Assembly: GCA_003133245.1 (NCBI GenBank)
Contig: PKWM01000026.1
Span: forward strand, 62,001-126,000
Reading direction: 5' to 3'
Origin: Rhodoferax sp.
Lineage (GTDB): Bacteria > Pseudomonadota > Gammaproteobacteria > Burkholderiales > Burkholderiaceae_C
Length of the DNA stretch: 64,000 bases
The notes beneath the pieces are model-generated. The model was given only the letters and a program-made list of their open reading frames with translations, ran no database searches and was not told where the DNA came from. Shown piece after piece: positions 1-64,000 of this stretch (positions are counted from its first letter, which is position 1; each line of letters begins with the position of its first letter). The position numbers and the translations under genes are program-made.

Positions 1-446
1 GCCTCCTCCAGAAATTTGCCGCCAGCCTCGGCCAGCGTGGCCAGCGAAGAAAAGCCAAAACGATGCACATCGCGCAACTGCTTGTTGACCACCACCAGGC
101 GCCCAGCGATCAAGACCATGCGGCCAAAACCTTCGTGGCTCATTTTCATCATCGACGAGACCATTTGCCCGGTCTCGCGTTCGATCGCCACGGCAATCGC
201 GTTGTAGAAAATCTCCAGATACCACAGGGTCTCGGGGTCCGGGTCGCCCAGAATCGGCAAGGCACGCCGCTCTTCAGCGGTGTGGATGTAGGGCTTGAGC
301 AGTTGCAGGTCGGTCTTGTTGTCCCAGGTGCCGTTGGTATCCTGTGCGCGCAGTTGCCTGATGAGCTGTTGCACAAAAGGAGTCGTGAGAAAAACCTCGT
401 CGCTGGCGGCTTCAGCGACTGCGGCCATGCTTGCCAGTTCAGTCAC
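1..446 (-). CDS. NifX-associated nitrogen fixation protein (DUF269), 3' part cut off by the window edge
   Basis: Reading leftward from a GTG at 446-444 gives an open frame of 148 codons that runs off the window. It starts [18 protein letters not shown] and later contains [20 protein letters not shown] and [20 protein letters not shown], which I recognise as the DUF269 family found next to nifX in proteobacterial nif clusters. The family is linked by location to FeMo-cofactor synthesis, and its biochemistry is poorly defined. The GTG overlaps the nifX stop codon (GTGA), so the two are translationally coupled in the nifHDKENX operon. The start is inferred from this overlap. The C-terminus is not visible. 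Confidence 0.85.
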
Positions 447-853
447 TGCGTCACCTCGTCTTCTTCGAAACTCGGAGCCTGTAGCGCATCCTTGGCCAAT
501 GCCTTGCGCAGCCAGGGCGGCGGTGTGCCCTGCAACACGGTCTGCAGTTTGTCCAGAATCCCGGAAATCGATTCCGGATTGGGCACCTTGACCGGGTGAA
601 TCTTCATCGCCACCACACGCGCTGCGCCCGAGCCACCGATGGCGGCTACGTAAAGCATGGCGCAGTCCTTGATGGCTTCGAGTTTGGGTGCGAGCTTGTC
701 CTCGTTGCCGTCTTCCTCGAGATCGTCGCCAAAATCAAAGCGCTCGACAAAGTGATGGCCCTGGGTTGAGACATCGTAAACAGCAATGCTTTTGGCCCAG
801 CCAAAGTGCGCGTCAACGTGCTGCTGGTCTTGCGTGGCGAAGGCGATTTTCAT
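443..853 (-). CDS. nifX: NifX, FeMo-cofactor precursor carrier
   Basis: This 136-aa protein opens with [20 protein letters not shown], the typical N-terminus of the NifX/NifB-C-terminal/NafY fold, and covers one such domain (about residues 1-110) plus a short acidic tail. NifX binds NifB-cofactor or the VK-cluster and moves it between NifB, NifEN and apo-dinitrogenase in the cytoplasm. A good ribosome site (AGGAG) lies 7 nt before the ATG. The gene is 20 nt downstream of nifN and overlaps the DUF269 gene, so it belongs to the nifHDKENX transcript. A second, divergent NifX-family protein lies at 11763-12149. Confidence 0.93.
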
Positions 854-873
854 GAAAAGCTCCTGTGGATCTG

Positions 874-2292
874 TCAGGCGCTGGCGTCTGCCAGCTTGGG
901 AGAGGTGTCAAAAACGACAACGGATTGTCTGGACCCGCCGACGCTCACCGTTGTTGCCGCGCGAAGCGCCTCGGGCGTCAAGGGCCAGTCGTTGGGATGG
1001 TGGTGTTCAATCTGTTCGATCATGAGATTGGCAATCTCGAAAATCAGGCTCATGGTGCCGCGATAGCCCACCTGGCAGCGCTGTGCATTGCCAACGCGGT
1101 CGAACACCGGAAAGCCGATCCGTAAAAGCGGCTTCTTCAGTCGCTCCGCCGCCTGGCGTCCATGCGAATGCGTAACCAATAGATCGCAATCGGCGGCGCC
1201 GCGCTCAAAATCCTCCAGGTCACCCAGAATCACCTCGTCAGCGGGTAACAGTGCATGGGCGTCCGACTTGGTTGGGCTGACGCAGCAGCGCAGTTCGGCA
1301 CCCATCTCGTGCAACAGGCTGCCAACCGCCAGCAGCAAGTCAGGTTCGGCCGCGATGGCCACCTTGACGCCACCGGTGTAGAAGTGAGCGTCGAGCATGG
1401 CGTCGAGTAACTGGCTGCGCTGGCGCCGGTATTTGGGTGATACCGGTCGACCCGAGAGCTGCGCCAGTTTTTTCAAAAAACTATCGTTCACTTCCAGTCC
1501 GGTCAGGCGGGGAAAGATTTCCAGCGGCGTGTCGGCGATGGCCAGCAGCGCCTCAGCGGCCGCTCGCGTTTGCTCACCCACACCCAATGTGCAGGCCGAC
1601 GCACCGGCTGCGCGAATCTGCTTCAGCGTGGTGCCGCCCAGGGTGGTGCCGCGCCAGTCAGGTGGAATGTGTCCGTCGAGCGAGCCGGAAATATCGGGCA
1701 GCACGATGACCGAAAGGCCAAAGGACTCGATGATTTCACGCAACTCGTCAATATCGCAGGGAGACAGATGGCTGCCCGGCAACAGAGTGACCTGACTCTG
1801 CTTGACTGGCAGCGGCTTGACCAGCGTCTTCACGATGGCGGTCACCGCATGTTTGAAACCATCTTCAAAACCGCCCACATAGTCCGGCGTCGAGACATAG
1901 ACAATCTCGGTGTCGGCCAGTTCGGGTTTGCGCTGGCGCGCCGTGACCAGGTAGCCGTCCACATCGTCGCCCTTGGTTTCAGTCAGTCCGGTGGAGCAGA
2001 TCGCGATGATCTTCGGTGCAGAGCGGCTGCGGATATTGAGCAGCGCCGCTTCAAGGTTGTCGTAACCGCCCAGAATCGAAGTCACCTCGTTCATGGCGGT
2101 GGTTTGCAGCGGGATCGATTCCTTGAAGTGACGCACCAGCAGCACCAGGCCGAAGGAAGTACAGCCTTGCGAGCCATGCATCACCGGCATGCAGGCGTCC
2201 AGCCCCAGAAACGCCAGGGTGGCACCCAGGGGCTGACTCATCTTGAGCGGGTTCACCGCGCAGGCTTTTTTGAATTCAACAACTTTGGCCAT
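874..2292 (-). CDS. nifN: NifN, beta subunit of the NifEN FeMo-cofactor scaffold
   Basis: This 472-aa protein has the NifK/NifN fold: an N-terminal KMSQPLGATLAFLGLDACMP segment, then HGSQGC and, further on, ICSTGLTETKGDDVDGY. It pairs with NifE to form the alpha2-beta2 scaffold on which NifB-cofactor matures to FeMo-cofactor with Mo and homocitrate. The cysteines near the N-terminus (in LDACMP and SQGCTS) correspond to cluster-binding positions of the family. The length is normal. The start has GGGAG upstream and sits 2 nt after the nifE stop, so nifE and nifN are tightly coupled. Confidence 0.95.
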   Translation of the reverse strand: MAKVVEFKKACAVNPLKMSQPLGATLAFLGLDACMPVMHGSQGCTSFGLVLLVRHFKESIPLQTTAMNEVTSILGGYDNLEAALLNIRSRSAPKIIAICSTGLTETKGDDVDGYLVTARQRKPELADTEIVYVSTPDYVGGFEDGFKHAVTAIVKTLVKPLPVKQSQVTLLPGSHLSPCDIDELREIIESFGLSVIVLPDISGSLDGHIPPDWRGTTLGGTTLKQIRAAGASACTLGVGEQTRAAAEALLAIADTPLEIFPRLTGLEVNDSFLKKLAQLSGRPVSPKYRRQRSQLLDAMLDAHFYTGGVKVAIAAEPDLLLAVGSLLHEMGAELRCCVSPTKSDAHALLPADEVILGDLEDFERGAADCDLLVTHSHGRQAAERLKKPLLRIGFPVFDRVGNAQRCQVGYRGTMSLIFEIANLMIEQIEHHHPNDWPLTPEALRAATTVSVGGSRQSVVVFDTSPKLADASA

Positions 2293-2294
2293 GG

Positions 2295-3734
2295 TCAGAC
2301 ACTCCCGCTGCTTGAGATGGCGCTCAGTGGCTCGCCATCATCGCCCCAGGGTGCCGAAATGCGCACCTGCTGCCAGACCGGGTTGCTAATGGCGCGGTCA
2401 ATTTCGTGCACCAGCTCGACCATGCCTTCATAGCCGGCATACGGGTGATAGCGTTCCTGGTTGATATCGAGCCAGGGCATGCGGGCCTTGAGCGCCACAA
2501 ACTGTGAGCGCCCGCCCGAGAGCATGATGTCGGCGCGCGCGTCGCGCAGCATGGCGTACATCTCGCGCGGCGTCATGTTCTCGATCATGTGGGCGCTATC
2601 GTCCTCTGTCAGTCCCATGATTTCGCGGATTCTTTCCTTGTCTTCCTTGGTGCTTTTCTTGACGCTGGTGCCGACCACTTCCATGCCGGCTTCCTGTAGC
2701 GCAGCCACCACTGACCAAGACTTGACGCCGCCGGTGATCAGCAAGGCACGCTTGCCCGTCAGGCGTTGCCGGTAGAGGGCAATGCGTTTGTAGGCGCGCG
2801 CCTCCTCGATCTCGATCAGGCGCTCGGTGCGATCCAGCAAGTCAGCGCCTGCTCCCTGCTGCACCAGCAGCCTGGCAATCTGGCGTAAGCTCTCACTCAT
2901 GTCACCAATGCCGTAGAACGAGCCTTCAAAGTACGGAATGCCCCAACGTTGTTCCATCTTGGTCGCAATGTTGATCATCGCTTTGGAGCAGACCACCATG
3001 TTGACCCGAGCCCGATGCGCACAGGCAATGTCGTTGTAGCGGGCGTCCCCCGCAATGCAGGCCAGCACGCGGATGCCCAGGGCTTCAAGCAGCGGCTTTA
3101 CCTGCCACAACTCACCGACGAGGTTGTATTCGCCGATGATGTTGATGTCGTACGCTGATCTGAACTCCGGCTCGCGGGTGCCAATCACGTAGTCCAGCAA
3201 GGCCTCGGCCCCGAGTTTGTTGCCCAGATTCTTCTGGCCGGCAAAGCCCGGCGCGTTGACCGGAATGATGGGTTTGCCAAATTTTTCCGAGGCGCGCTGG
3301 CAGACTGCTTCAATGTCGTCGCCCACTAAAGCGGTAACGCAGGTCTGATAGACAAAGACCGCTGGCGGGTCGTACTTGTCAAGGATCTCGCGAATCGACT
3401 TGAAGAGGCGCTTTTCGCCGCCATAAATCACGTCGAACTCATTGATGTCGGTAGTGAAGCCGGTGCGATAAATTTGTGGTCCGGAAGAAGCGCAGTGCCG
3501 GTTGTCCCAGGAGTTGCCTTCGCAGGCAATTGGTCCGTGCACCAGGTGCGCCACATCCACCACCGGTTGCAGTGCGATCTTGGCGCCGTCAAAGGCGCAG
3601 CCGCCCGCAGCGGCGCCGGGCGAGAGTTGTTTGCTACAGCCCTTCTTGCGATCCTTTTCGCTCTTGCCCTGGTTCTTGTCACAACCAGGCTCATCAAACA
3701 CACCGGCGATCCGGGTCTTGAGTGCAGTGGACAT
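2295..3734 (-). CDS. nifE: NifE, alpha subunit of the NifEN FeMo-cofactor scaffold
   Basis: This 479-aa protein carries the NifE hallmark N-terminus with GCDKNQGKSEKDRKKGC, then QLSPGAAAGGCAFDGAK and AHLVHGPIACEGNSWDNR. It forms the NifEN scaffold with NifN. I chose the ATG at 3734 (MSTALKTRIAGVF) over an upstream ATG at 3761 because AGGAG lies 7 nt before it and homologues begin at this point. The gene is separated from nifK by 190 nt that contain a small hairpin and a possible ferredoxin remnant, so nifENX may be expressed at a lower level than nifHDK from the same message. Confidence 0.95.
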   Translation of the reverse strand: MSTALKTRIAGVFDEPGCDKNQGKSEKDRKKGCSKQLSPGAAAGGCAFDGAKIALQPVVDVAHLVHGPIACEGNSWDNRHCASSGPQIYRTGFTTDINEFDVIYGGEKRLFKSIREILDKYDPPAVFVYQTCVTALVGDDIEAVCQRASEKFGKPIIPVNAPGFAGQKNLGNKLGAEALLDYVIGTREPEFRSAYDINIIGEYNLVGELWQVKPLLEALGIRVLACIAGDARYNDIACAHRARVNMVVCSKAMINIATKMEQRWGIPYFEGSFYGIGDMSESLRQIARLLVQQGAGADLLDRTERLIEIEEARAYKRIALYRQRLTGKRALLITGGVKSWSVVAALQEAGMEVVGTSVKKSTKEDKERIREIMGLTEDDSAHMIENMTPREMYAMLRDARADIMLSGGRSQFVALKARMPWLDINQERYHPYAGYEGMVELVHEIDRAISNPVWQQVRISAPWGDDGEPLSAISSSGSV

Positions 3735-3756
3735 GGATGACTCCTGAAATGGTCGA

Positions 3757-3772
3757 TGCAATCCTCATTGCA
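3757..3772. repeat. Perfect hairpin between nifK and nifE
   Basis: TGCAAT-CCTC-ATTGCA forms a perfect 6-bp stem with a 4-nt loop about 25 nt upstream of the nifE start. On the nif message it has no downstream U-run, so it is not a classic terminator. It could act as a weak attenuator or as an RNA-stabilising 3' end for nifHDK. The role is inferred from position only. Confidence 0.5.
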
Positions 3773-3852
3773 TTTTTAATGCCATATTGAAACGTGCGAT
3801 TTCCGGTGGCTTTTGAGGGTTCCTGGCAGCATCGGTGGTAGTTTGCAAAATA

Positions 3853-3912
3853 TCAGTGTAGAAATCTGTTGCGCGGTAATCTTGCCGGCGAGCTGAAAGT
3901 GACATTGGGCAT
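3853..3912 (-). pseudogene. Possible remnant of a Shethna/FdxD-type [2Fe-2S] ferredoxin gene
   Basis: In the nifK-nifE gap an ATG at 3912 has an excellent ribosome site (GGAGG, 6 nt upstream). It opens with MPNVTFSSP, which resembles the start of [2Fe-2S] ferredoxins of the FeSII/FdxD type often encoded beside nifK, as I remember them. The frame closes after 19 codons (ending PRNRFLH). None of the cysteine loop that binds the cluster can be seen in any frame before nifE. A shifted frame stays open to 3765 but has no recognisable motif. It may be a deleted ferredoxin gene or simply a short leader peptide. Only nine residues support the homology. Confidence 0.3.
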
Positions 3913-3924
3913 GATGATCCTCCG

Positions 3925-5484
3925 TTAGCGAACGATGTCGTAGCTGTAATCGGTCTTGCCGGTTTGCATCGTATTGGCATCCAGTGCTTCGAAGAACTCG
4001 TCGAGCAAGGTAATCAGCACGCGCATGCCGCCGTCATAACCCCAGGTCGGGTAGCGGTGGTAATGATGCCGGTCGAAGATCGGGAACACCATGCGCACCA
4101 GCGGGGTTTTGGTATCGCGTTCCAGGTACTTGCCATAGGTGTTGCCGATCAAAAAGTCCACCGGCTCTGTGAACAGCAGGGAGCGCAGGTGCCACAGGTC
4201 GCGTTTCGGGTAGACCTTGCAGCCGGCACCAAAAGGTGACGAGTCGAAAAGAGCCTGCATCTTGATCTCCCAGGCCTTGCTACCATTGGTGGCCAGCACG
4301 TGGGCCGGCTCCGCGCCGAGCTCCAGCAGGAATGCGGCGTAGCCCAGCATCTGGTCCGGATCGCCATACAGCGCAAAGCGTTTGCCGTGCAAGTGGGCTT
4401 GACTGTCAGCCATGGCATCGACCAGTTGGCCGCGCTCCTTTTCCAGCGCGGCGGGAATCGGTTTGCCGGTCAGGCGCGCGATCTCCATCAGGAACTTGTC
4501 GGTGCCAGCCACGCCGATGGGTGCATTGAGCGCGACGACTTCCTGGCCGTGCTCGGCGATGAACTTGCTGGTCTTCTCACAGCAGTATTCCTGGAACACG
4601 ATGGTCGCTTTGGCATGCAAGGCGGCCTGCACTTCTTCCTTGGTGGTACCGCCGGCGTACATGCGGAACTCGCCGTCGGTCGGCGTGTTCCAGTTCTCCG
4701 ACGGGTCGCAAATGATGTTCACCTTGACGCCAAACAGATCAAAGATGCGCCGGATTTCTTTCATGTTGCCAACCACATAGCCGTCGAAACCGCCGATGAA
4801 ATTGATGCTGTCATCCGGCACACGGACCATGGGTTCGGTGGTCTTGGCCTTGCCGTCCCAGAAGTGGCGCAAGATACCCAGGAGGGCATTGTCGTAGCCG
4901 GTGATGTGGCTGCCGACAAAAGCCGGTGTGTGGGCAAATGGCACGTCGAAGTCTTCCGGCAGACTGCCTTTTTGCTTGCTGGTCTTGATGAATGCGTCGA
5001 TATCGTCGCCAATGACTTCGGCCATGCAAGTGGTCGAGACCGCGATCATGTCGGGCTTGTACAGGTTGTAGGCATTGGCCAGGCCATCGACCATATTGTT
5101 CAGGCCACCGAACACGGCTGCGTCCTCGGTCATCGAGGAACTGACGCAGGAAGTCGGCTCCTTGAAATGACGCGAGAAGTGAGAGCGGTAATAGGCCACG
5201 CAACCCTGGCTGCCATGGACAAAGCTCAGCGTCCTGGCAAAGCCATTGGCTGCAAAGACAGCGCCCAAGGGCTGGCAGGCCTTGGCTGGGTTGATGGTGA
5301 GCGAATCGCGTGCAAAGTTCTTCTGCTTGTAGTCCTCGGTCTTGGTCCACTCAATAATTTGAGCAACCTTTTCGTCGGAGTGATTGAACTCGAACTCCGC
5401 CTTCTTGTGGCGAAGACTACTCTGATACTCGGGTTCACGAAACAGCATTTCATGGTCGAGGACTTTGTCGGCTAATTGAGGCAT
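3925..5484 (-). CDS. nifK: NifK, nitrogenase MoFe protein beta chain
   Basis: This 519-aa protein has the standard long NifK N-terminal extension ([20 protein letters not shown]). The P-cluster cysteine contexts are present: [35 protein letters not shown] and [14 protein letters not shown]. With NifD it makes the alpha2-beta2 dinitrogenase, and the P-cluster lies at each alpha-beta interface. The start has GGAG 6 nt upstream, and the gene follows nifD by 28 nt. Length and motifs are complete and nothing suggests an alternative (V or Fe-only) nitrogenase. Confidence 0.98.
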
Positions 5485-5512
5485 GATTTTTCTCCGTATG
5501 ATGTTTGACGGC

Positions 5513-6970
5513 TCAGGTCTTCCAGGGCGCTTTGGTCAAGCCCCAGACAGGACTGGAAATGGCCATGTCCATGTCGCGGGCAAAGATGGCAAAGCCGTCG
5601 TAGCCGTGGTAGGGGCCGGAATAGTCCCAGCTGTGCATCTGACGAAACGGCACACCCATCTTCTGGAATACGTACTTTTCCTTGATGCCGGAGCCGACCA
5701 GATCGGGCTTGACGCCTTCCACAAAGCGCTCGAACTCGTAGCCCGTCACGTCGTCATAGATCAGCGTGCTGTCCTTGATGTAATGGGTGGTGCGCTGATA
5801 GTCGTCGCCGTGACCGAATTCATAACCGGTGCCGACCACCTCCATGCCCAGGTCTTCATAGGCGCCAATCACGTGACGCGGGCGCAAACCCCCAACGTAC
5901 AGCATGACCTTCTTGCCTTGCAGGCGTGGCTTGTACTTGTCGATCACCGCCTGCGTCAGTGACTTGTACTTGGCAATCACCTCTTCGGCTTTGGTCTTGA
6001 TCGTGTCGTCGAAATGACTGGCGATCTCGCGCAGGCTGGACTCAATCTTGGTCGGGCCGAAAAAGTTGTACTCGACCCATGGCGTGCCGTATTTCTCTTC
6101 CATGTGCCGGCTGATGTAGTTCATTGAGCGGTAGCAGTGCAGCACATTGAGTTTGGCCTTGGGCGTGTTCTCGATCTCGGCAATGGAACCGTCACCGGAC
6201 CACTGCGAAATCACGCGCAAGCCCATTTCTTCGAGCAGGATGCGGCTCGACCAGGCGTCGCCACCGATGTTGTAGTCGCCGATGATGGCCACATCGTAAG
6301 GCGTCGAGACGAATTCAGGGCGCTTGTTGGGATCGACCTTGTCGAACACCCAGTCGCGGATGGCGTCGTTGGCCAGGTGGTGGCCCAGCGACTGGCTGAC
6401 TCCGCGAAAACCTTCACAGCGCACCGGCACAATGGTCTTGCCCTCGTACTGCTTGCTCTTCTTTTTCGACACTGCTTCGATGTCGTCACCGATCAGGCCG
6501 ATCGGACATTCCGACTGGATTGAAATTCCCTTATTCAGCGGGAACAGCTCCTCAATTTCGTCGACGATCTTTTCGAGCTTCTTGTCGCCACCGAAAACAA
6601 TGTCCTTCTCCTGAAAGTCTGAGGTGAACTGCATCGTCACAAAGGAGTCGATGCCGGTGGTGCCGACGTAGTAGTTGCGGCGCGTGCCCCAAGAATACTG
6701 GCCGCAACCGACCGGCCCATGGCTTATGTGCACCATGTCCTTGATCGGGCCCCACACCACGCCTTTAGACCCGGCGTAGGCGCAACCACGAACAGTCATC
6801 ACACCAGGCAGCGACTTGATGTTGGACTTGACGCCGCAATCGGGTTTGCCCTCGTCAAAGGTGGCCAGGTGCTTGGCGCGCCGCTTGGCCATCTTCTCGG
6901 GATAAGCCTTCAGCACTTCATCAATCAAGGCCTTGTTGCTGGCCTTGCGCTCTTCAACGGTGGCAGTCAT
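5513..6970 (-). CDS. nifD: NifD, nitrogenase MoFe protein alpha chain
   Basis: This 485-aa protein holds the P-cluster cysteines at about C63 (VRGCAYAG), C89 (GPVGCGQYS) and C155 ([14 protein letters not shown]). It also has the FeMo-cofactor ligand cysteine in [13 protein letters not shown] and the ligand histidine in [18 protein letters not shown]. It binds the catalytic FeMo-cofactor that reduces N2. The ATG has GGAG 8 nt upstream and follows nifH by 33 nt. All catalytic residues I know of are present, so the enzyme should be functional. Confidence 0.98.
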
Positions 6971-7003
6971 GTGGAACTCCAGAAGTTAATGGTTTGCTGT
7001 CTC

Positions 7004-7933
<930 letters not shown>

Positions 7934-7937
7934 CTAT

Positions 7938-7953
7938 TGCAGCTTCCGTGCCA
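7938..7953 (-). promoter_or_regulatory. Sigma-54 (-24/-12) promoter of nifHDKENX
   Basis: On the minus strand TGGCACGGAAGCTGCA matches TGGCAC-N5-TTGC with GG and GC ten bases apart; the -12 part is CTGC instead of TTGC. It lies about 50 nt upstream of the nifH ATG and about 96 nt from a NifA-type upstream site. Confidence 0.88.
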
Positions 7954-8048
7954 TGCGGATGCAGCTGTCTCTTTAGTGCCGTCGGGTGCTTGGCCTCAAG
8001 AGTGAAAACCGTGTCTTCAAGGTGGGCAGCGGCGGGGTCGTGTGCCTT

Positions 8049-8064
8049 TGTTCATTTCCCGACA
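8049..8064. promoter_or_regulatory. NifA upstream activating sequence between divergent nif promoters
   Basis: TGT-TCATTTCCCG-ACA is an exact TGT-N10-ACA site. It is almost midway between the nifH -24 element (7953) and the rightward -24 element (8157), at distances suitable for activation by looping in both directions. It is the only exact match I found in the 345-nt intergenic region. Confidence 0.8.
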
Positions 8065-8156
8065 AAATTCAGCACCGTGTCGTAAAAATCCCCGGATTCA
8101 TGACCCACACGCCTGTCTTGTGTCGGGTTTGAAGCGAACTTGATGTGCTTTGGGGT

Positions 8157-8172
8157 TGGTACGGTCATTGCA
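8157..8172 (+). promoter_or_regulatory. Sigma-54 promoter of the orf203-draTG-mod operon
   Basis: TGGTACGGTCATTGCA matches TGGYAC-N5-TTGCA with correct GG-N10-GC spacing. It lies about 60 nt before the ATG at 8234 and 93 nt from the shared TGT-N10-ACA site. The rest of the 7889-8233 intergenic region shows no further gene. Confidence 0.82.
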
Positions 8173-8233
8173 GAGAGTGGTGAGATCTGCTCGCATCCAC
8201 TTCACCCTTTTCAACCACTTTGAGAGAATCGTC

Positions 8234-8842
8234 ATGACTGCAACACTAGCCCGTAAAGAAATCGATGACACCGCCTTTGCTCGGCTTGAGAATGAAGGAC
8301 GGCTGCTCAATCCCCTGCTCAAAGGGCCCACCAGCAAGGTCGGTCGGATCGGCTTTCGTGGCGAGTTGGCGCTGCGTTTTTCACCCAAGATGGCAGACGA
8401 GGCTCGGCCACCCGAGTTGCTCTGCGCTCAGGCGATGGCAATTGCCAAGCTCGGTGAAAGGCAACTGCCGTTCTTTGCTGGCTACCTGCTGAGTTTTGCC
8501 TACCTGAAGGACGTCGCAGAAGTGCTGGGTGACACACTTAGTGCGGGTGGAAAGTACTTTCTTTTCTGCAACAACATCGACTTGTCAAAAAGATACCAGG
8601 TGCCCTACCAGGGCGCCACGTTTTACGTGCTGCCGATTGACGAATCTACGGTTTACAACGAGCTGCTGGATCTTTTTTGCCTTGAAAAAAATGACCTCAA
8701 GAAGAAGGACACAGCCGGCAAGCTTGACGCCGTCGCCGATGCCGCTCTCAAATTCAACAATACCTATGTAACTATCAGCTACGACGAAGGACTGAAGCTG
8801 ATGGGTCCGGTGCGCAACCCCAACGAAAACCGCCCGGTCTGA
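8234..8842 (+). CDS. Unrecognised 203-aa protein, first gene of the draTG-mod operon
   Basis: I do not recognise this family. The ATG at 8234 (TATLARKEIDDTAF) has GAGAG upstream and lies just after a sigma-54 promoter; an upstream in-frame start at 8150 would precede that promoter and is rejected. The protein looks soluble and mixed alpha/beta: no signal peptide, no membrane segment, no paired-cysteine metal motif. Notable stretches are GRIGFRGELALRFSP (residues 37-51), an aromatic segment around SAGGKYFLFCNNIDL, and a lysine-rich LEKNDLKKKDTAGK. It ends 14 nt before draT. Position implies a role linked to nitrogenase regulation or Mo supply, but that is inference only. Confidence 0.8.
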   Translation: MTATLARKEIDDTAFARLENEGRLLNPLLKGPTSKVGRIGFRGELALRFSPKMADEARPPELLCAQAMAIAKLGERQLPFFAGYLLSFAYLKDVAEVLGDTLSAGGKYFLFCNNIDLSKRYQVPYQGATFYVLPIDESTVYNELLDLFCLEKNDLKKKDTAGKLDAVADAALKFNNTYVTISYDEGLKLMGPVRNPNENRPV

Positions 8843-8856
8843 GGCTGCGCAGGCAG

Positions 8857-9711
8857 ATGGCGGTGAGGAACGACGATGAACTTGACCAGCCGCATCGCTG
8901 GTACAGCACCAACCTGGTGGGCATCCCTGCGCCTGTGCTGGCCAGCACAGCCTTCAATGCCAATCCAGTTGCGCTGGCTATTGCCGGCACGCGTGAGTCC
9001 CATGCTGGCCTGTTTGCGCTGCTGAACCGCAGCGGTGACCTGAACGAGGCGCGCGATATGTTCGTGCACTACCTGGCCATCGGCTTCGGGCTGCGCAAGC
9101 CCGAGTCGCATGAGCTGGCTGGCTTGGGTGCAGCCGAGCAGCGCCGCTGGCGCAGCAGTTGGCGCAAGCTGCTGCAGGGCTGGGGCATGGACGCCAATGG
9201 CCAGGCCGGGGCGGTCCTGAAAGGTTGGGTTGAAAGCCGCTTTGGCCTGGTGCCTATCTTTCACAAGGCACCGCTGGCGCGCTTTCCGTCAGAGACCTGG
9301 ATTGGCTATATGCAGGAGAAGGCAGCCAGCCGATTCAACAACAATAACATCTATCAGCAACTTGACCTGCTCTTTGAATTCTCCCAATGGGCGCTTTGTA
9401 GTTTTCAGCCATTAGGCCGTAGCCCAGATTCAAGGCATCTGCAGCTATGGCGTGGCAGCAACCAGGTCGAGGAGCAACTGATTGCCGGGCGATTGAAGGA
9501 CCGACGCTGCACCATACGATTGAACAATATCGTCTCGCTCAGTTTGTCGGCAGAGGAGGCTTCGTGTTTTGGCGACTGGGTGATTGAAGTCCAGATACCC
9601 ATTTGCAAGGTGATGGTGTTCCCGGGGTTGCTGCCAGGGCAGGTGCTGCAGGGCGAACAGGAGGTGCTTGCACTGGGCGGCAATTACGACGTGCTGGCGC
9701 GCTATGGATAA
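8857..9711 (+). CDS. draT: DraT, NAD+-dinitrogen-reductase ADP-ribosyltransferase
   Basis: This 284-aa protein matches DraT in length and in segments such as HRWYSTNLVGIPAPVLAS, NRSGDLNEARDMFVHYLAI and LGGNYDVLARYG. DraT transfers ADP-ribose from NAD+ to an arginine of NifH (R102 here) when ammonium appears or energy falls, which stops electron flow to NifDK. The ATG follows the 203-aa gene by 14 nt, and the end overlaps draG by 8 nt. The operon is expected to be switched on by NifA together with nifH, so the switch is made with its target. Confidence 0.93.
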   Translation: MAVRNDDELDQPHRWYSTNLVGIPAPVLASTAFNANPVALAIAGTRESHAGLFALLNRSGDLNEARDMFVHYLAIGFGLRKPESHELAGLGAAEQRRWRSSWRKLLQGWGMDANGQAGAVLKGWVESRFGLVPIFHKAPLARFPSETWIGYMQEKAASRFNNNNIYQQLDLLFEFSQWALCSFQPLGRSPDSRHLQLWRGSNQVEEQLIAGRLKDRRCTIRLNNIVSLSLSAEEASCFGDWVIEVQIPICKVMVFPGLLPGQVLQGEQEVLALGGNYDVLARYG

Positions 9712-10621
9712 GCTGCTCGACAAGGCTCTGGGCGCTTACCTGGGGTTTGCCATTGGCGACGCCCTGGGGGCCACGGTGGAGTTCATGCGTCCGCGTGAGA
9801 TCGAAGCCCAGTACGGTGTGCACCGCGAGATCATCGGCGGCGGCTGGCTCAAACTGGCGCGTGGCCATGTGACCGACGACACGACCATGAGTCTGGCACT
9901 GGGTGCTTCGCTGTTGCAGGGTGGGTGCCACGCCCTGGATCGTTTTGTCAGTGGCGACGACGCTCTGGTGCGCAGCATTGGCGACGCCTACGTTCTGTGG
10001 TTCAAAAGCAAACCGGTAGACTGCGGCAATACCTGCAGGCGCGGCATCATGCGCTACATGCACGATGGCACGCTGGCCGGTCCGTACAACCCGGGAGATG
10101 CCGGTAATGGTGCGCTGATGCGCAACCTGCCAGCGGTCTTGGCCACACTTGGCAACGATACGGTCTTTGAGCGCCTGTCCATCGCGCAGGCGCGCCTAAC
10201 CCATCATCACCCGCTGTCAGACGCGGCCACGCTGGGCATTGGCGAATTGTTGCGCCATTTGCTGACTGGCGCAGCCCACTGCGAGTGTCAGAGCTGGGCT
10301 ACGAACTGGTGCAAGCAGAACCCGGCCTTTCGCTTCGTGCCCTACCGCAGCCGCGCCAGTGCCTATGTGGTGGACACGGTGCAGACTGTGCTGCAATTCC
10401 TGACGCTGCATGATGACTTTGAGGCCGCCCTGGTGGCTACCGTGAATCAAGGCGACGACGCCGACACCACTGGCGCGCTGGTAGGCATGTTGGCAGGCAC
10501 GCGCTGCGGAGCAAGCCGGCTGCCGCAGCGCTGGCTGCACCGCCTGCAAGTTGACATCGTGCGCACCATTACCGACCAGACCAGCGGACTGCTTGCTCTA
10601 GCGAATGGTCTCAACGCTTGA
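9704..10621 (+). CDS. draG: DraG, ADP-ribosyl-dinitrogen-reductase hydrolase
   Basis: This 305-aa ADP-ribosylglycohydrolase starts at the ATG at 9704 inside the last codons of draT (MDKLLDKALGAYLGFAIGDA). Metal-binding motifs of the family are visible: FAIGDALGATVEF, VTDDTTMSLALG, and near the C-terminus NQGDDADTTGALVGMLAG, which carries the two-manganese site aspartates. DraG removes the ADP-ribose from the NifH arginine and restores activity. In other organisms it is held inactive at the membrane by GlnK-AmtB; no glnK or amtB is in this window. The overlap with draT indicates coupled translation. Confidence 0.95.
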   Translation: MDKLLDKALGAYLGFAIGDALGATVEFMRPREIEAQYGVHREIIGGGWLKLARGHVTDDTTMSLALGASLLQGGCHALDRFVSGDDALVRSIGDAYVLWFKSKPVDCGNTCRRGIMRYMHDGTLAGPYNPGDAGNGALMRNLPAVLATLGNDTVFERLSIAQARLTHHHPLSDAATLGIGELLRHLLTGAAHCECQSWATNWCKQNPAFRFVPYRSRASAYVVDTVQTVLQFLTLHDDFEAALVATVNQGDDADTTGALVGMLAGTRCGASRLPQRWLHRLQVDIVRTITDQTSGLLALANGLNA

Positions 10622-10656
10622 CTCCTACCTCGAAACATCTCAAATCGGAAATCACC

Positions 10657-10893
10657 ATGCCACTCTATGACTACCAGTGCCAGGCTTGCGGCCATCACTT
10701 TGAGACCTTGGTGCGTGCTGGCAGTACGCCGGTCTGCCCGCAATGCAATAGCGGGTCTTTGGAAAAACAGCTGAGCGCTCCGGTGGCGCCAGGCAAGAGC
10801 AAAGCCATCATCGCCGCCAACCGCGCCAGGGCAGCACGCGAAGGGCATCTGAGCAACTACGCCAAATCCGAGCAAAAGAAGCAGGTGCGCTGA
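10657..10893 (+). CDS. FmdB-family zinc-ribbon protein
   Basis: This 78-aa protein begins PLYDYQCQACGHHFETLV and has a second CxxC pair in VCPQCN, giving a C4 zinc ribbon in residues 1-45. A basic, disordered tail (RARAAREGHLSNYAKSEQKK) follows. The FmdB family is widespread and was named from formamidase operons; its function is not firmly known. I start at 10657 because the zinc ribbon begins there, not at the upstream in-frame ATG at 10618. It lies 36 nt after draG within the Mo/dra operon. Confidence 0.85.
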   Translation: MPLYDYQCQACGHHFETLVRAGSTPVCPQCNSGSLEKQLSAPVAPGKSKAIIAANRARAAREGHLSNYAKSEQKKQVR

Positions 10894-10897
10894 ATAA

Positions 10898-11740
<843 letters not shown>

Positions 11741-11762
11741 CGAACACGGGATTGGCGACACG

Positions 11763-12149
11763 ATGAAAATAGCCATTGCGACCAACGAAAACTGGAACAA
11801 AGTCTCCGGTCATGCCGGCCAGAACCGGGACTGGCTGGTGTTCGACTGCCAGCCGGGTGCGCCCCTGCCCGAGCCCGAGCGCGTTCAGCTCAGCAAGGAG
11901 CAACTGCCGCACAACTTTCGCGACAATGGTCCCCATCCGCTGCATAGCGTCGAGGTCGTGGTGGCCGCCAGTGCCGGTGACGGCTATCTGCGCCACATGG
12001 CGAAATGGGGTGCCCAGGTGCTGCTGACCGGAGAGACCGATCCGCTCGTCGCCCTGGAAAAGATTCTTGCGGGCGAAGCCCTGGCCGATACCCGCTTTGA
12101 CATTACGACCACCTTGTGCAAGCTGCGCGACCTGTTCTCGCGCCACTGA
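11763..12149 (+). CDS. NifX/NafY-family dinitrogenase cofactor-binding protein
   Basis: This 128-aa protein begins MKIAIATNENWNKVSGHAGQNRDWLVFD, the NifX/NifB-C-terminal fold, and continues with VEVVVAASAGDGYLRHMAKWG and ETDPLVALEKILAGE. Members bind FeMo-cofactor or its precursors. It is clearly distinct from the nifX at 443-853 and sits directly before nifQ (1 nt gap) and after modA (22 nt). This suggests a carrier for a Mo-containing intermediate or for apo-NifDK, in the manner of NafY/NifY. It is too short to include the N-terminal domain of NafY. Confidence 0.85.
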   Translation: MKIAIATNENWNKVSGHAGQNRDWLVFDCQPGAPLPEPERVQLSKEQLPHNFRDNGPHPLHSVEVVVAASAGDGYLRHMAKWGAQVLLTGETDPLVALEKILAGEALADTRFDITTTLCKLRDLFSRH

Positions 12150-12150
12150 C

Positions 12151-12759
12151 ATGCAAATCAGCAACGACACTGTGTCGCGCGTTCCACAGCCCATGGATTC
12201 ATCCAGTGAATGGCGTGCGCTGCGGGTTGCCGAGCTGCTGGACCGGCCCGCGCTGGGGCAGGCCATGACGGACCCGCTGCGCCCGGTTTTCGCCAGCATG
12301 CTGGTGGGTCGATCGCTGAATGAAGGCGTACTGCCTGAAACCCTGGGACTGACACGCGATACCTTTGGGCAGCTGATGCGCGAGCACTTTCCAGGGCCTC
12401 CACTCAAGCTGCAAAGCGGTGACGCCCAGGAGATCGAAGAACTGGCCGACCTCTTCAGCCTGCTGCTTGAGTACCGAGCGGGTGTGACGCAATCGGAGAC
12501 CTGGTTGGCGCAAATCGTAGCCATAGGCTGTGCTGGTCGTAACCATCTCTGGCAGGACTTGGGTCTGGCCAACCGGACCGAACTCTCCACCCTGATGAAC
12601 ACCGCCTTCCCGGCACTGGCAGCCTTGAACACGGGTGACATGAAGTGGAAGAAGTTCATCTACCGCCACTACTGCGACAGGGAAGGCATTTATGTCTGCC
12701 CGGCGCCATCGTGCGGCGAATGCAGCGATTTCAAGAAGTGCTTTTCGCCTGAGGAATAA
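12151..12759 (+). CDS. nifQ: NifQ, molybdenum donor for FeMo-cofactor
   Basis: This 202-aa protein has the diagnostic C-terminal cysteine cluster [17 protein letters not shown] (C-x4-C-x2-C-x5-C), which in NifQ holds a Mo-Fe-S cluster delivered to NifEN/NifH. The helical N-terminal part is typical. ATG at 12151 is used; an internal ATG at 12193 is possible. It lies 1 nt after the NifX-family gene and 7 nt before modB, so it is co-transcribed with the transporter that feeds it. Confidence 0.93.
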
Positions 12760-12766
12760 CCACACA

Positions 12767-13438
12767 ATGCCTCTGTCTCCCGACCTGACAGCGATTGTGC
12801 TGACCGCCAAACTGGCGGGCCTCACCACGGCGCTGCTGCTGCTGATTGGCACGCCTATCGCGTGGTGGCTGGCGCGCAGCCGCTCCCGCCTGAAGAACGT
12901 GGTCGGGGCCATCGTCACACTGCCCCTGGTACTGCCACCAGCCGTGCTGGGTTTCTATTTGCTGGTGTTGCTCGGACCTGAAGGACCGCTGGGCAAACTC
13001 ACGCAAGCATTGGGTCTGGGTCTGCTGCCCTTCACCTTTACGGGTCTGGTGGTGGCCTCGGTCATCTACTCCATGCCCTTCGTCGTGCAACCGCTGCAGC
13101 AGGCTTTTGTTGCCATCGGGGAGCAACCGCTGGAAGCGGCCGCCACACTGCGGGCTTCGCCCTGGGACGCATTCTTTACCGTGGCTCTGCCATTGTCGCG
13201 GGCCGGGTTTGTCACAGCCTCGGTCCTTGGTTTTGCACACACAGTGGGAGAGTTTGGTGTCGTGCTGATGATTGGCGGCAACATCCCGGGTAAGACCCAG
13301 GTGTTGTCGATGGCCATCTACAACCATGTCGAAGCGCTGGAATACGCCAACGCCCATTGGCTCGCAGCTGGCATGCTGTGCTTCTCATTCCTGGTGCTTC
13401 TTGTGCTCTACAGCCGCGGCTGGAATCGTCAGCCATGA
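12767..13438 (+). CDS. modB: ModB, molybdate ABC transporter permease
   Basis: This 223-aa inner-membrane protein has about five hydrophobic helices, starting with [20 protein letters not shown]. The cytoplasmic EAA loop that contacts ModC is [20 protein letters not shown]. It dimerises to form the molybdate channel. ATG 12767 is chosen because it gives the normal N-terminus; the frame is open further upstream inside nifQ without a ribosome site. Its stop overlaps the modC start (ATGA). Confidence 0.95.
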
Positions 13439-14505
13439 GCATCCAGGCGGAATTCAAACTGGACTACCCAGGCTTCTGTCTGGACGTGGAACTGGATTTG
13501 CCGGGGCAAGGCATCACCGCACTGTTTGGCCCTTCCGGATGCGGCAAGACCAGCCTGCTGCGTTGCCTGGCTGGCCTGACCCGTCCCAGCCAGGGGCAAC
13601 TCATGGTCAACGGGGAAACCTGGCAGGACGACAAACTGTTCGTGCCCACGCACCAGCGACCCTTGGGCTATGTATTTCAGGAAGCCAGCCTGTTCCGCCA
13701 TCTCAATGTTGGACAAAACCTTGCCTACGGTCGGACGCGCGTTTCAGATGCCGATCGCCGCGTCGGGTTGGATCGTGTGGTCAAACTGCTGGGTATTGGA
13801 CACCTGCTGCAACGCATGCCGAAAGGGCTCTCGGGCGGCGAGCGCCAGCGGGTGGCGATAGCTCGCTCGCTGTTGACCAGCCCGCGCCTGTTGCTAATGG
13901 ACGAACCTCTGGCGGCGCTCGATGTCGCACGCAAGAATGAATTTCTGCCCTACCTGGAACGACTGCATGATGAACTGGATATTCCAGTGATCTATGTCAC
14001 CCATGCCCCGGACGAAGTGGCGCGCCTGGCTGACCACATCGTCGTTATGGAGGCCGGACGCGTCACCGCCGCCGGCCCCCTGAAGGAAGCGCTGGCGAAT
14101 ATCGAGCTGCCGATTCATTTGGGCGAAGACGCTGGTGTCGTGCTGGACGCGGTAGTAGCCGAGCGCGATCAGAAGTGGCATCTGGCCCGGGTCGAATTCC
14201 CTGGTGGCAGTCTCTGGGTACGCGATGCTGGTCATTCAATCGGCCATCGTGTTCGCGTTCGCATTCTGGCGCGTGACGTCAGCATTGCGCTGGAGAAGGG
14301 CACCGGCATCAGCATTCAAAACTGCCTGCCGGCCACTTTGGATCAAATGGCGGACGACGCGCATCCGGCGCTGACATTGTTGCGACTTCAGGTAGGCTCT
14401 TCTGCTGTGCTGGCACGCTTGACCCGGCGTTCGGCCGCCGGCCTTGGTCTTGCACCGGGCAAGTCGGTCTGGGTTCAAATCAAGGCGGTGGCCCTGATTG
14501 GGTAG
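13435..14505 (+). CDS. modC: ModC, molybdate ABC transporter ATPase with C-terminal Mop domain
   Basis: This 356-aa protein has Walker [13 protein letters not shown], signature [16 protein letters not shown], Walker [13 protein letters not shown] and switch histidine [14 protein letters not shown]-terminal domain (about residues 290-356, [21 protein letters not shown]) is of the Mop/TOBE type that binds molybdate in ModC. It powers import through ModB. The start overlaps modB. It is the last gene of the rightward operon and ends 4 nt from the end of the convergent SIR2-like gene, with no obvious terminator between them. Confidence 0.95.
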
Positions 14506-14509
14506 GTGT

Positions 14510-15358
14510 TCAGGTCAGGGCAGTTTCACTTTGCATCGCGTGCATCAACAGGGGTGCAAACGTCGCCAACGACAGGTCGATGCGCTGGATGTTCTGCTCT
14601 TGCAGAAAACGCGCTTCCATGCGCGTCGGCTCAGTCGGCAGCACGGCCCAGTGCTGCTCGCTGGATCGCTTCATGATCTGACGCGCAAAGCAGCGCGTCA
14701 ACTGGTCGTCAAAGCGACAGCCCAGAAATAGGAAATGGCGTTCCGTGCGCCAGGCTTGCACCGCTGCCGGGATCGGCGTTTGAATATCAATCTCGGTCAG
14801 CACCTCAACGTAGTCGCTGTCAGAGACCAGGTAGTTGCCGGCCGGGCCGTGACTGCCTATGGGTTTGTACAGAATCCGCTTGGCTGCAATGGGCATCTCC
14901 GCCAGCAAGGCACCCGCATCGCTGTAAACGCCAGTCCAATGGCCGAAATGCTCTGACTGCGACAAGCCCTGGACCTGCACCCAGCTCCCCGGCTCGCGTG
15001 TTTGTGACAATGCTGCAGCGAAGGTGTCGTCATACCAGGTGTCCACCCAAAGCCCGGCGCCACTGCCGGCCAGCGTGAGGTGCAGCGCTGAAGGCAAGGG
15101 TGTGGTGGCAAAGGCGCCATTCATGAGGTGCACCACCGTCTTGCGGTGTTTGAAGTTCTCGATGAACTGGGCCGCTGGCGTCAATCGCTTGCGAAGCTTA
15201 TGCGGCACGCTGACCTTGCTGGTCATGATCTCGGCTAGCGCGACCGGGTTGCCCGGCACCGGCGCGTCGCTGCACAGCGCCAGCATGTCCGGCCCCAGGT
15301 AGGGAATGACGGCGCCAGCTTCAAGCCTGCGGGCGATGGCATCGACCAAAGAGCGCAT
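14510..15358 (-). CDS. SIR2-like domain protein at the end of the nifB operon
   Basis: This 282-aa protein starts MRSLVDAIARRLEAGAVIPYLGPDML, resembling the NAD-binding start of SIR2-like (SIR2_2-type) domains, though the classic GAGxS loop is not intact. The C-terminal part has HFLFLGCRFDDQLTRCFARQI, also like the second Rossmann lobe of SIR2-like proteins. Similar genes occur at the end of nif operons in other proteobacteria; their role is unknown to me. It starts 2 nt after the nifT stop, so it is part of the nifB-fdx-hesB-nifZ-orf-nifT transcript. No zinc-finger cysteines of true sirtuins are seen. Confidence 0.7.
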   Translation of the reverse strand: MRSLVDAIARRLEAGAVIPYLGPDMLALCSDAPVPGNPVALAEIMTSKVSVPHKLRKRLTPAAQFIENFKHRKTVVHLMNGAFATTPLPSALHLTLAGSGAGLWVDTWYDDTFAAALSQTREPGSWVQVQGLSQSEHFGHWTGVYSDAGALLAEMPIAAKRILYKPIGSHGPAGNYLVSDSDYVEVLTEIDIQTPIPAAVQAWRTERHFLFLGCRFDDQLTRCFARQIMKRSSEQHWAVLPTEPTRMEARFLQEQNIQRIDLSLATFAPLLMHAMQSETALT

Positions 15359-15360
15359 GC

Positions 15361-15597
15361 TCAGTCTCCTGACTCTTCGATCACCGACGAGGCGATGCGA
15401 CGTGCTTCGACGGTGGTGGGCAGGGGCGTGTCGGTCGGCATGGCGGGCAGATCAAACTGCCAGCCATTGGCCAGCGTCACCAGCCCGCCCCACATGCCAG
15501 GGTTGACCATGGCGATGATCGGTTCCTCCAGATCTTTTTTGGCGACATAGCCGGTCAGCGTGCCCTTGCTGTCTTTGCGGATCATCAGTTTCATCAT
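15361..15597 (-). CDS. nifT: NifT/FixU family protein
   Basis: This 78-aa protein (MMKLMIRKDSKGTLTGYVAKKDLEEPI) has the characteristic NifT start and the WGGLVTLANGWQFDLP core. NifT is a small beta-barrel-like protein conserved in nif operons with no clear phenotype when lost. The frame extends upstream to 15621 (MTTTWES), but homologues begin at the MK(L/V)MIRKD segment, and a modest GGGAA precedes the two tandem ATGs at 15597 and 15594. Confidence 0.92.
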   Translation of the reverse strand: MMKLMIRKDSKGTLTGYVAKKDLEEPIIAMVNPGMWGGLVTLANGWQFDLPAMPTDTPLPTTVEARRIASSVIEESGD

Positions 15598-15627
15598 CGA
15601 TTCCCAGGTTGTTGTCATCACAGGTTT

Positions 15628-15987
15628 TCAGGGCCAGAACTGGCGCTCATGGTCAATGCAAAGAACGTCCAGCAGCTTGTCCAACTGCTCGCTTTCATAC
15701 TTTGACTCCCAGGTTCCCCGGAGGTAATTTCGGGCGCAAAGGCTCCAGCGCTGACGAGGACGATCCGACACGGCGCTGCCGGCTATTGCCGCCAGCGGAA
15801 TCAACAAGGCAATATCGATCATGCCGCCGCTGGGGTCCACGTTGCGCGAGCAGCAAGGACTCTGGATGCGAAAACTCTCGCCTTCGCGCAAGACGCGCGG
15901 ACGAACATAGCGGTAGCGCACACGCTGTCGCAGCGCACGCTCCAGGCGGTGCTGCATGAAGTCGCGTACCTGGCTGTGGGCGCTCAA
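15628..15987 (-). CDS. Small conserved-looking nif-operon protein of unknown function
   Basis: I do not firmly recognise this 119-aa protein. It lies between nifZ (overlapping its stop by 4 nt) and nifT. Visible features are an arginine-rich start (RLERALRQRVRYRYVRPRV), a motif IQSPCCSRNVDPSGGMIDIA with adjacent cysteines, and the end LLDVLCIDHERQFWP. The D-x-x-x-FW ending faintly recalls DUF3024 proteins; this is a weak impression. The CC pair in a nif-operon protein hints at Fe-S or redox work, but there are too few cysteines to define a cluster. Confidence 0.7.
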   Translation of the reverse strand: MSAHSQVRDFMQHRLERALRQRVRYRYVRPRVLREGESFRIQSPCCSRNVDPSGGMIDIALLIPLAAIAGSAVSDRPRQRWSLCARNYLRGTWESKYESEQLDKLLDVLCIDHERQFWP

Positions 15988-16334
15988 GTCCGAACCCCCA
16001 GCCGTTGCAGTCTGCCTGACCTGTTCCCCAGCTTTCGCAGCACGTCATCAGGCAGCTTGTCCAGCGTGCAGAGCTCTTTGGCACGCATGCCGACCCGGTA
16101 ACCCGAATCGACAAAATCCACGGCGTAGATATAAAACTGCTGCAAGAAGGTGTCGATACGGGTGACGTAGCCGATGTCGCCTTTGTTGACCAGCACGTCG
16201 CCGATATCGCGGCCCCGGTAGGTGCCGTCGTTACGGACCCTTGAGCGCGCCAGCACCCGTTCGCCATAGTCAAAGCGGGGCGGAGAGTTGATTTCAACCG
16301 CCTCGTCGGCAAAACTTGAACGCTCGGCATCCAT
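15984..16334 (-). CDS. nifZ: NifZ, nitrogenase P-cluster maturation protein
   Basis: This 116-aa protein contains FDYGERVLARSRVRNDGTY, the NifZ SH3-like barrel, then GDVLVNKGDIGYVTRIDTFL and VDFVDSGYRVGMRAKEL. NifZ helps form the second P-cluster of the MoFe protein. The start at 16334 (MDAERSSF) is the best fit; the frame stays open upstream to 16451 in the preceding gene, but that part does not look like NifZ. It overlaps the downstream small gene. Confidence 0.92.
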   Translation of the reverse strand: MDAERSSFADEAVEINSPPRFDYGERVLARSRVRNDGTYRGRDIGDVLVNKGDIGYVTRIDTFLQQFYIYAVDFVDSGYRVGMRAKELCTLDKLPDDVLRKLGNRSGRLQRLGVRT

Positions 16335-16351
16335 GGCGTTGTCTGCAATGC

Positions 16352-16759
16352 TCAGCGTGCCAGCAGGGGCGACGCAGGGCGTCTGCCGCCAATGGCGCTG
16401 ATCTCGATCCGGGTCACAGCGGGTTTCGGTGCAACATCGGCACTGCTGCAAGCGCAGGCGGCCTGCTTCGGATTGATGAAACTCAGGCCCGACTGGGTGG
16501 CCGTTTCCACGAAGTCAATCGTCACACCGTCGAGCAACGCGCAAGTCTCGGGTGGCAAATAGAGGCGCAGCCCGTCGAGTTCCAGCGTTTTCTCTTCAGG
16601 TCGTGCGCTAGTCTCGGCGCTGAACTCCGATGTGGTGCCCGAGCAGCCGCCCGTACCGACGACCAGGCGAAAGCCGGCACTTTTGGTCAAGCCCGAGAGA
16701 CGAACCATGCGGCTGATGAACTTGGCAGCGGCAGGTGTGATCGTGACCTTGGGCAACAT
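16352..16759 (-). CDS. HesB/IscA-type A-type Fe-S carrier of the nifB operon
   Basis: This 135-aa protein has the A-type carrier fold (VTITPAAAKFISRMVRLSG) with conserved cysteines in GTGGCSGTTSEF and AACACSSADVA. Such proteins accept or donate Fe or [Fe-S] clusters. It differs from the two housekeeping-like carriers at 21341 and 21730 and belongs to the nif-specific branch normally found near nifB. It has a C-terminal extension of about 25 residues (KPAVTRIEISAIGGRRP). It sits 24 nt after the ferredoxin gene and 17 nt before nifZ. Confidence 0.85.
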   Translation of the reverse strand: MLPKVTITPAAAKFISRMVRLSGLTKSAGFRLVVGTGGCSGTTSEFSAETSARPEEKTLELDGLRLYLPPETCALLDGVTIDFVETATQSGLSFINPKQAACACSSADVAPKPAVTRIEISAIGGRRPASPLLAR

Positions 16760-16783
16760 GATGGTGAAAGATGGGGGAATGAA

Positions 16784-16978
16784 TCAAACTTTGACGATGC
16801 AGCCATCCACCGGGCAAATGGCAACGCATTGCGGCGAGTCGAAATGACCTTCGCAGTCGGTACACTTCTTTGCGTCAATGATGTAGGTGCCGTTTTTCTC
16901 GCGAATCGCGACATTGGGACATTCGGGCTCACAGGCAGAGCAGGCGGTGCAAGTGGAGGAAACAATTTTCATAGGCAT
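16784..16978 (-). CDS. Bacterial-type 2[4Fe-4S] ferredoxin downstream of nifB
   Basis: This 64-aa ferredoxin has one motif [12 protein letters not shown] (C-x2-C-x2-C-x3-C-P) and a second [18 protein letters not shown], where the second and third cysteines are separated by an enlarged 8-residue loop, as in the nif-linked FdxN/FrxA group. It likely donates low-potential electrons to NifB or nitrogenase. The ATG at 16978 has AGGAGT 6 nt upstream; a second ATG two codons later is possible. It lies 36 nt after nifB. Confidence 0.92.
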
Positions 16979-17014
16979 GGTAGGACTCCTGAAAGGGTGT
17001 AGAACAATTGAAAC

Positions 17015-18595
17015 TCAAGCCGCCTGGGCAATGCCGTCAGCCATACTTGTAAATGCCCCCTGGCGGATAGTTGCGTCACCGCGGTCCTGGTGCGAAATGA
17101 CGCCGTTGGCGATGCGTTGCCGATAGTCGTTGAACCAGTCCAGCGCGGCTTGTTCGATGAACTGGCCCACATAGCGGTCCACGGGTTCAATGCCCGCCTG
17201 CCTGAGTTCATCTCGGGGGCAAGCGCCGATCTTGGCCACCAGCACGGCGTGGCAATCGTTGATGGCGCGCAGCACCGATGGCAGCTGGTCGTCGTCGCCA
17301 TAACCGCCTTGGCAGTAATGGTCGACCCGGCGATGGCCGACAAACTGTACTTTCGTCGCAGAGACTTCGAAAATCTGGAATTCGCTCACATGGCCAAAAT
17401 GCTGGTTGACCCGACCGCCGCCCTTGGTGGCCACCGCCAGCAGCACTTTGAGTTCTGGCACTGCCTTGATAGCCGCCGCAGCAGCCAGTGCTTGCTGCTT
17501 GGCCTTCTGTTGAGCAGCGCGTTCAAGCTCCACGCGGTTCTGATAGGCACGCCGCCGCTCCAGGTCATAGACCACTTCCATTTGATCGACCTTGTCGAGC
17601 GTGAACTCCTCGCTGCGATCCTCACCCAGCAGACCGACCGCATCGGCACGGCACTGGCGGCAGTGCCGCATCAGACTGGCGCCCCCCATGCAGGCGTCCT
17701 GCACCGCCTTGAGTTCGGTTGCGCTGGGGCCGCGCTGGCCGGTCAGGCCGAATACCGTGCCGTGTTCAGCCTCGCTGATCAGCGGCATGATGTTGTGCAG
17801 GAAGGCACCGCGCTTCTTGACTTCGCGGTTCACTTCCATCAAGTGCTGGTCATTGACGCCGGGAATCAGTACCGAGTTGACTTTGGTGAGCACGCCGCGC
17901 GCCGTGAGCAGCTCCAGGCCCAGCATCTGGCGCTGGTGCAAAATCTCTGCTGCTGCCACGCCGGTGACGCGCTGGTGCTTCCAGAAGATCCACGGGTAAA
18001 TTTTTGTGCCAATCAGCGGATCGACCATATTGATGGTGATGGTGACGTGATCCACCTTGTGTTTGCAGATTTCATCGACCCAGTCCGGCAGCGCCAGGCC
18101 GTTGGTTGACAGGCACAGCTTGATGTCCGGAGCCTGTTCCTGCAGCATGCGCAAGGTCTCGAAGGTCTTCGTCGGGTTGGCCAGCGCGTCCCCCGGTCCG
18201 GCGACGCCCAGCACGGTCATCTGAGGTATCCGGCTGGCCACCGCGAGCACTTTTTTGACGGCTTGCTCGGGCGTGAGCTTTTGCGACGCCACACCGGGGC
18301 GCGATTCGTTGCTGCAGTCGTACTTGCGGTTGCAGTAATTGCACTGGATATTGCAGGCCGGCGCAACCGCGACGTGCATGCGCGCGTAGTGATGATGCGC
18401 TTCTTCAGAATAGCAAGGGTGATCTTTCACCTTGTCCCAGATGTGCGCTGGCATATCGCCCGGGCCATCCGACGAGCCGCAACTGGCCTTGCCTTCGCCA
18501 CCTTGCGTGCTGCAGCCACTGCGGCTGGCAGGCAGGTCAAGCGTCGCGCCCAGTGTTTTGACCAGGCAGATGCTGACATAGGTGGTAGCTTGCAT
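17015..18595 (-). CDS. nifB: NifB, FeMo-cofactor core synthase (radical SAM) with NifX-like tail
   Basis: This 526-aa protein has the radical-SAM triad C81-x3-C85-x2-C88 in APACNIQCNYCNRKYDC, with an N-terminal cysteine-rich segment (SCGSSDGPGDMP) and the KHKVDHVTITINM core. A NifX-like domain occupies the last about 130 residues (LKVLLAVATKGGGRVNQHFGH). It builds the 8Fe-9S-C NifB-cofactor. ATG 18595 (MQATTYVSICLV) is chosen over 18628 because AGAAGGG precedes it and the sigma-54 promoter at 18640-18655 would start RNA close to 18628. It heads a seven-gene leftward operon. Confidence 0.96.
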   Translation of the reverse strand: MQATTYVSICLVKTLGATLDLPASRSGCSTQGGEGKASCGSSDGPGDMPAHIWDKVKDHPCYSEEAHHHYARMHVAVAPACNIQCNYCNRKYDCSNESRPGVASQKLTPEQAVKKVLAVASRIPQMTVLGVAGPGDALANPTKTFETLRMLQEQAPDIKLCLSTNGLALPDWVDEICKHKVDHVTITINMVDPLIGTKIYPWIFWKHQRVTGVAAAEILHQRQMLGLELLTARGVLTKVNSVLIPGVNDQHLMEVNREVKKRGAFLHNIMPLISEAEHGTVFGLTGQRGPSATELKAVQDACMGGASLMRHCRQCRADAVGLLGEDRSEEFTLDKVDQMEVVYDLERRRAYQNRVELERAAQQKAKQQALAAAAAIKAVPELKVLLAVATKGGGRVNQHFGHVSEFQIFEVSATKVQFVGHRRVDHYCQGGYGDDDQLPSVLRAINDCHAVLVAKIGACPRDELRQAGIEPVDRYVGQFIEQAALDWFNDYRQRIANGVISHQDRGDATIRQGAFTSMADGIAQAA

Positions 18596-18639
18596 GAATA
18601 CCCTTCTGGCGACCGACTGCAGTCGCATAAGAGTTCAAT

Positions 18640-18655
18640 AGCTAATTTCGTGCCA
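18640..18655 (-). promoter_or_regulatory. Sigma-54 promoter of the nifB operon (variant -12)
   Basis: On the minus strand TGGCACGAAATTAGCT has a perfect -24 box and GG-N10-GC spacing, but the -12 is TAGC instead of TTGC. It is 45 nt upstream of the chosen nifB ATG. Confidence 0.75.
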
Positions 18656-18737
18656 CCCGAAAACCGGTCTATCTGGCTTTGTTTTGTCGGATCTGGCACG
18701 TGGGGCTTGCCGACATCACTGTAATTTCACCAACTAC

Positions 18738-18753
18738 TGTTAGGCATACGACA
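18738..18753. promoter_or_regulatory. NifA upstream activating sequence of the nifB operon
   Basis: TGT-TAGGCATACG-ACA is an exact TGT-N10-ACA site, 83 nt upstream of the -24 box at 18655 and between nifA and nifB. Confidence 0.78.
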
Positions 18754-18812
18754 AAAATGACATAAAGGGCCAATAAAGCTGGAGCGGGATTTTCGCGCTG
18801 AATTACAACTCT

Positions 18813-20531
18813 TCAGAACTTTCTGACTTCAATCCCATTCTTCTGCAGCGCGTAGCCCATCTGGCGTGGTGATATCTTGAGAAGGCGTGCCGCCTTGGCC
18901 TGGACCCAGCCGCAACGTTCCATGGCCCATACCAGGCGCTCATGTTCGCCCTGCGGTTTTCCGTTATCGGTCGTCTGCGAGTTGTTCTGTGCTGGCGAAC
19001 TGCCGGTCACGGATGCTTCGCTCGCCAGGGCCGCAGACGCCGGTGCTGAATCATCCGGCGGCGCGATTGCTCCCGCTGCGGTGGTAGCTGGCGGTGCCAT
19101 CGGCACCTCCTTGATCGGGATGTCGGCCAGTCGGGCGGGACGAACGGCATCTATCCGATCAACATGGTGCAGCACCTGGGTCAGGCAGCGATTTTCGGTG
19201 CAGGGGAAGGCGAGTTCGGAAATGACGTCGTCGTGCGCCATGGTGGCGGTACGCTCGACGCAGTTTTCAAGTTCCCGCACGTTACCCGGCCAGTAGCAAC
19301 TGGTCAGTACCCACATCGCAGCAGCGCTGAATTGCGTGTTGCGCGAGTTTTCGCGGTTGAAGCGATCCAGAAAATGATTGGCCATTGCCGGGATGTCTTC
19401 GCGACGCTCACGCAGAGGTGGCAGTTGAATGCAGACCACGTTGATGCGGTAGTAGAGATCGGCGCGGAACTCGCCGACCTGAACCATGTGTTCAAGGTTG
19501 CGGTTGGTGGCCAGAATCAGGCGCACATCCACCTTGACTGACACGTTACCGCCAACGCGTTCAAATTCACGCTCTTGCAGGACACGCAGCAGCTTGGCCT
19601 GAAACGAAGGCGAGATGTCACCAATCTCGTCCAGAAACAGCGTACCGCCATGCGCCAGTTCGAACCGCCCTTTGCGCTGTCCATGGGCACCGGTGAAGGA
19701 GCCTTTCTCGTGGCCAAATAGCTCACTTTCAAGCAGCGACTCGGTCAGCGCGGCACAGTTGACGCAGACAAAAGATTCACGTTTGCGAGGTGAGAGATTG
19801 TGGATGGCACGTGCGATCACCTCCTTGCCAGTGCCGCTCTCACCTCGAAGCAGCACGGTGGTACGGGCCGGTGCAACCTGGTGGACTTGCTCGAACACTT
19901 CCCTCATCGGTGCCGAAACACCGACCACATGGTCAATCTGTTGGTTCGGCTTGAGCGCCTTGTGCATGCGTCTAACCTCTTCCTGCAGATTGTCGTGCGC
20001 CGTGCTGACGCTGCGATGCAATAGAAGTGCCTGCCCCATGAGGGTTGCCACCATCTTCAGTAATTGCAAGTCGTTGGCGAAAGTCCGGCGCTGATCCGGG
20101 TTGAGGGCGTCGACGGCCAGCACGCCCAGAGTGCGACGGTCAGCGCGGATAGGCGTGACGAGCATGGCGACACTAGCGCCCGGTGACTGGTCAGAGCCAC
20201 CCGTACGGTTAAGAAACAGGGGCTCGGCGCGCAAGTCAGGCACCATGACCTGCATGCCGGTAGCGTAAACGCGTCCCACAATACCTTCGCCGGTGTGGAA
20301 CTGCAAGCGCTGCTGTTCTTCGCGTGTCAGGCCGACAGCACACAGTCCGCGCAGCTTGTTCTGGGGCTCGCCGAGTACCACAAAGGCGCGCCGCCAATCA
20401 AAGGCCTGCAGCAAATAGTTCAAAGCCTCGCGAAAAGTCTTGGCAACATCCAGCGATGCCGCCAGGGTCTTGCTGACTTCATAAATCGAATTGAGCTCGC
20501 GTCGAGCATCAATTTCTTGAGTGTTCAACAT
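18813..20531 (-). CDS. nifA: NifA, sigma-54-dependent activator of nif operons
   Basis: This 572-aa protein has an N-terminal GAF domain (about 15-175), an AAA+ domain with Walker A GESGTGKE (230-237), loop 1 GSFTGA (277-282, usually GAFTGA) and Walker B GGTLFLDEI, and a C-terminal helix-turn-helix (ERCGWVQAKAARLLKISPRQ). Cysteines C412, C424, C444 and C449 fit C-x11-C-x19-C-x4-C, the motif of oxygen-sensitive NifA proteins that work without NifL; no nifL is present. A 60-residue Ala/Pro/Ser-rich linker precedes the HTH. It should activate the sigma-54 promoters listed here. No sigma-54 promoter is evident upstream of nifA itself. Confidence 0.97.
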   Translation of the reverse strand: MLNTQEIDARRELNSIYEVSKTLAASLDVAKTFREALNYLLQAFDWRRAFVVLGEPQNKLRGLCAVGLTREEQQRLQFHTGEGIVGRVYATGMQVMVPDLRAEPLFLNRTGGSDQSPGASVAMLVTPIRADRRTLGVLAVDALNPDQRRTFANDLQLLKMVATLMGQALLLHRSVSTAHDNLQEEVRRMHKALKPNQQIDHVVGVSAPMREVFEQVHQVAPARTTVLLRGESGTGKEVIARAIHNLSPRKRESFVCVNCAALTESLLESELFGHEKGSFTGAHGQRKGRFELAHGGTLFLDEIGDISPSFQAKLLRVLQEREFERVGGNVSVKVDVRLILATNRNLEHMVQVGEFRADLYYRINVVCIQLPPLRERREDIPAMANHFLDRFNRENSRNTQFSAAAMWVLTSCYWPGNVRELENCVERTATMAHDDVISELAFPCTENRCLTQVLHHVDRIDAVRPARLADIPIKEVPMAPPATTAAGAIAPPDDSAPASAALASEASVTGSSPAQNNSQTTDNGKPQGEHERLVWAMERCGWVQAKAARLLKISPRQMGYALQKNGIEVRKF

Positions 20532-20811
20532 GTGAAGTCCAGTTTGTTACCACGTTACACCGGCTACGTCGCCTCACCCGCCGCGTCGGATGCCGGCTTG
20601 CACCACAACGGACCAGATTGGTAATACGACAGCCCTTGAACCCGTTAGGCAGCAAGAAGCGGGCCAGCGATGCCGCTGGGGTCGTCCGCCAGCTTTTCGT
20701 CCAAGCCTTGTTTCCGACAAACAAGACAGGATTTCGCCAAAAACCCGGCAGCTATGCGCACAAAAGCAACAAAAGACCTGCAAGAAGCGCTGATTCACAC
20801 AGCAAAACACA

Positions 20812-20827
20812 TGGCACCGAAATTGCA
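20812..20827 (+). promoter_or_regulatory. Sigma-54 promoter of the isc-like operon
   Basis: TGGCACCGAAATTGCA is a full match to TGGCAC-N5-TTGCA, ending 31 nt before the ATG at 20859. The 20532-20858 intergenic region otherwise shows no gene. I found no exact TGT-N10-ACA site there; the nearest resemblance near 20537 has 9-nt spacing. Confidence 0.88.
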
Positions 20828-20858
20828 GATATGTGGTCATTGAATTCGGAGAATCGAT

Positions 20859-21293
20859 ATGGCCTACAGCGGCAAAGTCATTGACCACTACGAAAACCCG
20901 CGCAATGTTGGTGCTTTTGATGCTGACGACGACAGCATCGGCACCGGCATGGTGGGCGCGCCCGCTTGTGGCGATGTGATGCGACTACAGATTCGCGTCA
21001 ACGCGCAGGGCTTGATAGAGGACGCCAAATTCAAGACCTACGGTTGCGGATCGGCCATTGCATCGAGTTCGTTGGTCACCGAATGGGTGCGCGGTCTCAC
21101 GCTGGACGAAGCACTGGCGATCGAGAACTCCGAAATCGCTGAAGAACTGGCTCTGCCGCCGGTGAAGATTCACTGTTCGATCCTGGCTGAGGACGCGATC
21201 AAGGCGGCCGTGGCCGACTACCGGGCGCGCCACCCCTCTGAACCTGGCTCGGTACTCTGTGAGCAGGTGATCTGCGGAACTGCGACAGCTTGA
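20859..21293 (+). CDS. IscU/NifU N-terminal-type Fe-S scaffold
   Basis: This 144-aa protein begins MAYSGKVIDHYENPRNVG, the IscU/NifU-N fold. The three cluster cysteines lie in GAPACGDVMRL, YGCGSAIASSS and KIHCSILAEDAIKAA. It lacks the ferredoxin-like and C-terminal Nfu domains of full NifU, so it is an IscU-size scaffold with a NifU-like tail (YRARHPSEPGSVLCEQ). It assembles [2Fe-2S] and [4Fe-4S] clusters with a cysteine desulfurase, but no nifS or iscS is in this window. The upstream sigma-54 promoter puts it under nif control. Confidence 0.9.
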   Translation: MAYSGKVIDHYENPRNVGAFDADDDSIGTGMVGAPACGDVMRLQIRVNAQGLIEDAKFKTYGCGSAIASSSLVTEWVRGLTLDEALAIENSEIAEELALPPVKIHCSILAEDAIKAAVADYRARHPSEPGSVLCEQVICGTATA

Positions 21294-21340
21294 ACCATAA
21301 CTCCAAAACTTGACAAATACATCTAGCGAAAGAACTCAAA

Positions 21341-21718
21341 ATGCAAGCCTCTCTTTCTGAACCGAACCCTGAACAGCAGGGCTTCATGTCGAGCCAGCTC
21401 GAATTCACCGTGCAAGCCGCCGCCAAGGTGGCCGAGCTGCTTCTGGAGGAGGGCAATCCGAACCTCAGGCTGCGGCTCTACGTCACGGGTGGGGGCTGCT
21501 CGGGCTTTCAGTATGGTTTTGCCTTTGACGACCAGATCGCAGAGGACGACACACAGGTCGTCACCGGGGGTGTTGCGCTGGTGGTGGACGCCATGAGTCA
21601 GCAGTACGTGCTGGGGGCACGCGTGGACTTCGAGGACGGTCTGGAAGGCGCGCGTTTCGTCATTCACAACCCCAATGCGCAGACCACCTGTGGTTGCGGC
21701 AGTTCATTTTCTGTTTGA
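21341..21718 (+). CDS. ErpA-like A-type Fe-S carrier
   Basis: This 125-aa protein has the A-type carrier fold ([20 protein letters not shown]), the first cysteine in [16 protein letters not shown], and the pair in [11 protein letters not shown] at the C-terminus. The wording is closer to ErpA than IscA. It carries [Fe-S] clusters from the scaffold to targets. It follows the IscU-like gene by 47 nt. An internal Met at residue 16 (MSSQLEF) could be an alternative start, which would remove an unusual 15-residue lead. Confidence 0.88.
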
Positions 21719-21729
21719 AAGTCGAAATC

Positions 21730-22053
21730 ATGAGTGTTTCCCTGACTCCTGCAGCCGCCTGTCATGTCGCGAAATCACTGGTCAAACGCGGCAGCGGTAT
21801 TGGTCTGCGCCTGGCGGTCAAGACCAGCGGCTGTTCCGGCTTTGCCTACGCGCTCGAATTCGTCGATAGAGTCAACGCCGACGATGAATGTTTTGAAACG
21901 AATGGCATGAAAGTCATCGTCGATTCGCGCAGCCTGGGCATGCTGGCCGGTACCGAACTCGACTTTGTGCGTGAAGGTCTTAACGAAGGCTTCAAATTCA
22001 ACAACCCGAACGCCAAAGCCAATTGCGGTTGCGGCGAGAGCTTCGCAGTCTAG
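21730..22053 (+). CDS. iscA: IscA, A-type Fe-S carrier
   Basis: This 107-aa protein reads [20 protein letters not shown], then [16 protein letters not shown] and [11 protein letters not shown], the three-cysteine IscA signature. It is the second A-type carrier in this operon, 11 nt after the ErpA-like gene and 4 nt before hscA. ATG 21730 has a weak ribosome site (GAAA), consistent with translational coupling. Confidence 0.92.
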
Positions 22054-22057
22054 GCGT

Positions 22058-23932
22058 ATGGCCCTACTGCAAATCGCCGAGCCGGGTCAAAGCGCTGCGC
22101 CGCACCAGCACCGGCTGGCCGCCGGCATTGACCTGGGCACCACCAATTCGCTGATTGCGACAGTGCAAAGCGCCGTCCCGCGTGCGCTGGCGGATGAAGA
22201 AGGCATCATGCTGTTGCCATCGGTGGTGCGCTACCTGCCAGGCAACGGCGTGGTGGTGGGACGTGAAGCGCAGCACAGTCAGGCCGAAGATCCTGAAAAC
22301 ACCATTGTGTCGGTCAAGCGTTTCATGGGGCGCAGCCTGTCGGACCTGAAGGACGCAACGGGTCTGCCCTACCGCTTTACCGACGCGCCGGGCATGGTTG
22401 GCATCTCGACCGTTTCAGGCGAGCGCTCGCCGGTGCAGGTGTCGGCAGAAATTCTGACTGCCTTGCGCGAACGAGCAGAAACTTCGCTGGGCGGCCCACT
22501 GGCAGGCGTTGTGATCACCGTACCAGCATACTTTGATGACGCGCAGCGCCAGGCAACCAAGGATGCGGCGCGGCTGGCCGGTCTTAACGTTCTGCGCCTG
22601 CTCAACGAGCCCACCGCCGCCGCCATCGCCTATGGACTGGACAAGGCAGCTGAAGGAACCTTTGCAATTTACGACCTGGGCGGTGGCACTTTCGATATCT
22701 CCATCCTGCGTCTCACCCAGGGCGTGTTCGAGGTGCTGGCAACCGGCGGCGACTCCGCACTCGGTGGCGATGATTTCGATCACCTGATTGCGCAGTGGTT
22801 CTGCGCGCGGCATGGCATCACCGGTCTGGCCGCTTTGCCGCCGACCTCGCAACGCAGCTTGCTGAGCACGGCCCGCACGGCTAAGGAAACACTGTCGCAG
22901 CACGAGTCGGCGCCACTGACTCTGTCCCTGGCTGATGGTCCGACTCTGCTCAGCACGCTGACGCGGGCGAAGTTTGCCGAATTCGGTGCCGCGCTGATCG
23001 CGCGCACCCTCGCCGCCACGCGGCGCGCGTTGCGCGATGCAAAATTAACCATCACCGACATGACCGGCGTGGTGCTGGTGGGCGGCTCGACCCGCATGCC
23101 GATCGTGCGCGATATGGTGCGTCAATTGTTTGGCCGCGAGCCGCTCGTTGATATTGACCCGGACCAAGTGGTTGCACTGGGTGCTGCCCTACAGGCCAAC
23201 GTGCTGGCTGGCAACAGCAGTGGCGACGAATGGTTGCTGCTCGATGTCTGCCCGCTGTCACTAGGTATCGAAACCATGGGCGGACTGGTGGAGAAGATCA
23301 TTGCGCGCAACTCCACCCTGCCGATCGCGCGCGCGCAGGAATTCACCACCTTCAAGGACGGCCAAACCGCGATGTCTTTGCACGTGGTGCAGGGCGAGCG
23401 TGAAACAGTGGCCCATTGTCGTTCGCTGGCGCGCTTTGAGCTGCGCGGCATCCCCGCCGCGGTGGCGGGGTCGGTGCACATTCGGGTCAGTTTTCAGATC
23501 GATGCCGACGGTTTGCTGTCGGTCAGCGCGCGCGAACAAACCAGCGGCATTGAAGCCCACGTCGAAGTCAAGCCGGCGTACGGTCTGGCCGACAGCCAGA
23601 TCGCGGCCATGCTGCAAGAGGCCATCGGTGCGTCCAAAACAGACATGCTGCTGCGCTCCTTGCGCGAAGCGCAAGTTGATGCGAGGCGCATGCTCGATGC
23701 CACCGAATCGGCCCTGGCCGAGGATGCCGCACTGTTGTCGCCTCCCGAACTGACAGCGATCCGCCAGGCTATGTTCAGGGTTGGCGACATGCTGGAAACC
23801 GAAGCGCCGCTGCCTGAGTTGCGCTCCGCCACCGCTGCGCTCTCCAGCGCCACCGATGAATTCGCGGCCCAGCGCATGAATGTGTCCATTCACAAGGCGC
23901 TTGCCGGACGCGCCATGGACAGCCTGGTGTAG
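22058..23932 (+). CDS. hscA: HscA, Hsp70-class chaperone for Fe-S cluster transfer
   Basis: This 624-aa protein has the Hsp70 ATPase signatures [30 protein letters not shown] and [17 protein letters not shown], and a substrate domain with [17 protein letters not shown]. Its length and the [13 protein letters not shown] segment fit HscA more than DnaK. HscA releases the cluster from IscU by recognising its LPPVK loop, and the scaffold upstream indeed has ALPPVKIHC. The co-chaperone gene hscB, usually adjacent, is absent here. The frame extends upstream to 21965 inside iscA, but ATG 22058 is the natural start. Confidence 0.93.
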
Positions 23933-23940
23933 GCAGCCAC

Positions 23941-24276
23941 GTGCCGACCATTCATCTGTTGCCGCACCCTGAGTTGTCTGCGCACGGACGCAGCCTCGAA
24001 GTCCGGCGCGGCACCTCGCTGTGCAAGAGCTTGCTGACGGCGGGCATCGCCATCGAACAGGCCTGCGAAATGGTGGCGGCGTGTTCCATCCGCCATATCT
24101 ACGTGCGCGAGGGCGGTGACTCGCTGGCACAACCCGATGACGAAGAAAACGACCAGCTGGACCATGTTTGGGGCCTGGAGTCGCAGTCGCGCGTGGCCTT
24201 CTGCGTCAAGCTGCGCGATGCTGACATCACCGTTGAATTCCCGCGGCACACGCGCAATCATGCACGGCAGCATTGA
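23941..24276 (+). CDS. fdx: ISC-type [2Fe-2S] ferredoxin lacking two of four cluster ligands
   Basis: This 111-aa protein aligns end to end with ISC ferredoxin (PTIHLLPHPELSAHGRSLEV; DHVWGLESQSRV; VEFPRHTRNHARQH) and uses a GTG start 8 nt after hscA. As I remember E. coli Fdx, the ligands are C42, C48, C51 and C87. Here C42 (QACEM) and C48 (AACSI) remain, position 51 is Arg, and position 87 is Phe with a Cys at 88. It therefore cannot bind a [2Fe-2S] cluster in the usual way. The frame is intact, so it may have a changed role or be in early decay. It ends the isc-like operon. Confidence 0.85.
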   Translation: MPTIHLLPHPELSAHGRSLEVRRGTSLCKSLLTAGIAIEQACEMVAACSIRHIYVREGGDSLAQPDDEENDQLDHVWGLESQSRVAFCVKLRDADITVEFPRHTRNHARQH

Positions 24277-24319
24277 GACCGTCGGCAACGGCGAAACCCA
24301 GCAAAAACCCGTTGCTCTC

Positions 24320-24335
24320 TGTCCGAAACAACACA
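24320..24335. promoter_or_regulatory. NifA upstream activating sequence of the nifV operon
   Basis: TGT-CCGAAACAAC-ACA is an exact TGT-N10-ACA site centred about 110 nt upstream of the -24 box at 24439. Confidence 0.78.
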
Positions 24336-24438
24336 TTTCCGACAACGATAAAGAAGGCTAATCGAAGCGGTCAGTCCTAGACCCGACAAACCTGCCGCCT
24401 CGTTGGTTCTCACTGTGTGTAAATACTACAAAGACAGA

Positions 24439-24454
24439 TGGCATGCACCTTGCA
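24439..24454 (+). promoter_or_regulatory. Sigma-54 promoter of nifV-nifW-fixABCX
   Basis: TGGCATGCACCTTGCA fits TGGCAY-N5-TTGCA with correct spacing, 27 nt before the nifV ATG. Confidence 0.85.
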
Positions 24455-24481
24455 ATAGAGAGATGCAAAGGACGCCGCACC

Positions 24482-25675
24482 ATGTCACTCAATCTCATCA
24501 TCAACGACACCACTCTACGCGACGGCGAGCAGACCGCCGGGGTGGCCTTCACCGTCGCTGAGAAGTGCGCTATTGCCAGTGCGCTGGCGGCCGCCGGTGT
24601 GCCGGAAATGGAGATCGGCATCCCGGCCATGGGCGAGGAAGAGATTGCCTGCATCAATGCGATTGCGGCACTTGGGTTGCCCGCCGCATTGATGGTCTGG
24701 GGCCGCCTGACCGATGGCGACTTGACTAGTGCGTTGCGCTGCCAGGCCGCCATCATTCATCTCTCGATTCCGGTGTCGGACATTCACCTGCAACACAAGC
24801 TGCGCCAAACACGCGAATGGGTGCTGACGCAGGTCACACGTGTGATTGAAGCAGCCGTGGCCAGCGGCCGAAAAATCACGCTCGGTGCCGAAGATGCGTC
24901 ACGCGCTGATACTGACTTTCTAGCCCAAGTGGCGCAACGTGCCCAGGCCTGCGGCGCCCACCGCATTCGCTTTGCCGACACGCTGGGAGTGCTGGACTCC
25001 TTCACCACCTATGAAGCGATTGCGAGACTGCGCGATGCGGTCGACATCGATATTGAAATCCACGCCCACAATGATTTGGGGATGGCGACTGCCAACACCT
25101 TGGCGGCACTGCGCGCCGGTGCCACACACGCCAACACCACGGTCAACGGCTTGGGTGAGCGTGCCGGCAATGCGGCGTTGGAAGAGGTGGTGATGGGTGT
25201 CCGGCACCTGCATCACGCCGACACCGGCGTGGACACGCAAGCGCTGGTCGCCATCTCGCACCTGGTGGCGCGAGCCTCCGGACGCCCGGTTGCGTTCAAC
25301 AAAAGCATCGTCGGCGACGCGGTGTTCACGCATGAGTCGGGCATTCACATCGATGGTCTGTTGAAAAACGCATCGACCTATGAAAGTTTCGATCCCGCTG
25401 AACTTGGTCGTCATCGCAGTACGGTGCTGGGCAAACATTCCGGCTCGCAGGCGGTGCGTCAAGCCTACAAACTGCTGGGCGTGGCGCTTGGTGAAGGCGG
25501 CCTCACCGGTCGTCTTCTCACCCGCATTCGCGACCACGCGATGTGCGTCAAACAGGAACCGACCACGGAGGACTTGCGGCGGTTTCTGCGTGAATCGCAG
25601 CCCCCTTCAGGGCAGCGGGGCGTCTGCGAACAGGCATTCCACAGTTCCTTTCTTCAACCTTTGACCATGATGTGA
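24482..25675 (+). CDS. nifV: NifV, homocitrate synthase
   Basis: This 397-aa TIM-barrel enzyme has [20 protein letters not shown] at the start, [16 protein letters not shown] for the metal-binding histidines and [19 protein letters not shown], typical of the isopropylmalate/homocitrate synthase family and of NifV. It condenses 2-oxoglutarate with acetyl-CoA to homocitrate, the organic ligand of FeMo-cofactor. ATG 24482 is used; the upstream in-frame ATG at 24443 lies inside the sigma-54 promoter. The C-terminus is a little longer than usual ([11 protein letters not shown]). It ends 6 nt before nifW. Confidence 0.95.
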
Positions 25676-25681
25676 GCCCCG

Positions 25682-26020
25682 ATGGAAAACTTCCTTCAAC
25701 AACTCAAGGCCTTGTCCACAGCCGAAGATTTCCTGCAGTTCTTTGGCGTGTCGTTCAATCAAAAAGTGGTCGACGTCAGTCGGCTACACATCCTCAAACG
25801 CTTCTACCAGTACATCCGTCAACAGAACTTGATGGCGCAGACGGACGAGCCCAGGCTGTACACCTTGTATCGCGAACAGTTGGTACGTGCCTACTCGGAT
25901 TTCGTCACTTCGACACCGGCGCAAGAAAAAGTATTCAAGGTGTTCCAGGACACCCTTGGTCGCCAGCATGTGTCGCTCGACAGCCTGCGGGCGTCGCTGC
26001 CGCAGCGCGCCGTCGCTTGA
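25682..26020 (+). CDS. nifW: NifW, nitrogenase-stabilising protein
   Basis: This 112-aa protein (ENFLQQLKALSTAEDFLQFF; DVSRLHILKRFYQYI; YREQLVRAYSDFVTS) is a clear NifW. NifW protects the MoFe protein against oxygen or helps its maturation. It lies between nifV (6 nt) and fixA (11 nt) in one transcript. The tail (DSLRASLPQRAVA) is typical. Confidence 0.94.
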   Translation: MENFLQQLKALSTAEDFLQFFGVSFNQKVVDVSRLHILKRFYQYIRQQNLMAQTDEPRLYTLYREQLVRAYSDFVTSTPAQEKVFKVFQDTLGRQHVSLDSLRASLPQRAVA

Positions 26021-26031
26021 AAGGAGTTGGC

Positions 26032-26880
26032 ATGCACATCGTCGTTTGTATCAAGCAGGTTCCGGACTCGGCACAGATTCGCGTGCACCCGGTCACCAAC
26101 ACCATCATGCGCCAGGGCGTACCGGCCATCGTCAACCCCTACGACTTGTTTTCGCTGGAAGAAGCACTGCGACTGAAAGACAAGTTCGGCGGCAAGGTCA
26201 CCATATTGTGCATGGGGCCACCGCAAGCCGAGGAAGCGCTGCGCAAGTGCATCAGCTTTGGCGCTGACGATGCCGTGCTGGTGACCGACCGTGCCTTTGC
26301 CGGTGCCGACACTCTTGCCACCTCCTATGCGTTAGCTGCAGGTATACGCCAAATCGCCAGCGAGCAGTCGGTGGACATTGTCTTCACTGGCAAGCAGACG
26401 ATTGACGGCGATACGGCGCAGGTCGGCCCCGGCATTGCCAAGCGCATGGGCCTGCAACTGCTGACCTATGTCTCGCGCATCGTTGTAACCGATCTGGAGA
26501 AACGCACGATCACTGTAGAGCGCCGCGCCGAAGGTGGTGTGCAGGTGCTCAAAACGGCTTTGCCGTGTCTGATCACCATGCTTGAAAACACCAACGAGAT
26601 GCGCTTTGCCGCGCTGCCTGCAATGATCCATGCCGCTGCCTACCCGGTGCGCAAGTGGAGCAAGGAACAAGCCGGCATTGAAGACATCGGCAAGATTGGC
26701 CTTAAGGGATCGCCCACTGTGGTGAGCAAAGTCTTTGGTCCGACCCCACGCAGCGAGAAGGTCGAAATGTTAGACCTCGAAACGTCAAGTCTACGCGACC
26801 TTTCGCTCAACCTGTTGCAGAAGATTTTCACGCGCCATCCGACGCTGGAAGCAGACTTGCTGATGAAGGAACTGACATGA
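26032..26880 (+). CDS. fixA: FixA, electron-transfer flavoprotein beta subunit
   Basis: This 282-aa ETF beta-type protein starts HIVVCIKQVPDSAQIRVHP and contains KQTIDGDTAQVGPGIAKRMG. With FixB it forms the flavin module of the FixABCX complex, which bifurcates electrons from NADH to quinone and to a low-potential ferredoxin or flavodoxin for NifH. ATG 26032 has AAGGAG at ideal distance; the frame is open upstream across nifW, but that part has no meaning. Its stop overlaps fixB (ATGA). Confidence 0.95.
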   Translation: MHIVVCIKQVPDSAQIRVHPVTNTIMRQGVPAIVNPYDLFSLEEALRLKDKFGGKVTILCMGPPQAEEALRKCISFGADDAVLVTDRAFAGADTLATSYALAAGIRQIASEQSVDIVFTGKQTIDGDTAQVGPGIAKRMGLQLLTYVSRIVVTDLEKRTITVERRAEGGVQVLKTALPCLITMLENTNEMRFAALPAMIHAAAYPVRKWSKEQAGIEDIGKIGLKGSPTVVSKVFGPTPRSEKVEMLDLETSSLRDLSLNLLQKIFTRHPTLEADLLMKELT

Positions 26881-27998
26881 GTGAAACCTCCGGCTCAACT
26901 GCGCCAGCTGCGGCGCCGGTGAAGCGAGCGGCGGGACGCGGCCGCAGTGTGGAACTGTCAGAGGAACTCAAAGCCTACCAGGGCGTCTGGGTCTTTGTTG
27001 AACATGATCTCGGCCATGTGCACAGCGTGTCCTGGGAACTGGTGGGCGAAGCACGAAAGCTGGCCGACAAACTGGGGTGCCAGGTCAGCGCACTGCTGCT
27101 CGGTGGACCTGAGGAAGAGCTGGAAAAGTTTGCCGCCGAGGCTTTCACCTTTGGCGCCGACAAGGCCTACATCATGAAGGACCCGGTCCTCAAGGGCTAC
27201 CGCAACGAACCCTTTACCAAGGGACTGACCGACCTGGTCAACAAGTACCAGCCCGAGATTTTGCTGTTGGGTGCCACGTCGATGGGTCGGGACCTGGCCG
27301 GTTCGGTGGCGACCACCTTGCAGACCGGACTGACGGCCGACTGTACCGAGCTCAGAATCGACCCGGCATCCCATGCGCTGGCAGCCACCCGTCCGACCTT
27401 TGGTGGATCGCTCTACTGCACCATCATGACGCTTGCCTATCGCCCGCAGATGGCCACCGTGCGCCCGCGTGTGATGCTGATGCCGCCGTCGGACGCCAGC
27501 CGCAGCGGTGAGATCGTCCACGACACGCTCGGCATGGTGGAAACGCAAATCGTGACCAAGCTGCTGGACTTCATCGCTGATGCCCACAGCAACAAAATCA
27601 ACCTACCCTATGCCGACGTCATCGTCACTGGCGGCAAAGGCCTGAAGACGCCGGAGAATTTCAGGCTGGTGTTCGAGCTGGCACGCGTGCTCGGTGGCGA
27701 GGTCGGTGCGACGCGCCCCTGCGTGCAGGCCGGCTGGGTCGAAGCGGAGCGTCAGGTAGGGCAGACCGGCAAGACGGTGCGGCCCAAGCTCTATATCGCC
27801 GCCGGTGTCTCCGGCGCGATTCAGCACCGTGTCGGCATGGAGGCCTCGGACGTCATCGTGGCCATTAACACCGACGCCAACGCGCCCATCTTCGAAGTTG
27901 CGCATTACGGCATCGTCGGCAACGCGATGCAGATACTGCCCGCGCTGACACAAGCCTTCGCCGCCCATCTGGCGCTGCGTAGTCGGCAAGTGGCTTAA
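26877..27998 (+). CDS. fixB: FixB, electron-transfer flavoprotein alpha subunit
   Basis: This 373-aa ETF alpha-type protein has the FAD-binding C-terminal part (GAIQHRVGMEASDVIVAINT, ANAPIFEVAHYGIVGNAMQI) and the domain I start QGVWVFVEHDLGHVHSVSWE. A 20-residue Ala/Arg-rich N-terminal lead (SGSTAPAAAPVKRAAGRGR) precedes it. It partners FixA. It overlaps fixA by 4 nt and ends 11 nt before fixC. Confidence 0.95.
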   Translation: MSETSGSTAPAAAPVKRAAGRGRSVELSEELKAYQGVWVFVEHDLGHVHSVSWELVGEARKLADKLGCQVSALLLGGPEEELEKFAAEAFTFGADKAYIMKDPVLKGYRNEPFTKGLTDLVNKYQPEILLLGATSMGRDLAGSVATTLQTGLTADCTELRIDPASHALAATRPTFGGSLYCTIMTLAYRPQMATVRPRVMLMPPSDASRSGEIVHDTLGMVETQIVTKLLDFIADAHSNKINLPYADVIVTGGKGLKTPENFRLVFELARVLGGEVGATRPCVQAGWVEAERQVGQTGKTVRPKLYIAAGVSGAIQHRVGMEASDVIVAINTDANAPIFEVAHYGIVGNAMQILPALTQAFAAHLALRSRQVA

Positions 27999-28009
27999 AG
28001 GAGAGCGTG

Positions 28010-29320
28010 ATGAAGAAACCAAACAAGTTCGACGCTATCGTCGTTGGTGCCGGTCCGGCCGGCAATGCCTGCACCTACACCATGGCCAAGGCCGGGCTCA
28101 AGGTGCTACAGATCGAGCGGGGCGAATACCCGGGCAGCAAGAACGTTCAGGGCGCCATCCTCTATGCCAAGGCCCTGGAGGAAATCATTCCGGATTTCCG
28201 CGACGATGCGCCCCTGGAGCGCCACATCATCGAGCAACGCATGTGGCTGCTCGACGAAAACTCCTTCGTCGGCACCCACATTCGCAGCGAGGACTACAAC
28301 AAGCCTCCGTATAACCGTTACACCATCATCCGTGCCCAGTTCGACAAGTGGTTCAGCTCCAAGGTACGTGAGGCGGGTGCCCTGCTCATTTGCGAGACCA
28401 CCGTCAATCACCTGATCATGGATGGCGATCAGGTGGTTGGCGTGGCGTGTGACCGCGAACAGGGTGATGTTTACGCTGATGTGGTGGTGTTGGCTGACGG
28501 CGTCAATTCCACGCTGGCACGCAAGGCCGGTTTTCATGCCGAGATCCCTGCCGGCAATGTGGCTCTGGCGGTGAAGGAAATTCTTTTCATGCCGGAAGAC
28601 GTCATTCGCCAGCGCTTCAACATTGGCGAGGAATCGGGTGTCGTGATGGAGATGGTCGGCCGCATCACCGATGGCATGATGGGCACCGGATTCTTGTACA
28701 CCAACAAAGAGTCGCTGACCATTGGCGTGGGCTGCATGCTGAGCGATTTCGCCAAGAATCCAAACCGTACCAGCCCCTACGCCTTACTGGATCAGATGAA
28801 GCGTCATCCCTCTATCGCGCCACTGATCGAAGGCGGTGAGATGAAGGAATACTGCGCCCACCTGATTCCAGAAGGCGGCTTCCATGCCATTCCCAAGGTC
28901 TACGGCAATGGCTGGATGATCGTTGGCGACTCCGGTGGATTCGTTAATTCTGCGCACCGCGAGGGCTCCAACCTCGCCATGACCACCGGGCGACTGGCTG
29001 CCGAGACCGTGATCCAGGCCAAAGCCGCCGGACGCGGCTGCCGCGCTGACTCCCTTTACACCTACAAGAACGCGCTCGATGCCAGCTTCGTCATGAAGGA
29101 CCTGCACAAGTACCGGGACATGCCGGGCGTGTTGCACAAGAGCCCGCAGTTCTTCACCACCTACCCCGACTTGCTGGCTCAAGCGGCGCGCACCATGATC
29201 ACCGTGGACGGTGTCGACAAAAAAACCAAGGAACGTGAAATATTCGCGCACCTGCGCAAGAGCCGCAAGTTCAGCGGACTGGTGGGCGACGCATTCAAAC
29301 TCTGGAAGGCCATCCGATGA
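28010..29320 (+). CDS. fixC: FixC, FAD-dependent ETF-quinone oxidoreductase
   Basis: This 436-aa flavoprotein begins with the dinucleotide fold DAIVVGAGPAGNACTYTMAK and has GWMIVGDSGGFVNSAHREGS. In the FixABCX complex it moves electrons to the quinone pool. ATG 28010 has GGAG 6 nt upstream; a GTG at 28007 is also in frame. It overlaps fixX by 4 nt. Confidence 0.95.
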   Translation: MKKPNKFDAIVVGAGPAGNACTYTMAKAGLKVLQIERGEYPGSKNVQGAILYAKALEEIIPDFRDDAPLERHIIEQRMWLLDENSFVGTHIRSEDYNKPPYNRYTIIRAQFDKWFSSKVREAGALLICETTVNHLIMDGDQVVGVACDREQGDVYADVVVLADGVNSTLARKAGFHAEIPAGNVALAVKEILFMPEDVIRQRFNIGEESGVVMEMVGRITDGMMGTGFLYTNKESLTIGVGCMLSDFAKNPNRTSPYALLDQMKRHPSIAPLIEGGEMKEYCAHLIPEGGFHAIPKVYGNGWMIVGDSGGFVNSAHREGSNLAMTTGRLAAETVIQAKAAGRGCRADSLYTYKNALDASFVMKDLHKYRDMPGVLHKSPQFFTTYPDLLAQAARTMITVDGVDKKTKEREIFAHLRKSRKFSGLVGDAFKLWKAIR

Positions 29321-29616
29321 ACGCCATTGCCGTGAACATTGAAGACAAGCTGTTTCAGAACCGGTACCGGGTGGACACCGGTCGACCCCACATCAAAATC
29401 AAGGACGCGGCCATCTGCACCAATGATTGCGACATCAAGAGTTGCACTTTTGTCTGTCCGGCTTCCTGTTACAAGGTTGAAGGCAATGGCAGCGTCACCC
29501 TGATTACAGACGGTTGCCTTGAATGCGGCAGCTGCCGCATCATCTGCAACGAGCATTTCAACGTTGATTGGGAGTACCCGCGCGGCGGGCACGGAATACT
29601 GTTCAAGTTTGGTTAG
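29317..29616 (+). CDS. fixX: FixX, ferredoxin-like subunit of FixABCX
   Basis: This 99-aa ferredoxin-like protein has the cluster cysteines in AICTNDCDIKSCTFVCPASCY and DGCLECGSCRIICNEHF, and ends WEYPRGGHGILFKFG, the standard FixX tail. It takes electrons from FixC or FixAB. It is the last gene of the nif island. No strong terminator follows; 92 nt separate it from the convergent helicase gene. Confidence 0.95.
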   Translation: MNAIAVNIEDKLFQNRYRVDTGRPHIKIKDAAICTNDCDIKSCTFVCPASCYKVEGNGSVTLITDGCLECGSCRIICNEHFNVDWEYPRGGHGILFKFG

Positions 29617-29708
29617 CAAGAGGGACAGGAATAACCGAGTTTTGATTCGAACTCAATGACCACGATGAAACCTGAAAATTTGGAAAGCCACATCTGCACA
29701 CCCAGCTA

Positions 29709-33227
<3,519 letters not shown>

Positions 33228-33230
33228 GAA

Positions 33231-34223
33231 TCAAATGGCAAGGGTGGCGAGCGCCTGTTCAGCCTGACGGTCGGCGTGGTAGCTGGAGCGCACCATGGCA
33301 CCGATGGCGGCATGACTGAACCCCATGGCGTAGGCCTCAACCTCAAACATCTTGAAGGTATCGGGGTGAACATAGCGCTTGACCGTCAAGTGGCTGCTGG
33401 AGGGTGCCAGGTACTGGCCGATGGTCAGCATGTTGACGCCGTGCTCGCGCAGGTCACGCATCACGACCAAAATTTCTTCGTCGGTCTCGCCCAGGCCCAC
33501 CATCAGGCCGCTCTTGGTGGGCACGTCCGGGCACAGGGCCTTGAATTTCTTCAGCAGGTTCAGGCTGAACTGATAGTCGGCTCCGGGTCTTGCCTCCTTG
33601 TACAGGCGGGCAATGGTCTCCAGGTTGTGGTTGAAAACATCGGGCGGTGCGGTTTTCAAGATCTCCAGGGCGCGCTCGTCACGACCGCGAAAGTCGGGCA
33701 CCAGGATTTCGATTTGCGTGCCCGGCGCGAGTGCGTGCGTTTTTTGAATGCAATCGACAAAGTGACCGGCACCGCCGTCACGCAGATCATCGCGATCCAC
33801 GCTGGTGATGACCACGTACTTCAATTTGAGTTGGGCAATGGTTTTGGCGAGGTTGTCGGGCTCGCTCAAATCGAGCGGGTCGGGCCGGCCATGACCGACG
33901 TCACAAAACGGGCAGCGTCGCGTGCACTTGTCGCCCATGATCATAAAGGTGGCCGTGCCGTGGCCAAAGCATTCGCCGATATTGGGGCAACTGGCTTCTT
34001 CGCACACGGTCACCAGTTTGTTGGCGCGCAGGATGTCCTTGATCTCGTAGAAGCGTGTCGTTTGGCTGCCCGCGCGCACGCGAATCCAGGCCGGTTTTCG
34101 CAGCATCTCGCCGGGCACCACCTTGACCGGGATGCGCGACAACTTGGCGGCAGCCTTTTGCTTGACCAGGGGGTCGTAAGTTTCTGGGGTCTGCGCCTGG
34201 CGCGCAGGGTCTTGAATGTTCAT
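33231..34223 (-). CDS. lipA: LipA, lipoyl synthase
   Basis: This 330-aa radical-SAM enzyme has the auxiliary cluster motif [12 protein letters not shown] and the SAM cluster motif [13 protein letters not shown] (C-x3-C-x2-C). The C-terminal [14 protein letters not shown] contains the RSSYHA serine ligand of the auxiliary cluster. It inserts two sulfurs into octanoyl-carrier proteins. ATG 34223 ([10 protein letters not shown]) is the natural start; the frame is open to 34310. It lies 29 nt after lipB. Confidence 0.97.
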
Positions 34224-34252
34224 GTTTGACGGGGATGACGGCCCCCGGCTCG

Positions 34253-34957
34253 TCAGGGTGCCAAATAAGTCACGAGTTTCTGGCTCAACACATCGGCAGC
34301 TTCCTGCCACGCGACAAAAACGCCAATTGTAGAAAGGTCCACCGTTTGCAGCCCGGCGTAGCCGCAGGGGTTGATGCGTGAGTAGGGTTCCAGGTCCATC
34401 GCGACGTTGAAGGCGACGCCGTGGTAACAGCAGTTTCGGCTGACCTTGATGCCGAGCGCGGCGATCTTGCCCAGGCCTTCGAATTTGGGGTCTGAGCCGA
34501 TCCGCTTCGCTACCGGCTCAGACCCCAATTTTGAAGGCCGCTGCGCCAGCACCAGGTGCGACGCCGGATCATCCAGCCGCACATAGATCCCAGGCGCCCC
34601 CGCCACGCGGTGGCCGGTGACACCAAAATGCAGCAAGGTGCGAATGACGGCCTCCTCCAACCGATAAACATATTCCTTGACAAAATAGCCCCGGCGTTTC
34701 AGGTCGAGCAGCGGATAGGCCACCACCTGGCCCGGGCCGTGGTAAGTGATCTGGCCGCCGCGGTTGGTGGGCACCACCGGGATGCCGCCGGGGTTTAAAA
34801 CATGCTCGGCCTTGCCCCCTAAGCCCTGAGTAAAAACCGGTGCATGCTCGCACAGCCACAGCTCGTCAGGTGTCTCGGCCGTGCGCGCGGCGGTGAAAGC
34901 CTGCATCGCTGCGTAGGTGGGCAGGTAGTCCACCTGGCCGAGGTTGGTGACTTTCAT
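34253..34957 (-). CDS. lipB: LipB, octanoyltransferase, with an in-frame palindromic insertion
   Basis: This 234-aa protein has [20 protein letters not shown], the LipB core, and the catalytic cysteine/lysine region in [20 protein letters not shown] and [14 protein letters not shown]. LipB moves octanoate from acyl carrier protein to lipoyl domains. Between the [10 protein letters not shown] strand and the [11 protein letters not shown] segment there is an extra run of about 22 residues ([20 protein letters not shown]) encoded by a perfect-looking palindromic element at 34474-34539. Its ATG overlaps the stop of the upstream res gene (ATGA). Confidence 0.95.
34474..34539. repeat. REP-like palindrome inserted in frame in lipB
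   Basis: Two 25-nt arms (34474-34498 and 34515-34539) are inverted repeats with 23 of 25 matching, around a 16-nt loop. The arm core is TTGGGGTCTGAGCC / GGCTCAGACCCCAA. At 66 nt (22 codons) it keeps the lipB frame. Related GGGGTC(A/T)GA cores occur in uvrA. Confidence 0.88.
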
Positions 34958-37671
34958 GGCCTTGGGTGGCTACAGGACTTCACGGCCAAGCGGATTTGGG
35001 CCGCCATGTCCATCCCGTCAAGCGTCTTCTCTACCATCACAAAACCATGACCCGTGGTTTGCGCCCAGCGCTGACCGACCAGGCGCTTTTCGCGTGAATC
35101 ATCATTAGTGACGTAACCGTCGCCTTTGTATTCGACCACCAGCAGCCGCCCGTCACCCAGCTCAGCCACAAAATCCGGATAGAAATAGTCAGTGGCGGTC
35201 GGCAGCCAAAAAGCAAACTCGGGCAATTGCTCCAGGTTGCGCACCCAGTGTTTCACCGTCTCTTCACGATCGAGTGCCTTGGCACACTCAAACTCCTCAC
35301 CTTCTGATTTCAGCTTGGCAATTTGCGGGTAATAGTGTTTTTTGAATTGCCAGCGTCCGCTGTAGGCTTGCCGGACCGGGTAGCGTCCTTTCAGGAATTG
35401 AAAGCGCCAGGCCGGGTCATGCGCGAGCTGGGCGTCGGTGCGGCCGAACAGCAGATTCTGAAAGCCTTGGTTGCGTGCGCTGGCAACCACGCTGTCGATG
35501 CGTTTGGAGATCATCTGCCCCAATTGGAAGCGCGAGCGAATCAGTCCGGTGAGTGCAAAACCTCGCTCGTTCAGCAGGTGCGACACCAGTTTTTGCACGT
35601 AGGCCTGCGTCTCAGTCTGGGTCAAACCCGCGCGGCGCACCTGACGCTCGAGTGCCGTTACCAGATCAAACTCCGTTGCGTCCGTGGGCACGGCGTCAAG
35701 CGACAACTGCGCCGCATCGGCCTGCTTCAGACGCACGCGCTCGCCTTCCAGGTAAATCTCGAACAAATCGCTTTGCTGCACCAGATCGAAGCCTGGCAGT
35801 TCGGGGTGGGCATCGGCGCGCAGCAGATCAAACTCGATCAGTTCACCCAGCGTTTCGCGCTCGATGAGTTCCAGTTCGCCCTGCACGCGCACACACAGCT
35901 GGGGAATAGGCGCGAACGGCACATCACGCTCGGCGGGCGAACGCAAGGCGTTCAGCCGCGCGTCGTGCTGGTCAAATTGCTGTTCAAGCTTCGTTCTATC
36001 GATCTGACCAGCAATTGAATAGATGGCAATCCGGGTCGCTTCAGTGACCGGCCCTTTGAGTCGCAGCCGCACCGGCTCGCCATTCAATGCACCCACTACC
36101 ACCTGCACATCGGGCTGCGCCTGCAAAGCGGCACGCACAGCACTGGCATCCTGTGTTGTCAATTCCACTTCCAGCGTCAACACCTTGTCTGCATGGGATG
36201 TGAGGGGCTGGCCACCGGTTGCAGCAAACAGGTCGTTCTCGTCGGGCAACAACACGCTGGCCGCGCTCAAGGCATCAAAACCCATGCCCTGGGTCAGGCT
36301 GTCCACCAGTGAATTGGCAGCGTCTGAAAAACTGCGCGCAATCACATGGACATAAGCCTTGTTCAGCGCCGGACTCTGGCGTTTTTTGGCGTAGGGCATG
36401 CGCAGTACCCGCCCCATGAGCTGCTCCACCGCCTGGTTGCTGCGCAGGTTTTGCAGCGAGCACAGCACGTAGGCAAACGAGCAATCCCAACCCTCCTTGA
36501 GCGCATCGACGGTAATCACAAAACGCACCGGACAAGATGGGTCAAACAGGTTCACGCCGTCGAGCTCGCGCTGGCTGCCGGTGGCAACGGCAATCTCGCG
36601 CTCGGCGATGTGATGCGCTTCCAGCAGATGTTGTTTGACCACGGCCGCCGTGGCTTCACTGCCTTTGTCCTGCGCCTGAAACAGCACGATGGGGCGTACG
36701 TATTGCGGCTCGTCGGCGGCTTCTGCTTCCAGGTGTGTGCGCCGAAGCAAGGCATCGCGTACGGCGTCAGTCCAACCGGTCTCGTGTTCGGCCAGCATGA
36801 TCGGCAGCTTGATCATGTCTTCGGCTTCAAGTTGGCGCGCCGACACGCTGTAGAGCACATTGGTTTTGACCGGCACCGGCGTGGCCGTCAAATCCAGCAC
36901 GCAACTGGGGCGTATGCTTTTGAGCATGGCCAGGGAAAGCGGTGTTTTGGCGTTGTGCGCTTCATCGACGATGATGATGGGTTGCTGCCAGGCCAACCAG
37001 TTGGCCAGCGAGCTTTTCACGCGGCCCAGGTCAGCGCGTGTCAGAAAGCTCTGGTTGGCATCCGTCAAATCAGCCTCTTCCACGCAGGACAGCGCGCGCT
37101 CTGCCGCCTGCTGAGGTGTCAGGTTGAGGCTTTTGAAATGCGTCTCCCAGGCTTCGCTCATCGCATAGACGCGCCGCCCGGCCTTGTTGCTGACACGAAA
37201 GCTCTGGATGGTGGCGACCACAATCACCGCCTTTCGGCCAAAGTCCTGCGGCGGCACCGTGTGCAGTGCGTCAAGTTCGCACACCACAAACAAGTCGCCA
37301 TAGGTCTCTTGTAGCGCGGCCCGGTAAGCGTGCCCCGGCGTTTGCAGTGCGGCGAGCGTCTGGCTACGAATCGTGTCGCTGGGAACCAACCACAACGCCA
37401 CCGGAAAGTCCCGTTGTGTCCAGGCTTGTGCGATGCGGGGAATGGCATGCGAAGCCATCAGCGTCTTGCCGCCACCGGTGGGAATGCGCAGGCACAAAAC
37501 GGGCACCTCGCCCAGTTCATCGCTGCGGTAGGGCACACCGGGGCTGCCGCCGTCACGCTGCATGGCGTGCGCCCAGGCCGCCTCCAGCCCCATGGTCTGC
37601 GCCTGCTGCAAGAAAAGAGTCAGCGCCTTGAGCGCGTCGCTCTGGTAGGTTTTGAGGGTGAAGGTGGTCAT
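34954..37671 (-). CDS. Type III restriction enzyme Res-like subunit (DEAD/DEAH helicase-nuclease)
   Basis: This 905-aa protein has helicase motif [18 protein letters not shown], motif [13 protein letters not shown], motif [11 protein letters not shown], and motif [16 protein letters not shown]. The C-terminal region ends with a PD-(D/E)xK-like nuclease segment: [22 protein letters not shown] (D...E-x-K). It belongs to the Res/DEAD group of Type III systems. It is transcribed in line with mod and the AlbA_2-type gene, after a 132-nt gap rich in inverted repeats. The stop overlaps the lipB start. Function as an endonuclease needs Mod. Confidence 0.88.
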
Positions 37672-37683
37672 GGTCTGGCGGAA

Positions 37684-37722
37684 GTTGTTTAATTTTTTGG
37701 AAAGACGCAGTGGTTAAACAAC
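37684..37722. repeat. Inverted repeat 1 upstream of res
   Basis: GTTGTTTAA (37684-37692) and TTAAACAAC (37714-37722) form a 9-bp perfect inverted repeat, 13 nt upstream of the res ATG. With the similar repeat at 37770-37807 it may be an operator pair or a tandem hairpin. Confidence 0.55.
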
Positions 37723-37769
37723 TTAACTTATTGATTTAAATGAATATTTTTTTCTAATATCTACTGAAA

Positions 37770-37807
37770 GTAGTTTTTTCGGAGCGCCCAGGCGGTTAAA
37801 AAACTAC
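37770..37807. repeat. Inverted repeat 2 upstream of res, overlapping the previous stop codon
   Basis: GTAGTTTTTT (37770-37779) and AAAAAACTAC (37798-37807) form a 10-bp perfect inverted repeat covering the stop of the AlbA_2-type gene. Read leftward it is a hairpin that could end transcription from mod or be an operator for res. Confidence 0.55.
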
Positions 37808-39501
37808 TCGTCCAGCGGCGTCAGCTGCCAGAACGCCTTGGGGCCTTTTCCGCTGCAAACAATGAATCGGCCATCATGGCCATGACGGCGCAGCGCGGTT
37901 AACAAATTCCTCACTTTGTTGATTTTTTGCTCGAAATCAAGCGAGTCGGGCAGTTTGGACAATAGCAATAATCGCAACTCGGCCCCGGTTGACTGGCCAA
38001 AACGGGCAATGTGCTCAATAACGAGTTTTCGGTAGAACGTATCATCCAGCCCTTTGTTCTTCGAGTACTGCGCACGCGTGTTGGTCAGGTCCGCGACTTT
38101 GGCAGAAACATAAAAGTTCGGCTTGCGTCCCTCGATGAGTCGCGCCTTGCGCAACTCGGCCACTTGGGCATGGTCGACTTTCAGTTTTTTCTGTACCCGA
38201 TCCAGCCACAGCACATGTTCCAAGGGTAAGTCGGACCGTTCCATCAGCAGCCGGGTGTAGTTCTCATCAATCGCTTGTCCGTAGATTTTCAGAACCACAT
38301 TTTGTGCGTTGGATTGTTCGTAATCAGGCAGGGGCAAAAACCGTCTCCGCTGTGTACTGAACATTTCGTGAATGCCAAAGCCGGCAGTGTCGATCATGTC
38401 CAGTTCGACCATGGCCGTTGTCAGAAACTTGTTCCGGTAGCGTCCCGGCATACGGTCGCCAGCCAGATACTGCTCTGGCTGGCCATCAAAGAAACCGCCG
38501 GCATTCTGGAAAACGACATGGCCACGGCGCTCTTCCACAACGATCCGCGCACAGCGCTCGTAGTCCTGGTGGGCAACGCAGTTATGCAGCGCTTCCAGAA
38601 TCACCCGGGTGTCGTACTTGGGCATTTCCTCCGCCAGCAAGCGGGTGGCGGGGAAAAGTTTGATGTTCGGGTTCCGGATGCGCTTGAGAACTTCCGTTGT
38701 GGTCAACAGGAACGGCGGGCCGAAGTGTTCCACCGCCCGCTCTTCAGGCAACTTCCACGAAATTTCTGCCACATGCGGCGACAACAAATGAACACACTCG
38801 GTTCGGCCCAGCAATAGCAGCGCTGTGCGCGTGATGCCGCCGTTGATCGTCAGCCGCGCTTTGTCCAGAAAAGCGGTATCGCTCCACCCTGCAATATCTT
38901 TGAACCAGGGTTTGGTCGCATTGCGGTCCGCAAACTTTTGGCGAGCCAGTGCAAGGGCTTGCGGGTCGAGGTCGGTGATACTTGCCCTGGGGACCACGAC
39001 CGCACTCCAGTCATGGTTGGCAAGCGGTTCGACAAGGATGGCATCCAGCCGATCCCGGTGCAATTCAACCAGGCTGTCGCCATCACGCTGCCATGCCTTG
39101 TCATGCGCCTGCACCGGCTGCCGCGGGGCATGACGCGGCACATGCACCAACCAGACCACCGCGTCAGTGTCGATGGTCTGCATGACCTCCACGCGCAAAC
39201 CCATCGAGGGCAAACCGGGTGCCTTGCCCAATACCCTGTGAATGACGTTCTCGGGTGTGTAGTCCGAAAAGTCCTCAATGCCCGTGACGGCAAGCGTCTT
39301 GTCCTGCGCTCCGATGACCACGCAACCCCCGTCCATGTTGGCTAACGCCGACACATAAGACACCAGGTCCTCGCCTTTGCGGCCCGAAACACTTGATTTC
39401 AGGCTGCGCCACGCCTTCCACTCGTGGCGCTCGTTCTCGACCGGAAAACGCTCGCGCAGCGATGCCTGCAATTCACTTGCCGTCATGCTGCGATTCATCA
39501 C
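37804..39501 (-). CDS. AlbA_2/Schlafen-type ATP-binding protein of the RM cassette
   Basis: This 565-aa protein has an AlbA_2 (divergent AAA_4) domain in residues about 20-150: ENERHEWKAWRSLKSSVSGR, GEDLVSYVSALANMDGGCVVIGAQ. A conserved middle follows with LEALHNCVAHQDYERCARIV and VELDMIDTAGFGIHEMFSTQ, of the kind seen in RecG-related ATP-binding proteins with a GHKL-like fold, and a winged-helix C-terminal part (TGAELRLLLLSKLPDSLDFE). Such proteins act as putative regulators or RNA/DNA-binding factors. It overlaps the mod stop by 4 nt and precedes res, so it is a core cassette member. Confidence 0.8.
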   Translation of the reverse strand: MMNRSMTASELQASLRERFPVENERHEWKAWRSLKSSVSGRKGEDLVSYVSALANMDGGCVVIGAQDKTLAVTGIEDFSDYTPENVIHRVLGKAPGLPSMGLRVEVMQTIDTDAVVWLVHVPRHAPRQPVQAHDKAWQRDGDSLVELHRDRLDAILVEPLANHDWSAVVVPRASITDLDPQALALARQKFADRNATKPWFKDIAGWSDTAFLDKARLTINGGITRTALLLLGRTECVHLLSPHVAEISWKLPEERAVEHFGPPFLLTTTEVLKRIRNPNIKLFPATRLLAEEMPKYDTRVILEALHNCVAHQDYERCARIVVEERRGHVVFQNAGGFFDGQPEQYLAGDRMPGRYRNKFLTTAMVELDMIDTAGFGIHEMFSTQRRRFLPLPDYEQSNAQNVVLKIYGQAIDENYTRLLMERSDLPLEHVLWLDRVQKKLKVDHAQVAELRKARLIEGRKPNFYVSAKVADLTNTRAQYSKNKGLDDTFYRKLVIEHIARFGQSTGAELRLLLLSKLPDSLDFEQKINKVRNLLTALRRHGHDGRFIVCSGKGPKAFWQLTPLDE

Positions 39502-41162
39502 CGTGCCCTCACGTCGTAGGGAATCTGCTTGAACGTCACACCGGCCGCCGCCAGCCGCGCCGGCCCGACGCGCACCGATTCGCCATAGACCACCAAGGGC
39601 GTTCCAACCGGCGCGACCTGGGCGTGCAGCGCCAGCAGGGCCGCCAGCACCTCGCGCGTGAGCACATTGCCGCTGGCCGGGCGCTTGTCTTTCAAAATGC
39701 CGTTGAACAGCAGGTAATACGCCACACCCGTTCGCGCTGAGCTGGTCGAAGTGTCTTGTGCCGCATCAGCAGTTTTGTTGTAGGTTCCCAGATACGGTGT
39801 GCCCGGTTTTGGGGCGGCGGTGTGGCTGGCAGGCCCGTAGCCAGGCCAGGCACTGCCAGTTTCCTGCTGCCAGACAAACGCCGCCAGCGTGGCAAAGCGA
39901 ACGTCAGGATGAATGCGACCACGCTCATCAAACACCGGCTCGCCCAGGCGCATGAAACGAAAGCCGCCGCCGCCCTGCCAGTTCACCGCCTTGCTGATGC
40001 CGCCCTGCTCACCATCGATGACTTTTTGCAGGCGCGGCAGGCAGTGGGTGGCGGCGTGCTCGCCCATTTCGATGCCGATCCAGCGCCGACCCATTTTGTG
40101 GGCGACCGCCGCCGTCGTGCCGGAACCAAGGAAGCTGTCGAGGACGAGGTCGTTGGGGTGGGTGGCGATGTGGAGGATGCGTTGGATTAGGCGTTCGGGT
40201 TTGGGTGTTCCGAAAACTTCGCTACCAAATAGAACGATGATTTCTTTTTTTGCATCTTGGGTATGACCGACCTCTTCGTAGGACCACCACGTCTGAGGAA
40301 CTACACCTTCCTTAACCTCAGATAAAAACCGCTTCACTGACGGAACGTTGTTGCCATCTTTGCCCCACCAAATCCGATTTTCGCTATGCAGCCTCCAAAG
40401 GTTCTCTTCGGAAACAGACCAGTAGCGACCGGATGGTGGACCTGGAATATGCCGTCCACCAGGACAGGTAATGGCGTATGTGCCCAGACTATAGAAATTT
40501 CTTGCAGATAAATCGCTTGGCTTCCACATGTCTCGCGGATCGGCGTCTGGATTCTTGTATGCCTTGTCTTGTTGGTCGGTTCGTGGCATCAGATTCGGTG
40601 TCCACAAATCTCCGCTTTTCGCGTAAACGAGCACGTAATCGTGGTCTTCTGAGATGTGGCGTGCAGTAGATTTTGGTGAGTAATTTTTTCGCCAAAGAAC
40701 TGTCGCCACAAAATTCCCTCGCCCAAACACCTCGTCCATCAGCACCTTGAGGTAATGCCCCTCGTTGTCGTCAATCGTCACCCAGATCGAACCATCTTCC
40801 CGCAGCAGCTCGCGCAGGAGTTGCAGGCGCGGTAGCATCATGCTCAGCCACTGGGCATGCTCCAGGTTGTCGTCGTAATGCTCGAAAGCGCTCTGCGTGT
40901 TGTAAGGCGGGTCGATGAAGATGCACTTGACCTGGCCGCGGTAGAACGGCAGCAGGGCTTTGAGCGCTTCGAGGTTGTCGCCCTGGATCAGCAGATTGCC
41001 GTTAATTTCCGTTCGGGCTGAGCTTGTCGAAGTCGGAAACCCTCCAACGGGCCCAGGGCGAACGGTAGCGGCGTGCACCGACACCTGCTCCAACAAGCGG
41101 TAAGGCACGTGTTCTGCGATGGTGAAGGCGGCAGCGCGGTTGAGCCAGTCGAGGGTGGGCAT
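39498..41162 (-). CDS. Type III-like DNA adenine methyltransferase (Mod)
   Basis: This 554-aa methyltransferase has motif IV FIDPPYNTQSAFEHYDDN before motif I LDSFLGSGTTAAVAHKMG, the order of beta-class N6-adenine methylases, and segments typical of Type III Mod (SIWVTIDDNEGHYLKVLMDE, VLWRKNYSPKSTARHISEDH). It would methylate one strand of a short asymmetric site and supply specificity for the Res subunit. Two copies of a 24-nt repeat (39729-39752, 41009-41032) put the peptide TSTSSART into the N- and C-terminal parts. The gene starts 46 nt after the DUF493 gene. Confidence 0.9.
   Translation of the reverse strand: MPTLDWLNRAAAFTIAEHVPYRLLEQVSVHAATVRPGPVGGFPTSTSSARTEINGNLLIQGDNLEALKALLPFYRGQVKCIFIDPPYNTQSAFEHYDDNLEHAQWLSMMLPRLQLLRELLREDGSIWVTIDDNEGHYLKVLMDEVFGRGNFVATVLWRKNYSPKSTARHISEDHDYVLVYAKSGDLWTPNLMPRTDQQDKAYKNPDADPRDMWKPSDLSARNFYSLGTYAITCPGGRHIPGPPSGRYWSVSEENLWRLHSENRIWWGKDGNNVPSVKRFLSEVKEGVVPQTWWSYEEVGHTQDAKKEIIVLFGSEVFGTPKPERLIQRILHIATHPNDLVLDSFLGSGTTAAVAHKMGRRWIGIEMGEHAATHCLPRLQKVIDGEQGGISKAVNWQGGGGFRFMRLGEPVFDERGRIHPDVRFATLAAFVWQQETGSAWPGYGPASHTAAPKPGTPYLGTYNKTADAAQDTSTSSARTGVAYYLLFNGILKDKRPASGNVLTREVLAALLALHAQVAPVGTPLVVYGESVRVGPARLAAAGVTFKQIPYDVRAR
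39729..39752. repeat. 24-nt dispersed repeat in frame in mod, copy 1
   Basis: It is 22 of 24 identical to the copy at 41009-41032, in the same orientation and same reading frame (peptide STSSART). The core GCTGAGCTGGTCGAAG belongs to a repeat type common between genes in many proteobacteria. Confidence 0.8.
41009..41032. repeat. 24-nt dispersed repeat in frame in mod, copy 2
   Basis: The core TTCGGGCTGAGCTTGTCGAA is close to a palindrome half known from intergenic repeats. It encodes STSSART, lying just before the conserved INGNLLIQGDNLEALK segment of the methylase. Confidence 0.8.
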
Positions 41163-41208
41163 GGGTGGCTTTATTTAACAATGAGGTGATGGCGCAGGTT
41201 CGATTGAA

Positions 41209-41517
41209 TTACAGCACCACCTTGACCAACGGATGCGTGGAGAGCGTGCGGTAGAGCTCGTCAAGCTGCTCGCGGCTGGTGGCGGTGACGCTGATCGTCA
41301 CGCCCAGGTACTTGCCGCCCTTGCTCTCGCGCAGCTCGATGCTGGCGGCGTCAAAGCCGGGGTCGAACTGGCGCGCGATCTGTGTGATGGCGGGCACCAG
41401 ACCCTCGGTTTTGAGCCCCATCACCTTGATCGGAAACAGCGACGGGTATTCAATCAGCGAGTCGCTCGCTGGCGCGGCCGGTGCAGCGACAGGATGATGC
41501 GTTATGGGTGGCTTCAA
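41209..41517 (-). CDS. ybeD: DUF493 (YbeD/HP0495-like) protein
   Basis: This 102-aa protein has an ACT-like ferredoxin fold: SLFPIKVMGLKTEGLVPAI, SKGGKYLGVTISVTATSREQ and LYRTLSTHPLVKVVL. The family usually lies just before lipB and may be a small ligand-binding regulator of lipoate metabolism. Here the RM cassette separates it from lipB. A Pro/Ala-rich 22-residue lead precedes the fold. It starts 19 nt after the aminotransferase gene. Confidence 0.9.
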   Translation of the reverse strand: MKPPITHHPVAAPAAPASDSLIEYPSLFPIKVMGLKTEGLVPAITQIARQFDPGFDAASIELRESKGGKYLGVTISVTATSREQLDELYRTLSTHPLVKVVL

Positions 41518-41536
41518 ATGGCAAGCCTGGTTAACG

Positions 41537-42430
41537 TTAGCCCGCCAGCTTGGCCTGTTCTATGGCTTTTTGATAAGCCGCATACAACTTCGCATAAACC
41601 GGGCCCGGCTGTCCGCTTCCGACCGGCGCTCCGTCGAGTGTGGTAACCGGCAGCACTTCTTTGGTGGCGGAAGACAACAGCAGTTCGTCGGCACCCAGCA
41701 CTTCGGCGCGGCTGATGCGGCGCAGCTCAAAGCCGATGCCTGACGCGCGGCAGATTTCTTCAATCAAACCGTAGCGGACGCCCTCCAGCACCAAATGATC
41801 TTTGGGCGGGCCCATCACCGTTCCATTTTTCACGACCCAGACATTGCTGGCGGCGGCTTCGCTCAAAGTGCCGTCACGGAACATGATGGTCTCGGTGGCA
41901 CCCACGTCAAAGCTCATCTGTCGTGCCAGCACGGCACCGAGCAGGCTGATGCTCTTGATGTGCGCCATTTTCCAGCGGAAGTCATCGGTCGTGATGCAGG
42001 ACACGCCCGCGCTGCGCTGCGCGCTACTAGCGAGCGTCATTGGACTGGCCATGACGAACACCGTGGGCGTGATGTTGGCCGGCATGGTGTGCTCGCGCAG
42101 GGCCACGCCACGGGTGATTTGAATGTAAATGAGCTGCAGCGTGTCTTCAACCTTGCTTTTATTGGCTTGCGCGTAGGAGGCGATCAGGCGCTGCGCCACC
42201 TGTGCCCACTGCGCGGCGGTCATCGGGTTTTTGATGCGCACTTCGGCCAAGCTGCGTGCAAGGCGAACCATATGCTGGTCAAAGCGGAACAGCGTTCCGC
42301 CATAGACCGGCAATACTTCATATATGCCGTCGCCAAAAATAAAGCCGCGATCCATGACACTGATTTTGGCGTTGGGAAGATCGGTGTATTCGCCGTTGAG
42401 GTAACAAGGCAGTAGGGGCAAGGTATTCAT
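41537..42430 (-). CDS. dat: Class IV aminotransferase (D-amino-acid transaminase type)
   Basis: This 297-aa PLP enzyme has SVMDRGFIFGDGIYEVLPVY at the start, the PLP-lysine region in DDFRWKMAHIKSISLLGAVL and the phosphate-binding turn in GTLSEAAASNVWVVKNGTV. These fit D-alanine transaminase or aminodeoxychorismate-lyase-like fold IV enzymes; the substrate cannot be told. It is the first gene of the original dat-ybeD-lipB-lipA unit. The 176-nt gap to the divergent fadB-like gene should hold promoters for both directions. Confidence 0.88.
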   Translation of the reverse strand: MNTLPLLPCYLNGEYTDLPNAKISVMDRGFIFGDGIYEVLPVYGGTLFRFDQHMVRLARSLAEVRIKNPMTAAQWAQVAQRLIASYAQANKSKVEDTLQLIYIQITRGVALREHTMPANITPTVFVMASPMTLASSAQRSAGVSCITTDDFRWKMAHIKSISLLGAVLARQMSFDVGATETIMFRDGTLSEAAASNVWVVKNGTVMGPPKDHLVLEGVRYGLIEEICRASGIGFELRRISRAEVLGADELLLSSATKEVLPVTTLDGAPVGSGQPGPVYAKLYAAYQKAIEQAKLAG

Positions 42431-42606
42431 GGGCTAATTATCATCGATGCAATGGCACAGCGGATTTTCGCGGCCCCCGCAAATACCGCAACTTCCTGGC
42501 CGCAACTTGCGGGCTTTGAGAATTGGTTGCAGGCCGTTTATCGTAGCAATCCGGGCCATAATTAGACTGATTAGGTGGGTTCGAAATCAATCTTTCAGGA
42601 ATCATC

Positions 42607-45006
42607 ATGTCTCGCTTCAATGTCAAAAAAGTCGCCGTGCTCGGTGCCGGTGTCATGGGCGCGCAAATCGCCGCGCATCTGGTCAATTGCAAGGTGCCGG
42701 TCGTTTTGTTTGACCTGCCGGCCAAGGAAGGCCCCAAAAACGGCATCGTCACCCGTGCCATTGACGGTTTGAAAAAACTCAAGCCAGCGCCTTTGGGCGT
42801 GAGCGAAGACGTGGGCCTGATCCAGGCGGCCAATTACGAAGAGCACATGGCGCTGCTCAAGGACTGTGACCTGGTGATCGAGGCGATAGCCGAACGCATG
42901 GACTGGAAGCTCGACCTGTACCAGAAGATTGCGCCCTTTCTCAGCGCCCACGCCATTGTTGCCTCCAACACGTCCGGCCTGTCGATCACCAAGTTGAGCG
43001 AAGTGCTGCCGCTTGAAATCAGACCGCGCTTTTGCGGCATTCACTTTTTCAACCCGCCGCGCTACATGGCGCTGGTGGAGCTGATCAACACGCCTACGAC
43101 CGAGCCGCAAGTCCTCGACGACCTGGAAGCCTTTGTCACCAGCACACTTGGCAAAGGCGTGGTGCGGGCCAAGGATTCGCCCAACTTCATCGCCAACCGG
43201 GTCGGCATCGCCGGCATGCTGGCGACGATGAAAGAGGTGGCCAATTACGGCCTGAGCTATGACGTGGTGGATGACCTCACGGGCAAGAAAATGGGCCGCG
43301 CCAGTTCCGGCACTTTCCGCACCGCCGATGTGGTCGGGCTCGATACCATGGCGCATGTGATCAAGACGCTGCAAGACACCTTGACACTGGAGAGTGATCC
43401 GTTTTACGAGAGTTTTACCACGCCGCAAGTGCTCAAGACGCTGATTGAAATGGGTAACCTAGGGCAGAAAACGAAAGCCGGGTTTTTCAAAAAGGTGGGG
43501 CGCGATATCCTGCGCTTCGATCTGGCCAGCAGGTCTTATGTCACAGCCGGGGACAAGGCCGACGAGGTTTATGCCCGGATGCTGCAAAAACCGGCGGCCG
43601 AGCGCCTGAAGTTGCTGCGTGCGAGCGAAGGCGCGCAGGGGCAATTTCTATGGGCAATCCTGCGCAACAGTTTTCACTACGCCGCCGTGCACCTCGGTGC
43701 TATTGCCGACAATGCGCGCGATGTCGATTTTTGCCTGCGCTGGGGCTTTGGCATGAAGCAGGGGCCCTTTGAACTCTGGCAGGAAGCCGGTTGGCTGGCG
43801 GTGGCCAACATGATCAAGGAAGATATCGATGCTGGCAAAGCGCTGTGCAAGGCACCCTTGCCGGATTGGGTCTTCAAAGGCCCGGTCGCCGATGCCGGGG
43901 GGGTGCACACGCCAGCGGGATCCTGGAACCCGACGACGGGCCAATTTGTGCCGCCGCGCAGCCTGCCGGTCTATGCACGCCAGCATTTCCCGGAGTCAGT
44001 ATTAGGTGCCAATGCACCGTCAGCAGCAAGCGCTGGCAAGACGCTGTTTGAAGACGAGTCGATTCGCCTGTGGACACTTGACGACGAAGTCATCATTGCC
44101 AGCATCAAGACCAAAATGCACGCCCTTGGCACGGGCGTGATGGCGGGTTTGTTACGCGGCGTGGCGCTGGCCGAGGCCAATTACCAGGGCCTAGTGATCT
44201 GGTCGAACGACGAAATGTTCTCGGCCGGTGCCGACCTCAAGGCCATGTTGCCCGCGTTCATGATGGGCGGTGCCAAAGCCATCGATGGCGCTGAACTGGA
44301 GATGCAGCAGGCCATGCTCAAGCTGCGCTACGCCAGCGTGCCGGTGGTCTCGGCGCTGCGCGGTCTGGCCCTTGGTGGTGGTTGTGAGATGGCGGTTTAT
44401 TCGGCCAAACGGGTAGTGGCGCTGGAAAGTTATATGGGGCTGGTGGAAGTCGGTGTCGGTCTGGTGCCCGGCGGCGGCGGCCTGACCTACATCGCCCGGC
44501 GTGCCGCTGAAAACGCGCGCGCTTCGACCGGCAAAGACTGGTTGCCGTTCCTGACGGAGGGTTTCACTGCCGCTGCCATGGCCAAGGTCGGCACCAGCGC
44601 GCTGGAGTGCCGCAAGCTTGGGTTTGTGCTGGAGAGCGACGTGATCGTGCCGCACAAGGACGAGTTGCTGTTTGTCGCCCTCGCGCAGGCCAAGGCGCTG
44701 TACCAGTCAGGCTACCGGGCACCGCTAAAACGACAATTCGCCGTGGCCGGGCGCAGCGGTGTGGCCACCATCAAGAGCTCGCTGGTCAACATGCGCGACG
44801 GCGGCTTCATCAGCGCGCACGACTACCACATTGCCAGCCTGATTGCGGGCGTGGTGTGCGGCGGCGATGTCGATGCTGGTTCACTGGTGAGCGAGGAGTA
44901 CCTGATGACGCTGGAACGCCAGGCTTTTTGCTCGCTGTTGACACACCCTAAAACGCAAGAGCGGATTATGGGGATGATGTCCACCGGCAAACCGGTTCGC
45001 AACTGA
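42607..45006 (+). CDS. 3-hydroxyacyl-CoA dehydrogenase / enoyl-CoA hydratase (FadB/FadJ-like)
   Basis: This 799-aa bifunctional protein has the NAD-binding domain first (VKKVAVLGAGVMGAQIAAHL, ASNTSGLSITKLSEVL, IHFFNPPRYMALVELI) and a crotonase domain in the C-terminal half (LVIWSNDEMFSAGADLKAML, ALGGGCEMAVYSAKRV, VGLVPGGGGLTY). This order is the reverse of E. coli FadB but common in betaproteobacteria. It runs the hydration and oxidation steps of fatty-acid beta-oxidation. The ATG has a weak AGGA site. It is followed by the thiolase. Confidence 0.95.
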   Translation: MSRFNVKKVAVLGAGVMGAQIAAHLVNCKVPVVLFDLPAKEGPKNGIVTRAIDGLKKLKPAPLGVSEDVGLIQAANYEEHMALLKDCDLVIEAIAERMDWKLDLYQKIAPFLSAHAIVASNTSGLSITKLSEVLPLEIRPRFCGIHFFNPPRYMALVELINTPTTEPQVLDDLEAFVTSTLGKGVVRAKDSPNFIANRVGIAGMLATMKEVANYGLSYDVVDDLTGKKMGRASSGTFRTADVVGLDTMAHVIKTLQDTLTLESDPFYESFTTPQVLKTLIEMGNLGQKTKAGFFKKVGRDILRFDLASRSYVTAGDKADEVYARMLQKPAAERLKLLRASEGAQGQFLWAILRNSFHYAAVHLGAIADNARDVDFCLRWGFGMKQGPFELWQEAGWLAVANMIKEDIDAGKALCKAPLPDWVFKGPVADAGGVHTPAGSWNPTTGQFVPPRSLPVYARQHFPESVLGANAPSAASAGKTLFEDESIRLWTLDDEVIIASIKTKMHALGTGVMAGLLRGVALAEANYQGLVIWSNDEMFSAGADLKAMLPAFMMGGAKAIDGAELEMQQAMLKLRYASVPVVSALRGLALGGGCEMAVYSAKRVVALESYMGLVEVGVGLVPGGGGLTYIARRAAENARASTGKDWLPFLTEGFTAAAMAKVGTSALECRKLGFVLESDVIVPHKDELLFVALAQAKALYQSGYRAPLKRQFAVAGRSGVATIKSSLVNMRDGGFISAHDYHIASLIAGVVCGGDVDAGSLVSEEYLMTLERQAFCSLLTHPKTQERIMGMMSTGKPVRN

Positions 45007-45063
45007 GCAAGCTACTGCGGAGCCGCGAACTCATCAGAATAGATTGAACTGGAAAGGATCCAT

Positions 45064-46260
45064 ATGAAACAAATTCAAGAAGCCTATATCGTTGCCGCCA
45101 CGCGCTCGCCCATTGGGCGTTCGGGGCGCGGCTATTTCCGCAACCTGCGCCCGGATGATCTGCTGGTCAAGGTGTTGCAGTCGGCGTTGGCGCAAGTGCC
45201 CACGCTCGATCACAAAATGATCGAGGATCTGATTTGCGGCTGCGCCATGCCGGAAGGCCAGCAGGGCCTGAACGTGGCGCGCACCGCCGTGGTGCTGGCG
45301 GGGCTACCCAAGAGCGTGGGCGGCATCACCGTCAACCGCTTTTGCGCCTCGGGTCTGTCGGCGATCCAGATGGCTGCCGACCGCATCCGCGTCGGTGAAG
45401 CCGAGGTCATGATCGCCGCCGGTGTCGAGAGCATGAGCATGGTGCCCATGGGCGGCAACTCGCCCTCGTTCTCGCCTGCCATGTTTGCGCGTGACGAGGA
45501 TATCGGCATTGCCTACGGCATGGGCCTCACCGCCGAGAAAGTGGCAACCCAGTGGAAGGTCAGCCGTGAGGCGCAGGACGCGTTTGCGCTGCAATCGCAC
45601 CAGCGCGCGCTGGCGGCGCAAGCAGCAGGTTACTTTGCGGCCGAGATGACACCGATTGAAGTGACCGATCGCGCCCCCAATCTGGGCACCGGTGAAGTGA
45701 TTGAGACAAAGCGCACCGTCAGTCTGGATGAAGGGGCGCGCCCGGACACATCGCTCGAAGGCCTGGCCAAGCTCAAGTCGCCGTTTGCCGCGCGCGGCTC
45801 GGTCACGGCGGGCAACAGCTCGCAAACCTCGGACGGTGCCGGCGCCCTTATTCTGGCCAGCGAAAAGGCGGTCAAATTGTTCGGCCTGAAACCACTGGCA
45901 CGTTTCGTCACATTTGCCGCCAAGGGCGTGCCGCCCGAGATCATGGGCATTGGCCCGATCGAGGCGATTCCGGCGGCGCTGCGCTACGCCAATTTGAAGC
46001 TCGACGACATAGCCTGGATCGAGCTCAACGAAGCTTTTGCGGCCCAGTCGCTGGCTGTGATCAACACGCTAGCGCTCGACCCGGCACGCGTCAACCCGAT
46101 GGGCGGCGCGATTGCGCTAGGTCACCCGCTCGGTGCCACCGGTGCCATCCGCGCGGCCACCCTGATCCACGCCATGCAGCGCCAGCAACTCAAGTACGGC
46201 ATGGTTTCCATGTGCATCGGCATGGGCCAAGGTGCCGCCGGTATTTTCGAGCGTTGCTAG
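45064..46260 (+). CDS. Acetyl-CoA acyltransferase (thiolase, FadA-like)
   Basis: This 398-aa thiolase has the acyl cysteine in TVNRFCASGLSAIQMAA, the HPLGATGAIRAAT histidine motif and the C-terminal CIGMGQGAAGIFE cysteine. It cleaves 3-ketoacyl-CoA in beta-oxidation. It follows the fadB-like gene by 57 nt and has GAAAGGA before its ATG, so the two form an operon. Confidence 0.95.
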   Translation: MKQIQEAYIVAATRSPIGRSGRGYFRNLRPDDLLVKVLQSALAQVPTLDHKMIEDLICGCAMPEGQQGLNVARTAVVLAGLPKSVGGITVNRFCASGLSAIQMAADRIRVGEAEVMIAAGVESMSMVPMGGNSPSFSPAMFARDEDIGIAYGMGLTAEKVATQWKVSREAQDAFALQSHQRALAAQAAGYFAAEMTPIEVTDRAPNLGTGEVIETKRTVSLDEGARPDTSLEGLAKLKSPFAARGSVTAGNSSQTSDGAGALILASEKAVKLFGLKPLARFVTFAAKGVPPEIMGIGPIEAIPAALRYANLKLDDIAWIELNEAFAAQSLAVINTLALDPARVNPMGGAIALGHPLGATGAIRAATLIHAMQRQQLKYGMVSMCIGMGQGAAGIFERC

Positions 46261-46287
46261 GACTATGCAATTGGAGTCTGCCAAAAA

Positions 46288-46881
46288 ATGAACAAGTCCG
46301 TAGATTTTTATTTTGACTTTGGCAGTCCGGCAGCCTATCTGGCCTGGACCCAGTTGCCCAAGCTCTGCGCCGCTGCCAAAGCCAAAATATCGTGGCGACC
46401 GATGCTGTTGGGCGGCGTCTTTCAGGCCAGTGGCAACCGGGCGCCGATGACGGTGCCGCTCAAGGGCAAGTACCTGTTTGTTGACCTGGCCCGGTTTGCC
46501 AGGCGCTATGGTGTGGCGCTGTGTTTGAATCCGAATTTTCCGATCAACACCGTGACCTTGATGCGCATTGCAGTGGGTTTGCAGATGCGCCAGGATCTGT
46601 GTTTTGAGGACTATTGTGCAGCGATGTTTCGTGCCATTTGGGTCACTGAAAAAAACATGAACGACCCCGGCGTGGTTGTAGCGGTGCTGACCGCTGCGGG
46701 CTTTGATGCCGCTGCACTGCTGGCGCTTGGCAACGAGCAGGCCGTCAAGGACGAGTTAAAGGCGGCGACCACAGCGGCGGTAGAGCGCGGCGTTTTTGGT
46801 GCCCCCACTTTTTTTGTGGCGGAGGAAATGTTTTGGGGCCAGGACCGGCTCGATTTTGTGCGCGAAGCACTGGCCGGTTAA
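46288..46881 (+). CDS. 2-hydroxychromene-2-carboxylate isomerase family (DsbA fold)
   Basis: This 197-aa protein has [20 protein letters not shown] with the glutathione-activating serine in DFGSPAAY, and the C-terminal [20 protein letters not shown] typical of HCCA isomerase/kappa-GST proteins. It probably acts on an aromatic or other thiol-conjugated substrate; the true substrate is not shown. It lies 27 nt after the thiolase and 2 nt before ttcA. Confidence 0.88.
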
Positions 46882-46883
46882 CC

Positions 46884-47828
46884 ATGTCTGACGAGCAGGA
46901 GCAAACGAGTCCCCAGCAGATCGACAGGCCAACGCCGAAGACTGAACGAGACGCGGCGCAACGCGGTGCCTACGAGATCCGCAAGCTTGAAAAGCGCCTG
47001 TGCCGCCAGGTTGGTCAAGCGATCATCGACTTCAACATGATTGAAGCTGGCGACCGCGTCATGGTCTGCATCTCAGGCGGCAAGGACAGCTACGGCTTGC
47101 TCGACATCCTGCTCAAACTGCAAGCCCGGGCGCCGATTCAGTTTGAGCTGATTGCCGTTAACCTGGATCAAAAGCAGCCCGGTTTTCCGGCGCATATCCT
47201 GCCTGATTATCTGAAACAACTGGGTGTGCCGTTTCACATCGAAACCCAGGACACCTACAGCATCGTCAAAAAAGTGATCACCGAAGGAAAAACCATGTGC
47301 AGCCTGTGCAGCCGTTTGCGCCGGGGTATTTTGTACCGTGTTGCCGACGAGCTCAAAATTAGCAAAATTGCGCTGGGTCACCACCGCGACGACATGCTGC
47401 AAACGTTTTTCCTGAATATGTTTTTCGGTGGCAAACTCAAAGGCATGCCGCCCAAACTGGTGAGCGACGACGGCGGCCACATCGTGATCCGGCCGCTGGC
47501 CAACGTGGCTGAAAAAGACCTCAGCCTTTGGGCTGCGCAGCGTGCGTTTCCAATCATCCCGTGCAGCCTGTGCGGCAGCCAGGAAAACTTGCAGCGCCAG
47601 CAAATCGGTCATATGCTGCGCGAGTGGGAAAAAACGTATCCGGGACGCACTGAAACCATGTTTACCGCACTGCACAACCTAGTGCCATCGCACCTGATGG
47701 ACGCCAAGCTGCACAACTTCAAGGACATCAAGATTACAGGGGTTGCCAATGAAGATGGCGACAAGGTGTTTGACGCGCAGGCGTTGCCGTTGGCGCCGTT
47801 ACCAAGCCTGCGAGCATTGGTGCTTTAA
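46884..47828 (+). CDS. ttcA: TtcA, tRNA 2-thiocytidine synthetase
   Basis: This 314-aa PP-loop enzyme has [20 protein letters not shown], the C-x2-C pair in [14 protein letters not shown], the [19 protein letters not shown] motif and a third cysteine in [14 protein letters not shown], which together hold its [4Fe-4S] cluster. It thiolates cytidine 32 of certain tRNAs. ATG 46884 is used; the frame is open upstream inside the isomerase gene. An acidic/glutamine-rich N-terminal lead is normal for betaproteobacteria. Confidence 0.96.
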
Positions 47829-47831
47829 ATC

Positions 47832-48473
47832 ATGCACACCGCCACCCGCATCATTGCCATCCGCCACGGTGAAACTGCCTGGAACGTGAGCACCCGTATC
47901 CAGGGGCGGCTCGATATCGAGCTCAACGACACCGGACGCTGGCAGGCGCGCCGGGTCGCACAAGCATTGGCCCACGAAGCCATTAGCGCCATTTACGCCA
48001 GCGATCTACTGCGCGCCTGGGACACTGCGCGCTCCATCGCCAATGCGACCGGCGGAGCATTGCAGGCCCACGTCGGCTTGCGCGAGCGCGACTTTGGCGA
48101 CTTTCAAGGCAAGACCTTCGCCGAAATCGAAACAAGCTGGCCCGAGCAGGCGCGGAGCTGGCGCAAGCGTGACCCCGCTTGGGCGCCGCAAGGCGGTGAG
48201 TCACTGCTGGACTTGCGCCAACGCGTCGTGCAGTCGGCGTCCGATCTGGCGCAGCGCCACTGCGGTGAACAAATTGTGCTGGTGGCTCACGGCGGCGTCA
48301 TGGATGTGCTGTACCGCGCCGCCACTGGGCAGGATTTGCAGGCGCCGCGAACCTGGAAGCTTGGCAACGCGGCCATCAATCGCTTGCTCTGGACGCCTGC
48401 TGGCCTGACGCTGGTGGGCTGGGCCGACACGTGCCACCTGGATGCATCGGTGCTGGACGAAACGAACACCTGA
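47832..48473 (+). CDS. Histidine phosphatase (phosphoglycerate-mutase family)
   Basis: This 213-aa protein has the catalytic RHGE box IIAIRHGETAWNVSTRIQGR, LRERDFGDFQGKTFAEIE and the second histidine in VLVAHGGVMDVLYRAA. These are hallmarks of the GpmB/CobC/PhoE-like histidine phosphatases; substrate unknown. It starts 3 nt after ttcA. Confidence 0.92.
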   Translation: MHTATRIIAIRHGETAWNVSTRIQGRLDIELNDTGRWQARRVAQALAHEAISAIYASDLLRAWDTARSIANATGGALQAHVGLRERDFGDFQGKTFAEIETSWPEQARSWRKRDPAWAPQGGESLLDLRQRVVQSASDLAQRHCGEQIVLVAHGGVMDVLYRAATGQDLQAPRTWKLGNAAINRLLWTPAGLTLVGWADTCHLDASVLDETNT

Positions 48474-48475
48474 GC

Positions 48476-48495
48476 GAGCATCCTTGAGGATGCTC
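48476..48495. terminator. Hairpin between convergent phosphatase and ruvB genes
   Basis: GAGCATCC-TTGA-GGATGCTC is a perfect 8-bp stem with a 4-nt loop exactly in the gap of the convergent genes. It has no U-run on either side, so it may be a weak or factor-assisted bidirectional terminator. Confidence 0.6.
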
Positions 48496-48502
48496 TGCAT
48501 CC

Positions 48503-49561
48503 TCAATTGCCAAAAAGTTCCGCCTCCCGGTTCGGCGGCGTCACACCCAGATGCAGGTAGGCCGCCAATGTGGCGATGCGCCCGCGCGGAGTGCGCTGCA
48601 AATAGCCCTGCTGGATCAGATAGGGCTCGATCACGTCTTCAATCGTTTCGCGCTCTTCACCAATGCTGGCGGCGATGTTGTCCAAGCCGACCGGGCCGCC
48701 GTCAAAGCGGTGAATCACCGCCTCCAGCAGCTTGCGGTCCATCACGTCAAAACCTTCGCGGTCCACATCGAGCATGGCCAGCGCGCGGTTGGCAATGTCG
48801 AGCGTGATGTGCCCGATGCCTTTCACGTCGGCATAGTCGCGTACCCGGCGCAGCAAGCGGTTGGCAATGCGCGGTGTACCGCGGGCCCGGCGGGCAATCT
48901 CGAAGCCGCCGACATCATCGGTGGGCACGTTAAGCAAGCCGGCACTGCGCTTGACGATCCGCGCCAGTTCTTCGGGCGAGTAAAACTCCAGCCTGGAGAC
49001 AATGCCGAAACGGTCGCGCAAGGGGTTGGTCAACATGCCCGCGCGGGTGGTGGCGCCGATCAGGGTGAAGGGCTGCAAATCGAGTTTGATCGAGCGCGCC
49101 GCCGGTCCTTCGCCGATCATGATGTCGATCTTGTAGTCTTCCAGCGCCGGATACAAAATTTCTTCCACCACCGGGCTCAGGCGGTGAATTTCATCAATGA
49201 ACAGAACGTCATTTTTTTCCAGGTTCGTCAGCAGCGCGGCCAGGTCCTTGGGCTTTTCCAGCACCGGGCCGCTGGTCTGGCGAAGGTTCACGCCGAGCTC
49301 GTGTGCAATGATGTGGCTGAGCGTGGTTTTACCCAGCCCGGGCGGACCGAACAGCAGCACATGGTCGAGCGCTTCGCCGCGCAATTTGGCCGCGCTGATG
49401 AAAATTTCAAGTTGTTCGCGCACCTTGAGCTGGCCGACATATTCGTCGAGCAGCTTGGGGCGCAGCGCGCGCTCGACCGCCTCTTCGTTGGGCGAAGCAG
49501 GCGCACCCGACAACATGCGTTTGGGCGGCGGGGCGGCAAAGTCGTCAGTTTGTATGGTCAC
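48503..49561 (-). CDS. ruvB: RuvB, Holliday-junction branch-migration helicase
   Basis: This 352-aa AAA+ protein has Walker [21 protein letters not shown], Walker [13 protein letters not shown], sensor [20 protein letters not shown] and the winged-helix [20 protein letters not shown]. RuvB hexamers move Holliday junctions with RuvA. I use the GTG at 49561 ([14 protein letters not shown]) because homologues begin there; the frame stays open to 49699 but that lead is not conserved in my memory. The gap 49562-49980 (about 420 nt) shows no gene I can support. Confidence 0.95.
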
Positions 49562-49980
49562 GGCGAATTCAGATTGGAAGCGGGTCTTGACTATAGCCGT
49601 TAGAAAAATGCATCGCTGCGGTCGATTATGGATGTTTCCTGAAATGATGCCATACCAAACCCCATTCAACGTGCGGTGAGGATCAGGCCGCTGGGGCACT
49701 CAGCTTCGCGGCTGTCCCCCGGCCTTTGGCCTCATCTACCTACGCAGAACAACCGGGCAGCCCGATTTGCGCTGGATCAAGCTGCCTGGATGCTCTGCTT
49801 CGTGTCCCCCGCCCTGCTGCGGAGCCACCCGCTGCGTTGCCTTCGGCCCATACACGTCTGGACCTCAATTCTTGCTTTGCCACGACAAGCTGCATCAGGT
49901 CGTCTTGGCCAGAACGGTGTTGTGACTTTCGGAACTCTCATTAGGAGACAACGATTCAACAGTTCAGCAGACTCCCAGGA

Positions 49981-51819
49981 TCAGGCATCCAACCGAAAAT
50001 GCAATTGCAGATACAGACGAAATTGATCGATGATGGCCAGCGCATTTTTGATTTGATTGCGGTCGAGTGTGCTCAAGCTTGCCAGTTCAATCAGGTTGTT
50101 CACCGGCTGCCCCAGGGCGATTTGGTGCAGGTTATTGCGCAACTTGATCATCATCAGGAAGTGCAGCGTCTGCTTCAGATCACGCACGAGTTCCGGTGCC
50201 AGTATCTTTAGCTCGGCCAGGGCTTGCAGTCGCTCGGCAGTACCAAGGGCCGTCACATTGTGTTCCAGCGCCAGTGCGCGCGCGCCATGAACGATCGGGA
50301 AAGTACCGAGTTTTTTGAGGTCGAAGGCCTCAGCCTGATGACCAAACAGGCCGGTCAGGCGCTGCCACCAGGTGTTGGTGGGATCGCGGAACTGATTCAC
50401 GGAGTTCGCCAGTTGGGCGATGAAAATATCGCTGCCAGCGACCAGACTCAATGCCTGCGCACGTGCGCTGGCCAACAGGGTGACGTCGCCTGAGACGGTG
50501 CGGGCGTCCACGAAAATTGCAAGGTTCATGGTGCCATCTGAATTGCCATCGACCAACCAATGCCCGATGGTTTCCTTGAACTCCGAAAGCGGTTGGCACC
50601 ACAGCGGGTTGGTCACCATGATATTGCCGGGACAAGGCGGATAACCAAAGCTCAGCAGCGCGGTACTGAAACGCGCCACAATGTCAGCTAGGCCCGCGCA
50701 GTGGTAGCCGTCGCGCAGCAGCAAGGCGTTGTCCTGGTCTGTTTTGAGGATTTGCTCTCCTCGGCCTTCGCTGCCCATCACCAGCAGGCAACTGTTTTGC
50801 ACCAGCTCAGGCGGTGCCAGCAGCGACCACAAGCGGGCAAATATTTGCGCGTTCAAGCCGCTGACCAGGCGTGCAACGATATCGATGCGAACGCCGCCGC
50901 GCACCAGCATCGCGATTGTGTCGTCCACCTGCTGCGCCGCCAGTTTGAGTTCATCTGTGTTGTTGGCCTGATCCACCTGCAAAGTGATCAGGTGCGAGTG
51001 GTTGGAGACAAAACCCATCAGGTCGAGTTGGTTCAATATACCCAGAATCTCGTCGCCCTGCTTGACCAAAATCCGGTGTACGCGATGGCGCAACATGGTG
51101 AGCAGCGCATCAAACAACTCTGCCTCCGGCGGCAGCGTAATCAACTCATAGTGCGCTATCTCGCGCACCGCCAGCGGCTGCGGTTTCAGCATCGCATCGC
51201 GCAGGTCGGTGGTCGTGAAGAAGCCCAGGCGTGGCACGCCCGCTTCAACGTCACGCACCAGTGCGCTGGTGCGTTTGTGCTCTGACATAATTTTGCAAAC
51301 CGCCACCATGTCCTGTGCGCCATCGACGTAAAAAGGTGGGTGCAAGGCAATGTCGCTCACCCGCATCAGCATCAAGGAAAGTAATTCGCGGTTGTGATTG
51401 ACATCTTCTTCGTCGCTGAGTTGGCGCGACATGTCGGTAAAAACGCGGGCACTGAATCGTGCATTGCTGGCCAGCAGGGCAAGAATGGTGCTGCGTGGCA
51501 ACTGCCACGCCTGCACTGCATCGAGCGTCGTGGCGCTGGCACAACCACGCTCGGTAATCAGATCGCGCCAGCCGACCGTTTCACCCGCACCCAACACCAC
51601 ATTTTGTTCGTTTCCCTCAAGTTGGATATGCCCGCAGAGCAGCAGCCACAGGTGCTCAGCTTTCGCTCGGGGTGCCAGCAGGAGTGTGCCCGGAGTCAGG
51701 CTAACCCGCACGGCACTTTGGCGCACCAGAGCCTGTTCGGTGACATTGAGCTGGTCAAAGGGAGCAACATCGAAACAAAAAACGTCTGTCACTTGGGACT
51801 GTTGTTGGATGAAAAACAA
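49981..51819 (-). CDS. Cyclic-nucleotide-binding/CBS/DUF294 nucleotidyltransferase-like protein
   Basis: This 612-aa protein has an N-terminal cNMP-binding-like barrel (GTLLLAPRAKAEHLWLLLCG), two CBS motifs (about residues 150-270, e.g. MSEHKRTSALVRDVEAG), and a GlnD-like nucleotidyltransferase core GSEGRGEQILKTDQDNALLL (DUF294) followed by the DUF294 C-terminal helical domain. Such proteins often sit beside actP and a DnaQ-type exonuclease, as here, and may sense nucleotides to control acetate uptake; that is inference. A terminator for actP lies between them. Confidence 0.9.
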   Translation of the reverse strand: MFFIQQQSQVTDVFCFDVAPFDQLNVTEQALVRQSAVRVSLTPGTLLLAPRAKAEHLWLLLCGHIQLEGNEQNVVLGAGETVGWRDLITERGCASATTLDAVQAWQLPRSTILALLASNARFSARVFTDMSRQLSDEEDVNHNRELLSLMLMRVSDIALHPPFYVDGAQDMVAVCKIMSEHKRTSALVRDVEAGVPRLGFFTTTDLRDAMLKPQPLAVREIAHYELITLPPEAELFDALLTMLRHRVHRILVKQGDEILGILNQLDLMGFVSNHSHLITLQVDQANNTDELKLAAQQVDDTIAMLVRGGVRIDIVARLVSGLNAQIFARLWSLLAPPELVQNSCLLVMGSEGRGEQILKTDQDNALLLRDGYHCAGLADIVARFSTALLSFGYPPCPGNIMVTNPLWCQPLSEFKETIGHWLVDGNSDGTMNLAIFVDARTVSGDVTLLASARAQALSLVAGSDIFIAQLANSVNQFRDPTNTWWQRLTGLFGHQAEAFDLKKLGTFPIVHGARALALEHNVTALGTAERLQALAELKILAPELVRDLKQTLHFLMMIKLRNNLHQIALGQPVNNLIELASLSTLDRNQIKNALAIIDQFRLYLQLHFRLDA

Positions 51820-51888
51820 GTTCAGAGAGCGCGTTCCTGCAAATCATTATCAACCCATTTGCGCAGCGCAGGCGAATAAATTGAACTC

Positions 51889-51924
51889 AAAAAAAAGACT
51901 GCCAACGCTGTGTTGGCAGTCTTT
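51889..51924 (-). terminator. Rho-independent terminator of actP
   Basis: On the minus strand AAAGACTGCCAAC-ACAGC-GTTGGCAGTCTTT is a perfect 13-bp stem with a 5-nt loop, followed at once by a run of eight T. It lies about 60 nt after the actP stop. Confidence 0.95.
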
Positions 51925-51983
51925 GCAGAGACCTGCTTCGGTGGCCGACGATCAAATCGGCTGCCGAGCTTGTCTGCGATCTT

Positions 51984-53675
51984 TCAACGCCCCGAGTTGG
52001 AAGCCGAACCAATACCGGTTTCAGAGCGCACTTCTTGCGCCGGGTAGCCTTCGCGGTCAACCGCCGCACGTGCACTGTGATCCATCAGGGACACCAGCCA
52101 GATCACAAGAAACGCCGCCGGGATCGAGAAGATGGCCGCTGAGTCATACGGGAACCAGGCTGAACCCGCCGGGTGATGCAAAGCCAGCACCCACACGGCA
52201 TTGGAGCCCACCGTCAGCACCACAGCCATGATCAGCCCGACAAAGCCACCTGTGACCGCACCCTTGGTGGTGCAATCTTTCCACAGCACCGACATGAACA
52301 ACACCGGGAAGTTGGCCGAGGCAGCGACCACAAAAGCCAGCATGACCATGAAGGCGACGTTTTCTTTCTCGAACGCGATCCCAAAGAACACGGCGATGAT
52401 GCCGAGGATCACAACGGTGATCCGCGAAGCGCGCAGTTCATCAGCCTGGTCAACCCGGCCTTTTCTCCAAACGGAGGCGTACAAGTCATGCGACACGGCC
52501 GAAGCACCCGACAAGGTCAAACCGGCTACCACGGCCAGAATGGTGGCAAAGGCCACGGCCGAGATAAAGCCCATGAACGCGTTGCCACCGACCGCCCTGG
52601 ACAAATGCACCGCGGCCATATTGCCGCCACCGGTCAGTCCTTTGGAGATGTCACCACCGACAAAATAGTCCATCGGATTGGGGATCAGGTTGGTGATGGC
52701 ACCGAAACCGATGATGAAGGTCAGGATGTAGAAATAGCCGATCCAGGTGGTTGCCCAGCCGACGGATTTACGTGCTTCCTTGGCGCTCGAGACGGTAAAA
52801 AAGCGCATCAAAATGTGCGGCAGGCCAGCCGTACCAAACATCAGCGCCATGCCGATCGAGATCGCCGAGATCGGACTCGTGATCAGCGTACCCGGGCCCA
52901 TGATGGCATCTTTCTTGGAATGCACCTCAATCGCTTTGGCAAACATGGCTTCGGGTGAGAAACCAAATTGCATCATCACCGCTCCAGCCATAAAGGTGGC
53001 ACCGCCGAGCAGCATGCAGGCCTTGATAATCTGCACCCAGGAGGTCGCCGTCATGCCGCCAAATAGCACGTAAATCATCATGATCGTACCGACCAGAATT
53101 TCGGCATAGAGATAATCCAGACCGAATAGCAATTTGATGAGTTGACCGGCGCCGACCATTTGGGCGGTCATGTAGAACGCCACCACCACCAGCGAGCCAC
53201 AGGCGGCAAAAACGCGGATTGGTGTTTGCTCGAAACGGTAGCCTGCTACGTCGGCAAAAGTGAACTTGCCCAGGTTGCGCAACCGCTCGGCCATCAGGAA
53301 GGTGATGAGCGGCCAGCCGACCAGCCAACCAATGGAGTAGATCAGCCCGTCAAAACCGCTGGAGAACACCAGGCCAGAAATACCCAGAAAAGAAGCCGCT
53401 GACATGTAGTCACCGGCAATTGCCAAACCATTTTGAAACCCGGTCAGAGAACCACCCGCAGTGTAGAAGTCAGAGGCATTCTTGGTGCGGGAGGCCGCCC
53501 ATTTGGTGATGAACAGCGTCACGATCACAAAGAATGCGAACATCCCGATCGCAGTCCAGTTGGTCGTCTGCTTGACGGCTTGACCCATATCGGCACCAGC
53601 CGCATAAGCACCGGCTGACAGAGTCAGCAGCGCTGTCAGCGCCAGAGCGCTTTTGTGTTGCGAGAGACGCGTCAT
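51984..53675 (-). CDS. actP: ActP, cation/acetate symporter
   Basis: This 563-aa sodium:solute symporter has an N-terminal signal-like segment ([18 protein letters not shown]) and about 13 membrane helices. Family signatures include [40 protein letters not shown] and [20 protein letters not shown]. It takes up acetate and related short acids. Its start overlaps the end of yjcH by 4 nt. Confidence 0.96.
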
Positions 53676-53980
53676 TTCAGGGCTCCTTTAACCACTTCTT
53701 GGGTCAGGTCGTCAAATTCGCCATTGGCGCGACGCACGTAAATAATGGTGATGATGATGGTGAACACCAGCACCCCAATCCCCATCGGCATGCCATAGGT
53801 GGTGACGCCGGAACCGATCTTGGTTTCCAGAAAGGGTTTGTCATAAGCCACCAACAAAATGAAGCCGTAATACACGACCATCATGGACCAGGTAAGCCAC
53901 CAACCGATACGCGATCGCTTGGATTTGAGCTCCTGGTATTTTGGGTTACTGGTAACCCGCTGTATCAAATCGTCTTGCAT
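53672..53980 (-). CDS. yjcH: YjcH-like DUF485 membrane protein
   Basis: This 102-aa protein has two membrane helices ([20 protein letters not shown] and [20 protein letters not shown]). It is the small partner always placed before actP. ATG 53980 has AGGAG 7 nt upstream and is preferred over ATG 54058. Confidence 0.93.
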
Positions 53981-54486
53981 GGTTTGTCTCCTGAAAATTA
54001 GGACGATGGGGATAGACCGCGTGAACCCAATGGGGAAATCGTTCTTGACTTTCGGCAACGATCACTGACGCTGGAACCGGCACCGCAAGCACAACATTGG
54101 TTTGAGCCACGCGTTCAGTCTCGTTTTCAAAACTTACAGTGGACTGTCAGTTCGCGTGCCAAATTCGTTTATTTTGCAGGGGGAAACCCTTAGTTGAGTA
54201 CGATCCAAACTGAGGTGCCAGTCCAATTGGGCGTAAGACCAAGGTAAGCGCACGGGGCACAATGGCCACCACGGTCTTTGCGCAATTGCCGCATAAGCCG
54301 TGAAGAGGAGACCACTGTGTTTAACCGAGATAATCCATTAGGCGGTTCTTCGAACCTGCACAGCGGCTGGCGGTCGATTTGCGGTCATTTTGAACAGTCA
54401 CTCGTCGTCCATAGCCCAAGCTATGAACTCCTCATGCCAGTCCAAACTGCCTCGCAACTCGCCTCACCATCCATCTGTGCCCTAAT

Positions 54487-54640
54487 GGATTTTCTCGGTT
54501 TAAAGGACTTGGCGAGCAACGTCTGCTGGCTCTGTTTGTGGCTGGAATCGGAACCCGGGCAAGGAGCAACTTTCTGGTTCCAGCTGCCGCTTGGTAGCCG
54601 GGTGAGTGGGTCGGCAGTATTAAAACAAGGAGACGCATGA
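54487..54640 (+). pseudogene. Decayed C-terminal end of a sensor histidine kinase
   Basis: In the 656-nt gap between yjcH and the response-regulator gene a rightward frame (open from 54278) ends with LESEPGQGATFWFQLPLGSR (54542-54601). This is the usual end of a histidine-kinase ATPase domain (the ESExGxGxxFxFxLP stretch). Nothing upstream in this frame matches the H-box, N-box or G1 box. It ends just at the response regulator's start codon, as a kinase gene would. The most likely reading is a kinase gene reduced to its last codons; the rest of 53981-54487 shows no gene. Confidence 0.55.
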
Positions 54641-55014
54641 TGAGCCAAAAAATACTGGTTGCTGATGATGAACCGAACATCGTTATTTCACTCGAATACC
54701 TGCTCAAGCGCGAAGGCTACACGGTGTTGGTGGCACGCGACGGCCAGGAAGCCCTCGATATGATCGCCACCGAGCACCCCGCCTTGGTGCTGCTCGATGT
54801 GATGATGCCCAAAAAAACCGGTTTTGAGGTTTGCCAGGCGGTGCGCGCGAGCGAAGGCTTGCAGAGCACCAAAATTCTGATGCTGAGCGCCAAAGGGCGT
54901 GACACCGACATTGCCAAAGGGCTGGCATTGGGGGCCGATGCTTACATGACAAAACCGTTTTCAACCCGTGAGTTGGTGCAAAAAGTGGCTGATATGCTGG
55001 GCTCGCCTCCATGA
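54637..55014 (+). CDS. Single-domain response regulator (CheY-like)
   Basis: This 125-aa receiver domain has the acidic pair in ILVADDEPNIVISLEYLLKR, the phospho-acceptor aspartate in ALVLLDVMMPKKTGFEV and the lysine in AYMTKPFSTRELVQKV. It has no output domain. Two adjacent ATGs (54637, 54640) follow AAGGAG. The stop overlaps the next gene (ATGA), tying it to the sensor-exonuclease fusion. Its cognate kinase seems to be the decayed gene just upstream, so the phospho-donor is unclear. Confidence 0.93.
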   Translation: MMSQKILVADDEPNIVISLEYLLKREGYTVLVARDGQEALDMIATEHPALVLLDVMMPKKTGFEVCQAVRASEGLQSTKILMLSAKGRDTDIAKGLALGADAYMTKPFSTRELVQKVADMLGSPP

Positions 55015-57179
55015 AAATAGAGCACCGCTTGCTGCTGCCCATTGCTGCGGCGGGCCTGGCCTTGGCGCTCTGGATCGGTTTGACTCTGGTGCTGGTGGGT
55101 GCCACGCTGGAGAACGTAGAGCGTCAGACTGTGGCTGGCCTGCTGGCGCCGCGTCTGGCCCTTCTGGTGCTCAGTTGGGCGCTGGCATTGGCGCTGGTGG
55201 CGGTGGTTTTGCAGATCCTCTTCAAACGCTATCGGGTGGCACCGGCGCGCTTGCTGGAGCAAACCCGGGTTTTGCTAAGAGCGCAGTTGCCCCAGCAGAT
55301 CGCGCCCACAGGCACACCTGAGCTACGCTTGCTGGCTCAATCAATCAACGAGCTGGCGGTCCAGCGCGACGCTTTGCGCGCCAACATGACGCAGCGCATT
55401 GCCGAGGCGAACGTGGACGTGCAGCAGGAAAAGAATCGTCTGGCCGCCCTGATGGCCGAACTGACGCAGAGCGTGGTGGTATGTAATCTGGAGGGTCGTA
55501 TCCTGCTTTACAACAGCCGGGCGCGCTTGCAGTTTCGTGCGCTCTCCAACACACCGGCGCTGGCCGACGGGGCCGAGCTGATCGGCATCGGGCGCTCCAT
55601 TTACGCCGTCTTTGAGCGCCAGTTGGTGGCGCATGCGCTGGAGGTGATTGAGCTGCGCCTGGCACGCGGCGCTGCCAGCCCGTCCGCGCAGTTTGTGACC
55701 ACCACCCGAACCGGGCAACTGCTGCGGGTGCAGATGGCACCGGTGCGCGCGGTCGATACGTCAGCGCCTCAGCCCGGTGGCATCAATGGCTTTGTACTGA
55801 TGCTCGACAACGTGACGCGCGCTTATGAAGAAGAAACCTTGCGCGACCAGTTGCTGCACGGCCTGACCGAGCGCAGCCGCTCCTCACTGGCCAATATGCA
55901 GGCAGCGGTGGACATGCTGGCTTATCCTGATCTTGACGCGCCGCTGCGCGAGCGCTTTCTGGGCGTGGTGCGCGACGAGGTCAGCGCCATGAGCCAGCGC
56001 ATTGTCGAGCTGGCACAGCGCACCACCCAGGATTTGAAAACCCGCTGGCCGCTGGAGGAAATACTCGGCACCGATTTGCTGGCGGCGGCACAGCGGCGCA
56101 TTCAAGCCCATTGCCAGCGACCGGTGACTTTGGCCGAGCCGTGCGCCGAGTTGTGGCTGCGAGTGGACAGTTTTTCATTGCTACAGGCGCTGGCGTATCT
56201 GGGGCACCGCCTGGTCGAGGAGTTCGAGGTCAAGTACCTGCAGTTGCGTCTGCGAGCAGTGCAGGGGCGCGCGCAGCTCGACCTGATCTGGAGCGGTCAC
56301 ACCGTCAGCAGCGAGACTGTCATGACTTGGGAAATGGCGTCGATGCAATTTGGCAGCGAGGGCACGCCACTGACGGTGCGCGATGTGGTGGAGCGCCACG
56401 GCGGCGAGATGTGGTTTGAGCGCGAACGCGTGCGGCACGAAGCTTTCTTCAGGTTCCTGCTGCCGCTGGCCAACGCGCAAGAGCAGATCGAAGCGGGTCA
56501 AGCGACCCACGACCAGGGGCGGCCCGAGTTTTATGACTTTGATCTGTTTCAGGCCAGCGACGAGAGCCGTGCGCTCGACGAGCGACCTTTGTCCTCATTG
56601 ACGTTGACGGTGTTTGACACTGAAACCACCGGTTTGAACCCGTCCCTGGGCGATGAAATCATCCAGATCGGAGCCGTGCGCATTGTCAACGGCAAGCTGC
56701 GCAAGGGTGAATGCTTTGACCAACTGGTTAATCCGGCGCGCTTGATCCCGGAGGCGACGATCCCGATCCACGGCATCACACAGGACATGGTTCAGGGCCA
56801 GCTTGCCATTGGTGCGGTGCTACCGGCCTTTTATGCGTTCGCGCAGGACACGGTGCTGGTGGCGCATAACGCGGCGTTTGACATGAAGTTTTTGCAACTC
56901 AAAGAGGCCAGCACCGGCCTGGTCTTTCGCCAGCCGGTGCTTGACACTTTGCTGCTGTCGGCACTGGTTCATCCGCAGCAGGAATCGCACCGGCTCGAAG
57001 CCATTGCCGAGCGTTTCAACATTGCCGTGCGCGCCCGCCACACTGCGCTGGGCGACGCCATGGTGACGGCCGAAGTTCTGCTGCGTCTGCTGCCGCTACT
57101 CGCCGAGATGGGGATTCACACCCTGGGCGAAGCGCGCTTTGCCTCGCAGAAGACTTATTACGCCCGGCTCAAATATTAA
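55011..57179 (+). CDS. Degenerate sensor-kinase / DnaQ-type 3'-5' exonuclease fusion
   Basis: This 722-aa protein has two N-terminal membrane helices (LLLPIAAAGLALALWIGLTL; LALLVLSWALALALVAVVLQ), a HAMP-like linker, a PAS-like domain (AELTQSVVVCNLEGRILLYN), then a kinase-like region whose H-box lacks histidine (LHGLTERSRSSLANMQ) and whose ATPase end is altered (VVERHGGEMWFERE). The last about 190 residues are a DEDDh exonuclease: VFDTETTGLNPSLGDEI, LVAHNAAFDMKFLQ and ARHTALGDAMVTAEVL hold all catalytic acids and the histidine. It looks like a membrane-anchored exonuclease with a dead kinase sensor. It is coupled to the response regulator by an ATGA overlap. Confidence 0.88.
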   Translation: MKIEHRLLLPIAAAGLALALWIGLTLVLVGATLENVERQTVAGLLAPRLALLVLSWALALALVAVVLQILFKRYRVAPARLLEQTRVLLRAQLPQQIAPTGTPELRLLAQSINELAVQRDALRANMTQRIAEANVDVQQEKNRLAALMAELTQSVVVCNLEGRILLYNSRARLQFRALSNTPALADGAELIGIGRSIYAVFERQLVAHALEVIELRLARGAASPSAQFVTTTRTGQLLRVQMAPVRAVDTSAPQPGGINGFVLMLDNVTRAYEEETLRDQLLHGLTERSRSSLANMQAAVDMLAYPDLDAPLRERFLGVVRDEVSAMSQRIVELAQRTTQDLKTRWPLEEILGTDLLAAAQRRIQAHCQRPVTLAEPCAELWLRVDSFSLLQALAYLGHRLVEEFEVKYLQLRLRAVQGRAQLDLIWSGHTVSSETVMTWEMASMQFGSEGTPLTVRDVVERHGGEMWFERERVRHEAFFRFLLPLANAQEQIEAGQATHDQGRPEFYDFDLFQASDESRALDERPLSSLTLTVFDTETTGLNPSLGDEIIQIGAVRIVNGKLRKGECFDQLVNPARLIPEATIPIHGITQDMVQGQLAIGAVLPAFYAFAQDTVLVAHNAAFDMKFLQLKEASTGLVFRQPVLDTLLLSALVHPQQESHRLEAIAERFNIAVRARHTALGDAMVTAEVLLRLLPLLAEMGIHTLGEARFASQKTYYARLKY

Positions 57180-57259
57180 GGCCTTACGCCCTGGGGCGAT
57201 CTCCTGAGCCCGGCAACTCCGTAGAATGATCGGCCTCTCAGGAAAGACCCCAACTCATC

Positions 57260-60200
57260 ATGCCACACGGAATCATCCGCATTCGCGGCGCGCGTCAGCA
57301 CAACCTCAAAAATCTCGACCTGGATATCCGCACCGGCGAGCTCACAGTGATCACGGGTCCGAGTGGCTCGGGCAAGTCGAGTTTGGTGTTTGACACGCTC
57401 TATGCCGAGGGTCAACGGCGTTACGTTGAAACTTTTTCGGCTTATGCACGCCAGTTCCTCGAACGCATGGACAAGCCCGCTGTTGACAAGGTCGAAGGTG
57501 TGCCGCCGGCGATTGCGATTGACCAGACCAACCCAGTGCGCTCCAGCCGCTCCACCGTGGGCACCATGAGCGAACTCAACGATCACTTGAAGCTTTTGTT
57601 TGCGCGCGCGGCGCAACTGTTTGACCGCGACACGGCGCAGCCGGTGCGCCATGACTCGGCAGAGTCGATTTATGCTGAATTGCAACAGCGTGTGGCAGCT
57701 GCCAACGAGGAGCCTAGACTGGCCATCACCTTCCCGGTGGAGTTGCCGGCCAGTGCCACGCCAGAGGAGGTGACGCAATGGCTCTCGGTCAGCGGTTTTA
57801 CCAAGGTACAAGCCGAGCGCGAAGTGGATTTTGGCTCTGACCCCAATTCAGCGGCCACCAAATCAAAGCGCAAAATATTGGACGTCGTAGCCGACCGCTT
57901 CCGGCTGGGCACGGTCGAACGCTCACGCGTGTTGGAAGCCATCGAAGTTGCCCTCAAGCACGGCAGCGGTCAGCTGGCTGTGTATGTTGACGCCGCCGCC
58001 ATCTGGAAATTCTCCACCGGCCTGCATTGCCCCGACAGCGGATTGCGTTACGCCGAGCCGATCGCCTCGGCGTTTTCTTTTAACTCCGCAGTGGGTGCCT
58101 GCGCCACTTGCCGTGGCTTTGGTCGGGTCATCGGGGTTGATTACGCACTGGTGATTCCGAACCCAAAATTGACGCTCCGCGCCGGTGCCGTCAAGCCGAT
58201 GCAAACCCCGGCCTGGCAGGAGTGTCAGGACGATCTGATGCGCCACGCCGAAGCGGAGGGCATTCCACGTGACACGCCCTGGTACCAGCTTAACGCCGAG
58301 CAGCAGCACTGGGTGGTGAATGGCTCGCCGCACTGGAAGGGCAAATGGAATCAGCACTGGTTTGGCATCAAGCGCTTTTTTGAGTACCTGGAGACCAAAG
58401 CCTACAAAATGCATATCCGCGTGCTGCTCTCCAAGTACCGCAGCTACACGCCCTGCCCGGCCTGTGGCGGCGCACGGCTGAAGACCGAGAGCCTGTTGTG
58501 GCGCATGGGCAGCAAGGCCGATGCCGACGCTGTGCTGGATCCGACCCAACGTTTTATGCCGGTGGGGGTGAAGTGGTCGCGCGCACAACTTGAAGCGCTG
58601 CCGGGCTTGTGTCTGCATGACTTGATGCTGTTGCCGCTTGACAAGCTGCGGCGATTTTTTGAACGCTTGCAAATGACGGGTTTTGATCCTGCATGGGTGG
58701 CTTCTGACAAAGGTCAGGCACAAGCCCTCAAACTGCTGTTCGAAGAGGTCAGCACGCGCCTCAGTTACCTGTGCGAGGTCGGCATCGGCTACCTCACGCT
58801 GGACCGGCAGAGCCGCACCCTCAGTGGTGGTGAAGTGCAGCGCATCAACCTCACCACGGCGCTGGGCACTTCGCTGGTCAACACCTTGTTTGTGCTGGAT
58901 GAGCCCAGCATCGGCCTGCATCCGCGCGACATGCAGCGCATCATCCTTGCAATGCAGCGCCTGCGTGATGCGGGCAACACGCTGGTGGTGGTGGAGCACG
59001 ACCCGGCAGTGATGCTGGCGGCGGACCGCATCATCGACATGGGGCCGGGGCCGGGCGAGCGCGGCGGCCAAATCGTGTTCGATGGCAGCACTGAAGATTT
59101 GCGTCACGCCGACACCTTGACGGGTGCTTACCTTGGCGGGCGCAAGCAGATTGGCATGGGTTTCAAACGGCTGGTCGCAAGCAACACGCCGCGCCTGGTT
59201 CTGGAGGGTGCACGCGAGCACAATCTGAAAAACATTTCGGTCGAATTTCCGTTGCAACGCTTGGTCTGTGTGACAGGCGTGAGCGGTTCCGGCAAATCGA
59301 CACTGATGCAGGACATTCTGGCACCGGCCCTGAAGCGTCACTTTGGCAAAGCGTCAGAGGCACCCGGTACGTTTGATCGACTGCTCGGTGCCGAGCAGCT
59401 CAGCGACGTGGTGTTTGTGGATCAATCACCGATTGGAAAAACGGCGCGCTCCAATCCGGTCAGCTACGTCGGTGCCTGGGATGCCATCCGTCAGATTTTC
59501 GCCAATGCGCCGCTGTCAAGGCAGCGTGGCTACAGCGCAAGCAAATTCAGCTTCAACAACGGCGACGGCCGCTGCCCGACCTGTGGCGGCTCCGGCTTTG
59601 AGCACGTCGAGATGCAGTTCCTCAGCGATGTCTATCTGCGCTGCCCCGATTGCGACGGCAAGCGCTACCGACCGGAGATATTGGAAGTCACGATTGAGAG
59701 AAGAACAATCTTGGGGAAAGAAACTCATGGATTGCCGCACTACGCTCGCAATGACGGAGCTGAATCGGGGTCGGATCCCAATTCGGGGCAGGGCTTGAGT
59801 GCTGGCCAAAACAACAACACCGATTTGGCAAAACCCCAAGTCCAGGGATCCGACCCCGATTCAGCGGACCCCCACCCAGCGCTTAATGTCGCCGACATTC
59901 TTAATCTCACGGTTAGCGAAGCAGCCACTTTTTTTGCCGCTGACCGTGACGTGATTCGCGCCCTGCAGCCGATCGTCGATGTGGGTCTGGACTACGTCAA
60001 ACTTGGCCAGCCGGTACCGACGCTTTCGGGCGGCGAAGCGCAGCGTCTCAAGCTCGCTGGCTTTCTGGCCGAAGCTGCCAGGAGCAGCAGCGCCAGCCGT
60101 CAAATGACGGCCAAGCGAGGCACGCTGTTCATGTTTGATGAGCCCACCACCGGCCTGCATTTCGACGACATTGCCAAGTTAATGCGCTCGCTGCGCAAAC

Positions 60201-63200
60201 TGCTTGAGGTTGGTCATTCGCTGATCGTGATCGAACACAACCTGGATGTGATTCGTGCCAGTGACTGGTTGATTGACCTCGGGCCCGAAGGCGGTGAAGC
60301 CGGAGGCGCGGTGGTGGCTTTTGGCACACCGCAAGACCTGCTATCCCACCCAACTTCCCACACCGGAAAAGCCCTGCGCGACTACGACAGCACGTTGGGA
60401 TTGGGTACCCTCGTTGCCCAGGACCCAAGGCTGAACTATCTCCCTCACCCGTCATTGCGAGGAGCGCAACGACATGGCAATCTACGAAGTCCGAATCATG
60501 GATTGCCGCGCTACGCTCGCAATGACGAAGAGGGCGTGGCAGAATGCATCCAGATCATCAACGCGCGCGAGCACAACCTCAAGTCTTTGAGCGTCAACAT
60601 CCCGCGCGGCAAATTCAGCGTCATCACCGGCGTCTCGGGTTCTGGCAAATCAACGCTCGCTTTTGACATCCTTTTCAACGAAGGCCAGCGCCGTTACCTG
60701 GAGTCGCTCAACGCCTATGCCCGCTCCATCGTGCAACCCGCCGGTCGGCCCGATGTTGATGCGGTCTATGGCATCCCGCCAACGGTGGCGATCGAGCAAC
60801 GTCTGAGTCGTGGTGGCCGCAAATCGACCGTCGGCACCAGCACCGAAGTCTGGCATTTTCTGCGCTTGCTGTATGTCAAGCTCGGCACCCAGCACTGCAT
60901 CCACGACGGCATGCCGGTGGCACCGCAAACGTTTGAGAGCATTGCCGCGCAACTGCTGAAAAACTTTTCAGGTCAACAGATCGGCTTGCTCTCACCCCTG
61001 GTGATGAATCGCAAAGGTGTTTATACCGAGCTGGCCGACTGGGCGCAAACACGGGGTTTCACGCACCTGCGCGTCGATGGCAACTTTTTACCCACCACCG
61101 GTTTCCCGCGCCTGGACCGTTTCAAGGAACACACGATTGAGTTGCCGGTGCAGAGCCTCACCGTGTTGCCAGCGCAAGAAGCCCAACTGCGCGCGGCACT
61201 CGCGGCAGCGCTGACGCACGGCAAAGGTGTGCTGCACGTGCTGAGCAATTTAAGCGGCTTGCATGCAGCTATGCTGGCAGGAAGCTCGACGGCGGCCATT
61301 GGCCGGGTGAACGCATTCTCCACCGAGCGCGCCTGCCCGCTGTGCCACACCAGCTACGCCGAGCTGGACCCGCGGCTGTTCTCCTACAACAGCAAGCACG
61401 GCTGGTGCCCGGATTGCGTCGGCACCGGCGTCAAGTTGACGCGTGAACAGCGCAAGGTGTTTGATGACTCGGTGCAGAGTGACGACAACAAAGGTCGCGA
61501 GCAGACCTTTGCCGAGCCGGAGGTGGAAGACCTGGTGGATACCGTGTGTCCCACTTGCCACGGCACACGTCTCAACGCCATGGCCCGCGCCGTTAAATTT
61601 GGCGCGCTGAGCCCTCACCCCAGCCCTCTCCCAGGCGGAGAGGGAGCAAACAGCCCGACTCAGGAATTGGCATTTCCCCCTCGCCCTTTGGGAGAGGGTT
61701 GGGGTGAGGGCGTGTCTATCACCGAGCTGGCGCGCCTGAGTGTCACGGACCTTCACCGCTGGGTTGAGACGCTTCAAGCCAAGCATCGCTTGAGTCAACG
61801 CGAGCGCGACATTGCGCGTGATTTGATTCCGGAAATCAAAGGCCGACTGGCATTTTTGGAACAGGTTGGCCTGGGCTACTTGACGCTGGATCGGGGCGCA
61901 CCGTCTTTGAGCGGCGGTGAGGCGCAGCGCATCCGCCTGGCGGCGCAACTCGGCAGCAATCTGCAAGGCGTCTGCTATGTGCTCGATGAGCCGACCATCG
62001 GACTGCACCACCGCGACAACCAGATTTTGCTCGGCGCGTTGCAACAATTGAGTGACCAGGGCAACACTTTGGTGGTAGTGGAACACGACGAGGCCACCAT
62101 CCGCCAGGCCGAGCACATCATTGACATAGGACCTGGCGCCGGCCAGCGCGGCGGGCGGCTGGTTGCCGAGGGCTCGCTGGCTGAGATCATGCAAGCACCA
62201 GACTCGCAGACCGGGCGCTATTTGCTGCATGCGATGCAGCATCCGCTGCAGGCCAGGCGACCTGTTTTCGATTTTGGTGAGCCAGCGGCTGTAGTGAATT
62301 TGGCAAAACCCCAAGTCCAGGGGTCAGATTCCATTTTCGCCCCCGACCCTTCGAAGAAGAAAAAATCTAAAGCGAAATTGGACTCTGACCCCAATTTCAC
62401 GGTTCCAGAAACACCACTCTGGCTCGCCGTCACCAACGCCAATCTGCACAACCTGCAAAACATTACAGTCGAAATTCCCCTGGGCCGTCTGGTTGCCATC
62501 ACCGGCGTTTCCGGTTCCGGCAAATCCACCCTGGCGCGCGATGTATTGCTGGCCAATGTGCAGACTGCGGTGCATCAATGCAGCACAAAGGCCGGTCGCG
62601 ACGCCTTGGCCGCTGGCGAGCAAATTAACTGGATCGGCTGCGCAGAAATGACGGGTTTTGAGTCAATCGATCGTGTACTCGAAGTCGATCAAACCCCGAT
62701 CGGCAAAACTCCGCGTTCCTGTCCTGCCACCTATATTGGCTTTTGGGACATCATCCGCAAATTGTTTGCTGACACACTCGAGGCCAAAGCGCGTGGTTAC
62801 GCCGCCAACCGGTTCAGTTTCAACACCGGCGATGGCCGCTGTGCAGGTTGCGAAGGGCAGGGCATCCGCACCATCGCCATGAGTTTCTTGCCCGACGTGA
62901 AAGTGCTGTGCGAGAGCTGCAAGGGTGCGCGTTTCAACCCTGAAACACTGGCTGTCACCTGGCGCGGCAAGAACATTGGCGACGTGTTGCAAATGGAAGT
63001 CGACGAAGCTACTGCTTTCTTCGCCGCCATGCCCAAGCTCAGACACCCCTTGCAACTTCTCAAAGACGTGGGCCTGGGTTATTTGAAGCTGGGGCAGCCC
63101 TCGCCCACGCTCAGTGGCGGTGAGGCGCAGCGCCTCAAACTGGTGACTGAGCTCGCCAAGGTGCGCGACGATATTGCTCGCCGTGGCCAGCGGGCGCCTC

Positions 63201-63493
63201 ACACCCTGTATGTGCTCGATGAACCCACCGTGGGGCTGCATATGGCTGATGTCGAAAAACTCATCAAGGTGCTGCACCGCCTGGTTGATGGCGGCCACAG
63301 TGTGTTGGTGATCGAGCATGACCTTGACGTGATTGCCGAAGCCGACTGGGTAATTGACCTTGGCCCTGATGGTGGCAACGCGGGGGGTTGCGTGGTAGCG
63401 GCGACCACGCCCGAGGGTGTGGTGAAGCGGGGCACGCCTACCGGCCTTGCGCTCGCAGGGGTTCTGGTTGCTGGTCGGGCTTTGGCAGTCTAG
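57260..63493 (+). CDS. uvrA: Tandem double-length UvrA-family ABC ATPase (2077 aa)
   Basis: About twice the length of ordinary UvrA, it is two UvrA units fused head to tail. Four Walker A loops (GPSGSGKSSL near residue 35, GVSGSGKSTL near 673, near 1128 and near 1752) and four LSGGE signatures are present, with zinc-finger cysteines such as YTPCPACGGARLKTES, CPTCGGSGFEHV and CAGCEGQGIRTIAM. UvrA recognises bulky DNA lesions with UvrB; the double form is a divergent paralogue, and the ordinary uvrA may lie elsewhere. Five in-frame insertions of palindromic repeats (about residues 192, 823-868, 1064-1089, 1451-1484, 1680-1711) fall in linkers and loops. ATG 57260 follows AGGAAAG. Confidence 0.93.
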   Translation: MPHGIIRIRGARQHNLKNLDLDIRTGELTVITGPSGSGKSSLVFDTLYAEGQRRYVETFSAYARQFLERMDKPAVDKVEGVPPAIAIDQTNPVRSSRSTVGTMSELNDHLKLLFARAAQLFDRDTAQPVRHDSAESIYAELQQRVAAANEEPRLAITFPVELPASATPEEVTQWLSVSGFTKVQAEREVDFGSDPNSAATKSKRKILDVVADRFRLGTVERSRVLEAIEVALKHGSGQLAVYVDAAAIWKFSTGLHCPDSGLRYAEPIASAFSFNSAVGACATCRGFGRVIGVDYALVIPNPKLTLRAGAVKPMQTPAWQECQDDLMRHAEAEGIPRDTPWYQLNAEQQHWVVNGSPHWKGKWNQHWFGIKRFFEYLETKAYKMHIRVLLSKYRSYTPCPACGGARLKTESLLWRMGSKADADAVLDPTQRFMPVGVKWSRAQLEALPGLCLHDLMLLPLDKLRRFFERLQMTGFDPAWVASDKGQAQALKLLFEEVSTRLSYLCEVGIGYLTLDRQSRTLSGGEVQRINLTTALGTSLVNTLFVLDEPSIGLHPRDMQRIILAMQRLRDAGNTLVVVEHDPAVMLAADRIIDMGPGPGERGGQIVFDGSTEDLRHADTLTGAYLGGRKQIGMGFKRLVASNTPRLVLEGAREHNLKNISVEFPLQRLVCVTGVSGSGKSTLMQDILAPALKRHFGKASEAPGTFDRLLGAEQLSDVVFVDQSPIGKTARSNPVSYVGAWDAIRQIFANAPLSRQRGYSASKFSFNNGDGRCPTCGGSGFEHVEMQFLSDVYLRCPDCDGKRYRPEILEVTIERRTILGKETHGLPHYARNDGAESGSDPNSGQGLSAGQNNNTDLAKPQVQGSDPDSADPHPALNVADILNLTVSEAATFFAADRDVIRALQPIVDVGLDYVKLGQPVPTLSGGEAQRLKLAGFLAEAARSSSASRQMTAKRGTLFMFDEPTTGLHFDDIAKLMRSLRKLLEVGHSLIVIEHNLDVIRASDWLIDLGPEGGEAGGAVVAFGTPQDLLSHPTSHTGKALRDYDSTLGLGTLVAQDPRLNYLPHPSLRGAQRHGNLRSPNHGLPRYARNDEEGVAECIQIINAREHNLKSLSVNIPRGKFSVITGVSGSGKSTLAFDILFNEGQRRYLESLNAYARSIVQPAGRPDVDAVYGIPPTVAIEQRLSRGGRKSTVGTSTEVWHFLRLLYVKLGTQHCIHDGMPVAPQTFESIAAQLLKNFSGQQIGLLSPLVMNRKGVYTELADWAQTRGFTHLRVDGNFLPTTGFPRLDRFKEHTIELPVQSLTVLPAQEAQLRAALAAALTHGKGVLHVLSNLSGLHAAMLAGSSTAAIGRVNAFSTERACPLCHTSYAELDPRLFSYNSKHGWCPDCVGTGVKLTREQRKVFDDSVQSDDNKGREQTFAEPEVEDLVDTVCPTCHGTRLNAMARAVKFGALSPHPSPLPGGEGANSPTQELAFPPRPLGEGWGEGVSITELARLSVTDLHRWVETLQAKHRLSQRERDIARDLIPEIKGRLAFLEQVGLGYLTLDRGAPSLSGGEAQRIRLAAQLGSNLQGVCYVLDEPTIGLHHRDNQILLGALQQLSDQGNTLVVVEHDEATIRQAEHIIDIGPGAGQRGGRLVAEGSLAEIMQAPDSQTGRYLLHAMQHPLQARRPVFDFGEPAAVVNLAKPQVQGSDSIFAPDPSKKKKSKAKLDSDPNFTVPETPLWLAVTNANLHNLQNITVEIPLGRLVAITGVSGSGKSTLARDVLLANVQTAVHQCSTKAGRDALAAGEQINWIGCAEMTGFESIDRVLEVDQTPIGKTPRSCPATYIGFWDIIRKLFADTLEAKARGYAANRFSFNTGDGRCAGCEGQGIRTIAMSFLPDVKVLCESCKGARFNPETLAVTWRGKNIGDVLQMEVDEATAFFAAMPKLRHPLQLLKDVGLGYLKLGQPSPTLSGGEAQRLKLVTELAKVRDDIARRGQRAPHTLYVLDEPTVGLHMADVEKLIKVLHRLVDGGHSVLVIEHDLDVIAEADWVIDLGPDGGNAGGCVVAATTPEGVVKRGTPTGLALAGVLVAGRALAV
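57833..57850. repeat. Half-element GGCTCTGACCCC in uvrA
   Basis: GGCTCTGACCCCAATTCA matches one arm of the lipB and uvrA palindromes (core CTGACCCCAATT). It encodes GSDPNS. No partner arm is seen close by, so it may be a worn copy. Confidence 0.6.
59727..59756. repeat. Half-palindrome of the GATTGCC...CGCAATGAC family in uvrA
   Basis: It holds ATTGCCGCACTACGCTCGC followed by AATGACG and encodes HGLPHYARND. It is nearly identical to the right arm of the complete element at 60451-60526 (HGLPRYARND). Confidence 0.82.
59762..59862. repeat. Palindromic element with perfect 18-bp arms in uvrA
   Basis: The arms GAATCGGGGTCGGATCCC (59762-59779) and GGGATCCGACCCCGATTC (59845-59862) are perfect inverted repeats. 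Between them lies a 22-nt stretch (59824-59845) that recurs exactly at 62299-62320. It is translated as ESGSDPNSG...AKPQVQGSDPDS. Confidence 0.9.
60451..60526. repeat. Palindromic element GTCATTGCGAG...CTCGCAATGAC between the two UvrA units
   Basis: The 11-nt ends are perfect inverted repeats, with further inner pairing (GGCAATC / GATTGCC). It is translated as SLRGAQRHGNLRSPN then HGLPRYARND and lies in the linker joining the two UvrA halves. Confidence 0.9.
61611..61711. repeat. Palindromic element GCCCTCACCCC...GGGGTGAGGGC in uvrA
   Basis: Arms at 61611-61633 and 61689-61711 match in 22 of 23 positions. It is a third, unrelated repeat family, known to me as a common intergenic repeat. Here it is translated as LSPHPSPLPGGEG and PPRPLGEGWGEGV, after the CHGTRLNAMAR zinc-finger region of the second unit. 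Confidence 0.9.
62299..62392. repeat. Palindromic GGGGTCAGA element before the last ATPase module of uvrA
   Basis: Arms at 62320-62340 and 62372-62392 match in 19 of 21 positions (core GGGGTCAGA / TCTGACCCC). The 22 nt before the left arm repeat 59824-59845 exactly. It is translated as LAKPQVQGSDSIFAPD...LDSDPNFT. Confidence 0.88.
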
Positions 63494-63498
63494 ACAGC

Positions 63499-63525
63499 AA
63501 ATCGCGCTCCTGGCAAAGGCGATTT
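63499..63525. terminator. Weak hairpin after uvrA
   Basis: AAATCGC (63499-63505) and GCGATTT (63519-63525) form a 7-bp stem 6 nt after the uvrA stop, with TCTCGT rather than a U-run next. It is a possible weak terminator. Confidence 0.35.
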
Positions 63526-63811
63526 CTCGTCACCGGGAGGATCGCAGTGACCTCGATGGCAGCCACGCGGCTGACAGCGACATGGCAATCCTTTGTCGCC
63601 TCAGATCGCTTCCCACCGCTGTACAAAAAAAATAGTGTTGCTGCCGTTTCCCGCTACCTTGGTTAAATCAAAAATTATTGTCTTTGCATGGTAAATGTGA
63701 ATATAAAAGTTGTACTTCGATCTGCAAAAAATACATTTGAAGTCCCGGTATATTTTGTGCAAATACTCCTAACCATTTGATATTAAAAGAATTATTATGA
63801 AAATTGAAAAC

Positions 63812-63827
63812 TGGCATGAGGTTTGCA
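63812..63827 (+). promoter_or_regulatory. Sigma-54 promoter before the right-edge response regulator
   Basis: TGGCATGAGGTTTGCA matches TGGCAY-N5-TTGCA with correct GG-N10-GC spacing, 36 nt before the ATG at 63864. The region 63494-63811 is increasingly A+T-rich, holds no gene, and has no exact TGT-N10-ACA site. Confidence 0.8.
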
Positions 63828-63863
63828 TAGAACTAGACAAGCACAAAAAACAGAGGTAAAGAA

Positions 63864-64000
63864 ATGATTGAGAAAACCAAAATCCTGATCGTTGACGATG
63901 AAGATGTGGTTCGTCTGAGTTATCTCAGAACCTTGGCAGCAGAGCATTGCAGCGTGGAGGCTGCCAGAAATGGTCAAGATGCATTGCAAATGATGGGACA
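63864..64000 (+). CDS. Response-regulator receiver protein, 3' part cut off by the window edge
   Basis: The frame from ATG 63864 (MIEKTKILIVDDEDVVRLSY) is the start of a receiver domain with the acidic pair DD, continuing LRTLAAEHCSVEAARNGQDA to the window end at codon 45. AGAGG lies 7 nt upstream. Output domain and partner kinase cannot be seen. The sigma-54 promoter just upstream suggests control by an enhancer-binding protein other than, or including, NifA. Confidence 0.88.
   Translation, partial: MIEKTKILIVDDEDVVRLSYLRTLAAEHCSVEAARNGQDALQMMG

Follow-up and report, generated by a model that had tools for sequence, protein, structure and literature searches.

Palindromic repeats of several families in recurrent variable loops of a tandem uvrA gene in Rhodoferax and related Burkholderiales

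Rickettsia palindromic elements (RPE) are in-frame palindromic repeats that occur in many unrelated proteins. REPs have likewise been described inside genes of several species, many of them repair genes, in the available parts of the report by Di Nocera et al. (2013; PMC3733652), according to which O. terrae carries REPs twice in each of two uvrA genes, a Thioalkalivibrio uvrA is similarly marked, and REP-tagged repair genes may raise mutation rates. Given that REPs in uvrA were reported there in 2013, the kind of arrangement described here is known. For yeast genes, the available part of another study presents arm homogenisation and spacer inversion as marks of template switching between inverted repeats (PMC8604942). 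Our literature searches on tandem UvrA in Burkholderia found nothing on this gene or its repeats, those on palindromes in Rhodoferax or Limnohabitans found nothing on the tandem uvrA or its repeats, and those on mobile hairpins with a conserved loop and a variable stem found nothing close; in the available part of a Rhodoferax ferrireducens paper (PMC2755013), CRISPR is the only repeat mentioned.

The window, that is, the whole 64-kb stretch of DNA analysed in this study, belongs to a draft genome of 2.94 Mb in 52 contigs. Positions 57260-63493 on the plus strand form a single open frame of 2077 codons (2077 aa) with no internal stops. In profile searches this frame matched NCBIfam NF001503/TIGR00630 in five stretches; UvrA family models span both units of the tandem protein, unit 2 being unmatched at model positions 305-400, and each unit matches solved UvrA chains. 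The genome contains three UvrA-like genes, namely a canonical single gene (contig 18), the tandem gene (contig 40), and a third (contig 11) whose frame lacks UvrA model positions 116-262. The nearest named records of the tandem gene come mainly from Rhodoferax metagenome assemblies (74-77% identity in the best segment), and tandem UvrA genes are present across Burkholderiales. By eye, the frame upstream of uvrA, at 55011-57179, looks like a fusion of a sensor-like protein with a DnaQ-type exonuclease. The features of the tandem gene, with the evidence for each, are as follows.

57260..63493, plus strand: tandem uvrA, two UvrA units in one frame (ORF, NCBIfam, matches to solved UvrA chains)
57812..57877, plus strand: loop S1; 57833-57859 is the right half of a family A element (repeat search, alignment)
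58661..58726, plus strand: loop S2, without a recognised repeat here but with family A, B, C or D in relatives
59690..59884, plus strand: loop S3, in a hairpin after what we take to be the third zinc-finger region (alignment, solved UvrA chains)
59725..59757, plus strand: half of a family B (CGTC-type) element in S3 (repeat search, genome copies)
59759..59865, plus strand: full family A element in S3 with perfect 21-bp arms (inverted repeat, genome copies, fold)
60386..60547, plus strand: loop S4, linking the two UvrA units; contains a dimer of family B, about 60450-60527 (sequence, genome copies, alignment, fold)
61595..61717, plus strand: loop S5; 61611-61711 is a family C element (inverted repeat, genome copies, fold)
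62261..62419, plus strand: loop S6, a linker that precedes the last ATPase module; 62296-62400 is a family A-type element (inverted repeat, genome copies, fold)

Palindromic repeats of families A, B and C lie in frame in five of the six variable loops. S1 falls in a region that we take to align with the UvrB-interaction part of UvrA, S2 presumably follows the signature region, S5 is the unit-2 counterpart of the S3 hairpin as judged by alignment and solved UvrA chains, and S6 is assumed to separate the two ATPase halves of unit 2. A preliminary description, made from the sequence, had claimed in-frame repeats of at least three families in an uninterrupted tandem UvrA frame, after zinc-finger regions, in the linker between the units and before the last ATPase module; the frame is intact, and families A, B and C all have further copies in the genome. 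The palindrome that it placed at 59762-59862 is real, but its perfect arms measure 21 bp (59759-59779 and 59845-59865) instead of the 18 bp given. Its elements at 60451-60526, 61611-61711 and 62299-62392 were recovered as the CGTC-type dimer in S4, as a family C element with 39-nt arms (61611-61649 and 61673-61711, 82%), and as an element with 21-nt arms (62320-62340 and 62372-62392, 90%), respectively, and the partial copies that it noticed near 57833 and 59727 proved to be halves of family A and family B elements (the latter from 59725). In RNA folding, the four full elements gave z-scores of -7.19 (S3), -5.65 (S4 dimer), -7.12 (S5) and -6.06 (S6), and none of 200 shuffles was equally stable for any of them. 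An inverted-repeat scan of the window recovered five with 16 or more matched bases, three of them within the tandem uvrA; a weaker one at 46309-46389 (16 of 17 bases) belongs to no known family. No Rfam family reached its gathering score in the window.

The three families differ in their ends. Family A ends read AATTGGGGTCAGA..., and a GTAG tag was absent from the S3 element ends and from the flanks of the RAYT-type gene described below. Family B reads CGTCATTGCGAG at 60450, with the inverse at the other end of the dimer, and shares with CGTC REPs a CGTC tag followed by a stem starting AT. Family C reads CCCTCACCCCAGCCCTCTCCC and is of the CCCTCACCCC type.

We consider it likely that a working tandem UvrA has six surface loops that take up palindromes, with selection as the filter, a transposase moving family A, and template switching reshaping the arms. 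Small palindromic elements of several families would land around the genome; copies in loops that have an open, hydrophilic reading frame would survive, and others would be removed by selection. Family A would owe its mobility to a RAYT-type transposase encoded by the gene that it borders, and hairpin arms would afterwards be kept alike by polymerase template switching. With respect to the copies of L040 and L062, the arms of the S3 element have changed in pairs, and they match each other perfectly.

Tandem UvrA proteins were aligned for 105 of 109 frames (L064, L065, L232 and L236, each shorter than 1700 aa, were left out). Loops S1-S6 make up 10% of the length of these 105 Burkholderiales genes, yet they contain 59 of the 65 inverted repeats classed as strong (16 or more matched bases), leaving 6 outside; at 18 or more matched bases, 50 of 52 were in loops. 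Codon-shuffled genes yielded 0.225 inverted repeats per gene at a looser setting. When 55 kb of loop sequence and 568 kb outside the loops were searched for motifs, 48 of 55 family A matches, 26 of 27 family B matches and 63 of 66 family C matches were in loops, and the presence of the three families requires at least 48 gains plus losses on the tree. Among 27 outgroup genes (Burkholderiaceae- and Rubrivivax-side), only L205 contained a strong inverted repeat, and the loops of the repeat-free outgroup genes are short. The preliminary description had named repeat-free homologues with linkers of equal length as evidence against it; many loops of such homologues are much shorter (in L206, S1, S2, S3, S5 and S6 measure 10, 13, 9, 6 and 7 aa), but in some long loops of relatives, such as a 24-aa S5 loop in L042, L046 and L055, no repeat is recognisable, so that a repeat origin is not proven for all length variation. 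Within the genus, strong inverted repeats numbered 34 over the 54,860 aa of 27 tandem genes, compared with 2 over the 18,127 aa of 17 single UvrA frames (one-sided p 0.003); these control frames were untrimmed and their starts are not proven, and one of the two repeats, at residue 18, perhaps precedes the true start.

The results support the earlier reading, which likened the inserts to the palindromic elements of Rickettsia, that this protein either tolerates REP-like insertions or is a hot spot for them. Were it a hot spot, the loop DNA itself would attract elements and selection would play a minor part; such a preference would explain why the same six positions were struck repeatedly and why elements insert beside or into each other, as with the family B half and the family A element in S3. 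We nonetheless regard a hot spot as unlikely, given that at least three families with unrelated ends are common to the same loops, that the insertion positions are loops in the protein model, and that other genes were struck at different sequences. Because unrelated families share the same loops, we argue for tolerance, rather than target preference, as the probable cause, and the data fit small mobile palindromes tolerated in flexible loops.

Outside the loops, dN/dS ranged from 0.018 to 0.131 in 19 pairs, and the tandem uvrA is under purifying selection there; the loops evolve much faster than the rest. For the window gene dN/dS was 0.085-0.096, a rough value because dS is near or above 1. 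A decaying gene or an assembly artefact might be suspected, since the assembly is a 52-contig draft and the presence of a canonical uvrA could make the tandem gene dispensable. This seems hardly credible when dN/dS is 0.02-0.13, when 76 of 80 named loci have an intact frame with four SGGE motifs (the remaining four have three motifs and shorter frames), and when loop expansions are also found in isolates of Variovorax and Limnohabitans and in the single-contig assemblies G010 and G036. We therefore conclude that the gene, whose decay had been raised as an objection, is not decayed, and its protein is presumably produced.

Of the 48 family A motifs in loops, 47 are read in the GSD/SDP frame, and the family B motif CATTGCGAG was in the same frame in all 16 loop matches. 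Since four of the six frames of a full family A element are free of stops, this choice of frame exceeds stop avoidance. AlphaFold2 models that covered S1, S2, S3, S5 and S6, built from shallow alignments of 38 and 40 sequences, had a mean pLDDT of 76.2 for each unit. Values below 50 were obtained at residues 195-199 (S1), 477-481 (S2) and 818-871 (S3) of unit 1, and at 358-388 (S5) and 581-623 (S6) in the numbering of the unit-2 model. The models thus support flexibility or disorder of the five loops without proving it, because several segments outside the loops likewise fall below 50.

The elements are not confined to this gene. With each element itself counted, the genome contained at least 48 matches to 59727-59862, at least 54 to 60451-60530, 27 to 61605-61716 and at least 13 to 62296-62400, which merged into at least 84 clusters, four of them in the tandem uvrA. 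For a gene of this size 0.04-0.19 elements are expected; the corresponding enrichment P ranges from 1.4e-7 to 5.0e-5 with the number of other copies taken as genic, although the binomial and Poisson values are computed as if related sequences were independent. A profile search of the whole genome with PF01797 (Y1_Tnp) gave one match, a 234-aa frame. This RAYT-type transposase gene is bordered by AATTGGGGTCAGATTCCAATT and its reverse complement, which are the family A ends, and no PF01797-type gene flanked by family B or C was found. A RAYT gene, for which the preliminary description had suggested a search, therefore exists, but it is flanked by family A only. From this arrangement, family A is most likely moved by the transposase whose gene it borders.

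Frames over a repeat cluster numbered 33 at 160 aa or longer and 26 at 240 aa or longer. Pfam scanning of 20 of these 26 gave matches at 1e-5 for 19 and none for one. By coordinates, the repeat lay inside the span of one model in 10 of the 20 scanned frames (miaA, a P-type ATPase gene, purL, ygiQ, mnmA, proA, hypF, lnt, an APH-family kinase gene and prmC). In 5 others it separates domains or repeats, and in 4 it falls beyond the span of the model, among which the LysR case perhaps reflects a wrong start; NCBIfam was concordant with Pfam for the frames rescanned. Family B uses additional reading frames in other genes. A further example lies in the window itself:

34253..34957, minus strand: lipB; 34474-34539 is a family A palindrome in frame (inverted repeat, translation, NCBIfam LipB)

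Separately, an MmeI-like methyltransferase gene (L082, contig 36) has a family C and a family D element, both in frame. Because core genes elsewhere carry repeats in frame, the phenomenon is genome-wide, with the tandem uvrA as its densest case. The spread of inserts over metabolic and translation genes also speaks against a further proposal, that the inserts are adaptive, with mRNA hairpins or added peptides tuning UvrA and perhaps raising mutation rates. The hairpins are indeed very stable, and REPs occur in repair genes of several species in the available part of the earlier report (PMC3733652). Adaptive tuning is nevertheless quite improbable to us, as close relatives lack inserts or have other families at the same place and the loops are fast-evolving.

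Relatives carry a fourth family, D, a hairpin with a conserved core, CCTCA...ATCGT, of about 25-40 nt; the core pattern had no match in the window with up to 3 mismatches allowed. The strict core occurred 14 times in 9 of 60 genus genomes, 11 times in tandem uvrA and otherwise in two leucyl-tRNA synthetase (LeuS) genes and one oxidoreductase-like frame, named by eye; in the wider family it occurred 3 times in 2 of 299 genomes. A related core pattern gave 99 matches in 33 of 60 genomes (reversed control, 0), and 28 of 31 such places had complementary arms (score of 7 or more); at 24 of these 28, the longest stop-free frame across the place was at most 211 aa. The 33 D copies retained for comparison were filtered at an arm score of 8 or more, so that their complementarity is partly chosen and 28 of 31 is the unbiased count. 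A looser D pattern had 28 matches outside loops, and its counts were therefore excluded from the main argument. Family D as a catalogued Rfam RNA was ruled out for that library, in which five loci with family D or long loops gave only sub-threshold miRNA and sRNA matches. By eye, L286-L292, L325 and L326 are leucyl-tRNA synthetase genes with one loop, 11 to 38 aa long, that has taken up family D; this is seen in several Rhodoferax-like genomes and, outside the genus, in a single genome of another. At L256-L284 a D-like hairpin with the core CCTCATACTGGAGTACCAGAAATCGTC recurs, mostly outside long frames in the genus, and its arms form a few subfamilies.

The arms of family D are complementary to each other within a locus and are not like those of other loci. 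Between loci, the outer arms of 17 coding copies were alike at 6.72 of 12 positions versus 6.61 in shuffles, whereas family A arms in the same comparison gave 10.90 versus 6.13. The two arms nevertheless vary in concert: among four orthologous S4 copies, changes on both sides were seen in 23 of 117 paired comparisons, and 27 of 144 were unpaired in at least one. In four comparisons a core-less relative retained one arm: L045 shares the left arm with its sister gene L059 (90% identical) at both S2 and S4; at S6, L054 has the right arm of L055; and in LeuS, L292 resembles the left arm of L288 (22 of 30 LeuS loci were readable, 14 with an 11-aa loop). Moreover, L055 and L059 have common arms at S6 with the core in opposite orientations. 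We read this as template switching that would make or re-make the D arms, although a core-less relative with one arm may be the deletion product of an older insert. It is conceivable, and we propose it only tentatively, that the D core acquires its arms from adjacent host DNA, one flank being copied inverted at insertion or by later template switching. If so, family D would be a self-arming palindrome, each coding copy having its own near-perfect palindrome, giving new loop peptides in proteins such as UvrA and leucyl-tRNA synthetase.

With six loops struck repeatedly by several families in one conserved enzyme that has many sequenced relatives, this gene lends itself to studying how protein sequence arises from mobile palindromes, how site and frame come under selection, and how coding palindromes are remodelled by polymerase template switching. 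The old question of whether REPs single out repair genes can be put to the test by setting tandem UvrA against single UvrA and LeuS within the same set of genomes. As far as our searches show, the tandem gene as host, the six-loop map with several families, and family D are new. Like the REPs in the available parts of the Di Nocera report (PMC3733652), the repeats studied here are short palindromes with genome copies, in frame in uvrA and other genes, in proposed loops or linkers; unlike them, they lie in a tandem UvrA, with at least three families in the one gene and six recurrent loops over 105 relatives, and the motifs seen in families A and C match neither the GTAG nor the CGTC type. As in the TIR/RAYT systems that the same parts describe (PMC3733652), a Y1_Tnp gene is bordered on both sides by family A in inverted orientation, and many family A copies stand apart from it, but family A lacks the GTAG tag and has copies inside coding genes. 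Arm homogenisation and spacer inversion in coding sequence, here in families A and D, recall yeast template switching, which in the available part of that study involves short arms and spacers of 2-5 substitutions (PMC8604942), whereas here the arms are of 14-37 bp on inserted bacterial elements. The available part of a study of Nematomorpha mitochondria (PMC6649704) describes long inverted repeats in genes that likewise stay functional, but there both arms encode conserved protein, while here the arms lie in variable loops. As with RPE, in-frame palindromic repeats occur here in many unrelated proteins; unlike RPE, they do so in free-living Burkholderiales relatives and with a strong concentration in one gene.
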